Shown one piece after another: positions 1 through 64,000 of a stretch of DNA of 64,000 nt (position 1 is its first letter; every line of letters begins with the position of its first letter). The notes beneath the pieces were generated by a model. The model saw only the letters and a list, made by a program, of their open reading frames with translations, made no database searches and was not told the origin of the DNA. The translations under genes and the position numbers were made by a program. This DNA is from Minwuiaceae bacterium (GTDB lineage Bacteria; Pseudomonadota; Alphaproteobacteria; Minwuiales; Minwuiaceae), in the NCBI GenBank assembly GCA_028278525.1, contig JANQEE010000013.1, positions 186,001-250,000 of the forward strand, written 5' to 3'.

Positions 1-920
1 ATCCGGGCCTCGGCGATCCGCTCCTGGGTGACGGTTTGCTCGGAGACCGGCTTGCCGAAGGCGACCCTGGATTTGGTCCGCTTGCACATCCGTTCCAGCG
101 CCCGCTCGGCGACGCCGATGGCGCGCATGCAGTGATGGATCCGTCCCGGGCCAAGCCGGCCCTGGGCGATCTCAAAGCCGCGACCTTCGCCCAGCAGCAT
201 GTTGGACGCCGGCACCCGCACGTTCTCGAATGAGACTTCGGCGTGGCCGTGCGGCGCGTCGTCGTAGCCGAACACCGGCAGCATGCGCTCCACCGTAATG
301 CCGTCCGTATCCATCGGCACCAGGATCATCGATTGCTGGCGGTATTTGTCCGGATTGTTCGGGTCGGATTTGCCCATAAAGATCAGGATTTTGCAGCGCG
401 GATCGCCGGCGCCCGACGTCCACCACTTCCGCCCATTGATCACGTATTCGTCGCCGTCGCGCCGGATCTCGGATTCGATGTTGGTCGCGTCGGACGAGGC
501 CACCGCCGGCTCCGTCATCGCGAAGGCGGACCGGATCTCGCCGGCAAGCAGCGGCGTCAGCCACCGTTCCTTGTTCTCATCGGTCGCGTAGCGCTCCAGC
601 ACTTCCATGTTGCCGGTGTCCGGCGCCGAGCAGTTGAAGGCTTCCGGCGCATAGGGCGAGCGGCCCATGATCTCGCAAAGCGGGGCGTATTCCAGGTTGG
701 AAAGCCCGAAGCCGCGATCGCTATCCGGCAGGAACATGTTCCAGAGGCCTTCGGCCTTGGCCTTGCCCTTGATCTCCTCCAGCATCGGAATGGGCTGCCA
801 CCGGTCGCCCTCCGCGATCTGCGCGGCCATCTTCTCCTCGTTGGGGTAGATGTGCCGGTCCATGAAAGTGCTGACCCGTTCCTGCAGCTCTTTCACCTTG
901 GGCGAAAACTCGAAATCCAT
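1..920 (-). CDS. acyl-CoA dehydrogenase (3' end outside window)
   Basis: The N-terminal ~306 codons of a flavin acyl-CoA dehydrogenase are present; the gene runs off the left edge, so the C-terminal helical domain is missing. The product begins [16 protein letters not shown]. It carries the family hallmark [15 protein letters not shown], which lines the flavin and acyl-CoA site, followed by the beta-domain segment [10 protein letters not shown] and then [22 protein letters not shown]. The family oxidises acyl-CoA to trans-2-enoyl-CoA and passes electrons to ETF. The conserved [10 protein letters not shown] region and overall length suggest the larger ACAD10/11-like or FadE-like group; substrate is unknown. 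The ATG at 918-920 is the only sensible start. Transcribed away from the patatin gene's 3' end with ~135 bp between. Confidence 0.9.
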
Positions 921-1056
921 GCCTAACCTGTCCTTCCCTCTGGTTACAGTCCCTCAGTTGCCGGGCATTTTAGAATGCTTTCGGCGCGAAGGGAATTGAC
1001 CGGCGGGCAGGTGACGGGTTTGCTTTGGTTCGAGGCGAACTCGGCCCGCTCCCCCT

Positions 1057-2142
1057 TCAGGCGAATGCTTCGGCCAGGTCCACCGTGGAGCGCGCACCGA
1101 CCTCCGGAAAGCACTTCTTAACCCAGTTACGGGCTGCCGTGCGGCCGCTGTCGCGCAGGTAGCAGAGGAGTTCCCAGTCCGGCGACATCTTGCTGCCCGG
1201 CGCCAGGTCGCGGGTATAGCGCGCCGCCTCGATCCGGTGGAACCGGTGGCGCTGGAACCGGCCGCGCCGGCGGCTGCCGAAGGTGAACCCCTCCCCGGCC
1301 ATCTCCCGGCACATATGGATCATCTCGATCTCGCGCTGTAACGGCGCGTTAAAGGTGACCCGGTTGAGCCGGTCGAATATCTCCGACGATCGGGTCGGCA
1401 GGTCTTTCTCCGTGCTCGGGTCGATCTGAACCAGCAGGGTGTCCTCCGCCCGGCAATCGCGCACCAGCGGCAGCAGCGCCGGATTGGCGCTGTAGCCGCC
1501 GTCCCAATAGTGCCGCCGGCCGATTTTGACCGCCTGATGGATCTGCGGCAGGCAGGCCGACGCCAGCACCACGTCGACCGAAATCTCCTTTTCCGTGAAG
1601 ATCCGGGCGGCGCCGTTGGCGACATCGGTCGCGGCGATATGCAGCGAGACCGGCGACGTCCGCCGGAGCCGCTTGAAATCGATTGCCTCCTCCAGCACGT
1701 CGCGGAGAGGATTTACGTCCAGCGGATTGAGCTGATAGGGCGACAGCACGCGCGTCATCAGGTCGAACATCACATGACTGGTCGACCAGTTGCGTCCGCC
1801 GCCCTCCTGCGACAGTGCCGACAGGCTCGATTTCAGGGGACTGAGCTGGCCCTTTTCGCTGACGGCCCGCCAGAGCGTCTCCAACTTGGCCCGCGCGCCC
1901 TCTGGCCCGCCCTCCGACAGGCCGGCCGCGAAACCGACCGCATTGACCGCGCCGGCACTGGTGCCGCTGACCCCGTCGAAGCGGAACCGGCCGTCTTCCA
2001 GCAGCCGGTCAAGCACGCCCCAGGTGAACGCGCCATGGGCGCCGCCGCCTTGAAGCGCCAGATTGAGGGGTTTTTGCCGGGTCGCGCCGCCCAAGGCGGC
2101 AGCCTTCCGCAACGCACCCGTAATCCGAGATAAGTTTGCCAT
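1057..2142 (-). CDS. patatin-like phospholipase family protein
   Basis: 361-residue patatin-fold serine hydrolase. The oxyanion-hole loop QGGGAHGAF lies at about residues 31-39, the nucleophile elbow GTSAG at 60-64 (Ser62), and the second dyad member in YWDGGYSANP (Asp214). All catalytic elements are intact, so it should be an active acyl hydrolase or phospholipase. No signal peptide or membrane segment is visible, suggesting a cytoplasmic protein like the RssA/YlbK group, some of which sit beside polyhydroxyalkanoate genes. The C-terminal ~100 residues are basic and carry no motif I recognise. Physiological substrate unknown. Confidence 0.88.
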   Translation of the reverse strand: MANLSRITGALRKAAALGGATRQKPLNLALQGGGAHGAFTWGVLDRLLEDGRFRFDGVSGTSAGAVNAVGFAAGLSEGGPEGARAKLETLWRAVSEKGQLSPLKSSLSALSQEGGGRNWSTSHVMFDLMTRVLSPYQLNPLDVNPLRDVLEEAIDFKRLRRTSPVSLHIAATDVANGAARIFTEKEISVDVVLASACLPQIHQAVKIGRRHYWDGGYSANPALLPLVRDCRAEDTLLVQIDPSTEKDLPTRSSEIFDRLNRVTFNAPLQREIEMIHMCREMAGEGFTFGSRRRGRFQRHRFHRIEAARYTRDLAPGSKMSPDWELLCYLRDSGRTAARNWVKKCFPEVGARSTVDLAEAFA

Positions 2143-2374
2143 GATCGACGCTGATGTTGCGCTGCAAAATATTGATCAATCCTTACTGCGCCGCAACACA
2201 ATTCCCGCAAATCGATTAAAAATCATATAGATGCCACAGTCGCGTTGCGGCAAAATCAGGCAGCCTCGAATACAACCGAAAGGTATGGGGCCAGCATTTC
2301 CTTGTACCGAATTCCCGATTGCACCACAGTCGGCACGGCTTTCGAGCCGCCTAGCAACCGTACGGGCCGAACGA

Positions 2375-2725
2375 ATGATCGCCGCACTTAGCCTGCTGCT
2401 GGTCTGCCAACTGGCCGGAGAACTGTTGGCCCGTTTAGGCGGCCTGCCGATCCCCGGTCCGGTGATCGGCATGGCCCTGTTGTTCGTCATCCTGGCGGTG
2501 CGCGGCCATGTTCCGGACCGGCTGCGCGAAACGGCGGAGACCCTTTTGCAGCACCTCTCGTTGCTGTTCGTCCCTGCCGGTGTCGGCGTCATGCTGCACG
2601 CGGCGCGGATCCAGGCGGAATGGCCGGCCATCGTCGTGGCGCTCGCGGCCAGCACCGTGCTCACCATCGCGGTATCCGCCTTGGTGTTTCGCCTGGTGTC
2701 GCGCTGGACCGGACAACAACCATGA
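2375..2725 (+). CDS. CidA/LrgA family membrane protein
   Basis: 116-residue integral membrane protein, chosen from the ATG that begins MIAALSLLLVCQLAGE. An in-frame ATG lies 144 bp upstream, but its extra residues look like non-coding translation. The sequence has the LrgA/CidA signature LPIPGPVIGMALLF in the second helix and LSLLFVPAGVGVM in the third, then a final helix. The family is holin-like and acts with LrgB/CidB in murein-hydrolase control or, in some bacteria, small-acid transport. The stop codon overlaps the next start (ATGA at 2722-2725), so the pair is translationally coupled. See the downstream LrgB, which is internally deleted. Confidence 0.85.
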   Translation: MIAALSLLLVCQLAGELLARLGGLPIPGPVIGMALLFVILAVRGHVPDRLRETAETLLQHLSLLFVPAGVGVMLHAARIQAEWPAIVVALAASTVLTIAVSALVFRLVSRWTGQQP

Positions 2726-3033
2726 CATCCGTCGGCGACGTCTGGGTCTACCTAAGCGCCACGCCACTGCTCTGGCTGACGGCGACCCTGCTCGCCTACC
2801 TCGCCGCCCATTGGCTCTACGAGAAAGCCAACCGCAACCCGCTGCTCAACCTGATGCGCATCAAGGACTGGCGCGCGCGCGGCTTCGCCGTCGGCGTCGC
2901 GGCGCACGGCATCGGCACCGCCCGTGCCTTTCATGTCAACGAATTGGCCGGCACCTTCGCCGGCCTCGGCATGGGGCTCAATGCGCTGGTAACGGCGCTA
3001 CTGGTGCCGCTGCTGTTGGCATTGCTGGACTAA
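2722..3033 (+). CDS. LrgB/CidB-like protein, internally shortened
   Basis: 103 residues, against about 230 for the LrgB/CidB family. The first ~50 residues (MTSVGDVWVYLSATPLLWL... to KANRNPLLNL) match the N-terminus of LrgB. The remainder (MRIKDWRARGFAVGVAAHG and GIGTARAFHVNELAGTFAGL) matches the extreme C-terminus. The central ~120 residues, which hold most membrane helices and the GPATVALAVPLY-type motif, are missing without loss of frame. The junction falls in a PLLN(L) sequence that probably occurred at both edges of the lost segment, which suits deletion by short-repeat recombination. Translation couples to the LrgA homologue through ATGA. Full function is doubtful; it could be a relic or a minimal two- to three-helix protein. 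Confidence 0.75.
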   Translation: MTSVGDVWVYLSATPLLWLTATLLAYLAAHWLYEKANRNPLLNLMRIKDWRARGFAVGVAAHGIGTARAFHVNELAGTFAGLGMGLNALVTALLVPLLLALLD

Positions 3034-3055
3034 CCGAAGCCTCTTGGCTTCGGTT
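3032..3055 (+). terminator. hairpin at the lrgB stop codon
   Basis: Perfect 10-bp stem AACCGAAGCC / GGCTTCGGTT with a four-base loop, starting inside the lrgB TAA stop codon. There is no T-tract, so it is only terminator-like. It lies directly before the long palindromic element at 3059. Confidence 0.5.
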
Positions 3056-3058
3056 GGT

Positions 3059-3135
3059 CGAGCCACCCACTCCCCCTGCCCAACCACCCATGAGGATACC
3101 CTTGGGGTGGTTGGGCAGGGGGAGTGGGTGGCTCG
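3059..3135. repeat. long palindromic intergenic element, copy A
   Basis: Perfect 31-bp inverted arms (3059-3089 and 3105-3135) around a 15-base loop. The core is CTCCCCCTGCCCAACCACCC in the left arm and its exact complement in the right. It lies between the convergent lrgB and tadA genes, where it could act as a bidirectional transcription barrier. It is one of five family members in the window. Its loop is the exact reverse complement of copy C's loop, so the two copies are inserted in opposite orientations. Confidence 0.9.
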
Positions 3136-3155
3136 GCCCATAAAATGAAGTCCCG

Positions 3156-3614
3156 CTACCGCTTCCTACGAAAGAACTCCCGCAGCAATTCACTGGCACG
3201 GTCCCCGTCGATCCCGCCGTAGATTTCCGGCGCGTGGTGGCAGGTCGGCTGGCTGAAGAAACGCGGCCCATTCTCGACTGCGCCGCCCTTCGGGTCCGGC
3301 GCGCCGTAATACAGCCGGCGGATTCGCGCTAAAGAGATCGCCGCCGCGCACATGGCGCAGGGCTCCAGCGTCACATAGAGATCGCAGTCGGTCAGCCGCT
3401 GGCTACCCAGCGCCGCGCCGGCGGTGCGGATCGCCAGCATCTCCGCATGGGCGGTCGGGTCGTTGCGCTGGATGGTCTGGTTACCGGTCCGCGCCAGCAG
3501 CCGCCCGCTCGGCCCGTGTACGATGACCGCGCCGACCGGCACCTCCTGGCGGGCCAGCGCCATCTCCGCCGCATCCAGCGCCTGGGCCATGAAACCGGGC
3601 TTCTCGAAATCCAT
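3156..3614 (-). CDS. tadA: tRNA-specific adenosine deaminase
   Basis: 152-residue zinc deaminase. The active-site motif HAE is at residues 56-58 (TAHAEMLAI) and the second zinc motif PCAMC at 85-89. These are the histidine, proton-shuttling glutamate and two cysteines of the cytidine-deaminase fold. In TadA the reaction converts A34 to inosine in tRNA-Arg(ACG), letting one tRNA read three codons. The length and the LYYGAPDPKGGAVENG segment are typical of TadA rather than guanine deaminase. Transcribed divergently from the adjacent RluB-type gene, with ~85 bp between the two starts that must hold both promoters. Confidence 0.93.
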   Translation of the reverse strand: MDFEKPGFMAQALDAAEMALARQEVPVGAVIVHGPSGRLLARTGNQTIQRNDPTAHAEMLAIRTAGAALGSQRLTDCDLYVTLEPCAMCAAAISLARIRRLYYGAPDPKGGAVENGPRFFSQPTCHHAPEIYGGIDGDRASELLREFFRRKR

Positions 3615-3699
3615 CGCCGCACCTTGGCGACCGTCGGCCCAAGCGTCAAGTATGACGCCGGTTGCCCGCTTAAGGCCGCGTCCCTATGGTGCGCGCGTC

Positions 3700-4473
3700 A
3701 TGGCACAGGAAACGGCGGAAAAGGGCGAGCGGATCGCCAAGCGGATGGCGCGGGCCGGGCTCTGCTCCCGGCGCGAGGCGGAGCGCTGGATCGAGGAGGG
3801 TCGGGTCAAGGTTGGCGGCCGCAAGATCTCAAGTCCGGCGCTGAATGTCACCGAGAACGATGCGATCACCGTCGACGGCAAGCCACTGCCCGCCGCCGAG
3901 CCGACCCGGCTCTGGCGCTACCACAAGACCCGCGGTCTGATCACCACCAGCCGGGACGAGCTCGGCCGCGACACCATCTTCGACAGACTGCCGAAAGGCC
4001 TGCCGCGGGTGGTGTCGGTCGGCCGGCTCGACGTGAATTCCGAAGGCCTGCTGCTGCTCACCAACGATGGCGGCCTGGCCCGCAAGCTGGAGCTGCCGGC
4101 GACCGGCTGGGTGCGTCGCTACCGCGTCCGCGTCTACGGCCGGCCGGACGAAACGGCGCTCGCGCGCCTGGCGTCCGGCGCGACGGTCGACGGCGTCCGC
4201 TACGGCCCGGTCCAGGCGCGGGTCGACCGCGCCGAGGGTTCGAACGCCTGGCTCACGGTATCCATTCGCGAAGGCAAAAACCGCGAGGTGCGCCGCGTGC
4301 TCGAACATATCGGGCTGCAGGTCAATCGGCTGATCCGCACCGCCTACGGCCCGTTCCAGCTCGGCAGGCTGCCGAAGGGCGGCGTCGAGGAAGTCACAGG
4401 CAAGGTGCTGCGCGACCAGCTCGGCGCCGATGTCGCGCCGCCGTCGGACCGCCGTGCGCATCGTCGGCGGTAG
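3700..4473 (+). CDS. RluB/RsuA-family pseudouridine synthase
   Basis: 257-residue protein with an N-terminal S4 RNA-binding domain (KRMARAGLCSRREAERWIEEG, about residues 12-32) followed by the catalytic domain. The catalytic aspartate lies in GRLDVNSEGLLLLTNDG, the diagnostic RsuA/RluB/E/F motif. The C-terminal REGKNREVRRVLEHIGLQV motif is also conserved. Family members isomerise a specific uridine in 23S or 16S rRNA; the size and S4 domain best fit RluB (23S U2605). The start is the ATG preceding AQETAEKGE; the longer open frame upstream is antisense to tadA. The 3' end overlaps rsmD by about 44 bp, making a two-gene rRNA modification operon. Confidence 0.9.
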   Translation: MAQETAEKGERIAKRMARAGLCSRREAERWIEEGRVKVGGRKISSPALNVTENDAITVDGKPLPAAEPTRLWRYHKTRGLITTSRDELGRDTIFDRLPKGLPRVVSVGRLDVNSEGLLLLTNDGGLARKLELPATGWVRRYRVRVYGRPDETALARLASGATVDGVRYGPVQARVDRAEGSNAWLTVSIREGKNREVRRVLEHIGLQVNRLIRTAYGPFQLGRLPKGGVEEVTGKVLRDQLGADVAPPSDRRAHRRR

Positions 4474-5023
4474 GCACCGCGGCCGCTCGCTCGCGACGCC
4501 GGTCGGCGGCGACATCCGGCCGACCTCGGACCGGAGTCGCGAGGCGATCTTCAACATCCTCGCCCACGGCGACGCCTACCGCACCGAACACGGCGCCCTG
4601 CCGGCTGGTGTAAACGTGGTCGATGCGTTTGCCGGCACCGGCGCCATGGGGCTGGAAGCCCTGTCCCGCGGCGCCGCGCACGTCACCTTCATCGACAACG
4701 ACCGCACTGCCCAAGCCTTGCTGCGCCAGAACATCGCGGCCCTGAAGGAAACCGAGAACGCCACCGTTCTCGCCCGGGACGCGACCGCCCCCGGGCTGGC
4801 GAGAGCGCCCTGCCACCTGGCCTTGCTCGACCCGCCCTATCGCTCGGACCTCGCCGGACTGGCTCTCACCGCCCTGGCTCGCGACGGCTGGCTCGCTCCC
4901 GATGCCGTCGCCGTCATCGAACTGCCAGCCAAGGGCGGGTTCGAACCGCCGGCGGGTTTCGATGTTCAGGACAGAAGAAAATACGGCCGCGCCCAGATCC
5001 TGTTTCTTGTCTGGCAAGGCTGA
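4430..5023 (+). CDS. rsmD: 16S rRNA (guanine966-N2)-methyltransferase RsmD
   Basis: 197-residue class I SAM-dependent methyltransferase. The SAM-binding motif VVDAFAGTGAMGLEALSRGA and the N2-methylase catalytic motif LLDPPY are present. The N-terminal RIVGGRHRGRSLATP and RPTSDRSREAIFNIL are RsmD signatures that contact rRNA. It methylates G966 in 16S rRNA. An alternative GTG start at 4454 gives a product beginning with the conserved VRIVGG and would shorten the overlap with the upstream pseudouridine synthase to 20 bp; either is plausible. It converges on an SDR gene only 9 bp away. Confidence 0.92.
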   Translation: MSRRRRTAVRIVGGRHRGRSLATPVGGDIRPTSDRSREAIFNILAHGDAYRTEHGALPAGVNVVDAFAGTGAMGLEALSRGAAHVTFIDNDRTAQALLRQNIAALKETENATVLARDATAPGLARAPCHLALLDPPYRSDLAGLALTALARDGWLAPDAVAVIELPAKGGFEPPAGFDVQDRRKYGRAQILFLVWQG

Positions 5024-5035
5024 GCCGAAGGCTCA
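5021..5035. terminator. hairpin containing both convergent stop codons
   Basis: TGAGCC-GAA-GGCTCA: a 6-bp stem whose first three bases are the rsmD stop codon and whose last three are, on the other strand, the SDR stop codon. The short symmetric stem could serve as a weak bidirectional terminator; no T-tract follows. Confidence 0.4.
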
Positions 5036-5785
5036 CACCGCGTTATAGCCGCCGTCGACCAGCAGGTCGGCGCCGGTCATGAAGCTCGACGCGTCGCTCG
5101 CCAGGAACAGAGCGGCGTCGGCGATCTCGCGCGGCTCGGCCAGGCGATTGAGCAGGTGTTTCGGCCCAATCGACTGGCGGGCCGCATCCATGTCGCCGAA
5201 ACGGCGGACAAGTCGGTCCGTCTCCACCCCGCCCGGCGACAGCGTGTTGACCCGGATGTTGTCGGCCGCGTGATCGGCGGCCAGCACTTTGGCCAACTGG
5301 ATCAAGCCGCCTTTCGTGGCGCAATAAGCCAGCCGCCCCGGTGAAGCGACCGAGCCCAATTGCGAGGCAACGAGGATCATGCTGCCGCCGCCGCTTTTTC
5401 CCATTGCCGGGATTGCCGCCTTAGCCAGCCGGAACGCGCCGGTCAGGTTGACGTCCAGCACCCGGCTCCATTCGTCCTCGGTAACGTCAATCACGGTGCC
5501 GCCGTCGTCGTGCAACGCCGCACCGTAGACCACGATATGCAGGCCACCGAAGGCGCCCATCGCCGCCTCGACCAGCGCCGCCAAGTCCCCGGCGCGGGTC
5601 ACGTCCGCTGCCTGGGCCATGGCGTTGCCGCCGATCCCTGCGGCGGTTTCGGCCACGCCGTCGGCATTCGCGTCAGAGCACACCACACCGGCGCCGGCCG
5701 CCGCGAAAGCCTCGGCAATCGCCCGGCCGATACCCTGGGCCGCACCCGTCACGATTGCCGTCTTGCCCGTCAACGCGTTGCTCAC
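5033..5785 (-). CDS. SDR family NAD(P)-dependent oxidoreductase
   Basis: 250-residue classical short-chain dehydrogenase. The cofactor motif TGAAQGIGRAIAEAF is near the N-terminus, YGAALHD replaces the usual NNAG, and the catalytic Ser and YCATK tetrad elements are intact (VASQLGSVASPGRLAYCATK). The C-terminal LSPGGVETD and FMTGADLLVDGGY regions are typical of the FabG-like group. The cofactor loop ending in CSDAN places Asp after beta-2, favouring NAD(H). Substrate cannot be read from sequence. It follows mutL by 16 bp on the same strand, so it may be its last operon member. Confidence 0.88.
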   Translation of the reverse strand: MSNALTGKTAIVTGAAQGIGRAIAEAFAAAGAGVVCSDANADGVAETAAGIGGNAMAQAADVTRAGDLAALVEAAMGAFGGLHIVVYGAALHDDGGTVIDVTEDEWSRVLDVNLTGAFRLAKAAIPAMGKSGGGSMILVASQLGSVASPGRLAYCATKGGLIQLAKVLAADHAADNIRVNTLSPGGVETDRLVRRFGDMDAARQSIGPKHLLNRLAEPREIADAALFLASDASSFMTGADLLVDGGYNAV

Positions 5786-5801
5786 CCCGTTCTCCCCCGT
5801 C

Positions 5802-7598
5802 TCAACGCCGTCCGAACAACCGCTCGATGTCGGCCAGCTTCAACTCGACATAGGTCGGCCGCCCGTGGTTGCACTGGCCGGAATGGGGCGTCGCCTCCAT
5901 CTGCCTGAGCAGGGCGTTCATTTCCTCGACGTTCAGCCGCCGGCCGGCGCGCACGCTGCCGTGGCACGCCATGGTGCTGCAGACCGCTTCCATACGCTCT
6001 TTCAGCGCCAGCGTCTGGTCCAGCTCCGCCAGATCGTCTGCCAGGTCGCGCACCAAGCCGCCGATGTCGCAATCGCCGAGCAAAGCCGGCGTCTCGCGCA
6101 CCACCACCGCGCCGGGCCCGAAGCTCTCCAGCGCAAGCCCCAGTTCGGCCAGTTCCTCCGCCCGGTCGACCAGGCGCGCCACCGCCGGCTCGTCCAGTTC
6201 GACCACCTCCGGCAGCAACAGCATCTGGCGCGCCACGCCCGTGTCGGCCAGTTGCGTCTTCATACGCTCGTAGACCAGCCGCTCGTGCGCCGCGTGCTGA
6301 TCGACCACGACAATGCCGTCGTCGGTCTGCGCGATCACGTAGGTGCCGTGCAGCTGGCCGCGCGCGACGCCGAGCGGATAGTCGCGCGCCGGCTCCGGCA
6401 TGGCGGCCGGGCCCGGCATATCGACCCGCGCCGACGGACCGCCGGTTTCCGGCAGCGGCGCCTGATAGGCCGCGGCCTGTTCCGCCAGTCCGCGTTGCGG
6501 ATAGGCGTAGGCCGACGACGCCCGATAGCCGGCGATGGCGCCGCTATGGGCCGCGAAGGCACCCAGCGCCGCTTGCGACACGGTGGTCGACGCGCGGTGC
6601 CCGGCGTCCGCCAGCGCATGCTTGATCGCGCCGACGATCAGCCCGCGCACCAGGCCCGCGTCGCGGAACCGCACCTCCGCTTTCGCCGGATGCACGTTGA
6701 CGTCGACCGCCTCAGCCGGCACCTCGAGGAACAAGGCCAGCACCGGGTGACGGTCGTGCGCCAGGAAGTCGGCGTAGGCGCCGCGCACCGCGCCGGAAAA
6801 CAACTTGTCGCGCACCGGCCGGCCGTTGACGAAGGCATACTGCATCTGCGCATTGCCCCGGTTAAAGGTCGGCAGCCCGACGAAACCGGTCAACCGAATA
6901 CCCTCGCGCTCGGCGTCGATCGGCACCGCGTTGTCGGCGAAGTCGCGGCCCATGATCGCGCCCAGCCGATCGATCCGGCGCTGGAACAGATCGCCCTGCG
7001 CCGGCCCAAGCCGGAGCGAGGTGCGGTTGCCGTCGGATAGCGAAAACGCGATCTCCGGATGCGCCATGGCCAGTCGGCGCACCGTGTCCAGGGCTGCGCC
7101 GTATTCAGTCCGTTCGGTCTTGAGGAACTTCAATCGCGCCGGTGTCGCGTAGAACAGGTCGCGCACTTCGATCCGGGTGCCCGCCGGATGCGCCGCCGGC
7201 TCCGGCGGGTGTTTGTCGCCGGCCTCCATGTGCAGCGACCAGGCCTCCGCCGCGTCGGGCGGCCGGCTGGTCAGGGTCATACGGCTCACCGCGCCGATCG
7301 ACGGCAGCGCCTCGCCCCGAAACCCCAGGGTCACAATGTTGGTCAGATCGTCGCCGTTCAGCTTCGACGTCGCGTGCCGCTCGACGGCCAGGGCCAATTC
7401 ATCCGGCGTCATGCCGCGTCCGTCGTCGGTTACCGCGATCAGGCTGCGCCCGCCGTCGCGTAAGACCACGTCGATCCGCTTGGCGCCGGCGTCGATGGCG
7501 TTCTCGACCAGTTCCTTGACCGCACTCGCCGGCCGCTCGACGACTTCGCCAGCGGCGATCCGGTTGATGGTGGAGTCCGGCAGGCGCCGGATGGTCAC
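5802..7598 (-). CDS. mutL: DNA mismatch repair protein MutL
   Basis: 598 residues with the full MutL architecture. The N-terminal GHKL ATPase ([36 protein letters not shown]) is followed by the transducer domain. The C-terminal endonuclease/dimerisation domain carries [12 protein letters not shown], matching the DQHA(X)2E(X)4E metal motif, plus ACHGSVRAG and CNHGRPT. It therefore belongs to the nicking-endonuclease MutL class used by bacteria lacking MutH. The GTG start at 7596-7598 overlaps the pgi stop as GTGA, indicating coupling; the longer open frame upstream is antiparallel noise within pgi. Confidence 0.95.
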
Positions 7599-8899
7599 GA
7601 TTGCCCCTCCGCGAGATACTGCCGGGTCAGGACCTTGCCGTCCTCGACCGCCGGCTGGTCGAACGGATCGACGTCCAGCAGGTGGGCCACGACGACGGTC
7701 TCCAGCATGAAATGCATCAACAACGCGCCGAGTGCCCTCTCGTCCAGCCTGTCGATCTTCATCACCCGGGTCGGTCGGCCCCGCGCCGCCAGCGTCTCTG
7801 CGGTGGCCCGCGCCTCCGCCGCCACCACGTCGCCGATGGTCCGCTCCTTCAGGTAATCCAAAGCCGGATCGTCGCCGGTAAGCGCCAGGTCGATGGCCGG
7901 GCCGCGGCCCTGACTTGCCACCTCGATCACCGTAAAACTCTTGTCGGCGGGGCCGTCCAGCCAAAGCTGAAGCTGGCTGTGCTGGTCGACGGGGCCTAAG
8001 CTGGAGATCGGCGTCAGCCCGCGCCCGTCCTTACCCAGGCTCTCGGCCCAGAGCTGGCGGTGCCAGACGGCCAGCCGTTCCAGACGGTCGCAATAGGGCA
8101 TCACCACGTTTGTCGAAATGCCATGCGCGCGCTGTAAGCCGACCGCGATGGCGGCGCCCGCAATCGGCGGCGCGTCCGTCTGCGTCAGCGTCGCCTGTAA
8201 TACCGCGGCGGCACCGGTCCTGACCGCCCGCGCATCCAGGCCGGCGATCATCGCCGGCAGCAAGCCGACCAGCGACAGCGCCGTGTAACGACCGCCCAGG
8301 TTGGGATCGTGGTCCAGGATCTGCATCCCCCAGCGGGTCGCGAGACGGCGCAGCACGTTGTCGCCCGGCTCGACGATGGCGATCACCTGCTTGCCGACCG
8401 CGTCGTCGCCGAGCCCGTCTTTCAGCCAGGTCATGGCGGCCAGGGTCTGGGCGATGGTCTCCGCCGTGCCGCCGGATTTGGACACCGCCAACACCGCCGT
8501 ACGCGCCGGCGTCAACCGGCCGAGCAACGCGGCGAACCCGTCGCCGTCCAGGTTGTCCGGCAGGTGCAGGCGGGAGCGAACCTCGAACGGCGCCAGCGCC
8601 AGCAGCGCCTGCGCACCGAGGCTGGAGCCACCGGTGCCGAGCACGACCACATCGTCGAAATCCGCCCGCAAGCGGTCCGCCACGGGGACCAGATCATCCA
8701 GATCGTCCGTCCGCCCCGGCAGGCTCAACAGCGGCATGTCGCCAGCCTTGTACCGCTGGCGCAGTTTGTCGACGGCCGGCTCCGCTTCCTTGCAAAGCGC
8801 GTCAAACGCGGCGCGGTTGAGCCCTGCCCGGCCGACCTCGTCGGCAAAGCAGTTCCCAGTCAGATGATGAAAAGGCAGATTTCGATCAGCTTTTGACAT
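7595..8899 (-). CDS. pgi: glucose-6-phosphate isomerase
   Basis: 434 residues, shorter than the ~550-residue E. coli enzyme but usual for the compact bacterial form. Diagnostic segments are [19 protein letters not shown] (phosphate loop), [13 protein letters not shown] and the C-terminal part with [12 protein letters not shown]. The enzyme interconverts glucose-6-phosphate and fructose-6-phosphate. The start chosen is the ATG giving [10 protein letters not shown], ten codons inside a longer frame. It is translationally coupled to mutL. Confidence 0.88.
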
Positions 8900-8962
8900 C
8901 GGCGCCACCGTTTGGCGGCACCCTAACAAAGAACATTGGCGGCAGCCAGCGCGGCCGTCGCC

Positions 8963-10282
8963 TCAGCCGCCCTGACTCAGGCCCTTCGGCTTGCCGACCA
9001 CCACAAGGCGCAAATTCTCGGTCCTCAACAGGCGTTTAGCCACCCGGCGCACATCCTCCGCCGTGACTGCGTTGATATAGTCCGGCCGTCGGTCCAGGTA
9101 GTCGATGCCCAGATTGTGTCGCTGCATCGCCACCATGGTCTGGGCGATTCGGCTGTTCGAGGTCAATCTGAGCGGGAAGGATCCGTTCAGATAGGTCTTC
9201 GCGTCCGCCAGTTCCTCTTCCGTGACCCCTTCGTCGCGCATCCGGACGAACTCGGCCCGGGTTAGTTCGATCGCCTGAGCCACGGTCTCATTGCTCGACG
9301 AGAACCCGCCCATATAGAGCGCCGTTTCGGCCATCGGATTCAGATAGGAATAGATCGAATAGGTCAGGCCGCGCTTCTCCCGCACGCTTTCCGCCAGCCT
9401 GGAGGTCAGACCGCCGCCGCCCAGCACGTAGTTCATCACATAGGCCGCGTAGTAGTCCGGGTCGTCACGCTTCAGGCCGCGCATGCCGAACATCACAATG
9501 CTCTGCGGTGTCTGCTGCTCGATCACCTGAAGGTCAGGATCATCGACCGGCCAGACATCCGACCCGGTGCCGTCCCGCGCCTTCCCAGGCAACCCGCCGA
9601 ACGTACTGTCCAGCAGTGCGGCCAGCGTCTCCGGCGAGATATCGCCGACCACGCCGATCGTCATATTGTCCCGCGCCAGACGGTCCGCGACGAACTGTCG
9701 GAGGTCGGCGATCTCGATCGCCCGGACCGATTCATCCGTGCCGTCGGTCGGCCGGCCATAGCCGTCGTCCGGGTAGGCGGCGCTGAACCAGCCGCGGCCG
9801 ACCAGCGAGCGTGGATTGGTCCGGTCGCGCGCGATCCCGGTCAGGATTTGGCCGCGGATCCGTTCGACCGGCTGCGTGTCGAAGCGCGGCTTGGTCATTG
9901 CCCGGGCCAGCAGCGCGAAGGCCTCATCGCGGTTCTTGGCCAGGGTTCTCAGGCTGCCGCGAAAGGTGTCCTTGCCCGTGTCGAACGACAGCCCGATGGC
10001 CAAGTCCTTCAGCCGCGCCTGAAACGCGGCCGAATCCAGGTCTCCCGAACCCTCGTCCAGCAGTGCGGACACCAGGTTGGCCAGGCCCGCCTTGCCTTCC
10101 GGGTCAAGCCGGGCGCCGCCCTCCCAGACCACTTCCAGCGAAATGATCGGAATGGATGGCTCGTTGACCAGCCAGGCCTCGATACCGCCCGGGCTGACAA
10201 CACGGGTGATGTCCGCCGCCACGGACGGCGCGCTCAAACTTGCCGCGGCCAAGGCCGCAAGCGGCAATAGGATCTTGCGCAT
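8963..10282 (-). CDS. M16 peptidase-like, non-catalytic partner subunit
   Basis: 439 residues beginning with a signal peptide (MRKILLPLAALAAASLSAPS, cleavage near SVAAD). It has the inverzincin fold but no HXXEH zinc motif: the equivalent helix reads AGLANLVSALLDEGS. The C-terminal half keeps the R...Y substrate-binding signature (ESVREKRGLTYSIYSYL). This is the pattern of the inactive half of heterodimeric M16B peptidases, which complete the active site of the zinc-bearing subunit encoded immediately upstream (20-bp gap). The pair should form one periplasmic clam-shell peptidase. Confidence 0.88.
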   Translation of the reverse strand: MRKILLPLAALAAASLSAPSVAADITRVVSPGGIEAWLVNEPSIPIISLEVVWEGGARLDPEGKAGLANLVSALLDEGSGDLDSAAFQARLKDLAIGLSFDTGKDTFRGSLRTLAKNRDEAFALLARAMTKPRFDTQPVERIRGQILTGIARDRTNPRSLVGRGWFSAAYPDDGYGRPTDGTDESVRAIEIADLRQFVADRLARDNMTIGVVGDISPETLAALLDSTFGGLPGKARDGTGSDVWPVDDPDLQVIEQQTPQSIVMFGMRGLKRDDPDYYAAYVMNYVLGGGGLTSRLAESVREKRGLTYSIYSYLNPMAETALYMGGFSSSNETVAQAIELTRAEFVRMRDEGVTEEELADAKTYLNGSFPLRLTSNSRIAQTMVAMQRHNLGIDYLDRRPDYINAVTAEDVRRVAKRLLRTENLRLVVVGKPKGLSQGG

Positions 10283-10302
10283 CTGCACCGTCAGGCCCTC
10301 CG

Positions 10303-11643
10303 TCAGGACGCGGGTTTCGGTTTCAACAGGCCGGTGACCGACCGTTCGATCTTCAGCACGGCACGGGCCGCTTCGTTGACCTGCTCCAGCGTCACCGCCT
10401 GGACCAGATCCGGCCACGACTCGATCTCCTCGACCGTCAGGCCGGACGTCATGCCCGACCCGAACACTCGTGCCCCCGCCGACAGGCTGTCCCGCGCATA
10501 GATGGCCGACGCCAGCATGCTGTTTTTCGCCCGCTCCAGCTCGCCCTCCGTGATGCCGTTCTTCAGCAGGTCGTCGATCACGGCTTCGACCGCCGCCTCC
10601 AGCGTCGCCAGATCGCCGCCGTTACGCGGCACGGCGCTGAAATAGAACTCGGTCAGGTCGTAGCCGGTGCCGCGGTAATAGGCACCCGCCGCAGCGGCGA
10701 TGCCCTGCTCGACCACCAGGGCGCGGTACAGCCGGCTGGTCGGCCCGCTGCCCAGAATATCGGCGAGCACGCGCAATGGGATGGCGTGGCGCGTCTCGCC
10801 CGCATTGCGGCTCGGCGCCAGATAGGTGCGCTGCCATGACGGTTCGGCGACCCTGACGTCGGACAGTTCCACCCGGCGCGGCGAAATCTGCGGCGGCTCC
10901 TGCAGCCGCTTGCGCGGCGGCGTGTCGGCGCGCGGGATCGGCCCGTAATGCTTCTCGGCCAGGGCCAGCACCTCCTCGCCGGTGACGTCGCCCGCGACAA
11001 TCAGGATGGCGTTGTTCGGCGCGTAATAGCGGCGGTAGAAATCGACCACATCCTTATGGCCCAGTTGCTCGATCTCGTGCCGCCAGCCGATCACCGGGAT
11101 ACGGTACGAATGCGCCAGGTACTGCGACGCCGACATCTGCTCGTTCAACAGCGCGGCGGGATTGGTGTCGACGCGCTGCGAGCGTTCCTCCAGGATCACC
11201 CGCCGCTCGGTCTCGACCACGTCCTCGGTGAGTTGCAAATTGACCATCCGGTCCGCTTCCAGGCCCATCACCAGGTCCAGCTTGTCGGCGGCGACCTGCT
11301 GGAAATAGCCGGTATAGTCGTAGGAAGTGAAAGCGTTGTCCTGGCCGCCGTTGCGCGCGACGATCTGCGAGAATTCGCCGTCTTCCAGATTCTTGGTGCC
11401 GCGGAACATCAGATGTTCCAGGAAGTGGGCAATGCCCGACTTGCCGGCCTGTTCGTCGGCCGACCCGACCCGGTACCAGACCATATGCACGACGACGGGA
11501 GCGCGGTGATCCGGGATCACCACCACTTCCATGCCGTTATCCAGGGTATAGGTATCCGGGTTGAACAGGCCGGCGCGGGCCGGCCCCAACATCACGGCCG
11601 TCAGCAGGAAAGCCGTGGCAAGCAGTCTGGCAGAAAATCTCAT
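10303..11643 (-). CDS. M16 zinc peptidase, catalytic subunit
   Basis: 446 residues. The signal peptide MRFSARLLATAFLLTAVMLG is followed by LDNGMEVVVIPDHRAPVV and then the inverted zinc motif HFLEH (His73, Glu76, His77), with the third ligand downstream in ETERRVILEE. This is the active partner of the M16B pair and precedes the non-catalytic subunit in one operon. Homologues degrade peptides in the periplasm or process exported proteins. The start is taken at the signal-peptide methionine rather than 23 codons upstream. Confidence 0.92.
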   Translation of the reverse strand: MRFSARLLATAFLLTAVMLGPARAGLFNPDTYTLDNGMEVVVIPDHRAPVVVHMVWYRVGSADEQAGKSGIAHFLEHLMFRGTKNLEDGEFSQIVARNGGQDNAFTSYDYTGYFQQVAADKLDLVMGLEADRMVNLQLTEDVVETERRVILEERSQRVDTNPAALLNEQMSASQYLAHSYRIPVIGWRHEIEQLGHKDVVDFYRRYYAPNNAILIVAGDVTGEEVLALAEKHYGPIPRADTPPRKRLQEPPQISPRRVELSDVRVAEPSWQRTYLAPSRNAGETRHAIPLRVLADILGSGPTSRLYRALVVEQGIAAAAGAYYRGTGYDLTEFYFSAVPRNGGDLATLEAAVEAVIDDLLKNGITEGELERAKNSMLASAIYARDSLSAGARVFGSGMTSGLTVEEIESWPDLVQAVTLEQVNEAARAVLKIERSVTGLLKPKPAS

Positions 11644-11740
11644 GCAATCGCCTACCGGGTTGGAAGGGTCACGTTCAACGATCCAATATGCTCCGAAAAG
11701 TTGTCGGTTCAATTAACCTCAGCGTCACGTTTCGGCGAGT

Positions 11741-11769
11741 ACCGCAGTGCCGACAACCGGCACCGCGGT
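11741..11769 (-). terminator. hairpin downstream of the DUF3035 lipoprotein gene
   Basis: ACCGCAGTGCCG and CGGCACCGCGGT form a 12-bp stem with one mismatch (a possible G-U pair) around a 5-base loop. It sits directly after the lipoprotein stop codon and before the M16 signal-peptide start, where it could separate the transcripts. No T-run is present. Confidence 0.4.
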
Positions 11770-11776
11770 CTCGGTG

Positions 11777-12388
11777 CTATTGCTGCTGCTGCCCCTGTTG
11801 GGTCGTCGGAGTCGGCCCGCTGGTTACCGGCGCGCCCGTGTCGGCGTTGCGGCGCAGACGCTCCGCTTCCGCCGGCGCGTCGACCACGGTGCTCGTTTCG
11901 GATTGCTGCCAGAACAGCAAGCGCTCCGCCAGGCCCTTGTCGTTGCCGGCCAGCACATTGCTTTCGCGCTCGATCTGGCCGCGAATGCTGGGATCGATAT
12001 CCGCCGCGCCGGCCTGCTTCAGAAGGGCCGCTTCACCGACACTGGCGCTGCCAGCGCCGGCACCGCTCCCCGAATTGCGCATCCAGGGGCGCGGATCCTG
12101 TTCCGCTTTCTGTTCGCCGCCGGTCAGCGCGGTGCGCGCTTCCTGCGCCGGCCGAAGGTCGTCCGGCCGCCGCGCGCCCGGATCGGGCGGCCGCAGGCTG
12201 TAATCCGGCGGCAGGATCAGTGGCGCCGAGGTCACCACAGTGAACTCGTCGGGCGCTTCTTTGCCGAGACCCAGGGTATCGCGCAGCGTGTCGCAGGCGC
12301 CGAGCGCCAGGGCAAGCGCCAGGGCGGCTGCCGCCCGCGGCCACCGGCTGTCGCTCAGAAATGTCGTGCGCGCCGTGTTCATGAGCAC
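11777..12388 (-). CDS. DUF3035 (BamF-type) outer-membrane lipoprotein
   Basis: 203 residues. A hydrophobic N-terminal stretch ends in a lipobox (ALALGAC), so Cys should be lipidated and the protein anchored to the outer membrane. The conserved DUF3035 block follows: PDEFTVVTSAPLILPPDYSLR and then PDPGARRPDD. DUF3035 is largely alphaproteobacterial, and from memory it has been annotated as BamF, an accessory of the beta-barrel assembly machine that retains a BamC-like motif. The C-terminus is low-complexity and ends in a Gln run. It follows lspA by one base; lspA encodes the peptidase that processes such lipoproteins, which is a sensible pairing. Confidence 0.82.
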   Translation of the reverse strand: MLMNTARTTFLSDSRWPRAAAALALALALGACDTLRDTLGLGKEAPDEFTVVTSAPLILPPDYSLRPPDPGARRPDDLRPAQEARTALTGGEQKAEQDPRPWMRNSGSGAGAGSASVGEAALLKQAGAADIDPSIRGQIERESNVLAGNDKGLAERLLFWQQSETSTVVDAPAEAERLRRNADTGAPVTSGPTPTTQQGQQQQ

Positions 12389-12389
12389 T

Positions 12390-12899
12390 CTATTTAGGCG
12401 ATTGCGCGTTCCCGAACAAGGAATCGATCAACAGGAAGCCGACCCCGACCACAATCGCCGAATCCGCCACATTGAACGCCGGCCAGTGGCCGATTCCCGC
12501 CAAATGGAAGTCGAAGAAATCGGCGACCGCGCCATAGACCACGCGATCGATCGCGTTGCCGATCGCGCCGCCGACCACCAGGCCGAGACCGATCGCCAGC
12601 CACCGGTTGGTCGCGCGATACAGCCAGATCAGCAGGCCGATGCTGACGCCGACAGCGAGAACCGTCAGCAGCCAGCGCACGATCTCCATGTTGGACGCGA
12701 ACAGACCAAAGCTGACGCCCCGGTTCCAGACCATCACCAGGTTGAAAAACGGCGTTATTTCAATCGGTTGAAACCCATTGTCCTGCATCACGCCGATCAG
12801 CATGTATTTGCTGATCTGGTCGGCGGCCAGAATGACGGCGGCGATGGCGAGACCCAGCCGGAACATCGGGCGCCGGGTCAGCCAACCGCATCGGCGCAT
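12390..12899 (-). CDS. lspA: lipoprotein signal peptidase (signal peptidase II)
   Basis: 169-residue, four-helix inner-membrane aspartyl peptidase. The conserved catalytic blocks are VVGGAIGNAIDRVVYGAVADF and FNVADSAIVVGVGFLLID, each providing one aspartate, plus AADQISKYM near the N-terminus and VWNRGVSFGLF. It cleaves prolipoproteins at the lipidated cysteine. The gene overlaps the ileS 3' end by 22 bp, the classical ileS-lspA order. A downstream in-frame ATG at MFRLGLAI would also keep all helices. Confidence 0.94.
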   Translation of the reverse strand: MRRCGWLTRRPMFRLGLAIAAVILAADQISKYMLIGVMQDNGFQPIEITPFFNLVMVWNRGVSFGLFASNMEIVRWLLTVLAVGVSIGLLIWLYRATNRWLAIGLGLVVGGAIGNAIDRVVYGAVADFFDFHLAGIGHWPAFNVADSAIVVGVGFLLIDSLFGNAQSPK

Positions 12900-15670
12900 C
12901 GTCGGCAGAGGTCGTCATGACCCGCCACCGACCCGACCTCGGGCAGCACCATCCAGCATCGCTGGCATTTTTCGCCCTCCGCCTGGCCGGGCACCACGGC
13001 CACGCCGGCGACGTCGTCCAGCGTGAACGCGCCCGCCGGCCCGTCGCCAACCACCAGGTCGGCGCCGGAAGTGATGCAGATTTCCGCCAGATCGACCCCG
13101 TCGACGGCGTTCTTGAAGTCGTCCGTCGTGTAGACCGTCGGCGACGCCTGCAGGCTGGAGCCGATTCGCTTTTCGCGCCGCTCGATCTCCAGCGCGCCGG
13201 TCACCGCCCGGCGCAACGCGCGGACCTTCGTCCACTTCTCCGCCAACACCGGATCGCGCCACTCCGCCGGCAGGGTCGGGAACTGCCGCAAATGCACGCT
13301 GGCGTCGTCGGACGGGAAGCGCGACAGCCACGCTTCTTCCGCCGTAAAGCAGAGGATCGGCGCCAGCCACGCGGTCAGACAGGAGAACAGCTCGTCCAAC
13401 ACCGTGCGGGCGGCCCGCCGGCGCACAGACTCGACCGGATCGCAATACAAAGCATCCTTGCGGATATCGAAATAGAGCGCCGACAGATCGACCGTGCAGA
13501 AATTGTAGAGCGCCACATAGATTCGGTGGAAATCGTAAGCGTTGCAGCTTTCGCGCACCAGTTCGTCCAATTCCGACAGCCGGTGCAGCACCCAGCGCTC
13601 CAGCTCCGGCATCTCGGCATGCGGCAGGCGCTCCGCCTCGTTCCAGCCGTTCAGGTTGCCCAGCATGAAGCGCAGCGTATTGCGCATCCGGCGGTAGGCA
13701 TCCACCTGGGCGCGCACGATCTCCGGGCCGATCCTGAGGTCCTCGGAATAATCGGCGCTGACCACCCAAAGCCTTAGGATTTCCGCGCCGTTCTGCTTGA
13801 TCACGTCCTGCGGCGCCACGGTGTTGCCGAGCGACTTGGACATCTTGCGGCCTTCGCCGTCCATCACGAAACCATGGGTCAGCACCGCTTCGTACGGCGC
13901 CCGGCCTCTCGTGCCGCAGGCTTCCAACATCGATGAATGGAACCAGCCGCGATGCTGGTCGGAGCCCTCCAGGTACAGCGAAGCCGGCCAGCGCATTTCC
14001 GGGTCCGGCTCCAGCACGAAGGCGTGCGTCGAGCCGGAATCGAACCAGACGTCCAGGATGTCGGAGACTTTGTCGTAGTCGTCCGGGTTGTAATCGTTGC
14101 CGAGGAACCGCGTCGCGTCGCTTTCGAACCAGGCGTCGCAGCTTTCCGCTTCCACCGCCTGAACGATGCGCTCGTTGACAGCCGGATCGCGCAACGGCTC
14201 GCCGGTCTCTTTGTTGACGAACACAGTGATCGGCACGCCCCAGGCGCGCTGGCGGGAGACCAGCCAGTCCGGCCGGTTCTCGATCATGTCGTAGAGCCGG
14301 TTCTGCCCGGATTTCGGATAGAACGCGGTCTCCTTGATCGCCGTCAGCGCCTTGTCGCGCAGGCCCGTCTCGCTCATCGAGATAAACCATTGCGGCGCGT
14401 TGCGGAAGATCAGCGGCGCCTTCGACCGCCAGGAATGCGGGTAGGAATGCACCAGCTTGCCGTGCGCGACCAGCGCGCCGGCCGCGGTCAAGGCCTCCAG
14501 CATATCGCCGTCGACCTTGTAGACATGCTTGCCCGCGAACAGCGGAACCTGTGCGAAATAGGTGCCGTCCACGTCCACCGTCTGCGGCACCTCCACGCCA
14601 TTCTTGATGCCAAGCTCGAAGTCTTCGGCGCCGTGGCCCGGCGCGATATGCACGAAACCCGTGCCCTGCTCCGTGGTCACGTAGTCGGCGTCCAGCATCG
14701 GCACGTCGAAATCGTAGCCCTGGCCATCGAACGGATGCCGGCAAACGATGCCGTCAAGCGTGGCGACATCGCTCACCCGCGTCCACGCCTCGATCCCGGC
14801 CGCGGTCCGAACCTCTTCGGCCAGGTCGTCGGCCAGCGCCAGCGTCTCGCCGACCCGCCCAAGGCTGCCCTCGCCGACGCCGTCCACCCGATAGACCCCG
14901 TACTTGATGGCCGGGTGGTAGGCCAACGCGCGGTTGCCGGGGATCGTCCACGGCGTGGTCGTCCAGATCACGACGCTTGCGTCCTTCAGCGCCGGGTCGG
15001 CCGATTTAACCACCGGAAAACGCACATAGATGGTCGTCGACGTGTGGTCGTGATATTCGATCTCCGCCTCGGCCAGCGAGGTCTGCTCGACCACCGACCA
15101 CATCACCGCTTTGGCGCCCTTGTACAGGCTGCCGTCCATCAGGAACTTCATCAATTCCCGGACGATCTGCGCCTCCGCCGCATAGGACATCGTGGTGTAG
15201 GGATGGTCCCAATCGCCCTCGACGCCCAGGCGCTTGAACTCCTCGCGCTGAACGTCGATCCAATGCTCGGCGAATTCGCGGCATTCGCGCCGGAAATCGT
15301 TGATCGGCACCTCGTCCTTGTCCTTGCCGGCGGCGCGGTATTTTTCCTCGATCTTCCACTCGATCGGCAGGCCGTGGCAGTCCCAGCCCGGCACGTAACG
15401 GGCGTCCTTGCCCATCATCTGCTGCGAGCGATTGACCACGTCCTTCAGGATCTTGTTCAGCGCGGTGCCGATATGGATGTTGCCGTTCGCGTAAGGCGGC
15501 CCGTCATGCAGGATGAATTTCTCGCGCGATTTGGCGTCCGCCCGCAGGCGGTCTCCCAGGCCCATTTTGGCCCAGCGCTCCAGGAATTCGGGCTCGCGTT
15601 TCGGCAATCCCGCCTTCATTGGAAAATCGGTTTTCGGCAGGTGCAGGCTGGCTTTGTAGTCGGTGCTCAT
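12878..15670 (-). CDS. ileS: isoleucyl-tRNA synthetase
   Basis: 930 residues, the usual bacterial length. Class I signatures are present: HIGH-type PYANGNIHIGTALN near the N-terminus and KMSKSLGN in the C-terminal half. The WLVSRQRAWGVPI segment and the editing domain between are typical of IleRS. The C-terminus carries a four-cysteine zinc finger (CQRC ... CRRC), as in E. coli-type enzymes. No T-box leader is visible, as expected for a proteobacterium. It is followed by lspA and preceded by ribF on the same strand with ~230 bp between. Confidence 0.97.
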   Translation of the reverse strand: MSTDYKASLHLPKTDFPMKAGLPKREPEFLERWAKMGLGDRLRADAKSREKFILHDGPPYANGNIHIGTALNKILKDVVNRSQQMMGKDARYVPGWDCHGLPIEWKIEEKYRAAGKDKDEVPINDFRRECREFAEHWIDVQREEFKRLGVEGDWDHPYTTMSYAAEAQIVRELMKFLMDGSLYKGAKAVMWSVVEQTSLAEAEIEYHDHTSTTIYVRFPVVKSADPALKDASVVIWTTTPWTIPGNRALAYHPAIKYGVYRVDGVGEGSLGRVGETLALADDLAEEVRTAAGIEAWTRVSDVATLDGIVCRHPFDGQGYDFDVPMLDADYVTTEQGTGFVHIAPGHGAEDFELGIKNGVEVPQTVDVDGTYFAQVPLFAGKHVYKVDGDMLEALTAAGALVAHGKLVHSYPHSWRSKAPLIFRNAPQWFISMSETGLRDKALTAIKETAFYPKSGQNRLYDMIENRPDWLVSRQRAWGVPITVFVNKETGEPLRDPAVNERIVQAVEAESCDAWFESDATRFLGNDYNPDDYDKVSDILDVWFDSGSTHAFVLEPDPEMRWPASLYLEGSDQHRGWFHSSMLEACGTRGRAPYEAVLTHGFVMDGEGRKMSKSLGNTVAPQDVIKQNGAEILRLWVVSADYSEDLRIGPEIVRAQVDAYRRMRNTLRFMLGNLNGWNEAERLPHAEMPELERWVLHRLSELDELVRESCNAYDFHRIYVALYNFCTVDLSALYFDIRKDALYCDPVESVRRRAARTVLDELFSCLTAWLAPILCFTAEEAWLSRFPSDDASVHLRQFPTLPAEWRDPVLAEKWTKVRALRRAVTGALEIERREKRIGSSLQASPTVYTTDDFKNAVDGVDLAEICITSGADLVVGDGPAGAFTLDDVAGVAVVPGQAEGEKCQRCWMVLPEVGSVAGHDDLCRRCADAVG

Positions 15671-15898
15671 GACACGGATACCTATCGTCGACGGACCCTG
15701 AGCAAGGGTGCTTTGTGGCTAAGCTTGTATGTTCGGGAAGGACGCAACGCGCCCGGCATGCCGGCCCTCAGCGGAGGACCGGGGTCGTAATTCGCTGGCC
15801 GACCCGGCGCGGTATCGTCAATAGCGTGTCCATAGCGCCGGCTTTGTAGCAGGCGGCGGCGCACCTGTCGAGTTGGCGGTAGGCGAGCGGCCGGCGCA

Positions 15899-16864
15899 TC
15901 ATCCGTCGAACGCATCGGCGCGATTGCCCGGCTCTGCCAGCAACACCCGGGCGCGCTCGCTATCCGCGGCGATCTGTGTCTTCAGCGCTTCCAGACCGTC
16001 GAACTTGCGTTCCGGCCGGATGAAATCCACGAAGGCGACGCGCAGGTGCCGGCCATACAGATCGCCGGCAAAGTCCAGTAGATGCACCTCCAGGACGGCA
16101 TCCGTCTTGCCGAAAGTCGGCCGACGACCGAGGTTGGCCACCCCGTCCCGCCAGATCATGCCGCCGTCTTCTTCCGCGCCGACCCGGACGGCGTAGACGC
16201 CAAAGGCCGGTTCCAGGTAGCCGTCGACCGAAAAATTTGCCGTTGGAAAGCCCAGTCGGCGGCCCCTTTGGTCGCCCTGCTGCACCCGGCCTTCGATCTC
16301 CCACCAATGGCCCAACTGGTCGGCCGCCTCGCGCGGCCGGCCTTGCCACAGGCAGTCCCGGATCCGGGTCGACGAGTAAGCCAGGCCGTCGCCGCCGACG
16401 GGGTCGATCACGGTCACCTCGAACCCGCCGGACGCCGCCCTGGCCCGCAAAAGGTCGGTATTGCCGCTGCGTTTATGGCCGAAGGCGAAGTCGTAGCCGA
16501 CGATGACATGGCGAACCGCCAGCCCCTCAATCAGCACCTGGTCGACGAACTCGTCCGCCGTTTTACGCGACAGGGCGACGTCGAAGTGCAGCGCCATCAG
16601 CAGATCGAGGTCTAGCTGCCCGAGCAGGTGCGCTTTGGCGCGGAACGGGGTCAGCCGGAACGGCGGCGCCTTGGGTGCGAAGAACTCGCGCGGATGCGGC
16701 TCGAAGGTGAGCACCGCGAGCGGCGCTTCCTGCCGGCGGGCCATCTCGGCCGCCATCGACAGCACCTGCCGGTGCCCGCGATGCACGCCGTCGAAATTGC
16801 CGATCGCGGCCACCGCGCCCCGAAGCTCTGTCGGAACGTCCTCATAATGCCGAAGGATGCGCAT
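15899..16864 (-). CDS. ribF: bifunctional riboflavin kinase / FAD synthetase
   Basis: 321 residues. The N-terminal FMN adenylyltransferase half carries AIGNFDGVHRGHRQVL, VLTFEPHP and GYDFAFGHKRSGN. The C-terminal riboflavin kinase half carries RVQQGDQRGRRLGFPTANF and EVHLLDFAGDLYG. The protein phosphorylates riboflavin and adenylylates FMN to FAD. The start is the ATG giving MRILRHYEDVP. The ribF-ileS-lspA order is a conserved proteobacterial arrangement. The ~230 bp between ribF and ileS shows no convincing gene. Confidence 0.95.
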   Translation of the reverse strand: MRILRHYEDVPTELRGAVAAIGNFDGVHRGHRQVLSMAAEMARRQEAPLAVLTFEPHPREFFAPKAPPFRLTPFRAKAHLLGQLDLDLLMALHFDVALSRKTADEFVDQVLIEGLAVRHVIVGYDFAFGHKRSGNTDLLRARAASGGFEVTVIDPVGGDGLAYSSTRIRDCLWQGRPREAADQLGHWWEIEGRVQQGDQRGRRLGFPTANFSVDGYLEPAFGVYAVRVGAEEDGGMIWRDGVANLGRRPTFGKTDAVLEVHLLDFAGDLYGRHLRVAFVDFIRPERKFDGLEALKTQIAADSERARVLLAEPGNRADAFDG

Positions 16865-16933
16865 CGGCGCAGAAACTCCTACCCTTGGCGCCAAGCGGCG
16901 CCGGGCGAGATTATGCCCCGCGTCGGACGATAA

Positions 16934-17395
16934 TCAAGCCGCCACCGGCCGCTGGTCCGCCTTGCGCGGCACCATGATCGTGGCGTCGCCCTTGACCACC
17001 ACTGTCTCGCCAACCGTGCAGGTGCAGACGAATTGCACCCGTTTCTTTTCGGTGTCGATAGCGTCGATCTCGACCCGCGCGACCACCGTCTCGCCGGCCC
17101 GGACGGGCGCCGTGAATTTCAGGGTCTGGGACAGATAGATGCAGCCGGGCCCCGGCAGTTTGGTGCCGAACACGGTGGACAGAAAGCTCGCCGTCAGCAT
17201 GCCATGGGCGATACGTCCCTTGAACGGGCTGGACTGGGCGAATTCCTCATCGAAATGGATCGGATTCGTGTCGCCGGAGGCGCCGGCGAACATCGCAATG
17301 TCGGCCTCGGTAATCGTACGGGAGTAAACGGCCGTCATGCCGACCGAAAGATCTTCCAGATAATGCCCGTGTCGCTCGCTGGTATCTGTCGACAT
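16934..17395 (-). CDS. MaoC-family (R)-specific enoyl-CoA hydratase
   Basis: 153-residue hotdog-fold hydratase. The hydratase-2 catalytic pair is present: Asp in DTNPIHFD and His in RIAHGMLTA, about five residues apart as in PhaJ. The N-terminal EDLSVGMTAVYSRTITEADI and central GPGCIYLSQTLKFTAPV fit single-domain PhaJ-type enzymes, which supply (R)-3-hydroxyacyl-CoA. The start is the ATG giving MSTDTSERHG. Two tandem palindromes sit just upstream and may control it. Confidence 0.88.
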   Translation of the reverse strand: MSTDTSERHGHYLEDLSVGMTAVYSRTITEADIAMFAGASGDTNPIHFDEEFAQSSPFKGRIAHGMLTASFLSTVFGTKLPGPGCIYLSQTLKFTAPVRAGETVVARVEIDAIDTEKKRVQFVCTCTVGETVVVKGDATIMVPRKADQRPVAA

Positions 17396-17414
17396 GGAAC
17401 GCCTTTCCTCAAAA

Positions 17415-17441
17415 CATTCGCGAATGCACAAAAAATTGTGC
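17415..17441. promoter_or_regulatory. tandem palindromes upstream of the MaoC gene
   Basis: CATTCGCGAATG (perfect 12-bp palindrome, 17415-17426) abuts GCACAA-AAAA-TTGTGC (17426-17441). Both lie 20-46 bp before the ATG of the minus-strand MaoC gene, where an operator would overlap the promoter. The cognate regulator is unknown. Confidence 0.45.
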
Positions 17442-17499
17442 GGCGCACTATAGGGGCGCAATGGAATCGGTCAAGCGCGACAGGCTTATCCCGTTCATC

Positions 17500-17584
17500 G
17501 CCCGGCCGGCCCGCTCCCCCGTCCCAACCACCCATACGAAGGTACCCTTGGGGTGGTTGGGACGGGGGAGCGGGCCGGCCGGGC
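17500..17584. repeat. long palindromic intergenic element, copy B
   Basis: Perfect 34-bp inverted arms (17500-17533 and 17551-17584) with a 17-base loop; the core reads CTCCCCCGTCCCAACCACCC. It lies between the divergent MaoC and cheY genes, so in this copy it cannot serve as a simple terminator. It is the main recognisable content of the 377-bp gene-free stretch 17396-17772. The rest of that stretch is the AT-richer leader of cheY, which presumably holds its promoter. Confidence 0.9.
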
Positions 17585-17772
17585 AACGCCCAATAATCCA
17601 ACCATAAGTCTGACGGGCCCTCGTAAAGACCTCATTAATACGACTATCCCATTAACCAAATATTCAAATAGTCCGAATAGATTGCGCGCTGTTGCGATAA
17701 CCGCGGCGACTTGCATTGATGGGGGCGCATGTCCGCTGGCGGTGTGGTGTGAATTGCTGGAGAAAATGAATC

Positions 17773-18159
17773 ATGGCCGTCGATTTGAAGATGCCAATCC
17801 TAATCGTCGACGACTACAAGACGATGCTACGTATTGTCCGCAACCTGTTGCAGCAGCTCGGCTTCAACAATGTGGACGAAGCGATGGACGGTTCGCAGGC
17901 CCTGACCATGTTGCGCGGCAAGCCGTACGGTCTTGTGATTTCGGACTGGAATATGGAACCGATGACCGGATACCAGCTCCTCAAGGAAGTCCGCGCCGAC
18001 GCGAAACTGGGTGAGCTGCCGTTTATTATGGTCACCGCCGAGTCCAAGACCGACAACGTGATCGCCGCCAAGAAAGCCGGCGTAAACAACTACATCGTCA
18101 AGCCTTTCAATGCTGCGACGTTGAAGACCAAAATGTCGGCGGTGATCGGAGAATTCTAA
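17773..18159 (+). CDS. cheY: CheY-type chemotaxis response regulator
   Basis: 128-residue single receiver domain. The acidic pair is Asp13-Asp14, the phospho-acceptor Asp58 lies in VISDWNMEPMTG (the SDWNMP motif specific to CheY), the switch Thr is in MVTAESK and Lys in NYIVKPFN. Phosphorylated CheY binds the flagellar switch protein FliM. No output domain is attached. It is followed immediately by cheZ with overlapping stop and start (TAATG), so kinase-side signal and its phosphatase are co-translated. No other chemotaxis genes are in the window. Confidence 0.93.
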   Translation: MAVDLKMPILIVDDYKTMLRIVRNLLQQLGFNNVDEAMDGSQALTMLRGKPYGLVISDWNMEPMTGYQLLKEVRADAKLGELPFIMVTAESKTDNVIAAKKAGVNNYIVKPFNAATLKTKMSAVIGEF

Positions 18160-18653
18160 TGGCGTCCGATGGTCCGGATAGCAAGATTGCAGCGCTTTAT
18201 CGAGATTGCCGCGACCTTGCGAAGTACATATCGGGTGCGCGTCGCGAAATCGCGCAGATGCGGCCCAACCATCTGAAGGCCGAGCAAATCCCGCGGGCCG
18301 GACAGGAACTCGACGCCATCGTCCAGGCAACCGAGACAGCAACCAACACGATCATGGAAGCCGCCGAGGAAATCATGGCTGCGGGCGTCGACTCCCAGCC
18401 GGTCAATGACGCCGTGATGCGCATCTTCGAGGCTTGTTCGTTTCAGGACATTACCGGCCAGCGGATCACCAAGGTCGTCAAGACCCTGCAGCATATCGAG
18501 GAGCGTCTGGACGCCCTGCAGCGGGCTTGGGGCCCGGATCTCGGGTACGACGAACCGCCACCCGAAGCGGACGAGGAAGCGGCGCTGCTGAACGGGCCGC
18601 AACTCGAAGGCGAAGGCGTCAGCCAGGACGACGTGGACGCCCTGTTCGACTGA
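18159..18653 (+). CDS. cheZ: CheZ-family CheY-P phosphatase
   Basis: 164 residues, shorter than E. coli CheZ (214) but with the same layout of a long helical hairpin. The catalytic motif is ACSFQDITGQRI, with Asp97 and Gln101 corresponding to the E. coli DQ pair that activates water on CheY-P. A flexible acidic and proline-containing linker follows. The last ten residues, SQDDVDALFD, form the CheY-binding tail and also resemble the N-terminal CheY-P-binding peptide of FliM (SQxEIDALL). Co-transcribed with cheY. Confidence 0.9.
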   Translation: MASDGPDSKIAALYRDCRDLAKYISGARREIAQMRPNHLKAEQIPRAGQELDAIVQATETATNTIMEAAEEIMAAGVDSQPVNDAVMRIFEACSFQDITGQRITKVVKTLQHIEERLDALQRAWGPDLGYDEPPPEADEEAALLNGPQLEGEGVSQDDVDALFD

Positions 18654-18680
18654 CGTCGGGCGGCGGTCGTTCTTTTTCGT

Positions 18681-19079
18681 TTACTTCGAACGGCAGCGAA
18701 ACGCTTCGTGCAGCGTCTTCGGCGCCACGATCGCGCCCATCACGTTCGCCCGCCACAGATCGGCATCGGTCATATTGGCCGATGTCAACCGGGTCTCGCG
18801 CAGGTCCGCATTGCTCAAATCGGCGCGGCTCAGGTTCGCCTTGCGCAGGTTGGCGCCCCGTAGTTGGGCGTCCGGCAGGTTGGCGCGGCTTAGGTCCGCC
18901 CCGCTCAGATCCGCTTTCTCCAGATTGACTTCGCGCATTTCCGCATCGCGCAAATTCGCGCCCTTAAGATTCGCGCCGCTCAAATCCCACCCGGTCAGAT
19001 CGGCTCGCCGCCCTTGGCCGCGGCCCTTCAGCCAGAGCGCATGCTCACTAAGAATGTCTTTGACGCGTGCATCTACCAT
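18681..19079 (-). CDS. pentapeptide-repeat protein
   Basis: 132 residues, with about 15 tandem A(D/N)LXX pentapeptides from residue ~30 (ADLTGWDLSGANLKGANL and so on) forming a short right-handed beta-helix. The N-terminal ~25 residues (MVDARVKDILSEHALWL) are a non-repeat cap. No signal peptide, membrane helix or enzymatic domain is visible. Some pentapeptide proteins mimic DNA and protect gyrase (Qnr), but that cannot be claimed for such a short, uncharacterised member. The start is the ATG giving MVDARVK; the longer frame upstream crosses the kynU promoter. Convergent with cheZ. Confidence 0.85.
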   Translation of the reverse strand: MVDARVKDILSEHALWLKGRGQGRRADLTGWDLSGANLKGANLRDAEMREVNLEKADLSGADLSRANLPDAQLRGANLRKANLSRADLSNADLRETRLTSANMTDADLWRANVMGAIVAPKTLHEAFRCRSK

Positions 19080-19231
19080 GACGAGACCCTCATACGAATC
19101 AGGCAAAAATCTGCCATACCCTAGCGCCGATAGCCAATACAAACCGACTATATAACGCTTGCAAGGTTGCGCCGGGCGTCGTGTTTCGCCACTCTCCCGG
19201 TTCTCTGTGGACAGGACCCGTGGCGGAAACG

Positions 19232-20467
19232 ATGACCGACCGAGAGACTTGTATCGCGCAGGATCGAACGGATCCGCTGGCCGGCCTGCGCGACGCATTC
19301 CGCCTGCCCGGCGACGTCACCTATCTGGACGGAAACTCGCTTGGCCCGCTGCCCGCCGATCTGCCGGAACGGCTTGCGGATGTGGTCCAGCGGCAATGGG
19401 GCGACGGCCTGATCCGAAGTTGGAACGACGCGGGCTGGATCGACGCCCCACGGCGTGTCGGCGACAAGATCGCACCGTTGATCGGCGCCGGCCCTGGCGA
19501 AGTTGCCGCCGCGGACAGCACTTCGGTCAATCTGTTCAAGCTGCTCGCCGGCGCGCTCCGCCTGCGCCCGGGCCGCCGGGTGATTCTGTCGGAGCCGGAG
19601 AACTTCCCGACCGATCTCTACATCATGCAGGGGCTGATCGAGTTGCTGGACCGGGATTTCGAGCTGCGCCGCGCCGAACCCGACCGGCTTGCCGATGCTA
19701 TGGACGACGATGTCGCGGTCGTGGCGCTGACCCACGTCAACTACAAGACCGGCCGCATGCACGATATGGCCGCGGTAACGGCTGCGGCCCACGACGCGGG
19801 CGCCCTGATGCTGTGGGATCTGGCGCACAGTGCAGGCGCCGTACCGGTCGACCTGGCCGCGGCCCAAGCGGACCTCGCGGTCGGCTGCGGCTACAAGTAT
19901 CTGAACGGCGGCCCGGGGGCGCCGGCTTTCCTCTACGTCAGTCGGGCTTTGCAGGACGAGTTCCACCAGCCGCTGTCCGGCTGGCTCGGTCATATCAGCC
20001 CGTTCGCGTTTGAGAGCGACTACCGGCCCGCCGACGGTATCGGCCGCAATCTCTGCGGCACGCCGCCGATACTCTCGATGCTCGCCCTGGATTGCGCGTT
20101 GGACATTTGGCGGGACGTGGATCTCGCAGCCGTGCGCAACAAGAGCGTCGCGCTAACGGACCTGTTTATCGAGCTGGTGGAGCGCGACTGCGCCGGTATG
20201 GGCCTCGAACTGGCCTCACCGCGCGATGCGGCCATGCGCGGCAGTCAGGTATCGTTCCGCCATTCGGACGGTTATGCGGTGATGCAGGCCTTGATCGCGC
20301 AGGGCGTGATCGGCGACTTCCGCGCCCCCAATCTGCTCCGCTTCGGCTTCGCGCCGCTCTATATCCGGTACGTTGACGTATGGGACGCTGCGGCGGCCCT
20401 GTCCGACATCCTCAGGAACCGCGCCTGGGACGACCCGGCCTACAAACAGCGCGCCGCCGTCACCTGA
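19232..20467 (+). CDS. kynU: kynureninase
   Basis: 411-residue PLP enzyme of fold type I. Recognisable blocks are [19 protein letters not shown] at the N-terminus, [25 protein letters not shown] with the PLP-ring Asp, and [13 protein letters not shown] with the Schiff-base Lys. It hydrolyses L-kynurenine (or 3-hydroxykynurenine) to anthranilate and alanine in tryptophan breakdown. Tryptophan dioxygenase and kynurenine formamidase are not adjacent, so the rest of the pathway must lie elsewhere. Its stop is one base from the convergent HAD gene's stop. The start is the ATG giving MTDRETC. Confidence 0.94.
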
Positions 20468-20468
20468 C

Positions 20469-21362
20469 CTACCAGCGCAGGCCGGAAATCACGCCGGTCG
20501 GCCGGTGCCCACCCGCGGCCACCGCCGGCTCCACCAGAGACGGATCGGGCGCGCCGTCGGGGCCGAGGCCGAATTCATCGGCATGAATGCCGCCCATCGC
20601 GAACAGGCTGTCGATGCCGGCCGCGTTCGCTCCCGCGATATCTGTCCGAAACGAATCGCCGATCGCCAGCACCCGTTCGGGCGGCACACCGTCCATGCGG
20701 CCGAAGCAAATCTCGTAGACCCTGGCGTGCGGCTTGCCGTGCCAGAACACGTCGCCGCCCATGTCTTCGTAAGCCTTGGCCAGCGCGCCGGCGCAATCCT
20801 GCATGATGTCGCCGCGCATGACCGTGAGATCCGGATTGCCGCAGATCAGCGGCAGGTGATTGACCAGCGCTTCTTCCAGCACAGGCCTGTAGGTCTCGAC
20901 CGACTCGTTTTCAGGATCCGCCAGACCCAGGTTCAGGATGAACTCGGCGCCGGAAAGGTGTGTGGCCGCGATATAGCCAAGACCGGAGAGGATCGCCGCG
21001 TCGGCCGTCTTGCCCAGATAGTAATAGCTCCAGCCCAGACGCGCGTGCCAGGGGTCGGACCGGCTTTCCAGTGCTTCCCGTGTCGCGTCGCCGGAGGTCA
21101 CGATATCGTCGTAGCAGTCTTCCGCGACGCCGATGCCGGCCAGAAACGTGCGCACCGCGGCCGAACTGCGCGGCGCGTTCGACAGCAGGATAATCCGCTT
21201 GCCCGCCGTGCGCAGGCGGCGCATGCAGTCGACGGCGCCGGGATAGGGCGCCAGGCCGTTATGCACGACGCCCCAGAGATCCAGAATGTAGCCGTCGTAG
21301 CGGTCGGCCAGTTCGGCAAGGCCGCTGTGAATGGCGACCGGTTCGGTGTCGGTGATGGTCAT
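20469..21362 (-). CDS. HAD-superfamily class IIA hydrolase (TIGR01459-type)
   Basis: 297 residues. Motif I reads ILDLWGVVHNG, with the nucleophilic Asp followed by Leu-Trp rather than the usual DxD; this DLWGV form is characteristic of the TIGR01459 subgroup. Motif II is LLSNAPRSS, and the C-terminal motif III/IV block reads LAIGDSFRTDIAGANAAG. The class IIA cap lies between. A preceding KPHARVYE motif is conserved in the sugar-phosphate/p-nitrophenylphosphatase relatives. Substrate unknown. Confidence 0.85.
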   Translation of the reverse strand: MTITDTEPVAIHSGLAELADRYDGYILDLWGVVHNGLAPYPGAVDCMRRLRTAGKRIILLSNAPRSSAAVRTFLAGIGVAEDCYDDIVTSGDATREALESRSDPWHARLGWSYYYLGKTADAAILSGLGYIAATHLSGAEFILNLGLADPENESVETYRPVLEEALVNHLPLICGNPDLTVMRGDIMQDCAGALAKAYEDMGGDVFWHGKPHARVYEICFGRMDGVPPERVLAIGDSFRTDIAGANAAGIDSLFAMGGIHADEFGLGPDGAPDPSLVEPAVAAGGHRPTGVISGLRW

Positions 21363-21403
21363 CGGGACCACTTAAAGGTCGCGCGCCCGCGGCGCAAGTG
21401 CGG

Positions 21404-22594
21404 TCAGATATCGTCCGGCAGCGGCCTGGGTTCTCCGAACAGGTAGCCCTGCGCCAGATCGACGTTCAGGTCCAACAGATCGATCACCGCCTGTTCGTGT
21501 TCAACCTTGCCGGCAATCAGGTGGATGCCCGACTCCGCCATGGCAAGCCGCAGGTCGTTGACCTCGGCGAAGGACGGGCGGTTCATCGGCGAGCCCAGCA
21601 ATGCATCGGCGTCGATCTTGATGAAATGCACGTCGCGCCGCGCCAACTCGGTGTAGTCGACGTTCAACGTCGTCACCCCGTCGGCCGAGAAGCGGTAGCC
21701 GAGGTCTGCCAATTGCCGAAGCTTGTCGCGCAGCGGCGGGTTACGCGCCGCGATCTCCGCCTCGACGAACTCGAAGATCAGGCCGTCGGCCAGTTCCGGG
21801 TTGTTGCCGAGATACTCGACGAACTGGTCGAAGAACAGCTCGTCCGCCAGCGTGTTCGGCGAGATATTGCAGAAGAAGGCGACGCCGCTCCGCCGCTGTT
21901 TCAGCCGCCGCACCAGTTGCACGCAGCGGAACAGCAGCAGGTTGTCAATCGTGCTGATCAGTCCGGCCGCCTCGCAGACCGACAGGTAGGTATCCGGTTC
22001 GATGATCCTGTCGTTTCGGTCGCGAATCCGCGACAGGCATTCGTAATACCGGACCTTGCGCTGCGGCAGGGTCACGATCGGCTGCAGATACATATCGACC
22101 CGGTTTTCCTGCAGCGCGTCGCGGACGATCTCGACGATCTCCGAATGGCCCAGGTCGTCGGTGTCCAGTAGTCGGGCGTCCCGCGCCTGGCCACTCATGG
22201 CGGAAACCGCCTGCAGCGCCGGTTCCGGTTGCCGATGGGCCCTGGCCGGCCGTTTGGCCAGGCGGGCCAGTTGCGACCGCACCAGCCGCATCTCCGCCAC
22301 CAGGTCGTGGCGTTCTTCGGCGGTCTGCAGGTGCGACACCTGCCGCCTGAGAGACGACAGTTCCGCCGACGCCGCTTCCTGGGCCTCGCGCAGGTCGTAG
22401 AGTTCTTCGAACAGGTCCAGGCGCTCGGTCCGCCGCGCCAGAATCTCGTGCACCAATACCCCGATCAGGAACATCAGGGCGCCCGCGGCCCAGGCCGTCG
22501 GCCCGCGCGGGAACGGCGGCGGCAGCCCCACAGCCGCGACCGCCGACGCCGAGGCGTAGGTAAGAAAAAACAGGATGTGGGCCAGTCGCGACAT
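21404..22594 (-). CDS. TipF-like degenerate EAL-domain membrane protein
   Basis: 396 residues. Two N-terminal transmembrane helices (about residues 5-22 and 33-50) lead into a coiled coil (LDLFEELYDLREAQEAASAE onward), then a C-terminal EAL domain. The EAL motif is altered to ECLSR, DDFG is lost (FSADGVTTLN) and the EGVE loop reads GKVEH. NISP, EFVEAEI, KIDAD and QGYLFGEP remain, so phosphodiesterase activity is unlikely although c-di-GMP binding is possible. This layout is that of Caulobacter TipF, a c-di-GMP receptor for flagellar assembly. The nearby cheYZ pair fits a motility role, but orthology is an inference. Confidence 0.8.
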   Translation of the reverse strand: MSRLAHILFFLTYASASAVAAVGLPPPFPRGPTAWAAGALMFLIGVLVHEILARRTERLDLFEELYDLREAQEAASAELSSLRRQVSHLQTAEERHDLVAEMRLVRSQLARLAKRPARAHRQPEPALQAVSAMSGQARDARLLDTDDLGHSEIVEIVRDALQENRVDMYLQPIVTLPQRKVRYYECLSRIRDRNDRIIEPDTYLSVCEAAGLISTIDNLLLFRCVQLVRRLKQRRSGVAFFCNISPNTLADELFFDQFVEYLGNNPELADGLIFEFVEAEIAARNPPLRDKLRQLADLGYRFSADGVTTLNVDYTELARRDVHFIKIDADALLGSPMNRPSFAEVNDLRLAMAESGIHLIAGKVEHEQAVIDLLDLNVDLAQGYLFGEPRPLPDDI

Positions 22595-22747
22595 CGGGTC
22601 AGGGCAATCGAACGCAAAGAATCCGCCGCATACCGGACGGTCCCAGCAAAAATTGAGCTAAAGGGATTGCCAATTGGTAAACAAAATCTTGAAGGTAAAC
22701 GGACGGTGATGATGGTCGAAACCGACCGCCGTGCTATATTTTCGGCG

Positions 22748-23341
22748 ATGAGACCGATGTCGTCGAAAGTGACGCTTTGCCTGGCCGTCGCGGCTTTGGT
22801 GGCCGTTGTCGGCCTGGCGCCACCGGGAGATGCCATGTCGGCCGCAGAATCCGCTGCAAATTCGGCCCATGCGTTCGAATTCACGTCGATCGATGGGTCT
22901 CCGCTCGCCATGTCCGGCTATGCCGGCAAGGCCGTTCTGGTGGTGAACACCGCGTCGCAATGCGGCTTCACGCCGCAATACGAAGCGCTTCAGTCGTTGT
23001 GGCAGGACTACCGCGACCGGGGGCTGGTGGTCCTCGGCATCCCGTCCAACGATTTCGGCGGACAGGAACCGGGCGACGAAGCGGCCATCAAGCATTTCTG
23101 CGAGACCAGCTTCGGCATCGACTTCCCGATGACCGAAAAACAGATTGTCCTCGGCGATGACGCGCATCCGTTCTACCGATGGATCGCCGCGGAAGTCGGG
23201 GAAGACTGGCTGCCGCGCTGGAACTTCCACAAATACCTGATCGCGCCGGACGGCAGTCTTGCGGGCTCGTGGCCCTCCCGGGTCGAACCGACATCGACTG
23301 AGATCCGGCAGGCGGTGGAAGCGAGCCTCGCCGACCGATGA
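22748..23341 (+). CDS. glutathione peroxidase-family peroxidase, exported
   Basis: 197 residues. A hydrophobic N-terminal segment (VTLCLAVAALVAVVGLA) suggests export to the periplasm. The thioredoxin-fold core has the peroxidatic cysteine in VVNTASQCGFTPQY, then SNDFGGQEPGDEAAIKHFC with a probable resolving Cys, and WNFHKYLIAPDG with the catalytic Trp/Asn. It is a Cys (not Sec) enzyme and so probably thioredoxin-linked, reducing hydroperoxides. Starts at 22748 or 22757 are both possible; further upstream ATGs at 22709/22712 would add a poor leader. Its TGA overlaps the ATG of a small downstream ORF. Confidence 0.87.
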   Translation: MRPMSSKVTLCLAVAALVAVVGLAPPGDAMSAAESAANSAHAFEFTSIDGSPLAMSGYAGKAVLVVNTASQCGFTPQYEALQSLWQDYRDRGLVVLGIPSNDFGGQEPGDEAAIKHFCETSFGIDFPMTEKQIVLGDDAHPFYRWIAAEVGEDWLPRWNFHKYLIAPDGSLAGSWPSRVEPTSTEIRQAVEASLADR

Positions 23342-23526
23342 TCGAGGTCGCCGCCTGCGACATGCCGCCCAAGCTGCACCCGGTCAGCGAGCTGTTCCTG
23401 AACCACTATATCGACGGCACCATGTCGATCTGGGAATTCCTGCGCTTCTTCTCCCTGCCCAACTCCGACTACATTTCCCTCGGCCGCTGCATCGTCAACT
23501 GGATCGCGCCCATCGGCATGAGCTGA
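23338..23526 (+). CDS. small hypothetical protein coupled to the peroxidase gene
   Basis: 62 residues, starting in an ATGA overlap with the peroxidase stop codon. I do not recognise it. It is rich in aromatic and hydrophobic residues (HPVSELFLNHYIDGTM, IWEFLRFF, CIVNWIAPIG) with two cysteines and no clear membrane-spanning helix. The overlap and non-repetitive composition support a real gene. It ends 16 bp before palindromic element C. It might be a partner of the peroxidase, but nothing in the sequence proves it. Confidence 0.5.
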   Translation: MIEVAACDMPPKLHPVSELFLNHYIDGTMSIWEFLRFFSLPNSDYISLGRCIVNWIAPIGMS

Positions 23527-23542
23527 GGCGTTCTGACCAGGT

Positions 23543-23625
23543 GCCTTGCCGGCCCGCTCCCCCTTCCCAACCACCCCAAGGGTATCCTCATGGGTGGTTG
23601 GGAAGGGGGAGCGGGCCGGCAAGGC
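23543..23625. repeat. long palindromic intergenic element, copy C
   Basis: Perfect 34-bp arms (23543-23576 and 23592-23625) and a 15-base loop. Its arm core has TT where copy B has GT and copy A has TG, with the matching change in the other arm. The loop is the reverse complement of copy A's, so this copy is inverted. It lies between two tandem plus-strand genes. The spurious first ATG of the next gene's long open frame lies inside it. Confidence 0.9.
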
Positions 23626-23707
23626 AATTCCAGCAAAACATAGCGCCCACGTCTGCATCGCCGTAGACTGCCGGTTACTCGGCTTATTCGCTCTCCCGGA
23701 GACCTGT

Positions 23708-24655
23708 TTGCCATCGCCGATCGCAACCCTGCGACACGCCTACCAGCGTGTACCGAACATCGCGCTCGGCATGATGTTTATGGTGCTGTCGACCATCGGT
23801 TTCGCCAGTATGCACGGCGGCGTACGCCACCTGTCTGCGGATCTCCACCCGTTCGAGATCGCCTTTTTCCGCAATCTTTTCGGCTTCGTTGCGCTGCTGC
23901 CGTGGTTTCTGCGGCTCGGCGTGGCGCCGCTGCGTACGGATCGGTTCGGGCTTTATCTGCTACGCGCGCTGGTCAACGTCGTGGCGATGATGATGTTCTT
24001 CTACGCCGTCAGCATCACGCCGCTTGCCGAATTGCAGGCACTCGGCTTCACCGCGCCTTTGTTCGCCACCGTGCTGGCGATGGTGTTTCTCGGCGAACGG
24101 GTCCGTCTCAGACGCTGGACGGCGCTGATCGTCGGTTTCACTGGGGCGATGCTGATCATCCGGCCGGGTTTCGAGGAAGTCTCGCTCGGTTCGATCCTGG
24201 TGCTCGGCTCGTCGGCCATCTGGTCGCTTGCCCTGATTATCATCAAGGTGCTGTCGCGCACCGAATCGTCGGTCACCATCACCGCCTACATGGTGCTGCT
24301 GATGACGCCGCTGTCGCTGATTCCCGCCTACTTCGTCTGGCAATGGCCGGTCGGCGAGCAATGGCTCTGGCTGGTCGCCGTCGGCGTGGTCGGCACCCTG
24401 TCGCAGATGGCCATGGCGCAGTCGTTCCGCTTCGCCGACGCCACGGCCGTCTTGCCCCTGGATTTCACAAAGTTGATCTGGGGTGCCGCAATCGGCTATT
24501 TGGCGTTTGCCGAGATCCCGGACATCTGGACCTGGATCGGCGGTATTACCATCTTCTCCGGGGCGACCTATATCGCCTATCGCGAGAGCAAGATCAGGCG
24601 CGCCGGCCAGGTAAGCCCGGCGCGGGCGGCCAAGTCGACCCCGCCGCCCACTTAA
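23708..24655 (+). CDS. DMT-superfamily (EamA) transporter
   Basis: About 315 residues with ten predicted transmembrane helices in two EamA repeats (first ALGMMFMVLSTIGFASMHGG, second SILVLGSSAIWSLALIIIKV). Family members export or import metabolites such as amino acids, nucleosides or S-adenosylmethionine; substrate unknown. I chose the TTG at 23708 because GGAG sits six bases upstream and the reading frame before it is drawn from palindrome C. An internal ATG giving MMFMVLST would cut into the first helix. Convergence is absent; the phosphatase gene follows 62 bp later. Confidence 0.85.
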   Translation: MPSPIATLRHAYQRVPNIALGMMFMVLSTIGFASMHGGVRHLSADLHPFEIAFFRNLFGFVALLPWFLRLGVAPLRTDRFGLYLLRALVNVVAMMMFFYAVSITPLAELQALGFTAPLFATVLAMVFLGERVRLRRWTALIVGFTGAMLIIRPGFEEVSLGSILVLGSSAIWSLALIIIKVLSRTESSVTITAYMVLLMTPLSLIPAYFVWQWPVGEQWLWLVAVGVVGTLSQMAMAQSFRFADATAVLPLDFTKLIWGAAIGYLAFAEIPDIWTWIGGITIFSGATYIAYRESKIRRAGQVSPARAAKSTPPPT

Positions 24656-24717
24656 GAAAGACGGGTTCGCACGTGTTAAGATCGATCTGGCCTGGACGGC
24701 GGCAATCGGAGGCTGAC

Positions 24718-25458
24718 ATGGACCGGCCGGCGCCCCGCGTCGACGACGATCTTGGGATTTACGCAATCGGCGACATTCACGGCCGCGACGATCTGCTGTC
24801 CGAGATGCACGGCCTGATCGTCGCGGACGCCGAGACGCAGGGAACCGCGCGCAACCGCATCGTCTATCTTGGCGACTATGTCGACCGGGGCTCCAGCTCG
24901 CGCGAGGTGATCGACGCTTTGATCGCACCGCCTCCCGCCGGCTTCGACGCGATCCACCTCAAGGGCAACCACGAGGATTACATGATCCGTTTCCTCGCCG
25001 GCGATCTCGCGGTCGGGCATGGCTGGCTGATGAACGGCGGACCGCAGACCATGATGAGCTACGGCGTGCTGGCCGACGATCCGGTCGGGCCCGACGGCCT
25101 CGGGGCCTTGCGCGACGCCCTCGACGCGGCGGTTCCCGCCGCCCACCGCGCTTTTCTGAACGGCCTGTCGCTCTTTCATGTGGAGGGCGACTACCTGTTC
25201 GTCCATGCCGGCATCCGCCCGGACGTGCCGCTGGAAGAGCAGGAGGAAGCCGACCTGATCTGGATTCGCGAGGAATTCCTGAACGCCAAAACGGCGCACG
25301 AGAAGGTCGTCGTGCACGGCCATTCCATCGCCCGCAAGCCGCAGATCCGTGCCAACCGCATCGGCATCGATACCGGCGCCTTCACAACCGGCGTGCTGAC
25401 CTGCGTGGCGCTCAACGGCGAACGGCGCGACATCTTGCAGACCGGCAAACGCTCATAA
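24718..25458 (+). CDS. PPP-family serine/threonine phosphatase (metallophosphoesterase)
   Basis: 246 residues. All PPP motifs are present: GDIHG near residue 18, GDYVDRG, GNHE, then FVHAGIRP and VVHGHS. It is most like the bacterial PrpA/PrpB or bis-phosphatase (ApaH-like) group, which dephosphorylate proteins or dinucleotide/RNA caps. Two-metal catalysis is expected. The start is the ATG at 24718 preceded by a GGAGG-like site; the longer open frame upstream is out of frame with the transporter. The D-carbamoylase gene follows after 16 bp, so they may be co-transcribed. Confidence 0.88.
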   Translation: MDRPAPRVDDDLGIYAIGDIHGRDDLLSEMHGLIVADAETQGTARNRIVYLGDYVDRGSSSREVIDALIAPPPAGFDAIHLKGNHEDYMIRFLAGDLAVGHGWLMNGGPQTMMSYGVLADDPVGPDGLGALRDALDAAVPAAHRAFLNGLSLFHVEGDYLFVHAGIRPDVPLEEQEEADLIWIREEFLNAKTAHEKVVVHGHSIARKPQIRANRIGIDTGAFTTGVLTCVALNGERRDILQTGKRS

Positions 25459-25474
25459 ACGGAGATTTGAGGCT

Positions 25475-26419
25475 ATGACCAGGGAAATCGTCGTCGGCGC
25501 AGCCCAACTCGGCCCCATCGAAAAAGAACACACCCGCCGAGACGTGGTCGACCGCATGCTGGCCCTGCTGCACCGGGCACACGGCATGGGCTGCGATCTG
25601 GTGGTCTATCCGGAACTGGCGCTGACCAGCTTCTTTCCGCGCTGGTATATGGAAGACCAGGCGGAAATCGACGCCTATTTCGAACCGGCCATGCCCGGCA
25701 ACGAGACCCAGCCTCTGTTCGACGAAGCCAAACGGCTCGGCCTCGGCTTCTCGTTCGGCTACGCCGAGTTGGCCGAAGCGGACGGCGAGACGCACCGGTT
25801 CAACACGTCGATCCTGGTCGACAAGGCCGGGACCATCGTCGGCAAGTACCGCAAGATCCACTTGCCCGGCCACGCCGAGAACGAGCCCTATCGGGAATTC
25901 CAGCACCTGGAGAAACGCTATTTCGAGGTCGGCGACCTCGGCTTCGGCGTCTGGCCGGCGCTCGGCGGCAATATCGGCATGTGCATCTGCAACGACCGCC
26001 GCTGGCCGGAAACCTACCGGGTGATGGGCTTGCAGAACGTCGAGATGGTGCTCTGCGGCTACAACACCCCGGTGCACAACCCGCCGGCGCCGGAAATGGA
26101 CAACCTCTCCAACTTCCACAACCATCTGGTCATGCAGTCCGGCGCCTACCAAAACGGCACCTGGGTGATCGGCGTCGCCAAATGCGGCCCGGAAGCCGGC
26201 GTTCCCATGATCGGCCAGAGCGCGATCATCGCCCCCTCCGGCGAGATCGTCGCCCAGGCCACCAGCCTCGACGACGAACTGATCGTCGCCGCCTGCGACC
26301 TCGACCGCTGCGCGCCTTACAAATCGACGGTCTTCAACTTCGCCGCCCACCGCCGACCGGAACATTACGGCCTGATCGTCGAACGCACCGGCGCCGAACC
26401 GCCGGGATCGGGCGGTTAG
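25475..26419 (+). CDS. N-carbamoyl-D-amino acid hydrolase, copy 1
   Basis: 314-residue nitrilase-superfamily amidase. The catalytic triad is visible: Glu in VVYPELALTSFFPRW, Lys in GKYRKIHLPGH, and Cys in CICNDRRWPE. The PELALT.FFPRW block, the RKIHLPGHAENEPYREFQHLEKRYFEVG segment (split here by recognition only) and the C-terminal HRRPEHYGLI are hallmarks of D-carbamoylases of about 304 residues. It releases D-amino acid, CO2 and ammonia from N-carbamoyl-D-amino acids. Unlike copy 2 at 59222 it has no hydantoinase next to it, so it may serve another carbamoyl or ureido substrate. Confidence 0.9.
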   Translation: MTREIVVGAAQLGPIEKEHTRRDVVDRMLALLHRAHGMGCDLVVYPELALTSFFPRWYMEDQAEIDAYFEPAMPGNETQPLFDEAKRLGLGFSFGYAELAEADGETHRFNTSILVDKAGTIVGKYRKIHLPGHAENEPYREFQHLEKRYFEVGDLGFGVWPALGGNIGMCICNDRRWPETYRVMGLQNVEMVLCGYNTPVHNPPAPEMDNLSNFHNHLVMQSGAYQNGTWVIGVAKCGPEAGVPMIGQSAIIAPSGEIVAQATSLDDELIVAACDLDRCAPYKSTVFNFAAHRRPEHYGLIVERTGAEPPGSGG

Positions 26420-26428
26420 GCGGCGTTC

Positions 26429-26965
26429 TTAGCCGCCCGCGGGACGCGAACCGGAACCATCGGATTGATCGTCCGGCAGCATGGTCGAAATATCGGACCA
26501 GACGATTTTGAAGTTCGGCAATTCGTGACCAAAGATGGCTTTGTCAGTCCGCTCCGCGCGCTCCCCGCCCAGCCGTTCGTAGAACCGGATGGCGTGGTGG
26601 TTATCGGCCAGGACCCACAGATAAGCCGTTGATTGGCCTTGTCGGACCAGCCGCTCGGCGGCTGCCTGCATCAGCTTCTTGCCGATACCGCCTGATCGTC
26701 CTTGCGGCAGAACGTGCAGGTTGTCGATGTACGGATCGGGCCGACACCAAACCGCTATAAAACCGACGACCGTCTCTTGCTCGGCGACGAGGACGACATC
26801 CCGAGGACCGATCTCCAGATCCCGCCATTGCCGCGCCAGATCGTCCGAAACCTGATGATCCAGATAATCATCCGGCAGCATGTCCCTGTAGGCGTCCCGC
26901 CAACTCGCCGCGTGCACGGCAGCGATTGCAGATAATTCGTTGGGCGTCGCTGGTCTGATCCGCAT
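26429..26965 (-). CDS. GNAT family N-acetyltransferase
   Basis: 178 residues. The acetyl-CoA-binding motif appears as VLPQGRSGGIGKKLMQAAAERL (pyrophosphate loop Q/RxxGxG/A), preceded by VGFIAVWCRPDPYIDNLHV and followed by AYLWVLADNHHAIRFYERLGG. The N-terminus RIRPATPNELSAIAAVHAASW is typical of ribosomal-protein or small-molecule acetyltransferases. Substrate unknown. Convergent with the carbamoylase gene, 9 bp apart. Confidence 0.85.
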   Translation of the reverse strand: MRIRPATPNELSAIAAVHAASWRDAYRDMLPDDYLDHQVSDDLARQWRDLEIGPRDVVLVAEQETVVGFIAVWCRPDPYIDNLHVLPQGRSGGIGKKLMQAAAERLVRQGQSTAYLWVLADNHHAIRFYERLGGERAERTDKAIFGHELPNFKIVWSDISTMLPDDQSDGSGSRPAGG

Positions 26966-26992
26966 CGTCTTGCGCCTCCTCGCCGGAATAGG

Positions 26993-27406
26993 CTAGCCGC
27001 TGTTCTTCGGCGTGCTCGGCAAACCGGCGTCGATCTCCGCCCAACTCACCGCCGAGTCGGTCCAGGCCTGCCCGTCCGGTTTCACCACCGTCGGATCGTC
27101 GAAGCTGCCCGCCTTGACGTAGATGATATCGGGATGCCTCGGCGACGACGTGTAAAGCGGCGATCCGCAATCGGAACAGAAATGACGCGTCAGCCTGGTG
27201 CCGCTGTCGGCCGCCTTTGTGAAGGTCTTCGGCTCGCCGGAAACAATGCGGAATTTATCGAGATCGACATGCACCCCGACATTGAACGCGCTGCCGGTGC
27301 ACCGCCTGCAATCCTCGCAATGGCAATAGCCGGCGGCTCCGACCTCACCGGAACATTCATAGCGGATGCCCCCGCAAAGACACCCGCCGCTGACGACATC
27401 ACCCAT
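26993..27406 (-). CDS. GFA/CENP-V family zinc protein, copy 1
   Basis: 137 residues with the GFA domain zinc signature: GGCLCGGIRYEC, then CHCEDCRRCTGSAF, then HFCSDCGSPLY. The family was named for glutathione-dependent formaldehyde activation, but most members are of unknown function. The start is the ATG giving MGDVVSGGCLCG; the longer frame adds an unconserved leader. It lies in a run of small cytoplasmic proteins with the two GNATs. A more divergent GFA gene is at 60831. Confidence 0.86.
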   Translation of the reverse strand: MGDVVSGGCLCGGIRYECSGEVGAAGYCHCEDCRRCTGSAFNVGVHVDLDKFRIVSGEPKTFTKAADSGTRLTRHFCSDCGSPLYTSSPRHPDIIYVKAGSFDDPTVVKPDGQAWTDSAVSWAEIDAGLPSTPKNSG

Positions 27407-27541
27407 GCCCCGCGATCCCCCTCTTTCAGTCAAAGCCTTTCGTCCGACCCACATATCAGTATACGTTCGCCAACGTCAGCCGAAACACCCAGACGGTGCT
27501 TAGGACGGACCGTCCCACCCGCTTGGGCAGGAACCGGACAG

Positions 27542-27988
27542 ATGAATAAGACCTTCGGATCGATAAGACTCGCTCAGATCGAAGACGCGACCGGACTGCG
27601 CGAGTTGTTACATGAGCTTGGCTACGACACGACACCGGAGACGCTGCGTGCTCAGTTGCCGGCCTACCTGAAATCGGATGCCTCCATGCTGCTGGTAGCC
27701 GACGAAGGCGGAGGACCGCTGCTCGGCCTGATTTCCGGACATTTGATCCCTGCGCTGCATCAACCGGGCAATATCGGACGCATCACCGCTTTTGTGGTTG
27801 CCGACAGGGCCCGGTCGCGCGGCATCGGCGGCAGGCTGATTCAGGCGCTTGAGAATTGGTTCGCCGAAAACCGTTGCCTGAGGTACGAGGTTACCAGCGG
27901 CGACCACAGAAGCGGGGCGCACGATTTCTACCGAACGTACGGCTACAAGCCGGACGAAAGGCGTTTCATCAAGATGCCCCCGCGTTAG
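27542..27988 (+). CDS. GNAT family N-acetyltransferase
   Basis: 148 residues. Motif A reads VADRARSRGIGGRLIQALENWF, preceded by the beta-strand GRITAFVV and followed by YEVTSGDHRSGAHDFYRTYGY, which is the phosphinothricin/aminoglycoside-acetyltransferase style of GNAT. The start ATG gives MNKTFGSIRLAQIEDA. Its 3' end overlaps the convergent transporter gene by 20 bp. Substrate unknown. Confidence 0.85.
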   Translation: MNKTFGSIRLAQIEDATGLRELLHELGYDTTPETLRAQLPAYLKSDASMLLVADEGGGPLLGLISGHLIPALHQPGNIGRITAFVVADRARSRGIGGRLIQALENWFAENRCLRYEVTSGDHRSGAHDFYRTYGYKPDERRFIKMPPR

Positions 27989-28913
27989 CGCGCGTTTTGG
28001 GCAACGGCCCGCCGCTCGCAAGATAAACACCGCAGGAAATAAAGGCGATGCCGAGCCAGTCCGTCGCCGCCGGAATCTCGCCCAGGATCGGGATCGCGAA
28101 CAGCGTCGCCAGCGCCGGGCCGAGCGCGCCGAACGCAGCGCCGTTGGATGCGCCGAGCAGGCTGACCGCCCGGCCGAACAGGAACAGCGACACCACCATC
28201 GTCAGCACGCCCTGATAGAAGCCCTGAAAGGCCAGGGTCCCGAACGACACGTACGACGCGCTGCCACCCAGCACCAACGCATAGACCGGCAGGTACAGCA
28301 CCATCGAGATCACGCAGGAAATGGCGGCGGCATGCAGCCCGTCCAGCCGCGCGCGCCGCATCGCGACCGTATAGCAGGCCCACAGAAACGCCGCGGTCAG
28401 GAACAGCGCGTGGCCGATGCTCTGCGTACCGACGCTCAACAGCGACAGCCCGGCGATGCAGAGCACGCCGGCGAAGATCAGCACGAAGCCGATCCGCTTG
28501 GCCATCGGGAACGGCTCTTTCAGGACCGCCGTCGCCAGCAGGGCGACAAACAGCGGCATCACGCCGGGGAACAGCGCGCCGGCATGGGCGACCGGTGCGA
28601 AGCTTAAACCCCCTCCGGCGGCCAGGACAAACGGCACGCCGCCGCCGATCACGATCGCCATCAACCCGCCCCACCCGAGCCGGTCGAGGACGAAGCCGCG
28701 GTGCAGCACGATCGGCAGCAGGATCAGCCCGCCGACGCCGAACCTGAGCGCCGCCAGGTCGAACACCGTCAGGTCGGTGGTAACGCCAAGCCGCGTGGTT
28801 ACGATCCAGCCGGCCCAAATACTCACGGTCGCGATACCGTACATCGCGCCGCGCACAAACTGCGGCGCGCTCGGCACGCCCCCCGACGTTGCCGCCGTCG
28901 GCGTTGTACTCAT
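27969..28913 (-). CDS. EamA family transporter
   Basis: 314 residues with ten hydrophobic helices in two EamA repeats (IWAGWIVTTRLGVTTDLTVF in the first, GVLTMVVSLFLFGRAVSLLG in the second). The second repeat's GASNGAAFGALGPALATLFAIP loop is characteristic. The start is the second methionine (MSTTPTAATSG), seven codons into the longer frame. Substrate unknown; it follows the diaminopropionate ammonia-lyase gene by 29 bp on the same strand, so an amino-acid exporter role is a reasonable guess. Confidence 0.85.
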   Translation of the reverse strand: MSTTPTAATSGGVPSAPQFVRGAMYGIATVSIWAGWIVTTRLGVTTDLTVFDLAALRFGVGGLILLPIVLHRGFVLDRLGWGGLMAIVIGGGVPFVLAAGGGLSFAPVAHAGALFPGVMPLFVALLATAVLKEPFPMAKRIGFVLIFAGVLCIAGLSLLSVGTQSIGHALFLTAAFLWACYTVAMRRARLDGLHAAAISCVISMVLYLPVYALVLGGSASYVSFGTLAFQGFYQGVLTMVVSLFLFGRAVSLLGASNGAAFGALGPALATLFAIPILGEIPAATDWLGIAFISCGVYLASGGPLPKTRANAGAS

Positions 28914-28942
28914 TGGTTTCCCCCCAAAGGCCATGCGGCCAG

Positions 28943-30178
28943 TCAGTTACTCGACTTACGCACCGCCTCGGCCGAACGGCCAACGATTGATTTATAAAGC
29001 GCCGGGTCAGTATCGCCCTCAGTGCCGAACACAAGAATCCGGCTGTCCCGGCCGAGCGCTAATCGCTCCGCGAATTCGGGCCGAGCCAGCGCGGCAAGCG
29101 CCCCCGCCAGGCCGGCCACCGCCGACTCACCGGCAACCAGGCCCGCATTGCCGCCGGTCCCGTCTGCCAGCAGGCGCATCACGTCCAACGCCGCATCGTC
29201 GGTCACCGTCATGAAATCGTCGGCCCCCGGCGCCAATATCTGCCACGCCAACAGCGACACCTCCCCGCAGGCGAGTCCCGCCATCACGGTGTCCAGGTCG
29301 CCGTCCGCCGCAACCGGCCGGCCGGCTTCCGCGCTGTCGTAGAGACAGGCGGCCCGTTCCGGCTCGACCACCAAGAAGCGCGGCCGGTCGGCGCCGTATC
29401 GCTGCCAGAACGGCGCCAGCACCGCCGCCGCCAGTCCGCCGACACCGCCCTGCACGAAGATGTGGGTCGGCGGCCGGCCACCGGGCAATTGCCGGATCGC
29501 CTCCTCGGTCATCACCGTATAGCCCTGCATCACGTCGCGCGGCACATCCATATAGCCGTCGTAGGACGTATCGGAGACCACGTGCCAGCCGTTCTCGGCC
29601 GCGTCCGCCGCCGCCTGCCGCACGGAATCGTCGTAATTGCCCGGCGTGCGCACGACCTCTGCGCCAAAGCCGGCAATGGCATCGCGCCGCGCGTCGCTCA
29701 CTGTCTCGTGGATATAGATCGTCGCCCGGCAGCCGAACGTCCGCGCGCCCCAGGCGACCGACCGGCCGTGATTGCCGTCGGTCGCGCAACAGACGGTCAC
29801 CGCCGACGTGATGTCGCGGTAATCGCCGCCGGCCAGCGCCGCGGCGTCCGGGGCCGCGCCGCCGGTCTTCTCGGCAACCCGGTCCGCCAGCAGGCGAAAC
29901 ACCGCGTAGGCGCCGCCCAATGCCTTGAAACTGCCCAGTCCGAACCGCCCGGCCTCGTCCTTGTAGAGGATGTCTGCAACGCCCGCTTCCGCGGCCAGCC
30001 CAGGCAACCGGACCAGCGGCGTTTCGGCATAGCCCGGCCAGGCGACGACTTCGCGGCGCGCCTGTTCGAACTTCTCCTCGCTCAACACGGCCCGTTCGCC
30101 ACCGCCGTAGGCGCGGCCTCGGTCGACCAGGGAATTGTGAAGCAGCCGCGCGGACGCGGCATTGGCGATCAGGGTCAT
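28943..30178 (-). CDS. diaminopropionate ammonia-lyase
   Basis: 411-residue PLP enzyme of fold type II. The Schiff-base Lys is in GRFGLGSFKALGGAYA, the PLP phosphate loop and substrate region are in CCATDGNHGRSVAWGAR, and DTSYDGYMDVPRDVMQGYTV is diagnostic of the YgeX/DpaL family. The reaction converts 2,3-diaminopropionate to pyruvate and two ammonia. Length matches the E. coli enzyme (398). It may form a unit with the downstream EamA transporter. Ammonia release links it loosely to the hydantoinase and carbamoylase genes elsewhere in the window. Confidence 0.92.
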   Translation of the reverse strand: MTLIANAASARLLHNSLVDRGRAYGGGERAVLSEEKFEQARREVVAWPGYAETPLVRLPGLAAEAGVADILYKDEAGRFGLGSFKALGGAYAVFRLLADRVAEKTGGAAPDAAALAGGDYRDITSAVTVCCATDGNHGRSVAWGARTFGCRATIYIHETVSDARRDAIAGFGAEVVRTPGNYDDSVRQAAADAAENGWHVVSDTSYDGYMDVPRDVMQGYTVMTEEAIRQLPGGRPPTHIFVQGGVGGLAAAVLAPFWQRYGADRPRFLVVEPERAACLYDSAEAGRPVAADGDLDTVMAGLACGEVSLLAWQILAPGADDFMTVTDDAALDVMRLLADGTGGNAGLVAGESAVAGLAGALAALARPEFAERLALGRDSRILVFGTEGDTDPALYKSIVGRSAEAVRKSSN

Positions 30179-30252
30179 CGGATGGAGCCTTACGGACGTG
30201 CAGCCGGAGTATCCCGCCCGGGGCGCGTCATATCAATGCCGCCGACGACGTC

Positions 30253-30825
30253 TCACCCTGCGGTGTGGAATTTCAGGAATCCGAGCAGCATCGCGCGGCC
30301 GGGGTCGTCGCCGTCGACCGGCAGGAACAGGACGTCGATATCGATGGTCCGGTCCGCCACCCGGCAGGACCGGCCGACCCAGGGCATCGGCTTGCCGGAG
30401 TCCGTGACGGCATCGATGGCCCGGCTCCAGGCCGGCCAAAGCGCCGGCCCGGCACAGGCGCCGAGCGCCCGGCCCGGCGCCACAACCCCGCTAAGGGCGC
30501 CCAACCAGCCACCGTCCGACAGCACCGTGGCGGTGTGCCCCGCTTCCGGCGGTTCCGCCGTGAAATGGTGCGGCCACAGGTCGCCCCCGGCCGTGTCGCG
30601 CATCATCTGCAACGACGGTATGGCGTGCCTGCCCAGGCCGCCGCACCAGATACCCAGAGCACGGGCCACCATGACCCGTCCGGACAACGAACTCGCGGGG
30701 TCGCAAAGCCCGTTCGGCCGCCCATCCCGCGCCAAAAGGCGCAATCCGGCATATCTGGGCCGGGCCGGCAAGCGCCGGTCCGGCGGTGCGGAGAAAGCCA
30801 TGTTCTTGTGACCACCGATACCCAC
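30253..30825 (-). CDS. PAS-like (PAS_5-type) hypothetical protein
   Basis: 190 residues from a GTG preceded by GGAGG five bases upstream; alternatively 182 residues from the ATG at 30801. The layout recalls the PAS_5 family common in Rhodospirillales, with a FTAEPPEAGHTATVLSDGG region and a C-terminal RTIDIDVLFLPVDGDDPGR followed by AMLLGFLKF, the motif that reports whole-domain similarity in that family. No output domain is attached, so it would be a stand-alone sensor. The fold call is tentative. It is divergent from the autoinducer synthase gene and shares its AT-rich control region, so co-regulation is possible. Confidence 0.55.
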   Translation of the reverse strand: MGIGGHKNMAFSAPPDRRLPARPRYAGLRLLARDGRPNGLCDPASSLSGRVMVARALGIWCGGLGRHAIPSLQMMRDTAGGDLWPHHFTAEPPEAGHTATVLSDGGWLGALSGVVAPGRALGACAGPALWPAWSRAIDAVTDSGKPMPWVGRSCRVADRTIDIDVLFLPVDGDDPGRAMLLGFLKFHTAG

Positions 30826-31170
30826 GTGAACCTCCGCCTCTTCCGGGCGGCTCGTACAATTTGAGTACAAAACCGATAAAATCGGCAAGCTGCTACAAAT
30901 GATAGGGAAATCGGCGCGTGTACAAATGAAAACTAATAATATATCCATCCGAATGTTCATTAACCTTAATTATAATCATAATATTTACCATATTTATCAA
31001 AGTAATTAATGAAATCAAGAAACTGCTAATTAATACTTCGGATATATTTACATAGGTATGCGCGAGATATGGTGTCGCTATTATTCGAGTAAACTCCTGT
31101 CCCGGACCGTCAACAGACCGGCGATCCGGACGGAATACTCTTGCCTGCGGCAATCCTTCGGTACGGCGGC
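30826..31170. promoter_or_regulatory. AT-rich divergent control region with TACAA repeats
   Basis: 345 bp without a gene, strikingly AT-rich (30930-31080 especially) inside a very GC-rich genome. Four TACAA boxes lie at 30854-30859, 30865-30870, 30893-30898 and 30920-30925, all on the same strand, spaced 11, 28 and 27 bp. An imperfect inverted pair, AATATATCCATCCGAA near 30938 and TTCGGATATATTT near 31037, brackets the most AT-rich part. This region must drive both the PAS-like gene (minus) and the autoinducer synthase (plus). High AT would also attract nucleoid proteins. No specific regulator can be named from sequence. Confidence 0.55.
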
Positions 31171-32397
31171 ATGCGCCGGCTGACGCAAGATTCCGAGCCC
31201 GGCGGCTCCGTGCCGACCTCCCTTATACGACGGGTGGAAGCCTACGAGGCCCGTGTCCGCGAAAGCGGCGGCCATCTGTACGGCCGCCCGCCCGGCCCGG
31301 ACAGCGTGCAGTTGGTCAGCAACGATTACCTGTCGCTCGCCACCCACCCGGAGATCATCGCCGCGCAGACCGAGAGCCTGGCCAAGCAGGGCAACGGCCT
31401 GCTGATGTCGTCGGTCTTCGTCGGCGAAGGCAGCGCTCAGCGCAAGTTCGAGCGCCGGCTGGCCGCCTTCATGGGCGCCGAGGACGGTCTGCTCGGCCAA
31501 TCCGGCTGGTGCACCAACAGCGGTCTTTTGCAGGCGATCGCCGACCCGACCGCCATGGTCTACCTGGATGTCCTGGCCCATATGTCGCTGTGGGAAGGCG
31601 CCAACAGCGCCGGCGCGCCGACCCGGCCGTTCCGCCATAACGACCCGGTCAGCCTTGAACGGTCGATCCGCAACTTCGGCCCCGGCATCGTCGTCGCCGA
31701 TGCGATCTACAGCACAAACGGCAGCATCGCGCCGCTGACCGAGATTGTCGAGATCGCCCACGGGTCCGGCTGCATCGTCGTCATCGACGAGTCCCACTCA
31801 CTCGGCACCCACGGGCCCCAGGGGCAGGGCCTGGTGGTCGAACTCGGCCTTAACGACAAGGTGCACTTCCGCACGGCCAGCCTGGCCAAGGCCTTCGCCG
31901 GCCGCGGCGGCATTGTCGTCGGCCCGGCCCGGCTGATCGAATTCACCCGCTACGAGTCACGACCGGCGATCTTCAGCTCGACGGTTCTGCCGCACGAAAT
32001 CGTCGGTTTCGACCTGACCCTGGATATCATCATGCGCGACGGCTGGCGGCGCGACCGCCTGGTCCGCAACGCCAACCATCTCCGCCACGGTCTGGCCGAG
32101 CTCGGCTACAATGTCAGCGAGAGCGCGTCGCAGATCATCTCGATCGAAGTCGGCCGCGAGCGCGACACGTTCCGGTTCCGGGATCTATTGGAAGAACGTG
32201 GCGTCTTCGGTTCCATATTCACCGCGCCGGCGACGCCCAAGTCCCGCTCCCTCGTCCGCTTCTCCGTTAATTGCGACGTTACCCGCGAAGAACTGGACCG
32301 CGTCATCGCTGCCTGCCGCGACGTCCGCGACCTGGTCGACTTCCGCGACTGGCCCTCCACCCGCCGCCTGCGCGACGCGAAGTCGGCCGTGGCTTAG
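31171..32397 (+). CDS. lqsA: alpha-hydroxyketone autoinducer synthase (LqsA/CqsA)
   Basis: 408-residue PLP-dependent alpha-oxoamine-synthase-family enzyme. The features that separate CqsA/LqsA from BioF, KBL and ALAS are all here: HMSLWEGA around His137, DAIYSTNGSIAPLTEIV, IDESHSLGTHGPQGQGLVVE (PLP Asp206, His209), TASLAKAFAGRGG (Schiff-base Lys240), PAIFSSTVLPHE, and a C-terminal SQIISIEVGRERDT. The family condenses an acyl-CoA with an amino acid or SAM to make CAI-1/LAI-1-type hydroxyketone signals in Vibrio and Legionella. The ATG at 31171 is preferred; TTG at 31141 and GTG at 31210 are in frame. Palindrome D begins the base after its stop. The sensor and regulator genes converge on it. 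Confidence 0.9.
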   Translation: MRRLTQDSEPGGSVPTSLIRRVEAYEARVRESGGHLYGRPPGPDSVQLVSNDYLSLATHPEIIAAQTESLAKQGNGLLMSSVFVGEGSAQRKFERRLAAFMGAEDGLLGQSGWCTNSGLLQAIADPTAMVYLDVLAHMSLWEGANSAGAPTRPFRHNDPVSLERSIRNFGPGIVVADAIYSTNGSIAPLTEIVEIAHGSGCIVVIDESHSLGTHGPQGQGLVVELGLNDKVHFRTASLAKAFAGRGGIVVGPARLIEFTRYESRPAIFSSTVLPHEIVGFDLTLDIIMRDGWRRDRLVRNANHLRHGLAELGYNVSESASQIISIEVGRERDTFRFRDLLEERGVFGSIFTAPATPKSRSLVRFSVNCDVTREELDRVIAACRDVRDLVDFRDWPSTRRLRDAKSAVA

Positions 32398-32465
32398 GGC
32401 CCACTCCCCCGTCCCAACCACCCATACAGGGTACCCTCGGGGTGGTTGGGACGGGGGAGTGGGCC
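32398..32465. repeat. long palindromic intergenic element, copy D
   Basis: Perfect 26-bp arms (32398-32423 and 32440-32465) and a 16-base loop. The right flank continues GGCATGG as in copy E, but the left arm is cut at the synthase stop codon, as if that end had been lost or fixed by coding constraint. It lies between the convergent lqsA and lqsR genes and could stop transcription from both directions. Confidence 0.9.
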
Positions 32466-32490
32466 GGCATGGCGACTCCACGAAAAGACC

Positions 32491-33510
32491 CTACCCATCC
32501 CGGCTGGCGTCCAGCTTCTCAAGGTAATGCTCGAACGCGTACACCCGCCCGCTTTCGACGCCGGGCGGATCGCTCAACAGCGCGTAGTGGTACGTCTCGG
32601 CCCCTTCGAACGTCTCCGCGGGATGCACGAAGTCCCGCCAGTTGCCGATATCCGGCGCGTAGAACCCGCCGCTCTGCCAGAAATGCGGCACCACCTTGCG
32701 GCTCTTCAGCGCCTCGACCAGGTCGGCCGGCGCGCCCTGGTCGCCGGCGATTTCCCATTGGCCCCGCAGATCGGTCTCGCCCAGCACCTTTAACAACGTC
32801 GCCCGGCCGTCGGCATCGAACATCAGGAAGCCGGCGGCGTCCGGCGCCAGATAATACTCCACCGCCCTGTGCCGCCCTCGGATCTCCGCGAACAGCTCGG
32901 CGAATTTCGGGTCCGTCATGAAACGCGGCGCCTGGCTGCCCAACGTGCGCAGGATGGCATCCGACGCCTGCTCGAAATGCCGTTCCTGCAGGCCCGCGAT
33001 GTTCTGGTTGACCATGGCCAGCGCATTCGGATCGCTCTTCACGATAAACCGGTCGATGATGCCCCGGTTGAACGCGTCTACCGCCGTTTTCTCGTCCGCC
33101 TTGCCGGTCAGCAGAATCTTGGCGATCGGCAGGCCGTCGATCATTTCGCAGACTTCCAGTCCGGTCAGGCCCGGCATCGCGTAGTCGATCACCAGCACCG
33201 AAACTTCCTCGAACCGGTCCGGCTGATAGACGGCTTCCGCGATCTTCGACAGTTCGACGGTCACCACCCGGTCGGTCAGCGCCGGCTCGATCCCGTCCGG
33301 AAAGTCGCGGTAGGCCGCCAGGAACGTCTCCTGCAGGCTCGATTGCCCGGCATGTTCGGTGATGAAATCCAGCGCCCGGTGCGGCGAATCCATGATCATC
33401 GCCGCCAGGTCGTCGTCCAGCCCGACCGACAGGTTTTGCAAGAACACCCGGTCGTCATCGACGAACAGCGTCGTGGTCGGATATCGGTATGCGAACAGCC
33501 TAGCCTGCAT
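32491..33510 (-). CDS. lqsR: LqsR-like response regulator
   Basis: 339 residues. The receiver begins with the acidic triplet LFVDDDRVF (residues 16-23), but the phospho-acceptor lies far downstream in VLVIDYAMPGLTGLEVCEMI (Asp109). This ~90-residue gap, versus ~45 in CheY-like receivers, is the pattern I recall for Legionella LqsR (Asp108). ILLTGKADEKTAVDAFNRGI and FIVKSDP follow. The C-terminal ~170 residues are not a recognised DNA-binding domain; they contain FAELFAEIRGRHRAVEYYL and YYLAPDAAGFLMFDADGRA. It is the last gene of the luxR-lqsS-lqsR operon, three bases after the kinase. Confidence 0.85.
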   Translation of the reverse strand: MQARLFAYRYPTTTLFVDDDRVFLQNLSVGLDDDLAAMIMDSPHRALDFITEHAGQSSLQETFLAAYRDFPDGIEPALTDRVVTVELSKIAEAVYQPDRFEEVSVLVIDYAMPGLTGLEVCEMIDGLPIAKILLTGKADEKTAVDAFNRGIIDRFIVKSDPNALAMVNQNIAGLQERHFEQASDAILRTLGSQAPRFMTDPKFAELFAEIRGRHRAVEYYLAPDAAGFLMFDADGRATLLKVLGETDLRGQWEIAGDQGAPADLVEALKSRKVVPHFWQSGGFYAPDIGNWRDFVHPAETFEGAETYHYALLSDPPGVESGRVYAFEHYLEKLDASRDG

Positions 33511-33513
33511 TGC

Positions 33514-34878
33514 TCATACTTTCGGAAAGCCGAGTTCGAACTCGGTGTAGCGCCCCAGCTCGGACCGGCAGGCGATATGGCCGCCGAACCCCTGCATGAC
33601 CAGTTTACAGAACGACAGGCCCATGCCGGTGCCCGTCCCCTGTTCCAGCGACGAATAGAACGGCTCGAAGATATGCGGCAGCATGTCCGGCGCGATGCCG
33701 GTCCCGGTATCGCGGAAGTACAGATAATTGGCGTCCGCCTTCCGTTCCAGCCGGATGCTTACTTCGCCGTCGCCGGCCTCGTGCACGAAGTAGAGCGCGT
33801 TCTTCATCAGGTTGAACAGCACGTGGATGACCAGCAGGTCGGAGCCCTGGAACTCGAAATCCTCGCCGCGCTGCCAGGTCACTTTGGCCCGTTCTTCCTC
33901 GGACTTGAACACATAGCGCGCCAGCGCCTGATCGACGCAGTCCGCAATGGAGACGCGCTTGAACTGCGATGGCTGAAGCTCGGTCTTGCCGGCATTGGTC
34001 AGCAGCATGTCGATGATGACGTTAGCGTAGTCGGTCTCGGAAGCGATCCGGTCCAGGGTCTTCGACAACCCGGTGAGCTGACCGCTGCGGATTCTCGCGA
34101 CATCCAGGCCCTCGTCCCGCGCCTTGCCGTAGGCGTCCAGCAGGTTCGGCAGATGCCGTTGCAGGCCGGCCGCGCCCGCCTTGATCGCCAGTAGCGGCGT
34201 CCGCATCTCATGCGCGATATTGCCGGCCACCGCCAGGATGGCACGCAGGCGTTCCCGCTTGACCAGTTCCGCCTTGTAGTTGACCAGGCTGCCGAAGATC
34301 ACCACGAACAGCAGCACCGGGATCGATTCCGGCTGGAAGTTGCGGGGGATCGCGATCCCCTCGGTCAGGTAGAAGCAGAGCCAGCCGAGCGCCGATCCCA
34401 CCACGAACATGATGATCAGGTTCAGCCAGTCGACCAGCAGCACCAGCAGGAACGCGGTGACCATCAGCGTCATGGTCGAGATGTGCGAACCGTCGTTCTT
34501 CAGCATCATGAAGCTGAAGAAGAACGGCAGCGAGTAGAGCGCGGTCGCGTACCAGAACACCGGCTCGAACCGACGCCAGCTTTGCGGCCAGTGATGGCGC
34601 AGCGCGCCGGCCATGAACAACCCGCCGCCGACCAGACGCAAGGTCAGGTTCTCGTAGGGCTGCGGGAACAGGTACGCCCACACCCAGTAGTACAGCGGGA
34701 ACGAAATCGCGCCGACGATCGAGATCATCGTCAGCGCCGATTCCAGGTAATCCAGGCCGCGCAGGAACAGATCGCGGGCCAGATGGTAGAACGCCCGCAG
34801 GCCGAACGGCGCGCTGACCGGCAGGGGCGGGTCCGCGCTCACCAGGCGCCGTTCCATCGATTCTCGGCTGCTCGACAT
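33514..34878 (-). CDS. lqsS: CqsS/LqsS-like membrane sensor histidine kinase
   Basis: 454 residues. About six transmembrane helices lie between residues 48 and 200, with WAYLFPQPYENLTLRLV between the first two and PFFFSFMMLKND in the third or fourth, as in Vibrio CqsS. The H-box is NIAHEMRTPLLAIKAGA (His223), then N-box LFNLMKNALYF, G1 RDTGTGIAPDM, G2 GTGTGMGLSF. No receiver is fused, as in LqsS but unlike hybrid CqsS. It should bind an alpha-hydroxyketone in its membrane domain and control phosphorylation of the adjacent LqsR-like protein. Compact spacing (4 and 3 bases) to its neighbours shows one operon. Confidence 0.9.
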   Translation of the reverse strand: MSSSRESMERRLVSADPPLPVSAPFGLRAFYHLARDLFLRGLDYLESALTMISIVGAISFPLYYWVWAYLFPQPYENLTLRLVGGGLFMAGALRHHWPQSWRRFEPVFWYATALYSLPFFFSFMMLKNDGSHISTMTLMVTAFLLVLLVDWLNLIIMFVVGSALGWLCFYLTEGIAIPRNFQPESIPVLLFVVIFGSLVNYKAELVKRERLRAILAVAGNIAHEMRTPLLAIKAGAAGLQRHLPNLLDAYGKARDEGLDVARIRSGQLTGLSKTLDRIASETDYANVIIDMLLTNAGKTELQPSQFKRVSIADCVDQALARYVFKSEEERAKVTWQRGEDFEFQGSDLLVIHVLFNLMKNALYFVHEAGDGEVSIRLERKADANYLYFRDTGTGIAPDMLPHIFEPFYSSLEQGTGTGMGLSFCKLVMQGFGGHIACRSELGRYTEFELGFPKV

Positions 34879-34882
34879 GGCG

Positions 34883-35611
34883 CTACGGCTCGATCAGGCC
34901 GAACGCCACGGCGCGGGCCACCGCATGTACCCGGTTGGCGACGCCGAGTTTCTTCATGACGTTCTTCAGGTGAAAGTTCACGGTCACCTCGGCTACGTCC
35001 AGGATCATCGCCGTCTCCCACGACGTCTTGCCCTGTGCCGCCCATTGCAGACATTCGCCCTCGCGCGCGGTCAGGCTTACCCCGGTCACCGGCGACGGCG
35101 GCCGGCTGCGCTGGACGGCATCGTGGAACCGAGCGGCGATGAACAGCAGCATCGGTTCCGTTTCGGCCAGCAGGCCGTCCAGGTCCCTCGACTGACCGTC
35201 TGCGGCCACGCAGAATGACGCGAACCGGCCGCCGGGTGCATGCACCGGGATCGCCGCGCCAACCGCCAGCCCGGCCTCCGCCATCAGCTTCAGCACCGCC
35301 GCCTCCCGGTCGCTCAACCCCGCCCCGTCGCCATTCGTGTCCCACCGCACCGGCAGCACCGACCTGATGCACCGGGTCAGAATCACGTCGTCCCGATACG
35401 CCCCTGTTTCCAGGTAGGTTTGTCGCCAGCGGTCCCCCAGGCTGGTGACGACCAGCGGCTCCGCCTCGCCGTCCAGCGGCAGGTCGACGCAAACGTAATG
35501 CAGCGCCGAAAAGCCCAGGTCCGCCAATACCGGGCGTACCGCGGCGCCGCACGCCTCCGGTGCCGTCGCCGCGTCGAGGCCGTTCAGAATCCGTTCGACC
35601 GATGCCCGCAT
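34883..35611 (-). CDS. LuxR-family regulator with AHL-type ligand domain
   Basis: 242 residues from the ATG giving MRASVERILNG, preceded by GGGG at the right distance; a longer frame to 35737 is less likely. The N-terminal autoinducer-binding domain carries the residues that contact the acyl-homoserine lactone in TraR at identical spacing: Trp62, Tyr66, Asp75, Trp90 and Gly118 (TraR W57, Y61, D70, W85, G113). TraR Pro71 is Val here. The C-terminal LuxR helix-turn-helix is LTAREGECLQWAAQGKTSWE with TVNFHLKNVMKKLGV. No luxI is in the window. It is the first gene of the operon with the hydroxyketone sensor and response regulator. Confidence 0.88.
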   Translation of the reverse strand: MRASVERILNGLDAATAPEACGAAVRPVLADLGFSALHYVCVDLPLDGEAEPLVVTSLGDRWRQTYLETGAYRDDVILTRCIRSVLPVRWDTNGDGAGLSDREAAVLKLMAEAGLAVGAAIPVHAPGGRFASFCVAADGQSRDLDGLLAETEPMLLFIAARFHDAVQRSRPPSPVTGVSLTAREGECLQWAAQGKTSWETAMILDVAEVTVNFHLKNVMKKLGVANRVHAVARAVAFGLIEP

Positions 35612-35621
35612 TTTCCCCGTT

Positions 35622-35639
35622 CGGAACACATATGTTCGG
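35622..35639. promoter_or_regulatory. lux-box-like inverted repeat before the LuxR gene
   Basis: CGGAACA-CATA-TGTTCGG: 7-bp arms with one mismatch, 11-28 bp before the LuxR-type gene's ATG. Size (18 bp) and symmetry resemble a lux box and would suit autoregulation. If translation starts upstream of 35611 instead, this would be coding sequence. Confidence 0.35.
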
Positions 35640-35821
35640 CGCCCGACAGCCTGCGGTATGGCAATCGGAATTCCAGCCTGTTGCGCGCCCATCATCGCCC
35701 GGCAGCACCCGCAACGCGGGTCCGTCCGGGCTCGCAATGCCTACTATGCCCGTCGGGTTGTTGATAATAAAGACGAATGCGCAGGATTCCGCGCGAAAGA
35801 GCCCGCCGTGCGGCGCCTGTC

Positions 35822-36196
35822 CTACGTGTCGTCGGCCTTGAAATTGATCTCGACCGTAACCCCGTCGGGGTCGGTCACGAACAACTGCGTCAGGCCGAAG
35901 CCGGGCACCGTCCGCTCCCGGAAGTCGACATCGGCCGCCGTCAGCCGGTCGCGCATGGCGCTGAGCCCGCTGCCGCGAAACGCGACGTGGTCGATGCTGC
36001 CGGTGTCCGTCGCGCCCTTCGACCGGCCGCCGACCAGATGCACCGTCGGCACATCGCCGACATAAAGCCAGGCGCCGGGAAAATCGAACGGCGGCCGTTC
36101 CCCGTCTCTCAGGCCCAGGACATCGACATAGAAATCGCGCGACGCATCGACGTCGTCGGCGAGGATGGTGTAGTGGTCGATCGCGTCGATCCCCAT
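35822..36196 (-). CDS. VOC (glyoxalase/dioxygenase) superfamily protein
   Basis: 124 residues, two beta-alpha-beta-beta-beta modules. The metal-binding pattern is visible as DHYTIL near the N-terminus, TVHLVGG, DHVAFRG and VTDPDGVTVEINF, with His/His/Glu as likely ligands. Members include glyoxalase I, extradiol dioxygenases and fosfomycin-resistance proteins; substrate is unknown. The start is the ATG giving MGIDAIDHY. It is on the same strand as the LuxR-type gene, with 210 bp between, so it is probably a separate transcript. Confidence 0.84.
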   Translation of the reverse strand: MGIDAIDHYTILADDVDASRDFYVDVLGLRDGERPPFDFPGAWLYVGDVPTVHLVGGRSKGATDTGSIDHVAFRGSGLSAMRDRLTAADVDFRERTVPGFGLTQLFVTDPDGVTVEINFKADDT

Positions 36197-36272
36197 GGCC
36201 CGGGCCTCCGGTCTATTCGAACTCAAGCCCCGCCCGGCGAGCCGTCGCCTGGCAGAGGTTCAATGTGCGGCG

Positions 36273-37550
36273 TTACTCGGCGGCTACGTGTGCGGCGCCC
36301 TGCTCCGTGCTCGGCCGCTTGTGGAACGCCCCATCCTTCATAATGCCCAGAAGGTTGTCGCGGTCCTGCAGGATCGCCACGTTGCGCGCCGGATTGCCGG
36401 CGACCAGCAGCAGGTCGGCCAGATAGCCTTCCTTCACCATGCCCAGTTCGTCGCCCATCATCATGATCTCGCCGCCAAGCTTGGTCGCGGCGACGATCGC
36501 CTCCATCGGCGTAAACTCCAGATAGTTCACGAAATGCTCCAGGTCGCGGGCATTGTTGCCGACCGGGTTCCAGGCGAAGCCGTAGTCGCCGCCGGGCAGA
36601 ATGCGCACGCCGCGCTTCTTCAGGTCGACCATCACGCCGACGGCGACCTCAAGCTCGCGCTTCAGGCCCATCTCTGTCGCCATCTCGGTGGTGATGCCCC
36701 AGTCGCCGGCCTCGTTCAGCGTGGTATGGGTGATGCCAAGCGTCGGCGAGACGAAGATGTCGTCCTTCGCCGCCTCCAGCATGTCCTTGGCCTCCTCATC
36801 GCAGAGCGTCGCGTGATAGATGATCTCGCAGCCCTGGCGCAGCGACATCTTCACCGACTCCGCGCTCCGCGCGTGGGTCGCGACCCGCTTGCCGCGCGAC
36901 TTGGCGACCTCGCAGACCGCCGCGACCTCGGCTTCGTTCATCACCGTCTGGTGCGCCCGCGCGTAGGGCACGAACTCGTCGCCGGAGGGGTTGATCTTCA
37001 GCGTGTCGACGCCCTCGCGACACATCTCGCGCGCGACCCGGCGGAATTCGTCCGGACCGTCGCAGACGATGGCGAAGGTGTCGCGGTGCATGTGCGCCAG
37101 CCGTACGTCGCCGAGACCGCCGGTCACCGTCAGCTCCGGCGTCGCGGCCAGCATGCGCGGCCCCGGGATCTCGCCGGCATCGATGGCGTTGCGGATCACC
37201 ACGTCCAGCCTCGGCTTCGCCGCCGCGGCGCTATTGGCGCTGGTAAAGCCTTGATCCAGCAGCAGTTTCGCGTGCCGCATCGTCAGCAAGGTATGCTCCT
37301 CCGGCGGGATCGCGCCCAGGCTTTCCAGGTCGGAGGTGTTGGCGAAGCTGATATGGGCGTGGGATTCGACCAGCCCCGGCATCAGGGTCGCGCCGCCGCC
37401 GTCGATCACATCGGCGCCGTCGTGGCTGACCCGGCCGCCCGCCTTGGCGACCTCCTTGATCCGATTGCCCTGAATCAGGACTTCGCCGGCGAACGGCTCG
37501 TCGCCGCTGCCGTCGATGATCTGCACGTTGGTGAAGACTGTCGGAGCCAT
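36273..37550 (-). CDS. amidohydrolase family protein (imidazolonepropionase/prolidase-like)
   Basis: 425 residues. The metal-dependent hydrolase motifs are SHAHISF (HxH), a carboxylated-Lys candidate in DTLKINPSG, THARS (His), IYHATLCD (His) and LPGGDYGFAW (Asp). The N-terminal beta-sandwich begins FTNVQIIDGSGD and the C-terminal one carries GYLADLLLVAGNP. The order fits the PF01979 imidazolonepropionase/Xaa-Pro dipeptidase group of soil and marine bacteria. Substrate is unknown. It lies downstream of the ABC importer operon on the same strand and may act on the imported compound. Confidence 0.87.
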   Translation of the reverse strand: MAPTVFTNVQIIDGSGDEPFAGEVLIQGNRIKEVAKAGGRVSHDGADVIDGGGATLMPGLVESHAHISFANTSDLESLGAIPPEEHTLLTMRHAKLLLDQGFTSANSAAAAKPRLDVVIRNAIDAGEIPGPRMLAATPELTVTGGLGDVRLAHMHRDTFAIVCDGPDEFRRVAREMCREGVDTLKINPSGDEFVPYARAHQTVMNEAEVAAVCEVAKSRGKRVATHARSAESVKMSLRQGCEIIYHATLCDEEAKDMLEAAKDDIFVSPTLGITHTTLNEAGDWGITTEMATEMGLKRELEVAVGVMVDLKKRGVRILPGGDYGFAWNPVGNNARDLEHFVNYLEFTPMEAIVAATKLGGEIMMMGDELGMVKEGYLADLLLVAGNPARNVAILQDRDNLLGIMKDGAFHKRPSTEQGAAHVAAE

Positions 37551-37641
37551 CTTAGGTCCTCCCTCTCTGAGTACGGCTGTCGCCGACGGAAGACCTTGGC
37601 CGCCGGCCCGGTTTCTTGGTTTTCGACAGCGTAGCGCCGCG

Positions 37642-37959
37642 CTATCGGCTGCTCAAGTACAACACGTAGAGATGCGCGGAACCGATGCCGAGCAGCACCA
37701 CGATCAGCAGGACCAGCAGCACCACCAGCCCGGCCTTGACCACGCTGCCGACCGGCCGCCCCGGCCGGCAGAGCGGCACCAGGTTGAAGGAAAGCCCGGC
37801 CAGCACCACCAGCCCCGCGCCGATGCCGAACAGGGTCAACGAAAACGGCTGAAAGATCAGCAAGAGCGCGATCACGCAAAGCCCGACAATCGAAAACTCA
37901 ATCCCGCGCGCCTGCCTGACGCTCATGCCGGACTTGGATTGTGAGAAGTGATTACTCAT
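37642..37959 (-). CDS. small three-helix membrane protein
   Basis: 105 residues. Three hydrophobic helices are predicted (about 22-38, 42-63 and 73-103), with a basic loop RPGRPVG between the last two. No family is recognised with confidence; it does not resemble the DUF2160 subunit seen in some glycerol-phosphate ABC operons. It is separated from the ATPase gene by a REP-like inverted repeat, so membership of the importer operon is uncertain. Confidence 0.65.
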   Translation of the reverse strand: MSNHFSQSKSGMSVRQARGIEFSIVGLCVIALLLIFQPFSLTLFGIGAGLVVLAGLSFNLVPLCRPGRPVGSVVKAGLVVLLVLLIVVLLGIGSAHLYVLYLSSR

Positions 37960-37995
37960 CGCCGCGCCCAGTCCAGGAAGCCCTCGCCCCCTAGA

Positions 37996-38094
37996 GGGGG
38001 AGAGGGTTGGGTGAGGGGGTGACCAGCCTCAACACCTACTCGGCCCCAACGGCGCCCTCCATATCGGCCCCCCTCACCCCGACCCTCTCCCCCC
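37996..38094. repeat. REP-like imperfect inverted repeat
   Basis: GGGGGAGAGGGTTGGGTGAG (from 37996) pairs with CTCACCCCGACCCTCTCCCCC (38073 to 38093) with one mismatch/indel over about 23 bp, enclosing a ~50-bp loop. The surrounding CCCTCxCCCC and GGGGAGAGGG tracts extend symmetry to about 38112. This is the pattern of widespread proteobacterial extragenic palindromes. It separates the ATPase gene from the small membrane-protein gene. Confidence 0.7.
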
Positions 38095-38146
38095 GCAAGC
38101 GTGGGGAGAGGGAGCGAAGTTGGGCCGCCTCTTGCGAAACCGCCGC

Positions 38147-39235
38147 TCATGCCCCAACCCGCCGTTCGCCGCCGTCGAACACGTGCGTCTGGCCGGCGCG
38201 GAACCGTAAGTGCACCGTCTCGCCCTCGTTAAGCCGGACCCGGCGGTCGTAGACCACACGCAGGTCGCGGCCGTCGTCCAGCAGGTGCGCCAGCGTTTCC
38301 GCGCCCATCGGCTCGATCAGGTCGGTTTGGGCGGCAATCGTATCCGGCCCCGCCTCCGACGCCAGGTCGAAACCGCGCGGCCGGATGCCGAGCGTCACCG
38401 CGCTGTCCTTAGGCATCGCCGCCACCGCCGGGTCGACCGCCAGCGTGATCTCCTGCCGGCCGGTCCTGAACCGCATTCCGCCGCCGTCCGGCCCGACCAC
38501 CGTCGCCGGCAGCAGGTTCATCTGCGGCGTGCCGATGAAGCCAGCGACGAACAGATTGGCCGGCCGGGTGAAGATCTCGTGCGGCGAGGCCACCTGCTCG
38601 ATCACCCCGTCGCGCATCACCGCGATCCGGTCCGCCATGGTCAGCGCCTCCAGTTGGTCGTGGGTCACGATCACCGTCGCCTTGTTCAGCCCTTCCAGCA
38701 CCTCCTTGATCTGGCCGCGCATGGTCTCGCGCAACTGCACGTCCAGACGGCTCAGGGGTTCGTCGAACAGGAAGCAGGTCGGATCGCGAATGATCGAACG
38801 GCCGACCGCGACCCGCTGCTTCTCGCCCTCCGCAAGCTGGCCCGGCCTTCGCTCCAGCACGTCGCTCAATTGCAGGATACCGGCGACATCCTTCACCCGG
38901 CGCTCGATCTCCGCCGCCACCATCTTTTCCGCGTGCAGCGGAAACGCCAGGTTCTCTCGTACGGTGAGATTCGGGTAGAGCGCGTAGAACTGAAACGCCA
39001 TGGCGACGTTGCGCTCCCGCGTCGACAGGTCATTGACCCGGCGCCCGCCCAGCAGCACCTCGCCCGCCGTCACCGTCTCCAGCCCGGCGACCATGCGCAA
39101 CGTCGTGGTCTTGCCGCAGCCGGACGGGCCCAGCAGGCAGACCACCTCGCCCGCCTCGATCGCCAGGTCCACCTGGCTGACGGCAACCAGGTCGCCGAAC
39201 CGTTTCGTCACCCCCTGAAGCTCGATGTCAGCCAT
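38147..39235 (-). CDS. ABC importer ATPase 1 (degenerate signature motif)
   Basis: 362 residues, MalK/UgpC-type with a C-terminal regulatory TOBE domain (from about residue 235). Walker A is GPSGCGKTTT, the Q-loop AMAFQFYALYP, Walker B CFLFDEPLSRLD and the H-loop IVTHDQ are canonical. The signature motif is not: it reads LAEGEKQ at 38834-38822 instead of LSGGQ. The partner ATPase at 42632 has a good signature but a lost H-loop His, so the two probably form a heterodimer with one working composite site. Substrate-side context is two MalFG-like permeases and a binding protein. The start ATG (MADIELQGV) follows the permease stop by 8 bases. Confidence 0.92.
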   Translation of the reverse strand: MADIELQGVTKRFGDLVAVSQVDLAIEAGEVVCLLGPSGCGKTTTLRMVAGLETVTAGEVLLGGRRVNDLSTRERNVAMAFQFYALYPNLTVRENLAFPLHAEKMVAAEIERRVKDVAGILQLSDVLERRPGQLAEGEKQRVAVGRSIIRDPTCFLFDEPLSRLDVQLRETMRGQIKEVLEGLNKATVIVTHDQLEALTMADRIAVMRDGVIEQVASPHEIFTRPANLFVAGFIGTPQMNLLPATVVGPDGGGMRFRTGRQEITLAVDPAVAAMPKDSAVTLGIRPRGFDLASEAGPDTIAAQTDLIEPMGAETLAHLLDDGRDLRVVYDRRVRLNEGETVHLRFRAGQTHVFDGGERRVGA

Positions 39236-39243
39236 CGCCCGCC

Positions 39244-40110
39244 CTACTTTCGGATCGTGCCGAAGGTGACGCCGCGCAGCAGTTGGTTCTGCAACGCGAA
39301 AGTCACGACGAAGACCGGGATCAGAAACAGGCTGACGATGGCCCCCAACAGCCCGTAATCGACGCCGATTTCGCCGCCGATGGTCCGCCCCATGGCGACC
39401 GGTACCGTGCGGGTCTCGGTGCCGGTCAGCAGCAGCGCGAACAGGAATTCGTTCCAGGTCAGGATCAGTGCGAACACCGCGGTCGCCGCCAACCCCGCCG
39501 TCACCTGCGGCAGGCTGATCCGGAAGAACACCCGCCGCTCGCTGCTGCCGTCCATACGCGCGGCGTCCTCGACCTCCCGGTTCAACTCGTCGAAGAAGCT
39601 TTTGATCATCCAGATCGAGAACGGCAGGTTGAAGGCCGTATACAGCAGGATGATGCCGAAATAGGTGCCGCTCAAACCCGTGATCCGGAACATCAGGAAG
39701 ATCGGGATGATCACGACGATCGGCGGCAGCATCCGAGTGGTCAGGATGATGAACAGATAGGTGTCGTTGCCGCGCAGCGGATAGCGCGAGAAGCCATAGG
39801 CCGCCAGCGTGCCGATGATAAGCGCCAGCAGCACGCTGGTCCCCGCGATGAAGATGCTGTTGAAGAAGAACAGGCCGAAGCCGGTGTCGATCGCCTCCTG
39901 CCCGCCGACCATGGTACGCGAGAATACGCTGACGAAGTTGTCCAGGGTCGGTGTAAAGAACAGCTTCGGCGGCGTCGCCAGGGTATCGGCCCGGGTCTTG
40001 AACGCGGTCAGGATGATCCACAGCACCGGAAAGAAGTAGATCAGGCTGATCACGCCCGCGAACAGGCTCCAGCCCCAACCCGCCTTGCCGATCTGACGCC
40101 GTCGCAGCAT
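39244..40110 (-). CDS. ABC importer permease 2 (MalG/UgpE type)
   Basis: 288 residues and six transmembrane helices. The EAA loop that docks on the ATPase reads EVEDAARMDGSSERRVFFRISLP (seen as DAARMDGSS and RISLPQ). The N-terminus MLRRRQIGKAGWGWSLF leads into the first helix, and the periplasmic segment ends in NSIFIAGTSVLL. This fits the carbohydrate-uptake CUT1 family. The start lies 2 bp after the permease 1 stop, and the long upstream open frame is antisense. Confidence 0.92.
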   Translation of the reverse strand: MLRRRQIGKAGWGWSLFAGVISLIYFFPVLWIILTAFKTRADTLATPPKLFFTPTLDNFVSVFSRTMVGGQEAIDTGFGLFFFNSIFIAGTSVLLALIIGTLAAYGFSRYPLRGNDTYLFIILTTRMLPPIVVIIPIFLMFRITGLSGTYFGIILLYTAFNLPFSIWMIKSFFDELNREVEDAARMDGSSERRVFFRISLPQVTAGLAATAVFALILTWNEFLFALLLTGTETRTVPVAMGRTIGGEIGVDYGLLGAIVSLFLIPVFVVTFALQNQLLRGVTFGTIRK

Positions 40111-40112
40111 CT

Positions 40113-41024
40113 TCACAACTCCTGGCTCCGGCGTTGTACGCCGTACAGATAAAGATTGGTCAGTACGATCACCACGAACAGCAGGATATAGGCCAGCGCC
40201 GACGCCTGGCTGGTGCGGAAGAATTGGAACGCCAGCCGGTAGACGTAGACCGCGATGGTCTCCGTCGACGAGCCCGGCCCGCCCTCGGTGATCAGGTAGA
40301 CGATGTCGAACAGCTTGAAGGTCTCGATGGTGCGGAACAGCACCGCCAGCAGCAGCAGGCTCTTGATATACGGGAAGGTGATGGTGCGGAACCGCCGCCA
40401 CCACGACGCCCGGTCGATCTCCGCCGCCTCGTAGAGATATTTCGGCACGCTCACCAGCCCGGCCAGCACCAGCAGCATGACGAACGGCGACCACATCCAG
40501 GCGTCGGCGACGACGATGCCGATCAGCGCGCTGGTCGGCGTCGCCAGGATCGCGTAGGGCTCGCCGGTGAAGACCGAGACGAACTGGCTCAGCAGGCCGA
40601 AGGTCGGCTCGTAGAACAGCTTGAAGAACACGCCGACCGCGACAAACGACAGCATCATCGGCGTCAGCACCAGCATCAGCAGGATGCGCCGGCCCGGGAA
40701 CGCCCGCTCGAACAACAGCGCCAGCAGAAACCCGACGATCAGTTGCAGCAACACGCTGGAGCCGACGATGATCGCCGTCGTCTGAAACCGCTCCCACACC
40801 ACCGGGTCGGTCAGCACCCGCTCGTAGTAGTACAGCCCACGAAAGCTCGGCACGGTCAGCCGGTTGGCCCGGTAGTTGAAGAAGCTCAACCCGAACGACC
40901 ACATCAGCGGGAAGATGTTCATCACGAACAGCACGAAGATCGCCGGCGCGACCAGCAACGCGCCACGGCGTTCCGGGCTCAGCAGCCAGCCGACGAAGCC
41001 TTGGGGTTCGGTCGGGTGCGACAT
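40113..41024 (-). CDS. ABC importer permease 1 (MalF/UgpA type)
   Basis: 303 residues and six transmembrane helices. The EAA loop reads YLYEAAEIDRASWWRRFRTITFP, with the invariant E-A-A and D. A hydrophobic first helix follows LLVAPAIFVLFVMNIFP. It pairs with permease 2 to form the membrane channel of the CUT1 importer. A strong hairpin in the gap separates it from the binding-protein gene upstream. Confidence 0.92.
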   Translation of the reverse strand: MSHPTEPQGFVGWLLSPERRGALLVAPAIFVLFVMNIFPLMWSFGLSFFNYRANRLTVPSFRGLYYYERVLTDPVVWERFQTTAIIVGSSVLLQLIVGFLLALLFERAFPGRRILLMLVLTPMMLSFVAVGVFFKLFYEPTFGLLSQFVSVFTGEPYAILATPTSALIGIVVADAWMWSPFVMLLVLAGLVSVPKYLYEAAEIDRASWWRRFRTITFPYIKSLLLLAVLFRTIETFKLFDIVYLITEGGPGSSTETIAVYVYRLAFQFFRTSQASALAYILLFVVIVLTNLYLYGVQRRSQEL

Positions 41025-41064
41025 CGCGCGTCCGGTTGGAAGGTGAGCGATACGGCGGTGAAAA

Positions 41065-41102
41065 CCGGCCGGAACCGCTTTTTATCGGGCGGTTCCGGCC
41101 GG
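41065..41102 (-). terminator. strong hairpin after the binding-protein gene
   Basis: Perfect 14-bp stem CCGGCCGGAACCGC / GCGGTTCCGGCCGG with a 10-base loop; on the minus strand it is followed by TTTT. It lies between the solute-binding-protein stop and permease 1. Such hairpins often attenuate transcription or protect the upstream message so that binding protein is made in excess. Confidence 0.75.
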
Positions 41103-41112
41103 ATGTCGGGAT

Positions 41113-42549
41113 CTACTCGATACGTTCGGCTTCGCGCAGGATGTCGTCCTGGAACGTGGCCACGGCGTCGAGCGCTTCCCGGGCCGACTTCTGGCCGGTA
41201 ATCGCCTTGTCGAATTCCTCCTGCTGTTGCGTCAGCAGTTCGAAGAATTCGGGGATATGCCAGACGTCGCGCTGCCATGGCAGCATCGCCACATGCGCCT
41301 GGTTCCATGGCCGGAAGGTCTTGTACTCATCCATCGCCATGACGCTTTTCAGACCGCTTTGGCCACCGTTCTTGGCGAACTTAATCTGGGTGTCCTCCGA
41401 CAGCCACCACTTCACGATGTCCAGGGCTTCCTGGTTCACGGTGTCGCTGTTCCAGGTGGTCAGAACGAAAGGCTGGCCGCCGATATTCGCCCAGCGTTCG
41501 ATCTTGCCGTCGGACCCGCGCTTGCCCGGCGTCACGCCGAACGCGACCTTGTCGCTCACTTGCGACGTTTTCGGGTCCAGCACCGGCTCGCCCAGCCCGA
41601 CCCAGTCGATGATCGCGCCGACTTTGCCCTGCATGAACAGGTCCTGGATCTCGAAGATGCCCATCTGGCCGGTCTTGTAGGCCGGCGGCGCCAGCTTCAG
41701 CAGGTCCAGATAGCGTTCGAAACCGGCAACGTTGGCGTCGGAATTCACGACGCCTATCGCCTTGCCTTCCGGCTCCTTGGTCTCGTCCCAGATACCGCCG
41801 CCCCACTGCCAGAAGAAGGCGTTGATCTGCATGGTGGAGAAGTCGTAGGTCTTGGACGCTTGGTAGGCCACGCCGTAGAAGTCGTCGTCGGCCACGCCGT
41901 CGCCCAGCTTGTCGCCCTTGGCGCGGCGGAAGTGGTTGCCGATATTCTCCCAGGCCTTCCAGTCGACGTTTTCCCAGTCCTCGTAAGAGCAGGGCAGCGT
42001 GCCGCCGAACGTCTCCTTGAACGCCGCGCGCTCCGCATCGTTACAGAACAGGTCCTTGCGGTACCAGGTCACCATGGTGTCCGGCATCTGCGGGAAGCCG
42101 TAGTAGTTCTCCGACTTATGCGGATAGGTCGAATAGGCCGCGACCAGCGCCGGATGCAGGTCTTCCATCAACGCCTGCAATTCCGGATCGGCGTCGATGA
42201 ACTTGTTCAGCTTCATGTAGTAGCCGCCCTCGATGAACGAGCCGAGCCATTGGCTGTCGGTGACGATCATCTGGTATTTCTGCTCGCCCGATGTCAGCGA
42301 CGCGGCGACGCGCTCGTAGAAATTGCCCCAGGGAATGAAGTCCAGCTCCAGGCGCACGTCGTTGCCGCTTGGCGCCTTGTAGCTGCGGTTGGCTTCTTCC
42401 TGCATGAACCGGGTCGGCGGCCAGTCCGGCGCCGCCATACGGATCACGATTTCCTCGGCGGATACGACTTTGGGCAACGCGCCGGCACTCAGCGCGAGTG
42501 TCGCGGCGCCCGCCGCGATGGCAAGGCACGTACTCTTGACGAACTGCAT
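41113..42549 (-). CDS. ABC importer solute-binding protein (CUT1 type)
   Basis: 478 residues. The signal peptide (FVKSTCLAIAAGAATLALSAG) ends near VVSAEE. The mature part has the family-1 binding-protein look: EIVIRMAAPDWPPTRFM at the start, YYGFPQMPDTMVTWYRKDLF in lobe 1, and GKVGAIIDWVGLG and GGQPFVLTTWNSD in lobe 2. Several Trp and acidic residues suggest a polar sugar- or polyol-like ligand, which cannot be named. Mature protein length (~450) is larger than most sugar-binding proteins. It sits between the two ATPase genes and upstream of the permeases. Confidence 0.9.
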   Translation of the reverse strand: MQFVKSTCLAIAAGAATLALSAGALPKVVSAEEIVIRMAAPDWPPTRFMQEEANRSYKAPSGNDVRLELDFIPWGNFYERVAASLTSGEQKYQMIVTDSQWLGSFIEGGYYMKLNKFIDADPELQALMEDLHPALVAAYSTYPHKSENYYGFPQMPDTMVTWYRKDLFCNDAERAAFKETFGGTLPCSYEDWENVDWKAWENIGNHFRRAKGDKLGDGVADDDFYGVAYQASKTYDFSTMQINAFFWQWGGGIWDETKEPEGKAIGVVNSDANVAGFERYLDLLKLAPPAYKTGQMGIFEIQDLFMQGKVGAIIDWVGLGEPVLDPKTSQVSDKVAFGVTPGKRGSDGKIERWANIGGQPFVLTTWNSDTVNQEALDIVKWWLSEDTQIKFAKNGGQSGLKSVMAMDEYKTFRPWNQAHVAMLPWQRDVWHIPEFFELLTQQQEEFDKAITGQKSAREALDAVATFQDDILREAERIE

Positions 42550-42631
42550 GCTCGTTTCCTCCCTCTCTGTTATCCGGCGCAGCGGTCTGCGCCCTTATGC
42601 GGCGCAAACACGGGCGCCAATCGCCGACCGG

Positions 42632-43741
42632 TTATTGGTCCGGTCGTTCAACAGATGGAATGAGAACACCCGTTTCGCGAAAGAACAAGTGTGTATCTTC
42701 CATCGAAATCTCGACATCGACCTTGTCGCCGACCCGGTAAGCCAACGCTTCGTGCTCCGGTAGCACCATCTTGACCAGTGAATCCGACGCCTGCAGATCG
42801 ATCACCGTCACATCGCCCAGCGGCTCCGTCAGGTGCACCGTCGCGCTAAATCCCGGCCCGCGCCGCTCGCCGTTGACCGGCGCAATGTCGTGCGGGCGGA
42901 TGCCAAACAGAACCGGCTCGGTCGCTGTTGCCGCGCCGCGCCAGCGGCCGGCGTCGAGTTCCGCGAACGGCAACGACAGAACCGGTCCGCTCCCATTCCG
43001 GCTGATCTCTCCGGGGATCAGATTCATCGGCGGCGCGCCGACCATGGTGGCGACGAAACTGTCGCCGGGCGTGGCGTACAATTCTTCGGGCGTTCCCGTC
43101 TGAACGATGCGGCCATCGCGCAGGACCGCCAGCCGTTCCGCCATGGTCAATGCCTCAAGTTGATCAGGCGTCGCGTACACCATCGTCATGCCTAACTCGC
43201 GGTGCAGCCGTTTGAATTCCGCCCGCGTATCGTGCCGGAGTTTGGCATCCAGGTTGGTTAGCGGCTCGTCCAGCAGCAGCAGGCCGGGCCGCCGGATCAG
43301 CGCCCGGCCGATCGCCACCCGCTGCTGTTCTCCGCCGGACAGCGTGTTCGGCTTGCGACCGAGCGCATGGGAAATCCGCAACATCTCGGCGATCTCGTCG
43401 ACTCGCCGCGCCACCTCGTCCGCCGGCCGCTTCTCTTCGCGCAAGGGGTAGGCCAGGTTCTCGAACGCCGTTAGATGCGGATACAGCGCGAAAGTCTGAA
43501 AGATCATCGCGAAGCCACGGCCCTGCACCGGATCGTCGGTCACGTCCCGTCCGCCGAACCGGACACGTCCGGCATCCAGCCGCTCCAGCCCCGCAATCGC
43601 TCTCAGGGCGGTTGTCTTGCCCGCCGCGCTCGGGCCCAGCAGGCAGAAGAATTCGCCGGCGCCGGCCTCGAAACTAAGCCCGTCGAGCGCCGTCACATCG
43701 CCGAATCGTTTAACGATTCCCTCGACTTCAAGGGCCGTCAT
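42632..43741 (-). CDS. ABC importer ATPase 2 (H-loop His missing)
   Basis: 369 residues with a TOBE-type C-terminal regulatory domain. Walker A is GPSAAGKTTA, the signature LSGGEQQRVAIGRAL is canonical, and Walker B LLLLDEPLTNLD keeps the catalytic Glu. The H-loop, usually THDQ, reads TPDQ (codon at 43166-43168), removing the histidine needed for hydrolysis at its own site. Its good signature complements ATPase 1's good H-loop, predicting one active and one degenerate site per dimer. It is the first gene of the importer operon, ~80 bp before the binding protein. Confidence 0.92.
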   Translation of the reverse strand: MTALEVEGIVKRFGDVTALDGLSFEAGAGEFFCLLGPSAAGKTTALRAIAGLERLDAGRVRFGGRDVTDDPVQGRGFAMIFQTFALYPHLTAFENLAYPLREEKRPADEVARRVDEIAEMLRISHALGRKPNTLSGGEQQRVAIGRALIRRPGLLLLDEPLTNLDAKLRHDTRAEFKRLHRELGMTMVYATPDQLEALTMAERLAVLRDGRIVQTGTPEELYATPGDSFVATMVGAPPMNLIPGEISRNGSGPVLSLPFAELDAGRWRGAATATEPVLFGIRPHDIAPVNGERRGPGFSATVHLTEPLGDVTVIDLQASDSLVKMVLPEHEALAYRVGDKVDVEISMEDTHLFFRETGVLIPSVERPDQ

Positions 43742-43854
43742 CGCACGCTGACGCTCACCGGCAACGCCTCCCCATAAGCTTTTGCAACATCATGGTATAG
43801 GCCATACGCGGATCGCAAGCCGTTTGATCGCGCCTGTTTTTCGCAGGCAAGCTT

Positions 43855-43867
43855 TGTGCTAAGCACA
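43855..43867. promoter_or_regulatory. palindrome upstream of amtB
   Basis: TGTGC-TAA-GCACA, perfect 13-bp symmetry, about 55 bp before the amtB start. It lacks the GCAC...GTGC orientation of an NtrC site, so I do not assign a regulator, but its position suits an operator. Confidence 0.3.
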
Positions 43868-43921
43868 GCGCGCGGTGACATTCGATACACGGTCCGCAAC
43901 GGTCGCGAAGGGGGCTCGCAA

Positions 43922-45232
43922 GTGGTTCGGAAAACTGGTCTCTGGTTATGTCTATTGCCGGCACTGGCGTTGGGCTGGTCCTTGTTGCCCACGCCGGCAT
44001 TCGCCCAAGCGGCGCTGGATGGCGCCAATACCGGATGGATCCTGACCGCGACCGCGCTGGTGTTGTTCATGACATTGCCCGGCCTGGCGCTGTTCTATGC
44101 CGGGTTGGTGCGGGCGGAGAACATCCTGTCCGTCCTGATGCATTGCTTCGCCATCGCTTGTCTGGCCTCGGTGCTATGGCTCGTCGTGGTCTACAGCCTG
44201 GCGTTCGGCGACGGCGGGGCGGTCAACCAATGGATCGGCGGCCTGGACAAGGCGTTCTTAAGCGGCGTCGGCTGGGATGCCGCAAGCGGCGATATCCCCG
44301 AAACCGTGTTCTTCATGTTCCAGATGACCTTCGCCATCATCACCCCGGCGCTGATCGTCGGCGCCTATCCGGAGCGCATCAAGTTCATCGCCGTCATGTT
44401 GTTCAGCGGCCTCTGGCTCATCCTGGTCTATGCGCCGGTCACCCATTGGATCTGGGGCGGCGGCTGGCTGGCCGAGATGGGCGTGATGGATTTCGCCGGC
44501 GGCCTGGTGGTGCACGCCACCGCCGGCAGCTCCGCCGTCGTTATTGCCATCCTGCTCGGCGCCCGCCGCGGTTTCCCGCGCGAGATCAAGCCGCCGCACA
44601 ATCCGGGCCTGACCATGATCGGCGCGTCGATGCTGTGGGTCGGCTGGTTCGGCTTCAACGCCGGCAGCGCACTGGCGGCCGACGGCAGCGCCGGCATGGC
44701 CATGTTGGTCACCCACATTTCCGCGGCAACCGCGTCGCTGGTCTGGATGCTGATCGAATGGGTCAAGTACGGCAAGCCCAGCCTGGTCGGCATCGTCACC
44801 GGCATGGTTGCCGGTTTGGCGACGATCACCCCGGCCTCCGGCTTCGTCGGCCCGCTCGGCGGGCTGCTCATCGGCCTCGCGGCCGGCTTCGTCTGCTACT
44901 GGGCGGTCGGCCTGGTCAAATACCGCTTCAACGTCGACGATTCGCTGGACGTTTTCGCGGTGCACGGCGTCGGCGGCATTCTGGGCATCCTGCTGACGGC
45001 CCTGTTCGCCTCCGCCGCCTTGGGTGGGGTCGGCTTCCCCGAAGGCATCACAATCATGAAGCAGTTGTGGGTACAGATCGTCGGTGTCGTTGCGGTCGTC
45101 GTCTGGTCGGTGGCGCTCAGCTTCGGGATCCTCAAGGTGATCGGCGCGCTGTTTGGCCTGCGCGTCAGCCAGGACGACGAGATGCAGGGCCTGGACATAA
45201 CCGCCCACGGCGAAAGCGGCTATAATCTTTAG
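43922..45232 (+). CDS. amtB: ammonium transporter
   Basis: 436 residues from a GTG with GGGGG eight bases upstream; the upstream ATG frame is poorer. A signal-like N-terminus (TGLWLCLLPALALGWSLLPT) precedes eleven helices. Pore twin histidines are in VVHATAGSSA and FAVHGVGGILG; the phenylalanine gate and the ADGSAGMAMLVTHIS region are typical of AmtB. It conducts ammonia across the inner membrane and is blocked by PII protein GlnK. The usual order is glnK-amtB; here amtB comes first and glnK follows after a palindromic element and a terminator-like hairpin. Confidence 0.94.
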   Translation: MVRKTGLWLCLLPALALGWSLLPTPAFAQAALDGANTGWILTATALVLFMTLPGLALFYAGLVRAENILSVLMHCFAIACLASVLWLVVVYSLAFGDGGAVNQWIGGLDKAFLSGVGWDAASGDIPETVFFMFQMTFAIITPALIVGAYPERIKFIAVMLFSGLWLILVYAPVTHWIWGGGWLAEMGVMDFAGGLVVHATAGSSAVVIAILLGARRGFPREIKPPHNPGLTMIGASMLWVGWFGFNAGSALAADGSAGMAMLVTHISAATASLVWMLIEWVKYGKPSLVGIVTGMVAGLATITPASGFVGPLGGLLIGLAAGFVCYWAVGLVKYRFNVDDSLDVFAVHGVGGILGILLTALFASAALGGVGFPEGITIMKQLWVQIVGVVAVVVWSVALSFGILKVIGALFGLRVSQDDEMQGLDITAHGESGYNL

Positions 45233-45245
45233 GTTTGTTCAAGAA

Positions 45246-45331
45246 TGCCATGCCGGCCCGCTCCCCCGTCCCAACCACCCATAGGGTACTCTGTACGGGT
45301 GGTTGGGACGGGGGAGCGGGCCGGCATGGCA
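45246..45331. repeat. long palindromic intergenic element, copy E
   Basis: Perfect 35-bp arms (45246-45280 and 45297-45331), the longest in the window, with a 16-base loop. The loop reads best in the reverse orientation relative to copies A, B and D. It lies between amtB and glnK, two tandem plus-strand genes, just upstream of a T-tailed hairpin. Confidence 0.9.
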
Positions 45332-45335
45332 CTCC

Positions 45336-45360
45336 AAAATGCGTCGTGCGACGCATTTTT
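45336..45360 (+). terminator. intrinsic terminator after amtB
   Basis: AAAATGCGTCG / CGACGCATTTT forms an 11-bp stem, ending in TTTTT. The loop is very short on paper (TG), so a few terminal pairs would open. It has the T-tract expected for Rho-independent termination and lies 50 bp before the glnK start. Confidence 0.7.
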
Positions 45361-45403
45361 AGACAAATACTTAGGCCATGTTGGTAGTAGTTACGGAAGG
45401 TAG

Positions 45404-45748
<345 letters not shown>

Positions 45749-45781
45749 TCCACCGGGTGTAACAGTAATCGGGAGGCGTCG

Positions 45782-46675
45782 ATGCCGGCGGTTCGGGCGA
45801 ACGGACTGACTATAGAGTACGAGGAGCGGGGCGCGCCGGACGCGCCGGTGATCCTCCTGGTCATGGGCTTCAGCGCCCAACTCACGTTATGGCCGGACGA
45901 CTTCTGCGACGCACTCGCCGACGGCGGCTTTCGGGTCATCCGCTTCGACAACCGCGATATCGGCCTGTCGGAAAAGTTCGACGACGCGCCGGTCCCCGAC
46001 ATCATGAACCTCATCATGCGGGCCATGCAGGGCGAAAAGCTCGACGTGGCCTACACCCTGGACGACATGACGCTCGACGCCGTCGGCCTGCTCGATGCCT
46101 TGGGAATCGAAACCGCGCATGTGGTCGGCATGTCCATGGGCGGCATGATCGCGCAACTTCTCGCCGCCAATCATGCAACCCGCGTCAAAAGCCTCGTCTC
46201 GATCATGTCGTCCAGCGGCGATCCCGGCCTGCCGTCCGGCAAGCCGGAAGTCCTTCAGACCTTGACCAATCGCCCGGCCGATCCCGACGACCGCGAAGCG
46301 CAGATCGCCCACGGCGTAAAGGTCTTCAAGATGATCGGCAGTCCCGGTTATCCGGTCGGCGACGCCGAGTTGCGCGCCCGCGTGAGCCGAAGCATCGACC
46401 GGTCGTTCTATCCCCAGGGTGCCACCCGCCAGTACGCCGCGATTATCGCCAGCGGCAGCCGGGTGGAGGCGTTGAAGACCATTTCCGTGCCGGCCCTGGT
46501 AATCCACGGCGCCGACGATCCGCTGGTGCCGGTCGAAGCCGGCAAGGACACCGCCCGCCACGTACCCGGCGCAGATCTGATGATCGTCGAAGGCATGGGC
46601 CACGACATCGCCCCCGGCCTGGTCAAGACGCTCGCCGTGGCGATCCTCGACCACTGCCATAAGGCGCAAGGATAA
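45782..46675 (+). CDS. alpha/beta hydrolase, tandem copy 1
   Basis: 297 residues. The nucleophile elbow is GMSMGGM, the acid is in VIHGADDPLVP, and the histidine in VEGMGHDI; the oxyanion segment is VMGFSAQL. It resembles proline-iminopeptidase or meta-cleavage-product hydrolase relatives (the RFDNRDIGLSEKF motif is strong). It lies 33 bp after glnK but shares no link with nitrogen sensing. It is paralogous to the next gene throughout its length and begins a catabolic operon. Confidence 0.87.
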   Translation: MPAVRANGLTIEYEERGAPDAPVILLVMGFSAQLTLWPDDFCDALADGGFRVIRFDNRDIGLSEKFDDAPVPDIMNLIMRAMQGEKLDVAYTLDDMTLDAVGLLDALGIETAHVVGMSMGGMIAQLLAANHATRVKSLVSIMSSSGDPGLPSGKPEVLQTLTNRPADPDDREAQIAHGVKVFKMIGSPGYPVGDAELRARVSRSIDRSFYPQGATRQYAAIIASGSRVEALKTISVPALVIHGADDPLVPVEAGKDTARHVPGADLMIVEGMGHDIAPGLVKTLAVAILDHCHKAQG

Positions 46676-46680
46676 CCATC

Positions 46681-47571
46681 ATGACCGCGGTCCAGGCCAA
46701 CGGGATTACCATCGAATACGAGTCCATCGGCGACGAGTCCAAGCCGCCGCTGGTGCTGATCATGGGGCTCGGCAGCCAGCTCACCCATTGGCCGGACGAT
46801 TTCTGCCACGGCCTCGCCGAACGCGGCTTCCGCGTAATCCGGTTCGACAACCGCGACGTCGGCCTGTCGACCCGGTTCGAGGAAGCGGGCATGCCCAACC
46901 TCCGCGATGCCATGACCCAGGCCGCCGAAGGCAACCCGCCGACCCCGCCCTACCGCGCCGCCGACATGGCCGCCGACACCGTCGGCCTGCTCGACGCGCT
47001 CGGCATCGAAACCGCGCATATCGTTGGCCTCTCCATGGGCGGTATGATCGGCCAGCACATCGCGGCGAACCATGGCCACCGGGTCCGCAGCTTTGTCTCG
47101 ATCATGTCATCCAGCGGCAATCCCAACCTGCCGCCCGGCACGCCGGAAGGCCGCTCGGTCCTGGTCGCCGCGCCGAAGGACCCGAAATCCCGCGACTCGA
47201 TCGTCGATCATGCCGTCTGGGTCTACCAGACCATCGCCGGCCCCGCCTTTCCCTGGGACGAGGCCGACCTTCGCCGCCACGCCGCCCGCAGCATCGACCG
47301 CGCCTACCACCCCGCCGGCGCCGCCCGCCAGACTCTCGCCGTCCTCGCCGACGGCAGCCGCGTCGAGATGCTGAAGCGCATCGCGGTGCCGACGCTGGTC
47401 ATCCACGGCAGCGACGACCCGCTGCTGCCGGCCGAAGGCGGCAAGGACACCGCCGCCAACATCCCCAACGCGGAACTGAAAATCGTCGAAGGCATGGGCC
47501 ACAACCTCGCCCCGCCGCTGCGCCCGATCCTCATCGACGCCATCGCCGACCACTGCGCCCGCGTGGACTAA
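46681..47571 (+). CDS. alpha/beta hydrolase, tandem copy 2
   Basis: 296 residues, a clear full-length paralogue of the preceding gene: both have NGxTIEYE, FDNRDxGLS, VGL/MDALGIETAH and SIMSSSG...P. Nucleophile elbow GLSMGGM, acid in VIHGSDDPLLP, histidine in VEGMGHNL. Only 5 bp separate the two, so the duplication is within one operon. The copies have diverged most in the cap region (residues 80-95 and 165-200), which usually sets substrate choice. Confidence 0.87.
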   Translation: MTAVQANGITIEYESIGDESKPPLVLIMGLGSQLTHWPDDFCHGLAERGFRVIRFDNRDVGLSTRFEEAGMPNLRDAMTQAAEGNPPTPPYRAADMAADTVGLLDALGIETAHIVGLSMGGMIGQHIAANHGHRVRSFVSIMSSSGNPNLPPGTPEGRSVLVAAPKDPKSRDSIVDHAVWVYQTIAGPAFPWDEADLRRHAARSIDRAYHPAGAARQTLAVLADGSRVEMLKRIAVPTLVIHGSDDPLLPAEGGKDTAANIPNAELKIVEGMGHNLAPPLRPILIDAIADHCARVD

Positions 47572-47584
47572 ATGCATACCTCAC

Positions 47585-47622
47585 CACCTCGTCATTCCGG
47601 CCTCCGCCGGGGTGACGAGGTG
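47585..47622. repeat. short intergenic palindrome
   Basis: CACCTCGTCA...CCGGC and GCCGG...TGACGAGGTG pair around a four-base centre with two unpaired positions. It lies between the second hydrolase gene and the first lyase gene in the tandem operon. Confidence 0.6.
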
Positions 47623-47665
47623 TGAGCGGGTGGCGACGGAACGACTACCCCCGTACAGTACCGCC

Positions 47666-48523
47666 ATGACGCAACCCACCTTCCGCGACCTGCTTGCAAC
47701 GGAAAAGCCGCTGATCATGCCCGGCGCCTACGATGCGCTCTCTGCCCAGCTGATCGAGATGGCCGGCTTCAAGGCCTGTTTTGTCGGGGGCTACGCCCTG
47801 GTCGGCGCCCGCCATGCCCTGCCGGATCTCGGTCTGGTCGGCTTTGGTGAGATGCGGAACGGCATCGCCGACATCCTGTCGGCCACCGACCTGCCGCTGC
47901 TGGTCGACGCCGACAACGGCTACGGCGACCTGAAGAACGTCGCCCGCACGATCCGCACCTACGAGCGGATGGGCGTCGCCGCCCTGTTCGTCGAAGACCA
48001 GACCAGCCCGAAACGCTGCGGCCACATGGGTGGGACCGGCGTGGTGCCGGCGGAAGACTTCGCGGTCAAGATCCGCACCGCTGCCCGCGCCCGGCAGAAC
48101 GCCGACACCTTCCTGATCGCCCGCACCGACGCCCGCGCGCTGAACGGCCTCGACGATGCGCTCCGCCGCTGCGAACTCTATCTGAACGCAGGCGCCGACG
48201 GCCTCTATATCGAAGCGCCGCAATCCGTCGCGGAACTCGAACGGATCGGCCACCTGTTCGACGTGCCCTTGCTGGTCGACCTGGCGGAAAGCGGCCCGCT
48301 GCCCTTCCTCAAACCGCTGGAATTGGCCGAACTCGGTTTCGCGATGGTGATCTACCCAACCGCCTTGATCTACCGGGTTGCTGCCGCCTACGCCAAATTC
48401 CTGGCCGAACTGAAAGGCGGCCAGGTTGACGAGTCCGACGCCGTGTCGTTCGAAGACTGGAAGCGGATGATGCGCTTCGACGACTGGGCCGACGCTGAAT
48501 CAGGCTTCGGAGACCGGCCATGA
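47666..48523 (+). CDS. isocitrate lyase/PEP mutase-family lyase, copy 1
   Basis: 285 residues of the ICL/PEPM superfamily. Active-site segments are PGAYDALSAQLIE, LLVDADNGYGD (Asp pair binding Mg), VEDQTSPKRCGHMGG and ARTDARALNGLDDA. The KRCGH motif carries the catalytic Cys of lyases such as isocitrate and methylisocitrate lyase and oxaloacetate hydrolase. Short length (lacking the ICL insertion) fits the dimethylmalate/2-methylisocitrate lyase-like group. The reaction should be C-C cleavage of a 2-hydroxy-dicarboxylate. The start is the ATG giving MTQPTFRDLL. Its stop overlaps the next gene (ATGA). Confidence 0.87.
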   Translation: MTQPTFRDLLATEKPLIMPGAYDALSAQLIEMAGFKACFVGGYALVGARHALPDLGLVGFGEMRNGIADILSATDLPLLVDADNGYGDLKNVARTIRTYERMGVAALFVEDQTSPKRCGHMGGTGVVPAEDFAVKIRTAARARQNADTFLIARTDARALNGLDDALRRCELYLNAGADGLYIEAPQSVAELERIGHLFDVPLLVDLAESGPLPFLKPLELAELGFAMVIYPTALIYRVAAAYAKFLAELKGGQVDESDAVSFEDWKRMMRFDDWADAESGFGDRP

Positions 48524-49392
48524 CCCGCCCGACCTTCCGCCAGTTGCTGGCAACGGAGAAACCGCTGCTCCTGCCCGGCGCGCACGACGCGCTCAGCGCC
48601 CGGATGATCGAACAGGCCGGCTACAAAGCGTTCCTGATCGGCGGCTTCCCCCTGGTCGGCGCCCGCTACGCCCTGCCGGATGTCGGCCTCGCCGGCCTGG
48701 AGGAGATCCGCTCGGGCATCGCCGACATCTTCGCCGCCTGCGACCTGCCCTGCCTGATCGACGCCGACGACGGCTACGGCGACGTCAAGAACGTCACCAA
48801 CACCGTCCGCGCCTACGAACGGCTCGGCGCGTCTGCCTTCTTCATCGAGGACCAGGTCGCGCCGAAGCGCTGCGGCCACATGGCAGGCAAGGACGTGGTG
48901 CCATCGGCAGTGATGGAAGCCAAGATCGCCGCGGCCGCCGCGGCCCGCGACGACAAAGAGATGTTCCTGATCGCCCGCACCGATGCCCGCGCCGTGCACG
49001 GCCTGGACGAAGCGCTCCGCCGCGGCGAACGCTATCTCAAGGCCGGCGCCGACGGCGTCTTCGTCGAAGCGCCGCAAACAATAGAGGAACTGGAAATCGT
49101 CGGCCGCTCGCTCGACGCCGTGCAGATGGCCAACATGCTGGAAGGCGGCCAAACGCCGATCCTGAAACCGGATGTGTTGTACGAAATGGGCTACGACATC
49201 GTCATCTTCGGCATCAGCATGGCGCTCCGCGCCGCCAAAACCATCGAAGCGTCGCTCATCGATCTGAAACAAGGTCGGCTGACCGGCGACGCCCTGACGC
49301 CGGACGCGTTCCACCGTGTCGTCCGGCTCGACGACTGGGCCCGCCTCGAAAACGACTTCCCCGCAATGCTCACCAAGGAAACAGCATCATGA
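48520..49392 (+). CDS. isocitrate lyase/PEP mutase-family lyase, copy 2
   Basis: 290 residues, a tandem paralogue of the preceding gene: LLATEKPLLLPGAHDALSAR, LIDADDGYGDVKNVTNT, VAPKRCGHMAGKDVV and IARTDARAVHGLDEAL align end to end. The Cys of KRCGH and the Mg-binding aspartates are conserved, so both copies should be active. Overlaps the upstream stop codon by 4 bp and the downstream RraA-like start by 4 bp, so all three are translationally coupled. Confidence 0.87.
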   Translation: MTRPTFRQLLATEKPLLLPGAHDALSARMIEQAGYKAFLIGGFPLVGARYALPDVGLAGLEEIRSGIADIFAACDLPCLIDADDGYGDVKNVTNTVRAYERLGASAFFIEDQVAPKRCGHMAGKDVVPSAVMEAKIAAAAAARDDKEMFLIARTDARAVHGLDEALRRGERYLKAGADGVFVEAPQTIEELEIVGRSLDAVQMANMLEGGQTPILKPDVLYEMGYDIVIFGISMALRAAKTIEASLIDLKQGRLTGDALTPDAFHRVVRLDDWARLENDFPAMLTKETAS

Positions 49393-50078
49393 TCGGAGAT
49401 CCGGTAGCGATCACCATTCGCCGCACCGTCGAGCGGCCCTCAAAAACGCTCGTCGGCGCATTCGCCGACGCACAGACGAGTTTCGTCGTCGACGCCATGA
49501 ACGGAAAGGGCGCGCTCGACTACCGCATCAAGCCAATCCGGCCCGGCAGCCCGTTCGTCGGCACCGCCGTCACGGCCAGCGGCGGGCCGCGCGACAATCT
49601 GGCGGCCATGGCGTTGCTCGATTTCGCGGAAGCCGGCGACGTATTGGTCATCGCCACCGGCCCGGACGAAAGTGGCGCGGTGATCGGCGATAACTACGCC
49701 GCCGTCGCCAAGAACCTAGGCGTCGTCGCCATCGTCACCGACGGCCTGGTGCGCGACGCCGCCGGCATCAACAAATGCGGCATGCCGACCTACGCCCGTG
49801 GTACCTCGCCGAATGCCGGATATCCGCAAGGTCCCGGCGAGGTCAACTGCACCGTCGCCCTCGGTCCCGTCGCTATCCAGCCCGGCGATATCCTGATCGG
49901 CGACGACGACGGCCTCGTCGTGGTCCCGCGAGCGGAAGCCGACGCCATTGCCGCTCAGTTGGAGGTCGTCAAATCCATGGAGGCCAAGATCGAGGCCTCC
50001 ATCGCCAGCGGCGAACGCCGCCACCTCTGGAATCCTGCCGATTACGAGAACCGGGGCGGGGTGAAGTATTTGGACTGA
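49389..50078 (+). CDS. RraA/HMG-aldolase-family protein
   Basis: 229 residues. The family pattern GDNYAAVAKNLGVVAIVTDGLVRD holds the divalent-metal Asp and substrate Arg; GPGEVNCTVALGPVAIQPGD follows. Proteins of this fold include 4-hydroxy-4-methyl-2-oxoglutarate/4-carboxy-4-hydroxy-2-oxoadipate aldolases and RNase E inhibitor RraA. The neighbouring lyases make an aldolase/decarboxylase role more likely than RNase regulation. It completes the hydrolase-hydrolase-lyase-lyase-aldolase operon. Confidence 0.85.
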   Translation: MIGDPVAITIRRTVERPSKTLVGAFADAQTSFVVDAMNGKGALDYRIKPIRPGSPFVGTAVTASGGPRDNLAAMALLDFAEAGDVLVIATGPDESGAVIGDNYAAVAKNLGVVAIVTDGLVRDAAGINKCGMPTYARGTSPNAGYPQGPGEVNCTVALGPVAIQPGDILIGDDDGLVVVPRAEADAIAAQLEVVKSMEAKIEASIASGERRHLWNPADYENRGGVKYLD

Positions 50079-50084
50079 CCCACT

Positions 50085-50252
50085 GTCATCGCGAGGCGCG
50101 TAGCGCCGCGGCGATCTCGAGAGGACAGGGCAATCGGCAAGATGGACCCTCGGATCAAGTCCGAGGGTGACGATTTGGGCGGGGTCAGATCAACGTACCA
50201 CCGTCACCCTCGGGCTTAATCCGAGTGCTTGTACTCGGGCTTGACCCGAGTA
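50085..50252. repeat. mosaic of short extragenic palindromes
   Basis: The gap between the RraA-like gene and the molybdoenzyme gene holds three palindromes. 50085-50121 is a half-copy of the GTCATCGCGAG repeat also found at 63426 and 63907. 50147-50167 is CCCTCGGA-TCAAG-TCCGAGGG. 50232-50252 is TACTCGGG-CTTGA-CCCGAGTA. The last two share a CTCGG(N)CTTGA-type centre and resemble widespread alphaproteobacterial REP-like units. Confidence 0.7.
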
Positions 50253-50274
50253 GTCCATGCCGACACCACTCACC

Positions 50275-52548
50275 TCAACTAACCAGCAACCCCTGATTCA
50301 TCAGCGGCAGCGACCGAATGCGGTTGCCCGTCGCGGCGAAAATCGCATTCGTCACCGCCGGTGCGATCGGCGGCGTGCCGGGCTCGCCGACGCCGCCAAT
50401 CGGCCCGTCGCTCTCGACGATATGGGTCTCGATCACGGGCATCTGGGCCATCCGCAACATGTCGTAGTCCGGGAAATTCTCCTGCACGACGCGGCCGTCC
50501 TCGATGCTGATCTCGCCGAACAGGGCGGCGGTCAGCCCGTAGACGATGCCGCTCTCCATCTGCGCCACGATGGTGTCCGGATTGACGGCGATGCCGCAGT
50601 CGATGGCGCAGACCACGCGGTCCACCTTGACCGCGCCGTCGGCGCCGACCGAAACTTCCGCCACCTCGGCGACGATGGACGCAAACGACTCGTGCAGCGC
50701 GATGCCGCGCCCGCGACCGTTCGGCAACGGCGTGCGCCAGCCGGCTGCCTTCGCCGCCGTTTCCAGCACCTTGGCGTGGCGCGGATGATCGCCCAGCAGG
50801 CCGAGCCGGTATTCGTACGGGTCCTTACCCGCCGCATGCGCCACCTCGTCGATGAAGCTCTCCTTGTGGAAGGCGTTCTGCGAATGGCCGACGCTCCGCC
50901 AATAGCCGACCGGCACCGGTGTCTTGCTCAACACATGCTCGACTCGGACGTCCGCCACGCTGTAGGGCATGTCGGCCGACCCCTCGACATTGCTCGGATC
51001 TGGCCCGCCCATCGCCGCCCAGGGCCAATGCCGCCCCAGGTAGGACTCGGTGACCGAAGGACTGGCGATCCGGTTCCACCACGCCACCGGCTTGCCGTCG
51101 CCGTCCAGCCCGGCGCGGAAGCGGGAGATCGAGGCCGGACGGTAGGCGTCGTGCTGGGTGTCCTCCTCGCGCGACCAGACCAGCTTGACCGGCCGGCCCG
51201 GCATCTGCTTGGCAACCGCCACGGCCTGCGCCACCACGTCCATCTCGGCGCGCCGGCCGAATCCACCGCCCAAGAGCGGCGTATGCACCGTCACCTGCTC
51301 GCTCTCGATCTCCAGGATGTCGGCGGCGGTCCATTGCACCAGCGTCGGCGCCTGGCTCGGCGACCAGATCTCGCATGTGCCGTCGCCAACCAGCACCGTG
51401 CAGTTCATCGGCTCCATCGTGGCGTGCGCCAGGAACGGCGCGGCGTATTCGGCCTCCACGACGGTCGACGCCGTCGATATCGCCGCGTCGAAATCGCCGT
51501 CGTCGCGGTAGGAATCCGCGTCCTCGCCATCCAGCGCGTCAAGGAACTGCTGGCGGATGCTCTCCGAACTGACGCCGCCGTTGCCGCCGTCGTCGAACTC
51601 GACCGGCAGGTCGGCCAACGCCTGCTTGGCCCGCCAATAGCTGTCGGCCACCACGGCCACGGCGCCCGGAATCTCGACTACCGCCTCCACGCCGCGCATG
51701 TCTTTGACCGCCGCGGCGTCGAAGCCCTTGACCGTGCCACCGAACACCGGGCTTGCCTTGACCGTCGCGTACAGCATGTCCGGCAGCCGGATATCGATGC
51801 CGAACTCGGCCGTGCCGTCTACCTTGGCCGGGAGGTCAAGCCGTTCGGCCGACGTGCCGATCAGTTTGTAGTCCTTCGGATCCTTCAGCGTCGGCATGCC
51901 CGAGCGTTCGACCGTGGCGGCCGTTGCGGCCAGCTCACCGTAGCCCGCCTTACGCCCGCTCGCCTTGTGAATCACCGCGCCGTTCTCGGCGGTGCAATCG
52001 GCCGCATCGACATTCCATTGCTTCGCCGCGGCGCCGATCAGCATCTCCCGCGCCGCCGCGCCGGCCTGACGCATCGGCACCCAGGCGTCGCGTACGGAAC
52101 TGCTGCCGCCGGTCGCCAGGATGCCGAGCCATTCGCTCACCTTGCGCACCGCCCAGCGGGTCGAATCCGGCACCATGCCGGTTTCCTCCGGCCCGAACGG
52201 CAGGCCGTTCAGCAGCAGCGTCTTGTTGGCGTAGATCGGGTCGACCGGCGCCTGCTCGACCGTCACCTTGGACCAGTCGGCGTCCAGTTCCTCGGCCACC
52301 AGCATCGGCAGGGCCGTGTAGATTCCCTGCCCCATCTCCGACCGCGGAACCGCAACCGTGACGGTGCCGTCCGGCGCGATCTTGAGCCAGGCGTTCAGCG
52401 CCACCTCGCCGTCGCCGGTCTTCAGCAGGGACGCCGCCGACAGCGGATCGCCGTCGGGCATCAGCCCGTAGCCGACCAGCAGGCCACCGCCGACCGCCGC
52501 GCCGCCGACCAGAAAAACGCGCCGGGTAAGCTTCATCTTCTTGCCCAT
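50275..52548 (-). CDS. molybdenum hydroxylase large subunit (IorB/xanthine-dehydrogenase family)
   Basis: 757 residues. The start [18 protein letters not shown] is a twin-arginine signal, so the cofactor-loaded enzyme is exported. Molybdopterin-binding segments include [16 protein letters not shown] and [14 protein letters not shown]; the active-site glutamate lies in [15 protein letters not shown] near the C-terminus. The two halves of the isoquinoline 1-oxidoreductase beta-subunit layout are recognisable. It hydroxylates an aldehyde or N-heterocycle; the substrate is unknown. The 2Fe-2S partner gene lies 10 bp upstream, and no FAD subunit is present, as in IorAB. Confidence 0.9.
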
Positions 52549-52558
52549 GGTCGCCTCC

Positions 52559-53005
52559 TCAAGCCGACGCCGCGTGGATTGCTTTACGCACCCGCTGATA
52601 GGTGCCGCAGCGGCAGACATTGGTGATCGCCTCGTCGATCTCGGCGTCCGTCGGCTTTGGCGTTTCCTTCAGCAGCGCAGCGACGGCCATGATCATGCCG
52701 GACTGGCAATAGCCGCATTGCGGCACCTGGGCGTCCAGCCAGGCCTGCTGCACCCGGTGCAACGTTTCGCCCTGGGCCAATCCCTCAATGGTGGTGATCT
52801 CGGCGTCGGCGACATCGCTCACCGGCGTCACGCAAGTCCGCGTCGCCACCCCGTCCACATGCACGGTGCAGGCGCCGCAGGCCGCGACCCCGCAGCCGAA
52901 CTTGGTGCCGGTCAGCCCAAGGCTGTCGCGCAGCACCCAGAGCAGCGGGGTATCCTCCTCGACATCGACCTGATGGGATTTGCCATTGATCTTGAGCGTG
53001 ACCAT
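52559..53005 (-). CDS. 2Fe-2S subunit of molybdenum hydroxylase (IorA-like)
   Basis: 148 residues. The plant-type ferredoxin domain has [14 protein letters not shown] and, further on, the second cluster domain [11 protein letters not shown] and [15 protein letters not shown]. Eight cysteines in the spacing for two [2Fe-2S] clusters. It transfers electrons from the molybdenum subunit, probably to a cytochrome. It is the first gene of the operon; its promoter region contains the TetR-family operator-like repeats at 53060-53094. Confidence 0.92.
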
Positions 53006-53059
53006 CGACCCAACCTCCTGGGAAACGTCTGTTTGCCGATACGCAGCGCAAGCATTAAC

Positions 53060-53094
53060 TGACTTGCGGTCATTATATAACTGACCAATGGTCA
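53060..53094. promoter_or_regulatory. paired TetR-operator-like sites
   Basis: TGACTTGCGGTCA (53060-53072) and TGACCAATGGTCA (53082-53094), with centres 22 bp apart, i.e. two helical turns. They lie just upstream of the molybdoenzyme operon; the second includes the TetR stop codon. The shared pattern is TGAC-N5-GTCA-like with a conserved right half GGTCA. Confidence 0.65.
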
Positions 53095-53739
53095 GTTATC
53101 AAGCGCATTCCAAAGAGCGGTCAGCCCGGCTTTCAGCTCGGTCTCGAAGTCGACCCGGAACATCGCCAGGTCGTCCCGCTGCAGCAGGGCCTTCACCGCC
53201 TCCGGCGGATCGGCCATCTGCCAGAGCCCGACCGCGTAGGCATAGCTCTGCAGGTACAGCCGGCTGGCCTGTCCGGGCACGAGGCCCGGCAGGCAGCCCT
53301 CCGTCTTGGCGCCGAGCTCGGCCAGCCGCTCGACCATCGCCAGCTTGTAGCCGATCACCGTCTCCGCCTCGATGTTCTGCTCCAGCACGCTGTGGCCATA
53401 GCTCGCCAGGCGCAGCGTATCCGGGTGGTTCAGCAGGTAATCGGCAGTGCCCGCGACCAGTCGGTCGACGCTGATCGGCCCCTTGCTCGCTTCCAATACC
53501 TCGGTGACCGCGTCCAGCCATTCTCCTAGCCTCCAGTTCAGCAGCGCCAGGAACACCTCTTCCTTGGTCTTGAAATAGAGGTAGACCGTGCCTTTGGCGA
53601 GCCCGGCCCGCGCCGCTACGGCGGCGACCGACGGCAGTTGACCGCCTGCCCCGATGAACAGCGCCTCGGCCGCCAGCAGGATCTCCCGCTGCCGCTCCTG
53701 CTTCTGCCAATCCGCCCGCGCCCGCCGCGCAACCGCCAA
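53092..53739 (-). CDS. TetR family transcriptional regulator
   Basis: 215 residues. The N-terminal helix-turn-helix spans about 18-58 ([20 protein letters not shown], then [22 protein letters not shown]). The remaining helical domain should bind a small ligand. It is transcribed in the same direction as the molybdoenzyme operon downstream. Matching TGAC-type sites both upstream of its own start (53758) and between it and the operon suggest it represses both. An AT-rich stretch around them provides promoters. Confidence 0.9.
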
Positions 53740-53757
53740 AGACCCGACTCCGATAAC

Positions 53758-53770
53758 TGACTGATGGTCA
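53758..53770. promoter_or_regulatory. TetR-operator-like site before the regulator gene
   Basis: TGACTGATGGTCA, 19 bp upstream of the TetR start, matching the two sites at 53060 and 53082. The recurrence at both ends of the gene supports autoregulation. Confidence 0.6.
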
Positions 53771-53847
53771 CTTAATGATCGGCAACGACCGGTATGTCAA
53801 GGCACGGCGACGGACCCGATTCTATCGGATGGCCGGCCATGGCCACC

Positions 53848-54870
53848 TCACAACGAAGGCTCTTCGCCGGCCCGATACTGGAACGTGTCGTTGAACCGAC
53901 TCAGCAGGTAGTCGCCGGCCAGAACCGGCGGATAGCGCGGTGGATTGTCCGGTCCCTGGCAGGTCTCCAGGCACTCGACCAGGGTATGGAAGTTCGGATC
54001 GAAGAAGAACGGGATCGAATAGCGCTCCCGCCCGCTGGCGTTGATCACCCGGTGCCGCGTCGCCGCGAACAGCCCGTTGGTCCAGCGCGCCATCTGGTCG
54101 CCGATATTGACCACGAAGGCGCCGGGGACCGGCGGCGCGGAGATCCAGTCGCCGGCCGAGTTCTGAAGCTGCAAACCGCCGTTCTCGTCCTGCGCCAATA
54201 TGGTCAGGCAGCCGTAATCCGAATGCGCGCCGCAGCCCAGCGTTTCCTCCTCGATCAGCCCGCCCTGCGGCGGATAGTGCAGCAAACGCACCTGCGCCAT
54301 CGGCTTGTCGACCTTGTCGACGAAGAAATCCTCGTCGATATCCAGGCTGAGCGCGAAGCCGCGCAGCAGCAGCCGGGCCAGCCGCGCCATTTCGTCCCAA
54401 TACCCGGTCACCGTCTCGCGAAAACCCGGCAGATCGTCCGGCCATTGGTTCGGCCCATAAAGCGGCACGCCCGCAAGCACGTCCGGGTCGTCCGCCGGCA
54501 GGTCCAGCGCCGTGTCGAACCCTTCCTTGTAGTCGGCCGTCAGATCCGGGTCGGTGTTCTCCTCGAACAACGGAAAATAGCCGCGGTGACAGGGCGACTT
54601 GTTGATATGCACCGCCATCTTGGCGTCCAGCGGCAGATCGAAGAACCGTTTCGCGTCGGCGAATACGCTCTCCACCAGCCGCGCCTCGACACCATGGTTC
54701 CGCACATAAAGGAATCCGACATCGCGGCAGGCACGCCCGATCTCGTCCGCCACCGCCATGGGATCGCTGCCATCGACAAGCGGTCCGACATCGATCACGG
54801 GCACCCGGTCGAACGGCACCCGTTTGCCGGCCAGCCCTTCGGCCAATGTCGCGGTGGCGACGCCGGCCAT
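53848..54870 (-). CDS. 2-oxoglutarate/Fe(II)-dependent oxygenase
   Basis: 340 residues. The DIOX_N-type N-terminus (FDRVPVIDVGPLVDGSDP, ACRDVGFLYVRNHGV) is followed by the double-stranded beta-helix with the facial triad GAHSDYG (His, Asp) and TRHRVIN (His), and RYSIPFF (Arg for 2-oxoglutarate). It belongs to the isopenicillin-N-synthase-like family and hydroxylates or desaturates a small metabolite. The start ATG overlaps the MetE-like stop by one base, so the two form a tight operon. Confidence 0.9.
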   Translation of the reverse strand: MAGVATATLAEGLAGKRVPFDRVPVIDVGPLVDGSDPMAVADEIGRACRDVGFLYVRNHGVEARLVESVFADAKRFFDLPLDAKMAVHINKSPCHRGYFPLFEENTDPDLTADYKEGFDTALDLPADDPDVLAGVPLYGPNQWPDDLPGFRETVTGYWDEMARLARLLLRGFALSLDIDEDFFVDKVDKPMAQVRLLHYPPQGGLIEEETLGCGAHSDYGCLTILAQDENGGLQLQNSAGDWISAPPVPGAFVVNIGDQMARWTNGLFAATRHRVINASGRERYSIPFFFDPNFHTLVECLETCQGPDNPPRYPPVLAGDYLLSRFNDTFQYRAGEEPSL

Positions 54871-55928
54871 CAGAGCGCGTCCGCCGCCAGCGCGGTGCCC
54901 TCGACCCGCGCCCGGATCTTGGCGAACGCCGTATCCCGCGCCGTCGAGACATCGTCGGCGAACGGCGAGAAGCCGCAATCGTCAGTCGTGCCGATCCGAT
55001 CCGCACCGACGATATCCGCCGCCTCCAGCGTCCGGTCGCGCACCTCTTCCGGCGTTTCCACCCGGGGATCGATCGGGTCGATCACGCCGACGAACACACG
55101 CTGGCCGCTCTTCAGGTTGTTGGCGATAATACGCAGCACACGCGGCCGGTCCGCCTCGCTCGCCATCTGCACATAGAAATTGCCGACCTCAAGCTCGAAC
55201 AGCAACGGCAGCAGGTCGGCGTAGTCCACGTCGGCGCTGTGGGTCGAATCGTGATCGCCGCCGGGGCAGGTATGCACGCCGATCCTGGCGCGCTCCGAAT
55301 CGCTAAAGCGGCCGAGCACCTGATTGTTCAGGCCGACGAACTGCTTCAGCAGCCCTTTCGACGGATCCAGCTTGACCGAAAGCCGCCCTTCGGTGAAGTC
55401 GAGCTGCACGTTGTGCGCGCCCTTCTCCAGGCTGCGGCGGATATCCGCTTCCGCCTCGTCGACTAGGTCGGCGATGAAGGCGTCCTGCGAATAGCCATCG
55501 ATGCCGTCCTGCGGATACAGCAGGCTCAAAGCCGACGGCGCGATCACCGCCTGCTTGACGGGCACGCTGGCGAAGCCGAGCGCCTTCTCCAGATACGTAT
55601 CGGCATGGGTTCGATAGCGGAAGGGGCCGGCTGTCAGCCGCGGCAGTTGTCGCGTATGGCCGTCCTCGAACGGAATGACCACGCCGTCCGGCGCCAGGTT
55701 GGTCAGGCCGTGAATCGGATAGGTCGCGAAACTCGGCTTGGTCTGTTCCCCGTCGGTAATCACCGGCGATCCCGTGGCCTCGAACCGCGCGATGGTGTCG
55801 CTGAGCGCCGCGTCGTAGTGGCTGTCCAGCGCGCCCTGTTCGATTTTCCCCGCGTCGAAATCCGCAATCGCCTGAAGCAATTCTGGCGGTCGCGGAACGC
55901 TGCCGATCGGCTCTGTCGGTATGGTCAT
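54870..55928 (-). CDS. MetE C-terminal-like methyltransferase
   Basis: 352 residues matching the C-terminal (catalytic) half of cobalamin-independent methionine synthase. Start TIPTEPIGSVPRPPELLQ and the zinc-site segments VHTCPGGD (His, Cys) and TTDDCGFSP (Cys) are visible. A glutamate in the middle is expected to complete zinc binding. The N-terminal half of MetE is absent, as in archaeal-type and many catabolic homologues, so the methyl donor may be a small molecule rather than methyltetrahydrofolate. Co-transcribed with the oxygenase. Confidence 0.87.
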   Translation of the reverse strand: MTIPTEPIGSVPRPPELLQAIADFDAGKIEQGALDSHYDAALSDTIARFEATGSPVITDGEQTKPSFATYPIHGLTNLAPDGVVIPFEDGHTRQLPRLTAGPFRYRTHADTYLEKALGFASVPVKQAVIAPSALSLLYPQDGIDGYSQDAFIADLVDEAEADIRRSLEKGAHNVQLDFTEGRLSVKLDPSKGLLKQFVGLNNQVLGRFSDSERARIGVHTCPGGDHDSTHSADVDYADLLPLLFELEVGNFYVQMASEADRPRVLRIIANNLKSGQRVFVGVIDPIDPRVETPEEVRDRTLEAADIVGADRIGTTDDCGFSPFADDVSTARDTAFAKIRARVEGTALAADAL

Positions 55929-56065
55929 CGCCGCATGCTATCGGCAACGCACGATCCCGACAATTGCCACTTTGCTCGCGTCGCCCGCGGAATACTGTCC
56001 ACAGGGCGCGCATTCCACGGCATAATCCGCGTCACAAAAAAGCAATGAAACTGTCAGAGGGGACC

Positions 56066-56992
56066 ATGAAGGCGAAGGTGATCGTCAACCCGGCCGCGAA
56101 GTCTGGTGCGTCCGGCCGCCATTGGCCGCAAGTCGAAGCCAGGCTCGGCGCGGCCCTCGGCGAGTTCGACGTCGCCTTCACGACCGCCCCCGGCCACGCC
56201 ACCGATATCGCCCGCGGCGCGCTCGGCCAGGGCTGCGATCATTTCATCGCGGTCGGCGGTGACGGCACGGTCAACGAGGTGATGAACGGCATCATGCATG
56301 ACGGTGCCCTGATCGAACCGGACACGATGCTCTGCCCGATTCCCGCCGGCACCGCCAACGAGCTCTGCCGCGCCCTCGGCCTGCTCTCAGACGCCGAGGC
56401 GCCCTATCGGGCAATCGTCAACGGCAACCCGCGGCGGATGGATGTCTGCCGGGTGACCTGCGGCGGACTGGACGGCGGCACCGTCCACCGTGGCGCTTAC
56501 CTGATCGTCAGCTTCGGCTCGGCGGCAGAGATCAGCCACCGCACCAGCACGTCCCGCTACATCAAGAAGCTGGGCGGCGAAATCAGCTACTATCTCGTTA
56601 CGATAATCGTAACGCTGGCCTACAAACCGAAGCAGCTACGCATCGTGATCGACGACCATTTCGACGACAGCATCCCGGTGCATTCCGGCCTCTGCTGCAA
56701 CACCGAAAACGGCGGCGGCGGCATGAAGCTGGCGCCCGGCGCGTCGTACGACGACGGGGTCCTCGACCTGGTGGTATTCGGCGACATGAAACCGACCGAC
56801 TTCCTGCTGCAAAAACCGTCCTGGCTGTTCGAAGGCCGGCATGTCCGGCATCCCGGCGTGCGCATCCTGCGCGGTACGAAGTTCACGGTGGAGGGCGACA
56901 CGTCCGTCCTGGTCGACGCCGACGGCGAGACCATCGGCCGCCTGCCGCTCGCGATCGAGGTTGTCCCCAATGCACTCAACGTGAAGAACTGA
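56066..56992 (+). CDS. diacylglycerol/lipid kinase family protein
   Basis: 308 residues. The NAD-kinase-like catalytic domain begins MKAKVIVNPAAKSGASGRHW and contains the ATP motif VGGDGTVNEVMNGI; PIPAGTANELCRALG and the C-terminal beta-sandwich follow. The family phosphorylates diacylglycerol, sphingosine or related lipids (YegS/DgkB-like). The start with the best RBS (GAGGGG, five bases upstream) is used; two further ATGs lie just upstream. It is followed by DUF3303 after 10 bp. Confidence 0.88.
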   Translation: MKAKVIVNPAAKSGASGRHWPQVEARLGAALGEFDVAFTTAPGHATDIARGALGQGCDHFIAVGGDGTVNEVMNGIMHDGALIEPDTMLCPIPAGTANELCRALGLLSDAEAPYRAIVNGNPRRMDVCRVTCGGLDGGTVHRGAYLIVSFGSAAEISHRTSTSRYIKKLGGEISYYLVTIIVTLAYKPKQLRIVIDDHFDDSIPVHSGLCCNTENGGGGMKLAPGASYDDGVLDLVVFGDMKPTDFLLQKPSWLFEGRHVRHPGVRILRGTKFTVEGDTSVLVDADGETIGRLPLAIEVVPNALNVKN

Positions 56993-57002
56993 GACGACAG
57001 CA

Positions 57003-57284
57003 ATGCTCTTTATGGTCATAGAACGCTACAAGAACCGCGACGCCAAAGCCGTCTACCGCCGCTTTCGCGAACACGGCCGTATGGCACCGGAGGGCCTGAC
57101 CTACATCGGCAGTTGGATCGAGACCAACTTCGACCGCTGCTTCCAGCTCATGGAATGCGACGACCCGGCCCTGCTGCAGGAATGGGTGGTCGCCTGGCAG
57201 GACCTGGTCGAGTTCGAATTCTGCCCCGTCGCGCCGTCAAAAGAGACCGCCGAGACGGTCATGGCCATGCTCGACAAGGAGTGA
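57003..57284 (+). CDS. DUF3303 family protein
   Basis: 93 residues. The DUF3303 pattern is recognisable: MVIERYKN, VYRRFREHGRMAPEGLTYIGSW, NFDRCFQLMEC and LLQEWVVAWQDLVEFEFCPV. The fold is a small ferredoxin-like (dimeric alpha-beta barrel) protein of unknown function, related to stand-alone domains in stress or antibiotic contexts. Likely co-transcribed with the lipid kinase. Confidence 0.85.
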   Translation: MLFMVIERYKNRDAKAVYRRFREHGRMAPEGLTYIGSWIETNFDRCFQLMECDDPALLQEWVVAWQDLVEFEFCPVAPSKETAETVMAMLDKE

Positions 57285-57299
57285 CCGCCGGCGACCTCG

Positions 57300-57644
57300 T
57301 CACTCCTGCATCCGCACCGTAACACTCACGCACTCGTAGTAGGACGAGTAGTTCGCGCCCGAGTACCCCCGACGCTCGGAGACGGACATCGAGTTGTTGA
57401 GGCACATCTCGTTCATCTCCGGCGTAATCTTGTCCTTGATCGCCAGCAGCTTCTCATAGGACTCCTGTTGCAGGTTCAGACACGCCTGCCTAACCATCAC
57501 CGACTGTTCGCCGACGCTGGCGCAAAACGCCTCGCTGTCGAGCTTCGGCAACTCCGCGGCGGCCGCCGGCAAGGCTGCCAGGCAAGGAAGGGAAAGCCAG
57601 AGAACCCGCCGGATCGGCATCCGGATGACCCGCTCGATAACCAT
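57300..57644 (-). CDS. small secreted four-cysteine protein
   Basis: 114 residues. A signal peptide (MPIRRVLWLSLPCLAALPAA, cut near AAAELP) precedes a mature part with four cysteines in FCASVG, ACLNLQ, MCLNNS and YECVSV, which could form two disulphides in the periplasm. No known domain is recognised. The start at 57642-57644 has GGAGG eight bases upstream; the signal peptide also works from the inner ATG at 57618. It is divergent from the hydantoinase gene and convergent with DUF3303. Confidence 0.72.
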   Translation of the reverse strand: MVIERVIRMPIRRVLWLSLPCLAALPAAAAELPKLDSEAFCASVGEQSVMVRQACLNLQQESYEKLLAIKDKITPEMNEMCLNNSMSVSERRGYSGANYSSYYECVSVTVRMQE

Positions 57645-57731
57645 GGTGATCGCCTCCAGTAAAACCGCCGCACCTGCTATTTCGCTGTCCGGCGCTACGT
57701 CTATACTTAAGCACAACAGGGGAGTATGACC

Positions 57732-59192
57732 ATGGCTGAATACGATCTGGTAATCCGCGGCGGCACGGTGGTAACGGCCGCCGACAAAACCGCCTGCGAC
57801 GTCGGCGTCAAGGACGGCAAGGTGGTCGCGCTGGCCGACAAGCTCGGCCCGGGCGCGGAGGAAATCGACGCCACCGGCAAACTTGTCCTGCCCGGCGGCA
57901 TCGACAGCCATTGCCATATCGATCAGCCGTCGTCGATGGGCGCCACCACGGCCGACGATTTCCATTCCGGCACGGTCTCCGCGGCCTGCGGCGGCACCAC
58001 CTGCATCATCCCCTTCGCCGCCCAGCATCGTGGCCAGTCGCTCCGCGCCGTGGTCCAGGATTACCACAGCCGGGCCGAGGGCAAGGCGGTGCTCGACTAC
58101 GCCTTCCACCTGATCATCTCGGACCCGACCGAGCAGGTGCTCGGCCAGGAGCTGCCGGCTTTGATCAAAGCCGGCTACACGTCGTTCAAGATCTACATGA
58201 CCTACGACGCGCTGAAGCTCGACGACCGCCAGGTGCTGGACGTACTGGCGACCGCCCGGCGCGAGGGCGCGATGGTCATGGTCCACGCCGAGAACCACGA
58301 CGTCATCTCCTGGCTGAGCGACCGGCTGCATGAGGCCGGGCACGTCGCGCCCAAATTCCACGCCGTCGCCCACGCCGCGGCGGCGGAGCGCGAGGCGACG
58401 CACCGCGCCATCACCATGTCGGAGATCGTCGACGTGCCGCTCCTGATCGTGCATGTCTCCGGCAAGGAGGCGATCGACCATATTCGCACCGCCCAGGCGC
58501 GCGGCCTCAGGCTCTATGCGGAGACCTGCCCGCAATACCTGTTCCTGACCGCCGACGACCTGGATAAGCCCGGCTTCGAAGGCGCCAAGATGATGTGCAG
58601 CCCGCCGCCGCGCGACGCCGCCAACCAGGAATTCGTTTGGAACGGCCTGACGACCGGCGTGTTCGAGGTGTTCTCCTCCGACCACGCGCCCTACCGGTTC
58701 GACGACCCGGAAGGCAAGAAGATGCACGGCGAGAACGCGCCATTCAAAAAGGTCGCCAACGGCGTGCCGGGCCTGGAGATCCGCATGCCCATGCTGTTTT
58801 CCGAGGGCGTGCGCACCGGCCGCCTCGACATCCACGACTTCGTCGCGCTCTGCTCCACCAACGCGGCCAAGCTCTACGGCCTCTATCCGCAGAAGGGCAC
58901 CATCGCGGTCGGCGCCGACGCCGACATCGCCATCTGGGACCCGGACAAGGAAGTCACCGTCAGCGTCGACATGCTGCACGACAACATGGACTACACGCCC
59001 TACGAGGGACGCCGCGTCACCGGCTGGCCGGTGATCACCCTGTCGCGCGGCGAGGTCGTCTGGCGCGACGGCAAGGTCACGGCCGAACCGGGCCGCGGCC
59101 GCTTCCTGCCCTGCGCCCTGCCCGATGCGGCCAAGCCCCTCGGCCGCCCGGTGCACGGCTTCCAGCCGGTCACCGGCGACTACACCCCGTAA
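57732..59192 (+). CDS. hydA: D-hydantoinase / dihydropyrimidinase
   Basis: 486 residues. The dinuclear-zinc centre is visible as SHCHID (HxH), the carboxylated Lys in SFKIYMTYD, the His in VMVHAENHD and LLIVHVSGKEA, and the Asp in SSDHAPYRF. The TTADDFHSGTVSAACGG and KMMCSPPPRD segments are hydantoinase/dihydropyrimidinase marks. It opens 5-substituted hydantoins or dihydrouracil to N-carbamoyl products. The neighbouring D-carbamoylase then releases the D-amino acid. ATG 57732 has an RBS (AGGGGAG) at usual spacing; 57726 is an alternative. Confidence 0.93.
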   Translation: MAEYDLVIRGGTVVTAADKTACDVGVKDGKVVALADKLGPGAEEIDATGKLVLPGGIDSHCHIDQPSSMGATTADDFHSGTVSAACGGTTCIIPFAAQHRGQSLRAVVQDYHSRAEGKAVLDYAFHLIISDPTEQVLGQELPALIKAGYTSFKIYMTYDALKLDDRQVLDVLATARREGAMVMVHAENHDVISWLSDRLHEAGHVAPKFHAVAHAAAAEREATHRAITMSEIVDVPLLIVHVSGKEAIDHIRTAQARGLRLYAETCPQYLFLTADDLDKPGFEGAKMMCSPPPRDAANQEFVWNGLTTGVFEVFSSDHAPYRFDDPEGKKMHGENAPFKKVANGVPGLEIRMPMLFSEGVRTGRLDIHDFVALCSTNAAKLYGLYPQKGTIAVGADADIAIWDPDKEVTVSVDMLHDNMDYTPYEGRRVTGWPVITLSRGEVVWRDGKVTAEPGRGRFLPCALPDAAKPLGRPVHGFQPVTGDYTP

Positions 59193-59221
59193 CCCGACAC
59201 CGATTAAGGAGTACCCCGCCC

Positions 59222-60157
59222 ATGAGCCGCATCCTCACCGTCGCCGGCGCGCAACTCGGCCCGATCGAGCGCGACGAAAGCCGCGCCAGTGTCGTCAAAC
59301 GGCTGCTCGACCTGATGCGCCGGGCCAACGACCGCGGCGCGGACGTGATCGTCTATCCGGAGCTGGCGCTCACCACCTTCTTCCCGCGCTGGGCGATCGA
59401 GGACCAAGCCGAGGTGGATTCCTTCTTCGAGCGCGAGATGCCCGGCCCGGAAACCGCGGTGCTGTTCGACGAGGCGAAGAAGCTCGGCATCGGCTTCCAT
59501 CTCGGCTACGCCGAACTGATCGAGGAAGACGGCATCCTGCATCGCTACAACACGGCGATTTTGATCGACAAGGCGGGCAACACGGTCGGCAAGTACCGCA
59601 AGATCCACCTGCCCGGCCACGCCGAGATCGAGCCGGAGCGGCAGTTCCAACATCTCGAGAAACGCTTTTTCGAGGTCGGCAATCTCGGCTTCAAGGTCTG
59701 GAACACCATGGGCGGCAAGATGGGCGTGCTGATCTGCAACGACCGGCGCTGGCCGGAGGCGTTCCGCGTGCTCGGCCTGCAGGGCGTCGAGATGGTGATG
59801 ATCGGCTACAACACGCCGACCCTGAACGGCCTGATGTTCGAGCCGCCGCACCTCCGCTCATTCCACAACCGCCTGTCGATGCAGGCCGGCGCCTACCAGA
59901 ACGCCACCTGGGTGGTCGGCGTCGCCAAGGCCGGCAACGAAGGCGACGTCGACATGATGGGCGAAAGCGCCATCGTCGCGCCGACTGGCGAGGTGGTCGC
60001 GCTCTGCTCCACCCTCGAGGATGAACTGATGATCGCCGACTGCGACCTCGACGCCGGCCGCTACCTGAAAGACACCACCTTCAAATTCTCCGCCCACCGC
60101 CGGCCGGAGCATTACGGCCTGATCGTCGAAACGACCGGCGAGGTGGAGCCAAGGTAA
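59222..60157 (+). CDS. hyuC: N-carbamoyl-D-amino acid hydrolase, copy 2
   Basis: 311-residue D-carbamoylase. Catalytic Glu is in VIVYPELALTTFFPRW, Lys in GKYRKIHLPGHAEIEP and Cys in LICNDRRWPE. Overall it is a close paralogue of the gene at 25475, differing mainly around residues 200-240 (ICNDRRWPEAFRVLG, TLNGLMFEPPHL versus VHNPPAPEMDNL), the loop near the active-site opening. It lies 29 bp after the hydantoinase gene and should act on its product. A second copy elsewhere implies a different substrate for each. Confidence 0.93.
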   Translation: MSRILTVAGAQLGPIERDESRASVVKRLLDLMRRANDRGADVIVYPELALTTFFPRWAIEDQAEVDSFFEREMPGPETAVLFDEAKKLGIGFHLGYAELIEEDGILHRYNTAILIDKAGNTVGKYRKIHLPGHAEIEPERQFQHLEKRFFEVGNLGFKVWNTMGGKMGVLICNDRRWPEAFRVLGLQGVEMVMIGYNTPTLNGLMFEPPHLRSFHNRLSMQAGAYQNATWVVGVAKAGNEGDVDMMGESAIVAPTGEVVALCSTLEDELMIADCDLDAGRYLKDTTFKFSAHRRPEHYGLIVETTGEVEPR

Positions 60158-60194
60158 CACGGGGAAAAGCACAAGCCCGGCGCGCCTCGCCTTT

Positions 60195-60482
60195 TTATAG
60201 GAGTTCCTCAAGGCGCCGCGCGCCATGCACGACTCGTTCGATCACGACATTCCTATCGCGGTCGGTGAACAGAATCAGATACCGGCCATGCACCGCTTGA
60301 CGTATACCCTCGCCGAGGTCGTCTCGCCGCCGATAGGCGCGCGGGTTTTCGGCTATTCGGGCACAAAGGTCGAGCAAGGCATCGACAAACGCAATGGCAT
60401 TAGCCGGGCTATCGGCCGCGATGTAGTCGCTGATCGCTTCAAGGTCTTCGATAGCCTTCGGCCGCAGCCGATAGGCGGTCAC
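60195..60482 (-). CDS. ParE/RelE-family toxin
   Basis: 95 residues. The ParE pattern YRLRPKAIEDLEAISDYI, then RIAENPRAYRRRDDL and GRYLILFTDRDRNVVIERVV, is clear; ParE toxins poison gyrase while RelE relatives cleave mRNA, and the sequence fits ParE better. It overlaps the antitoxin gene by 4 bp and is transcribed after it, the normal type II order. Confidence 0.9.
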   Translation of the reverse strand: MTAYRLRPKAIEDLEAISDYIAADSPANAIAFVDALLDLCARIAENPRAYRRRDDLGEGIRQAVHGRYLILFTDRDRNVVIERVVHGARRLEELL

Positions 60483-60757
60483 CGCTCCTGGTCTTCGGCC
60501 ATTGCCGCGTATTTCGCCCGCAGGCGCCGCAGAGCGGCTTCGCCGTCGACCGGCTCTCCACTGGCCCGGCCATCGGCGACCAGCCGCTTCAACTCCTCAT
60601 CGTTTAAGGCGATGACCGTGCGCGAACGGCGCCAATGACGGATGGCATCGCGGATTGCCTCGCTGGTATTGGTGAACTCGCCGGCATCGATCGCCGCCTT
60701 GATCTCCGCCAACATCTCCTCAGGCAGAGAAATCGTAATCTTTTCCAACGCGCTCAT
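60479..60757 (-). CDS. ParD-type antitoxin (ribbon-helix-helix)
   Basis: 92 residues. The ribbon-helix-helix DNA-binding domain starts KITISLPEEMLAEIKAAID and includes FTNTSEAIRDAIRHW, typical of ParD. The disordered C-terminus (GRASGEPVDGEAALRRL) would wrap the toxin. A perfect palindrome at 60774-60790 immediately upstream is the probable autoregulatory operator. Confidence 0.9.
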   Translation of the reverse strand: MSALEKITISLPEEMLAEIKAAIDAGEFTNTSEAIRDAIRHWRRSRTVIALNDEELKRLVADGRASGEPVDGEAALRRLRAKYAAMAEDQER

Positions 60758-60773
60758 TGTCGCCTCGCGATAA

Positions 60774-60790
60774 GTATGAATATATCATAC
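60774..60790. promoter_or_regulatory. operator-like palindrome of the parDE operon
   Basis: GTATGA-ATATA-TCATAC, perfect 6-bp arms, 17 bp before the ParD-type start. It overlaps the likely promoter and is AT-rich, as expected for a toxin-antitoxin operator. Confidence 0.65.
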
Positions 60791-60830
60791 CACGAATTCT
60801 AGCCTTGGCAAAAGCAACGCCCCATGACGC

Positions 60831-61283
60831 TCAACTCGCACAGCCGTCGAAAGTGACCTCCGGAATCCAGTTCCGCTGCCGCCGCGCGAGCCGGCTATCC
60901 GTCGTCTCGCCCTCGAAGTCCGTGACCGAGCTGTCGAGTTGCGCGGGGTCGACGCCTTCGAAGCTGTTAACGTTCACCACGGCATAGAGCGTGCCGTCGA
61001 TGTCACTGGTCACGACCGGCACCACGCCGCAGGTCCGGCAAATATGGAAATCGGCGGTCGCCGTGCCGAACCGGTAGCGCTGGACCTGCTGCACGTCCTC
61101 GATACGGACGTCGACCTCGGCGTCCGGATGCGAGGTATAGACGCCGCCATGCTTGGTGCAGAACGAACAACTGCAGGCGCGAACCGGGATCGATCCTTCC
61201 GCGACCGGCCAGGAAAGAACGAACCGGATATTGCCGCAATGGCAACGTCCGTCGATCTGTCGTGGAGTTGCGGAATCGTTCAT
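60831..61283 (-). CDS. GFA/CENP-V family zinc protein, copy 2
   Basis: 150 residues. The zinc pattern is GRCHCGNIRF, then RACSCSFCTKHGGVYT and ICRTCGVVPVV. It is divergent from the GFA gene at 26993 outside the cysteines. The Cys clusters carry the same CxC...CxxC layout, so a zinc-binding beta-tent fold is expected. Function unknown. Transcribed toward the ParDE operon. Confidence 0.85.
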   Translation of the reverse strand: MNDSATPRQIDGRCHCGNIRFVLSWPVAEGSIPVRACSCSFCTKHGGVYTSHPDAEVDVRIEDVQQVQRYRFGTATADFHICRTCGVVPVVTSDIDGTLYAVVNVNSFEGVDPAQLDSSVTDFEGETTDSRLARRQRNWIPEVTFDGCAS

Positions 61284-61396
61284 CTCTCGCCTCCTACTGC
61301 CATGCGGCGAATTAGCCTAGCGTTTCAATCGGCGGCCTGACAACGAAACGTAGCCATGCAAGAATCGCGTTGCACGAAGAACAACGGGTGGCGACG

Positions 61397-62104
61397 ATGA
61401 CGGAACAACAGCCCCATTGCATGGTGATCGGCGTCGGGGCCGGCACCGGGCTCGCCTGCGCCAAACGCTTCGCCGAAGGCGGCTACCGCGTCTCGATGGT
61501 CGCCCGCAATCCGGAGCGCCTTAAAGGCTTCGCCGCGGCGGTCGAGGGCAGCGTCGCCTATCCCGCCGACATCGCCGACCAGGACGGCTTCCGCGAAACC
61601 CTGCGCCGCATGGTGGCCGACAACGGCGTCCCTCAGGTCGTCATCTACAACGCCGCGCTCGCCACCTTCGCGCCCTACACCGAACTCGACCCCGCCGACC
61701 TGGAGCGTAACTTCCGCGTCAACACCGCCGGCCTGCTGATCGCGGCCCAGGAACTGGCCCCCGCCATGGCCGAGCGTGGAGACGGCGCCATCGTCGTCAC
61801 CGGCAATACCGGCGCACTGCGCGGCGTGCCGGACTTCGTCGGTTTCTCGCCGACCAAGGCGTCGCAGCGCATCCTTGCCGAATGCCTGGCGCGCGAGCTC
61901 GGGCCGCAGGGCGTGCATGTCGCCTACGTGGTGATCGACGCCCTGATCGACATGCCGTTCGCCCGGCGCCGCCGCGGCGACATGCCCGACGATTTCTTCG
62001 CCAAGCCCGAAGACATCGCCGGCGAGGTCTTCCACACCGCGCACCAGCCACGCTCGACCCGCTCGTTCCTGGTCGAACTCCGCCCATTCGGCGAAAACTG
62101 GTAG
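61397..62104 (+). CDS. SDR-fold protein lacking the catalytic tyrosine
   Basis: 235 residues. The N-terminal cofactor loop reads VIGVGAGTGLACAKRFAEGG (the usual TGxxxGxG altered to VGAGTG). The active-site tetrad is damaged: YxxxK reads FSPTK in PDFVGFSPTKASQRI. Family members of this type with F-x3-K seem conserved, so the protein may have another role or use a different residue. It precedes a class III aminotransferase by 26 bp on the same strand, so they may act together. The start is the ATG giving MTEQQPHC. Confidence 0.82.
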   Translation: MTEQQPHCMVIGVGAGTGLACAKRFAEGGYRVSMVARNPERLKGFAAAVEGSVAYPADIADQDGFRETLRRMVADNGVPQVVIYNAALATFAPYTELDPADLERNFRVNTAGLLIAAQELAPAMAERGDGAIVVTGNTGALRGVPDFVGFSPTKASQRILAECLARELGPQGVHVAYVVIDALIDMPFARRRRGDMPDDFFAKPEDIAGEVFHTAHQPRSTRSFLVELRPFGENW

Positions 62105-62130
62105 GATTTGGGCTAACGGGGGAAACGCCG

Positions 62131-63408
62131 ATGACCGATATGCAACGCACCGCCGAAGAACAGGCGCTGATCGACACCGCCCAACGGGTCCTGCCCGCCG
62201 GCAACTTCGGCAACCTGGCCGGCGACGTGGTGATCGCCCGTGGGCAAGGCGGCCGCGTCTGGGACGTAAGCGGCAACGAATATGTCGACTTCCTGCTCGG
62301 CTCCGGCCCCATGCTGGTCGGCCACGCCCATCCGGAAGTAATGGCGGCCGTCCAGGAACAGATCCCGCTCGGCACCACCTATTTCGCCAACAACCAACAC
62401 GGCATCCGCCTCGCCGCCGAGATCGTCGACGCCATGGCCTGCGCCGACAAGGTGCGGTTCGTCAGTTCAGGCTCGGAGGCCACGTTCTACGCCATGCGCG
62501 CCGCCCGCGCCCACCGCAAGCGCGACAAGATCCTGAAGTTCGAGGGTGGATTCCACGGCATGAGCGACTATGCGCTGATGAGCATGGCCCCGGCGCAACC
62601 CGGCAACTTCCCACAGGCGATCCCGGATTCCGCCGGCATCCCGCAGCGTGTGCGCGACGAAGTCCTGATCGCCCCGTTCAACGACGCCGAGACTTCGGCG
62701 AGCCTGATCCGCGAACATGCCGACGACCTCGGCGGCGTCGTCGTCGAGCCGTTCCAGCGCCTGGTGCCGCCCAAGCCCGGCTTCCTGGAAACCCTGCGCG
62801 CAGTCACCAAGGAGCACGGTATCCCGCTGATCTTCGACGAGGTCGTGACCGGCTTCCGCTTCGCCTACGGCGGCGCCCAGGCCTATTACGGCGTGGTGCC
62901 GGACCTCTGCGCCCTCGGCAAGGTGGTCGGCGGCGGCTTCCCGCTGGCCGCGATCGCCGGCGGGGAGGAGATCATGGCTCATTTCGACAAGAGCACGGCG
63001 GGCGACAGCTTCCTGCCGCAGATCGGCACCCTAAGCGGCAATCCGGTCGCCGCCGCCGCGGGTCTTAAGACCCTGGAGATCCTGAAACGCCCCGGCGCCT
63101 ACGACCGCCTGTTCGCCACTGGTAAAACGCTGATGGAAGGCCTCGACCGCCTGCTCCGCGACGCCGGCATCCCGGCCCGGGTCGTCGGCGAGGCGCCCCT
63201 GTTCGATGTCGTCTTTACCGACGCGGACGTCACCGACTACCGCTCCACCATCCGCGGCGACGCCGACAAACTGAAACGCTTCAACGCGACGCTGCGCCAG
63301 CACGGCGTCTTCAAAGGCGACAGCAAGTACTACGTCTCTCTCGCCCACGACGAGGCCGACGTGGCCCAGACCCTCGACGCCTTCGCCGCCGCGGTCGCCA
63401 GTCTATGA
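62131..63408 (+). CDS. class III (glutamate-1-semialdehyde-type) aminotransferase
   Basis: 425 residues. PLP fold type I with SSGSEATFYAMRAAR, FEGGFHGMSDYAL, LIFDEVVTGFRFAYGG (Asp that pairs with the PLP ring) and LGKVVGGGFPLAA holding the Schiff-base Lys. The GAGxxxG-like N-terminal PAGNFGNLAGDVVIARGQG matches the HemL-like and omega-amino-acid aminotransferase group. HemL proper would not be expected beside an SDR, so an omega-amine or beta-alanine/aminoacyl substrate is more likely; this cannot be fixed. Confidence 0.88.
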   Translation: MTDMQRTAEEQALIDTAQRVLPAGNFGNLAGDVVIARGQGGRVWDVSGNEYVDFLLGSGPMLVGHAHPEVMAAVQEQIPLGTTYFANNQHGIRLAAEIVDAMACADKVRFVSSGSEATFYAMRAARAHRKRDKILKFEGGFHGMSDYALMSMAPAQPGNFPQAIPDSAGIPQRVRDEVLIAPFNDAETSASLIREHADDLGGVVVEPFQRLVPPKPGFLETLRAVTKEHGIPLIFDEVVTGFRFAYGGAQAYYGVVPDLCALGKVVGGGFPLAAIAGGEEIMAHFDKSTAGDSFLPQIGTLSGNPVAAAAGLKTLEILKRPGAYDRLFATGKTLMEGLDRLLRDAGIPARVVGEAPLFDVVFTDADVTDYRSTIRGDADKLKRFNATLRQHGVFKGDSKYYVSLAHDEADVAQTLDAFAAAVASL

Positions 63409-63425
63409 GCCGATCCATCGCCCTC

Positions 63426-63510
63426 GTCATCGCGAGGCCCGAAAGGCCGCGGCGATCTGGAAAACACGGAGCACGGCCCCTCGAGATTGCGGCGCTCCGC
63501 TCGCAATGAC
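63426..63510. repeat. 85-bp extragenic palindromic repeat, copy 1
   Basis: Starts GTCATCGCGAG and ends CTCGCAATGAC, near-perfect inverted termini, with internal GGAAAACACGGAGCACGG. It is almost identical to the element at 63907 and shares its first ~37 bp with 50085. It lies just before the DUF4286 gene. Confidence 0.85.
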
Positions 63511-63551
63511 ATAGAAATTCAATACGAACTGCGTAACTTCAGGAGAACCGA

Positions 63552-63902
63552 ATGCCGATTGCTGGAAAATACCTGTTCATGGTCAGCATGGACGTCGCCC
63601 CCGACAAGGAAGACCTGTTCAACGAGGTCTACGACGAAGAGCATATCCCGAGTCTGCTGAAAGTGCCGGGCGTGCTGTCGGTCACCCGCCTCAAGACCGA
63701 GCCGGCCACGCTTTCCATCGGCGGCGAGCAGCGCCCGGTCACCGGTGAAGGCCTGCCGACCTACACCGCGCTCTACGAGATCGAGAGCCCCGACGTGCTC
63801 GCCAGCCCCGAATGGGGCGAGGCCGTCGAACTCGGCCGCTGGCCCTCGGAAGTCCGCCCCCACACCACCAACCGCCAGCACGTGCTGCGCAAGGTATTAT
63901 AA
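63552..63902 (+). CDS. DUF4286 family protein
   Basis: 116 residues. Recognisable DUF4286 features are FMVSMDVAPDKEDLFNEVYD and EEHIPSLLKVPGVLSVTR, a dimeric alpha-beta-barrel-like (EthD/YciI-type) fold of unknown function. The gene is flanked on both sides by copies of the 85-bp palindromic repeat. It shows the same codon character as its neighbours and so is not obviously mobile. Confidence 0.82.
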   Translation: MPIAGKYLFMVSMDVAPDKEDLFNEVYDEEHIPSLLKVPGVLSVTRLKTEPATLSIGGEQRPVTGEGLPTYTALYEIESPDVLASPEWGEAVELGRWPSEVRPHTTNRQHVLRKVL

Positions 63903-63906
63903 GGCT

Positions 63907-63991
63907 GTCATCGCGAGGCCCGAAGGGCCGCGGCGATCTGGAAAACACGGAGCACGGCCTTTCGAGATTGCTTCGCTCCGCTCGCAATGAC
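63907..63991. repeat. 85-bp extragenic palindromic repeat, copy 2
   Basis: Near-identical to 63426-63510, in the same orientation, with inverted termini GTCATCGCGAG and CTCGCAATGAC. It lies 4 bp after the DUF4286 stop codon and runs almost to the window's right edge. Confidence 0.85.
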
Positions 63992-64000
63992 AGCCGGATT

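Follow-up and report, generated by a model that had tools for sequence, protein, structure and literature searches.

The question raised by positions 30826 to 35639 of this 64,000-nucleotide stretch of Minwuiaceae DNA (the window) is whether the genes found there form an alpha-hydroxyketone (AHK) quorum-sensing module of the Legionella type (Lqs). Based on the results presented below, we consider this reading highly probable. What is directly observed are the gene identities, the spacing of the operon and the conservation of residues for catalysis, phospho-acceptance and sensing, and the chemistry, ligand and phosphotransfer of the module would be those expected by analogy with Vibrio and Legionella.

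The synthase, the kinase, the response regulator and luxR were all found at the positions and on the strands originally predicted. The synthase gene lqsA (31171..32397, forward strand) does converge, as had been claimed, on luxR-lqsS-lqsR; lqsR (32491..33510), lqsS (33514..34878) and luxR (34883..35611) are co-directional on the reverse strand, with gaps of 3-4 bp. The open frame of the synthase begins with a TTG at 31141, but the ATG at 31171 is the likelier start, and the open frame of luxR extends to 35737, for which the ATG at 35611, inside the end given for the locus, is the most likely start. The genes lqsA, lqsS and lqsR are clustered, as is expected of an Lqs system. Compared to the Legionella pneumophila system (LqsA-LqsR-HdeD-LqsS), the locus has in common a separate synthase, a sensor kinase free of a receiver and an LqsR-family regulator, and it differs in the convergent synthase, the LuxR in the operon, an additional AHK synthase encoded elsewhere, and the absence of hdeD. 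Since nothing lies between lqsS and lqsR, the Legionella gene order is not reproduced here; however, hdeD is a Legionella peculiarity (PMC3376566) and is therefore non-defining for Lqs systems. The architecture had also been described as unusual, which does not hold, because the same order, lqsA (+) followed by lqsR (-) and lqsS (-), occurs in 64 of the 80 synthase loci closest to this one, most of which are betaproteobacterial, and is the commonest arrangement among the near relatives.

The product of lqsA was identified as a PLP-dependent AHK autoinducer synthase of the CqsA/LqsA type, in agreement with the original prediction. In profile searches, NF005526, the NCBI curated AHK synthase model, matched residues 40-407 with 527.7 bits, 100 bits above its curated cut-off of 428 bits. 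The best PDB matches are the crystal structures of Vibrio cholerae CqsA (2wk7, E 7e-103), which scored 347 bits, compared with 164 bits or less for KBL/BioF, and alignment to 2wk7 shows that the PLP-binding lysine is present in the motif TASLAK (K250, numbered from the TTG). On the other hand, the enzyme might be a BioF/KBL/SPT-type alpha-oxoamine synthase of primary metabolism that lies beside a two-component system by chance. The two groups belong to one fold family, and PF00155 and the bioF/KBL models do match the protein at 170-244 bits, but the scores of the bioF, KBL and SPT models are far under their curated cut-offs. In the synthase tree, the KBL/BioF-like proteins of the genome itself split off with a support of 98, and Vibrio CqsA falls inside the ingroup with the window protein, so that the synthase is parted from BioF/KBL, a placement within which would have spoken against the prediction. 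The linkage to lqsS and lqsR is also kept in most relatives. A BioF/KBL identity is rejected on the strength of the curated scores together with the tree, and chance proximity of a primary metabolic enzyme, largely refuted by the tree, is hardly credible.

The nearest synthases are just 48-59% identical, and therefore the substrate and signal of the window enzyme may differ. Upstream of lqsA, an AT-rich region (30850..31100, forward strand), probably the promoter region, was located by a GC scan; its minimum GC content over 100 bp is 0.20 in a neighbourhood of 65% GC, and AT-rich leaders also precede the alphaproteobacterial synthases at L011, L142 and L143 (0.28, 0.23 and 0.12, respectively).

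The membrane kinase LqsS carries an N-terminal sensor of the CqsS/LqsS type, including the motif FPLYYWVWAYLFPQPYENLTLRL. The sensor profile scored 209 bits on the window LqsS and 170-181 bits on Vibrio CqsS, and the CqsS proteins of Vibrio campbellii and Vibrio sp. that it matched adjoin their cqsA genes. In the alignment, FPQPYE is conserved, and the pattern FPxYYxVWxxxFPQPYExLxLRL is common to LqsS and Vibrio CqsS. Both the profile and the alignment thus bear out the predicted kinase type, for which an unrelated sensor would have been fatal. The HATPase domain was matched at 1.6e-21 and HisKA at 5.5e-06, where the score of 26.8 bits falls just short of the 26.9 cut-off, and the phospho-acceptor is His223. 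A hydropathy scan called four segments in LqsS and three in Vibrio CqsS, a simple method that under-calls this family, in which six helices are expected. Vibrio CqsA/CqsS is alike in both synthase family and sensor-domain family, but in Vibrio the CqsS kinase is a hybrid that includes a fused receiver, whereas no receiver domain is fused to LqsS and LqsR is a separate protein. At the position equivalent to W104 of CqsS, LqsS has Ser, as does L. pneumophila LqsS, and at the position equivalent to C170/F175 it has Val; together, these residues suggest a hydroxyl-type signal whose tail is not limited to C8.

The response regulator LqsR contains a Response_reg domain and matches the L. pneumophila LqsR structure (6sy9) over its full length (residues 9-336, E 4.7e-70). 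The long LqsR-like spacing to Asp109 that had been predicted was verified, since this residue aligns with the phospho-acceptor Asp of 6sy9. Ralstonia PhcX is likewise an LqsR-family response regulator, which is not coupled to lqsA/lqsS but tied to phcBSRQ (PMC10653808).

If the module works like its Vibrio and Legionella counterparts, LqsA would most likely condense an acyl-CoA with an amino-acid-derived co-substrate into a CAI-1/LAI-1-like signal. The AHK would accumulate, enter the membrane and bind the N-terminal transmembrane sensor of LqsS, and the signal-bound kinase would shift its kinase/phosphatase balance at His223. Phosphate would pass from His223 of LqsS to Asp109 of LqsR, which would act via its C-terminal output domain. 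To our knowledge, no biochemical definition of LqsR output is available, even for Legionella.

The genes of betaproteobacterial lqs clusters, namely those of Paraburkholderia, Sulfuritalea/Rhodocyclales and Paludibacterium and the jqsA-jqsS-jqsR genes of Janthinobacterium, are alike in gene order, with roughly 50-59% (LqsA), 33-45% (LqsR) and 42-50% (LqsS) identity; the present host, in contrast, is an alphaproteobacterium. A search of the draft assembly for a 16S gene returned none. Such clusters have been reported in Betaproteobacteria (PMC3376566, PMC3566124), and a Janthinobacterium jqsA mutant was complemented by cqsA or lqsA, which gives genetic evidence of their AHK function (PMC3566124). 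There is good support for the core of the original prediction, which placed the synthase, sensor and regulator of an Lqs-type AHK system in an alphaproteobacterium, but its suggestion of a hydroxyketone language not described for this lineage fails, because lqs clusters have already been stated for Alpha-, Beta- and Gammaproteobacteria (PMC10653808). Nevertheless, the complete triad is rare in Alphaproteobacteria: among 385 sampled alphaproteobacterial genomes, this is the only one in which a synthase over the cut-off occurs together with LqsR, the other synthase-positive genomes being without LqsR and the other LqsR-positive ones without a synthase over the cut-off.

A search of eight genomes of the same family returned no close synthase, which makes it unlikely that the family inherited the locus from its ancestor, and the nearest named relatives are mostly betaproteobacterial. 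Both observations would fit a decayed or receive-only acquisition, made recently from Betaproteobacteria, that does not function. However, the four frames are intact, the catalytic and phosphorylation residues are retained, and the synthase lies outside the betaproteobacterial clade on a long branch (0.65 changes per site), which makes such an acquisition quite improbable. A gain from Betaproteobacteria had been considered on account of the best matches, but neither the synthase tree nor the kinase tree nests the window proteins in the main betaproteobacterial clade; in the regulator tree, a Massilia group is the neighbour of the window LqsR, with intermediate support. Given the long branches and the lack of nesting of the synthase, there is no support for an origin that is recent or betaproteobacterial. 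The locus adds an intact, deeply branching Lqs triad to those of Alphaproteobacteria.

The first gene of the operon, luxR, matches PF03472 (Autoind_bind, 3e-23), PF00196 (GerE, 2e-22) and LasR (1.6e-25), and its product is predicted to be a LuxR of the LasR/TraR type. In none of the 80 nearest loci does a LuxR head an lqsS-lqsR operon. Nine Rhodocyclales-type loci also have a LuxR-type gene adjoining lqsS, with no luxI in the flank examined, but there it is divergent from lqsS, whereas here it is co-directional; the LuxR/lqsS pairing is therefore either old or of multiple origins. As for its role, this LuxR could bring in an input from an AHL-type or different ligand, or provide operon feedback, and thereby tie AHK sensing to the LuxI/LuxR pair on another contig (C3), all of which is a guess. 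A refinement compatible with the Lqs module is that the module has been rewired around LuxR, such that AHL-bound LuxR controls lqsS-lqsR as a gate rather than the two signals acting as parallel inputs. We regard this arrangement as possible but somewhat doubtful. It is favoured by the first position of luxR with a 4-bp gap, by the nine Rhodocyclales-type loci, and by the single luxI of the genome, which lies on C3, none being found beside the window luxR. Alignment with the LuxI-linked LuxR on C3 shows that the ligand pocket is mostly conserved: five of six conserved residues (in TraR, W57, Y61, D70, P71, W85 and G113) are kept. However, the proline after the conserved Asp is replaced by Val, which makes AHL binding uncertain. 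Just upstream of the luxR ATG, an inverted repeat GAACA-N4-TGTTC (35624..35637), speculatively a LuxR-type operator, was matched once, with 0.04 matches expected by chance in the window; against this, inspection by eye and a simple pattern search revealed no operator shared with the luxR-luxI pair on C3, and the operon may be simply constitutive. If the gate is real, receptor abundance for one signal would be set by another. In general, the location of a LuxR-type regulator within an AHK receptor operon makes AHL/AHK cross-talk directly testable.

Between the convergent arms, the predicted palindromic element is indeed present as an inverted repeat with 26-nt arms (32398..32465; -71 kcal/mol, z -8). 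Its sequence occurs at no fewer than 40 places in the genome, five of them in the window, so it is a dispersed repeat and a locus-specific regulatory role is ruled out. It has no T-run, no Rfam family matched the window, and use as a terminator at this locus is an unproven candidate role.

The second AHK synthase of the genome lies on another contig (C37), divergent from a kinase whose sensor shows no detectable homology to that of LqsS (hhalign probability 2%). Among the sampled genomes, this second sensor family reaches high scores only in those that carry a synthase, so far in three alphaproteobacterial families, and it may represent a second, apparently undescribed family of AHK receptors. 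We tentatively propose, with rather less than even confidence, that two AHK circuits with unrelated receptor families operate in this genome, namely a LuxR-gated LqsS/LqsR and the CqsA-type synthase of C37 with its divergent kinase, in which case the C37 kinase would represent a hydroxyketone receptor of a new class.

The source genome is a 5.95-Mb draft of 71 contigs, in which the window occupies C15:186001-250000. The four open frames of the original prediction are present: lqsA (31171-32397, +, with an alternative TTG start at 31141), lqsR (32491-33510, -), lqsS (33514-34878, -) and luxR (34883-35611, -, open up to 35737). Because only 4 bp separate luxR from lqsS and 3 bp separate lqsS from lqsR, it is likely that luxR-lqsS-lqsR forms one operon. 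The reading of the locus as an Lqs-type alpha-hydroxyketone (AHK) quorum-sensing module is well supported, and it lies in a lineage where such modules are rare; the architectural novelty and the special palindrome claimed for it do not hold.

The lqsA product scores 527.7 bits against the NCBI AHK synthase equivalog model (cut-off 428) and 170-244 bits against the bioF, KBL, ALA synthase and serine palmitoyltransferase models, whose cut-offs are 338 and more. Among solved structures, CqsA of V. cholerae is the best match at 347 bits, against 164 for the runner-up, and the PLP lysine is kept. In the synthase tree, the KBL/BioF-like proteins of the same genome branch away with strong support, and Vibrio CqsA falls inside the ingroup, in agreement with the predicted CqsA affinity. 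The window synthase itself forms a long branch, outside the betaproteobacterial clade and close to one made up of synthases from other Alphaproteobacteria; support in this part of the tree is moderate.

The predicted kinship of the kinase sensor with CqsS/LqsS was likewise borne out. With the N-terminal LqsS sensor-region profile, the window kinase reaches 209 bits, and two CqsS proteins of Vibrio, both encoded beside cqsA and probably among the sequences used to build the profile, reach 170-181 bits; single-sequence tblastn with the window kinase gives Vibrio matches of 2e-61 to 2e-67 over 90% of its length, and the alignment reveals a common signature, FPxYYxVWxxxFPQPYExLxLRL. At the ligand-specificity positions of CqsS (reviewed in PMC3376566), W104/S107 align with Ser134/Thr137 of the window LqsS. 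Ser occupies the W104 position in L. pneumophila LqsS as well, a residue tied to hydroxyl-type ligands (PMC3376566). At the C170/F175 position, the window LqsS has Val199, whereas V. harveyi CqsS has a bulky Phe that confines it to C8 tails (PMC3285556). Ser134 and Val199 may point to a hydroxyl-type ligand that is not confined to C8 tails. The regulator aligns with LqsR of L. pneumophila (6sy9; E 4.7e-70) across residues 9-336, a stretch that includes the phospho-acceptor Asp109.

The order lqsA(+) followed by lqsR(-) and lqsS(-), predicted to be unusual, recurs in 64 of the 80 nearest synthase loci (one-per-species genomes, a sample biased to near relatives, mostly Betaproteobacteria), and in 5 more both genes lie on the other side of the synthase. 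Clusters of this kind have been published for Burkholderia xenovorans (PMC3376566) and Janthinobacterium (jqsA-jqsS-jqsR; PMC3566124). The inverted repeat at 32398-32465, with 26-nt arms and a very stable predicted fold, occurs at no fewer than 40 (at least 40) genome sites, five of them in the window (3066-3128, 17510-17574, 23553-23615, 32398-32465 and 45257-45320). The unit is approximately 68 bp with a near-perfect stem, and the family is REP/MITE-like. The copy at the locus is a dispersed repeat between convergent genes, not a quorum-sensing element, and may end transcription there.

In a one-per-species sample of 385 alphaproteobacterial genomes, 8 have a synthase over the cut-off, 11 an LqsR homologue and one, the window's own, both; no close synthase was found in 8 same-family genomes searched. 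The complete lqs triad is therefore rare in Alphaproteobacteria, but it is not new to the class. The alphaproteobacterium Tistrella mobilis carries a synthase on plasmid pTM3. The genomes that have an LqsR homologue but no CqsA-type synthase above the cut-off (G021, G028, G063, G092, G159, G184, G220, G241, G256 and G279) are mostly small (0.8-2.6 Mb).

The receptor operon begins with luxR, whose product is a regulator of LasR/TraR type. Its ligand-pocket residues are mostly conserved in the alignment, but Val stands in place of the Pro that normally follows the conserved Asp. A GAACA-N4-TGTTC repeat (0.04 expected by chance) lies just 5' of the luxR start. No luxI is adjacent; the single luxI of the genome (C3:123203-123736, locus L022) lies beside a gene labelled cytochrome P450-like from reading of its sequence and another luxR, whose product is 34% identical to the window LuxR. 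A co-directional luxR upstream of lqsS was found in none of the 80 loci compared. A LuxR-type gene is divergent from lqsS in nine Rhodocyclales-type loci (L024, L029, L031, L037, L038, L040, L049, L050 and L063), with no luxI in the flanks examined. LuxR-type genes are thus associated with lqs clusters in two lineages, and luxR within the lqsS-lqsR operon merits experiments.

A second synthase of the same genome over the cut-off (501.6 bits) lies on contig C37 (153695-154867; L009:8570-9895, +). Approximately 240 bp separate its open frame from that of a divergently encoded membrane histidine kinase (L009:6900-8330, -), in which about six hydrophobic segments were found. Three other genomes (loci L011, L142 and L143) likewise pair a synthase with a divergent kinase of this type. 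No relation of the kinase's sensor to LqsS/CqsS was detected (hhalign, 2%, with a query profile of four sequences only); a distant kinship may exist. The sensor profile gives E < 1e-100 in 5 of the 385 genomes, all five synthase-positive (hypergeometric 8e-10, ignoring kinship: three of the five are of one genus and four supplied the profile), and weaker matches, 1e-20 to 1e-36, in synthase-negative genomes. By this association, the C37-type kinase is a candidate second AHK receptor family, of which no description was found in the open-access papers searched. The pair is the most novel lead, though outside the window, and merits experiments.

Strongly AT-rich leaders lie 5' of the window synthase (30850-31100) and of those in L142, L143 and L011, with GC minima of 12-28% in GC-richer genomes; they are a possible target of a nucleoid-type silencer. 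In another alphaproteobacterium (G287), a 1207-aa open frame (L141:8891-12514, +) encodes an MMPL/RND-type transporter with an AHK synthase fused at the C-terminal end, and it adjoins a second synthase, whose frame starts with a transposase-like stretch. Such a synthase-exporter fusion would hint at the signal's exit route from the cell.
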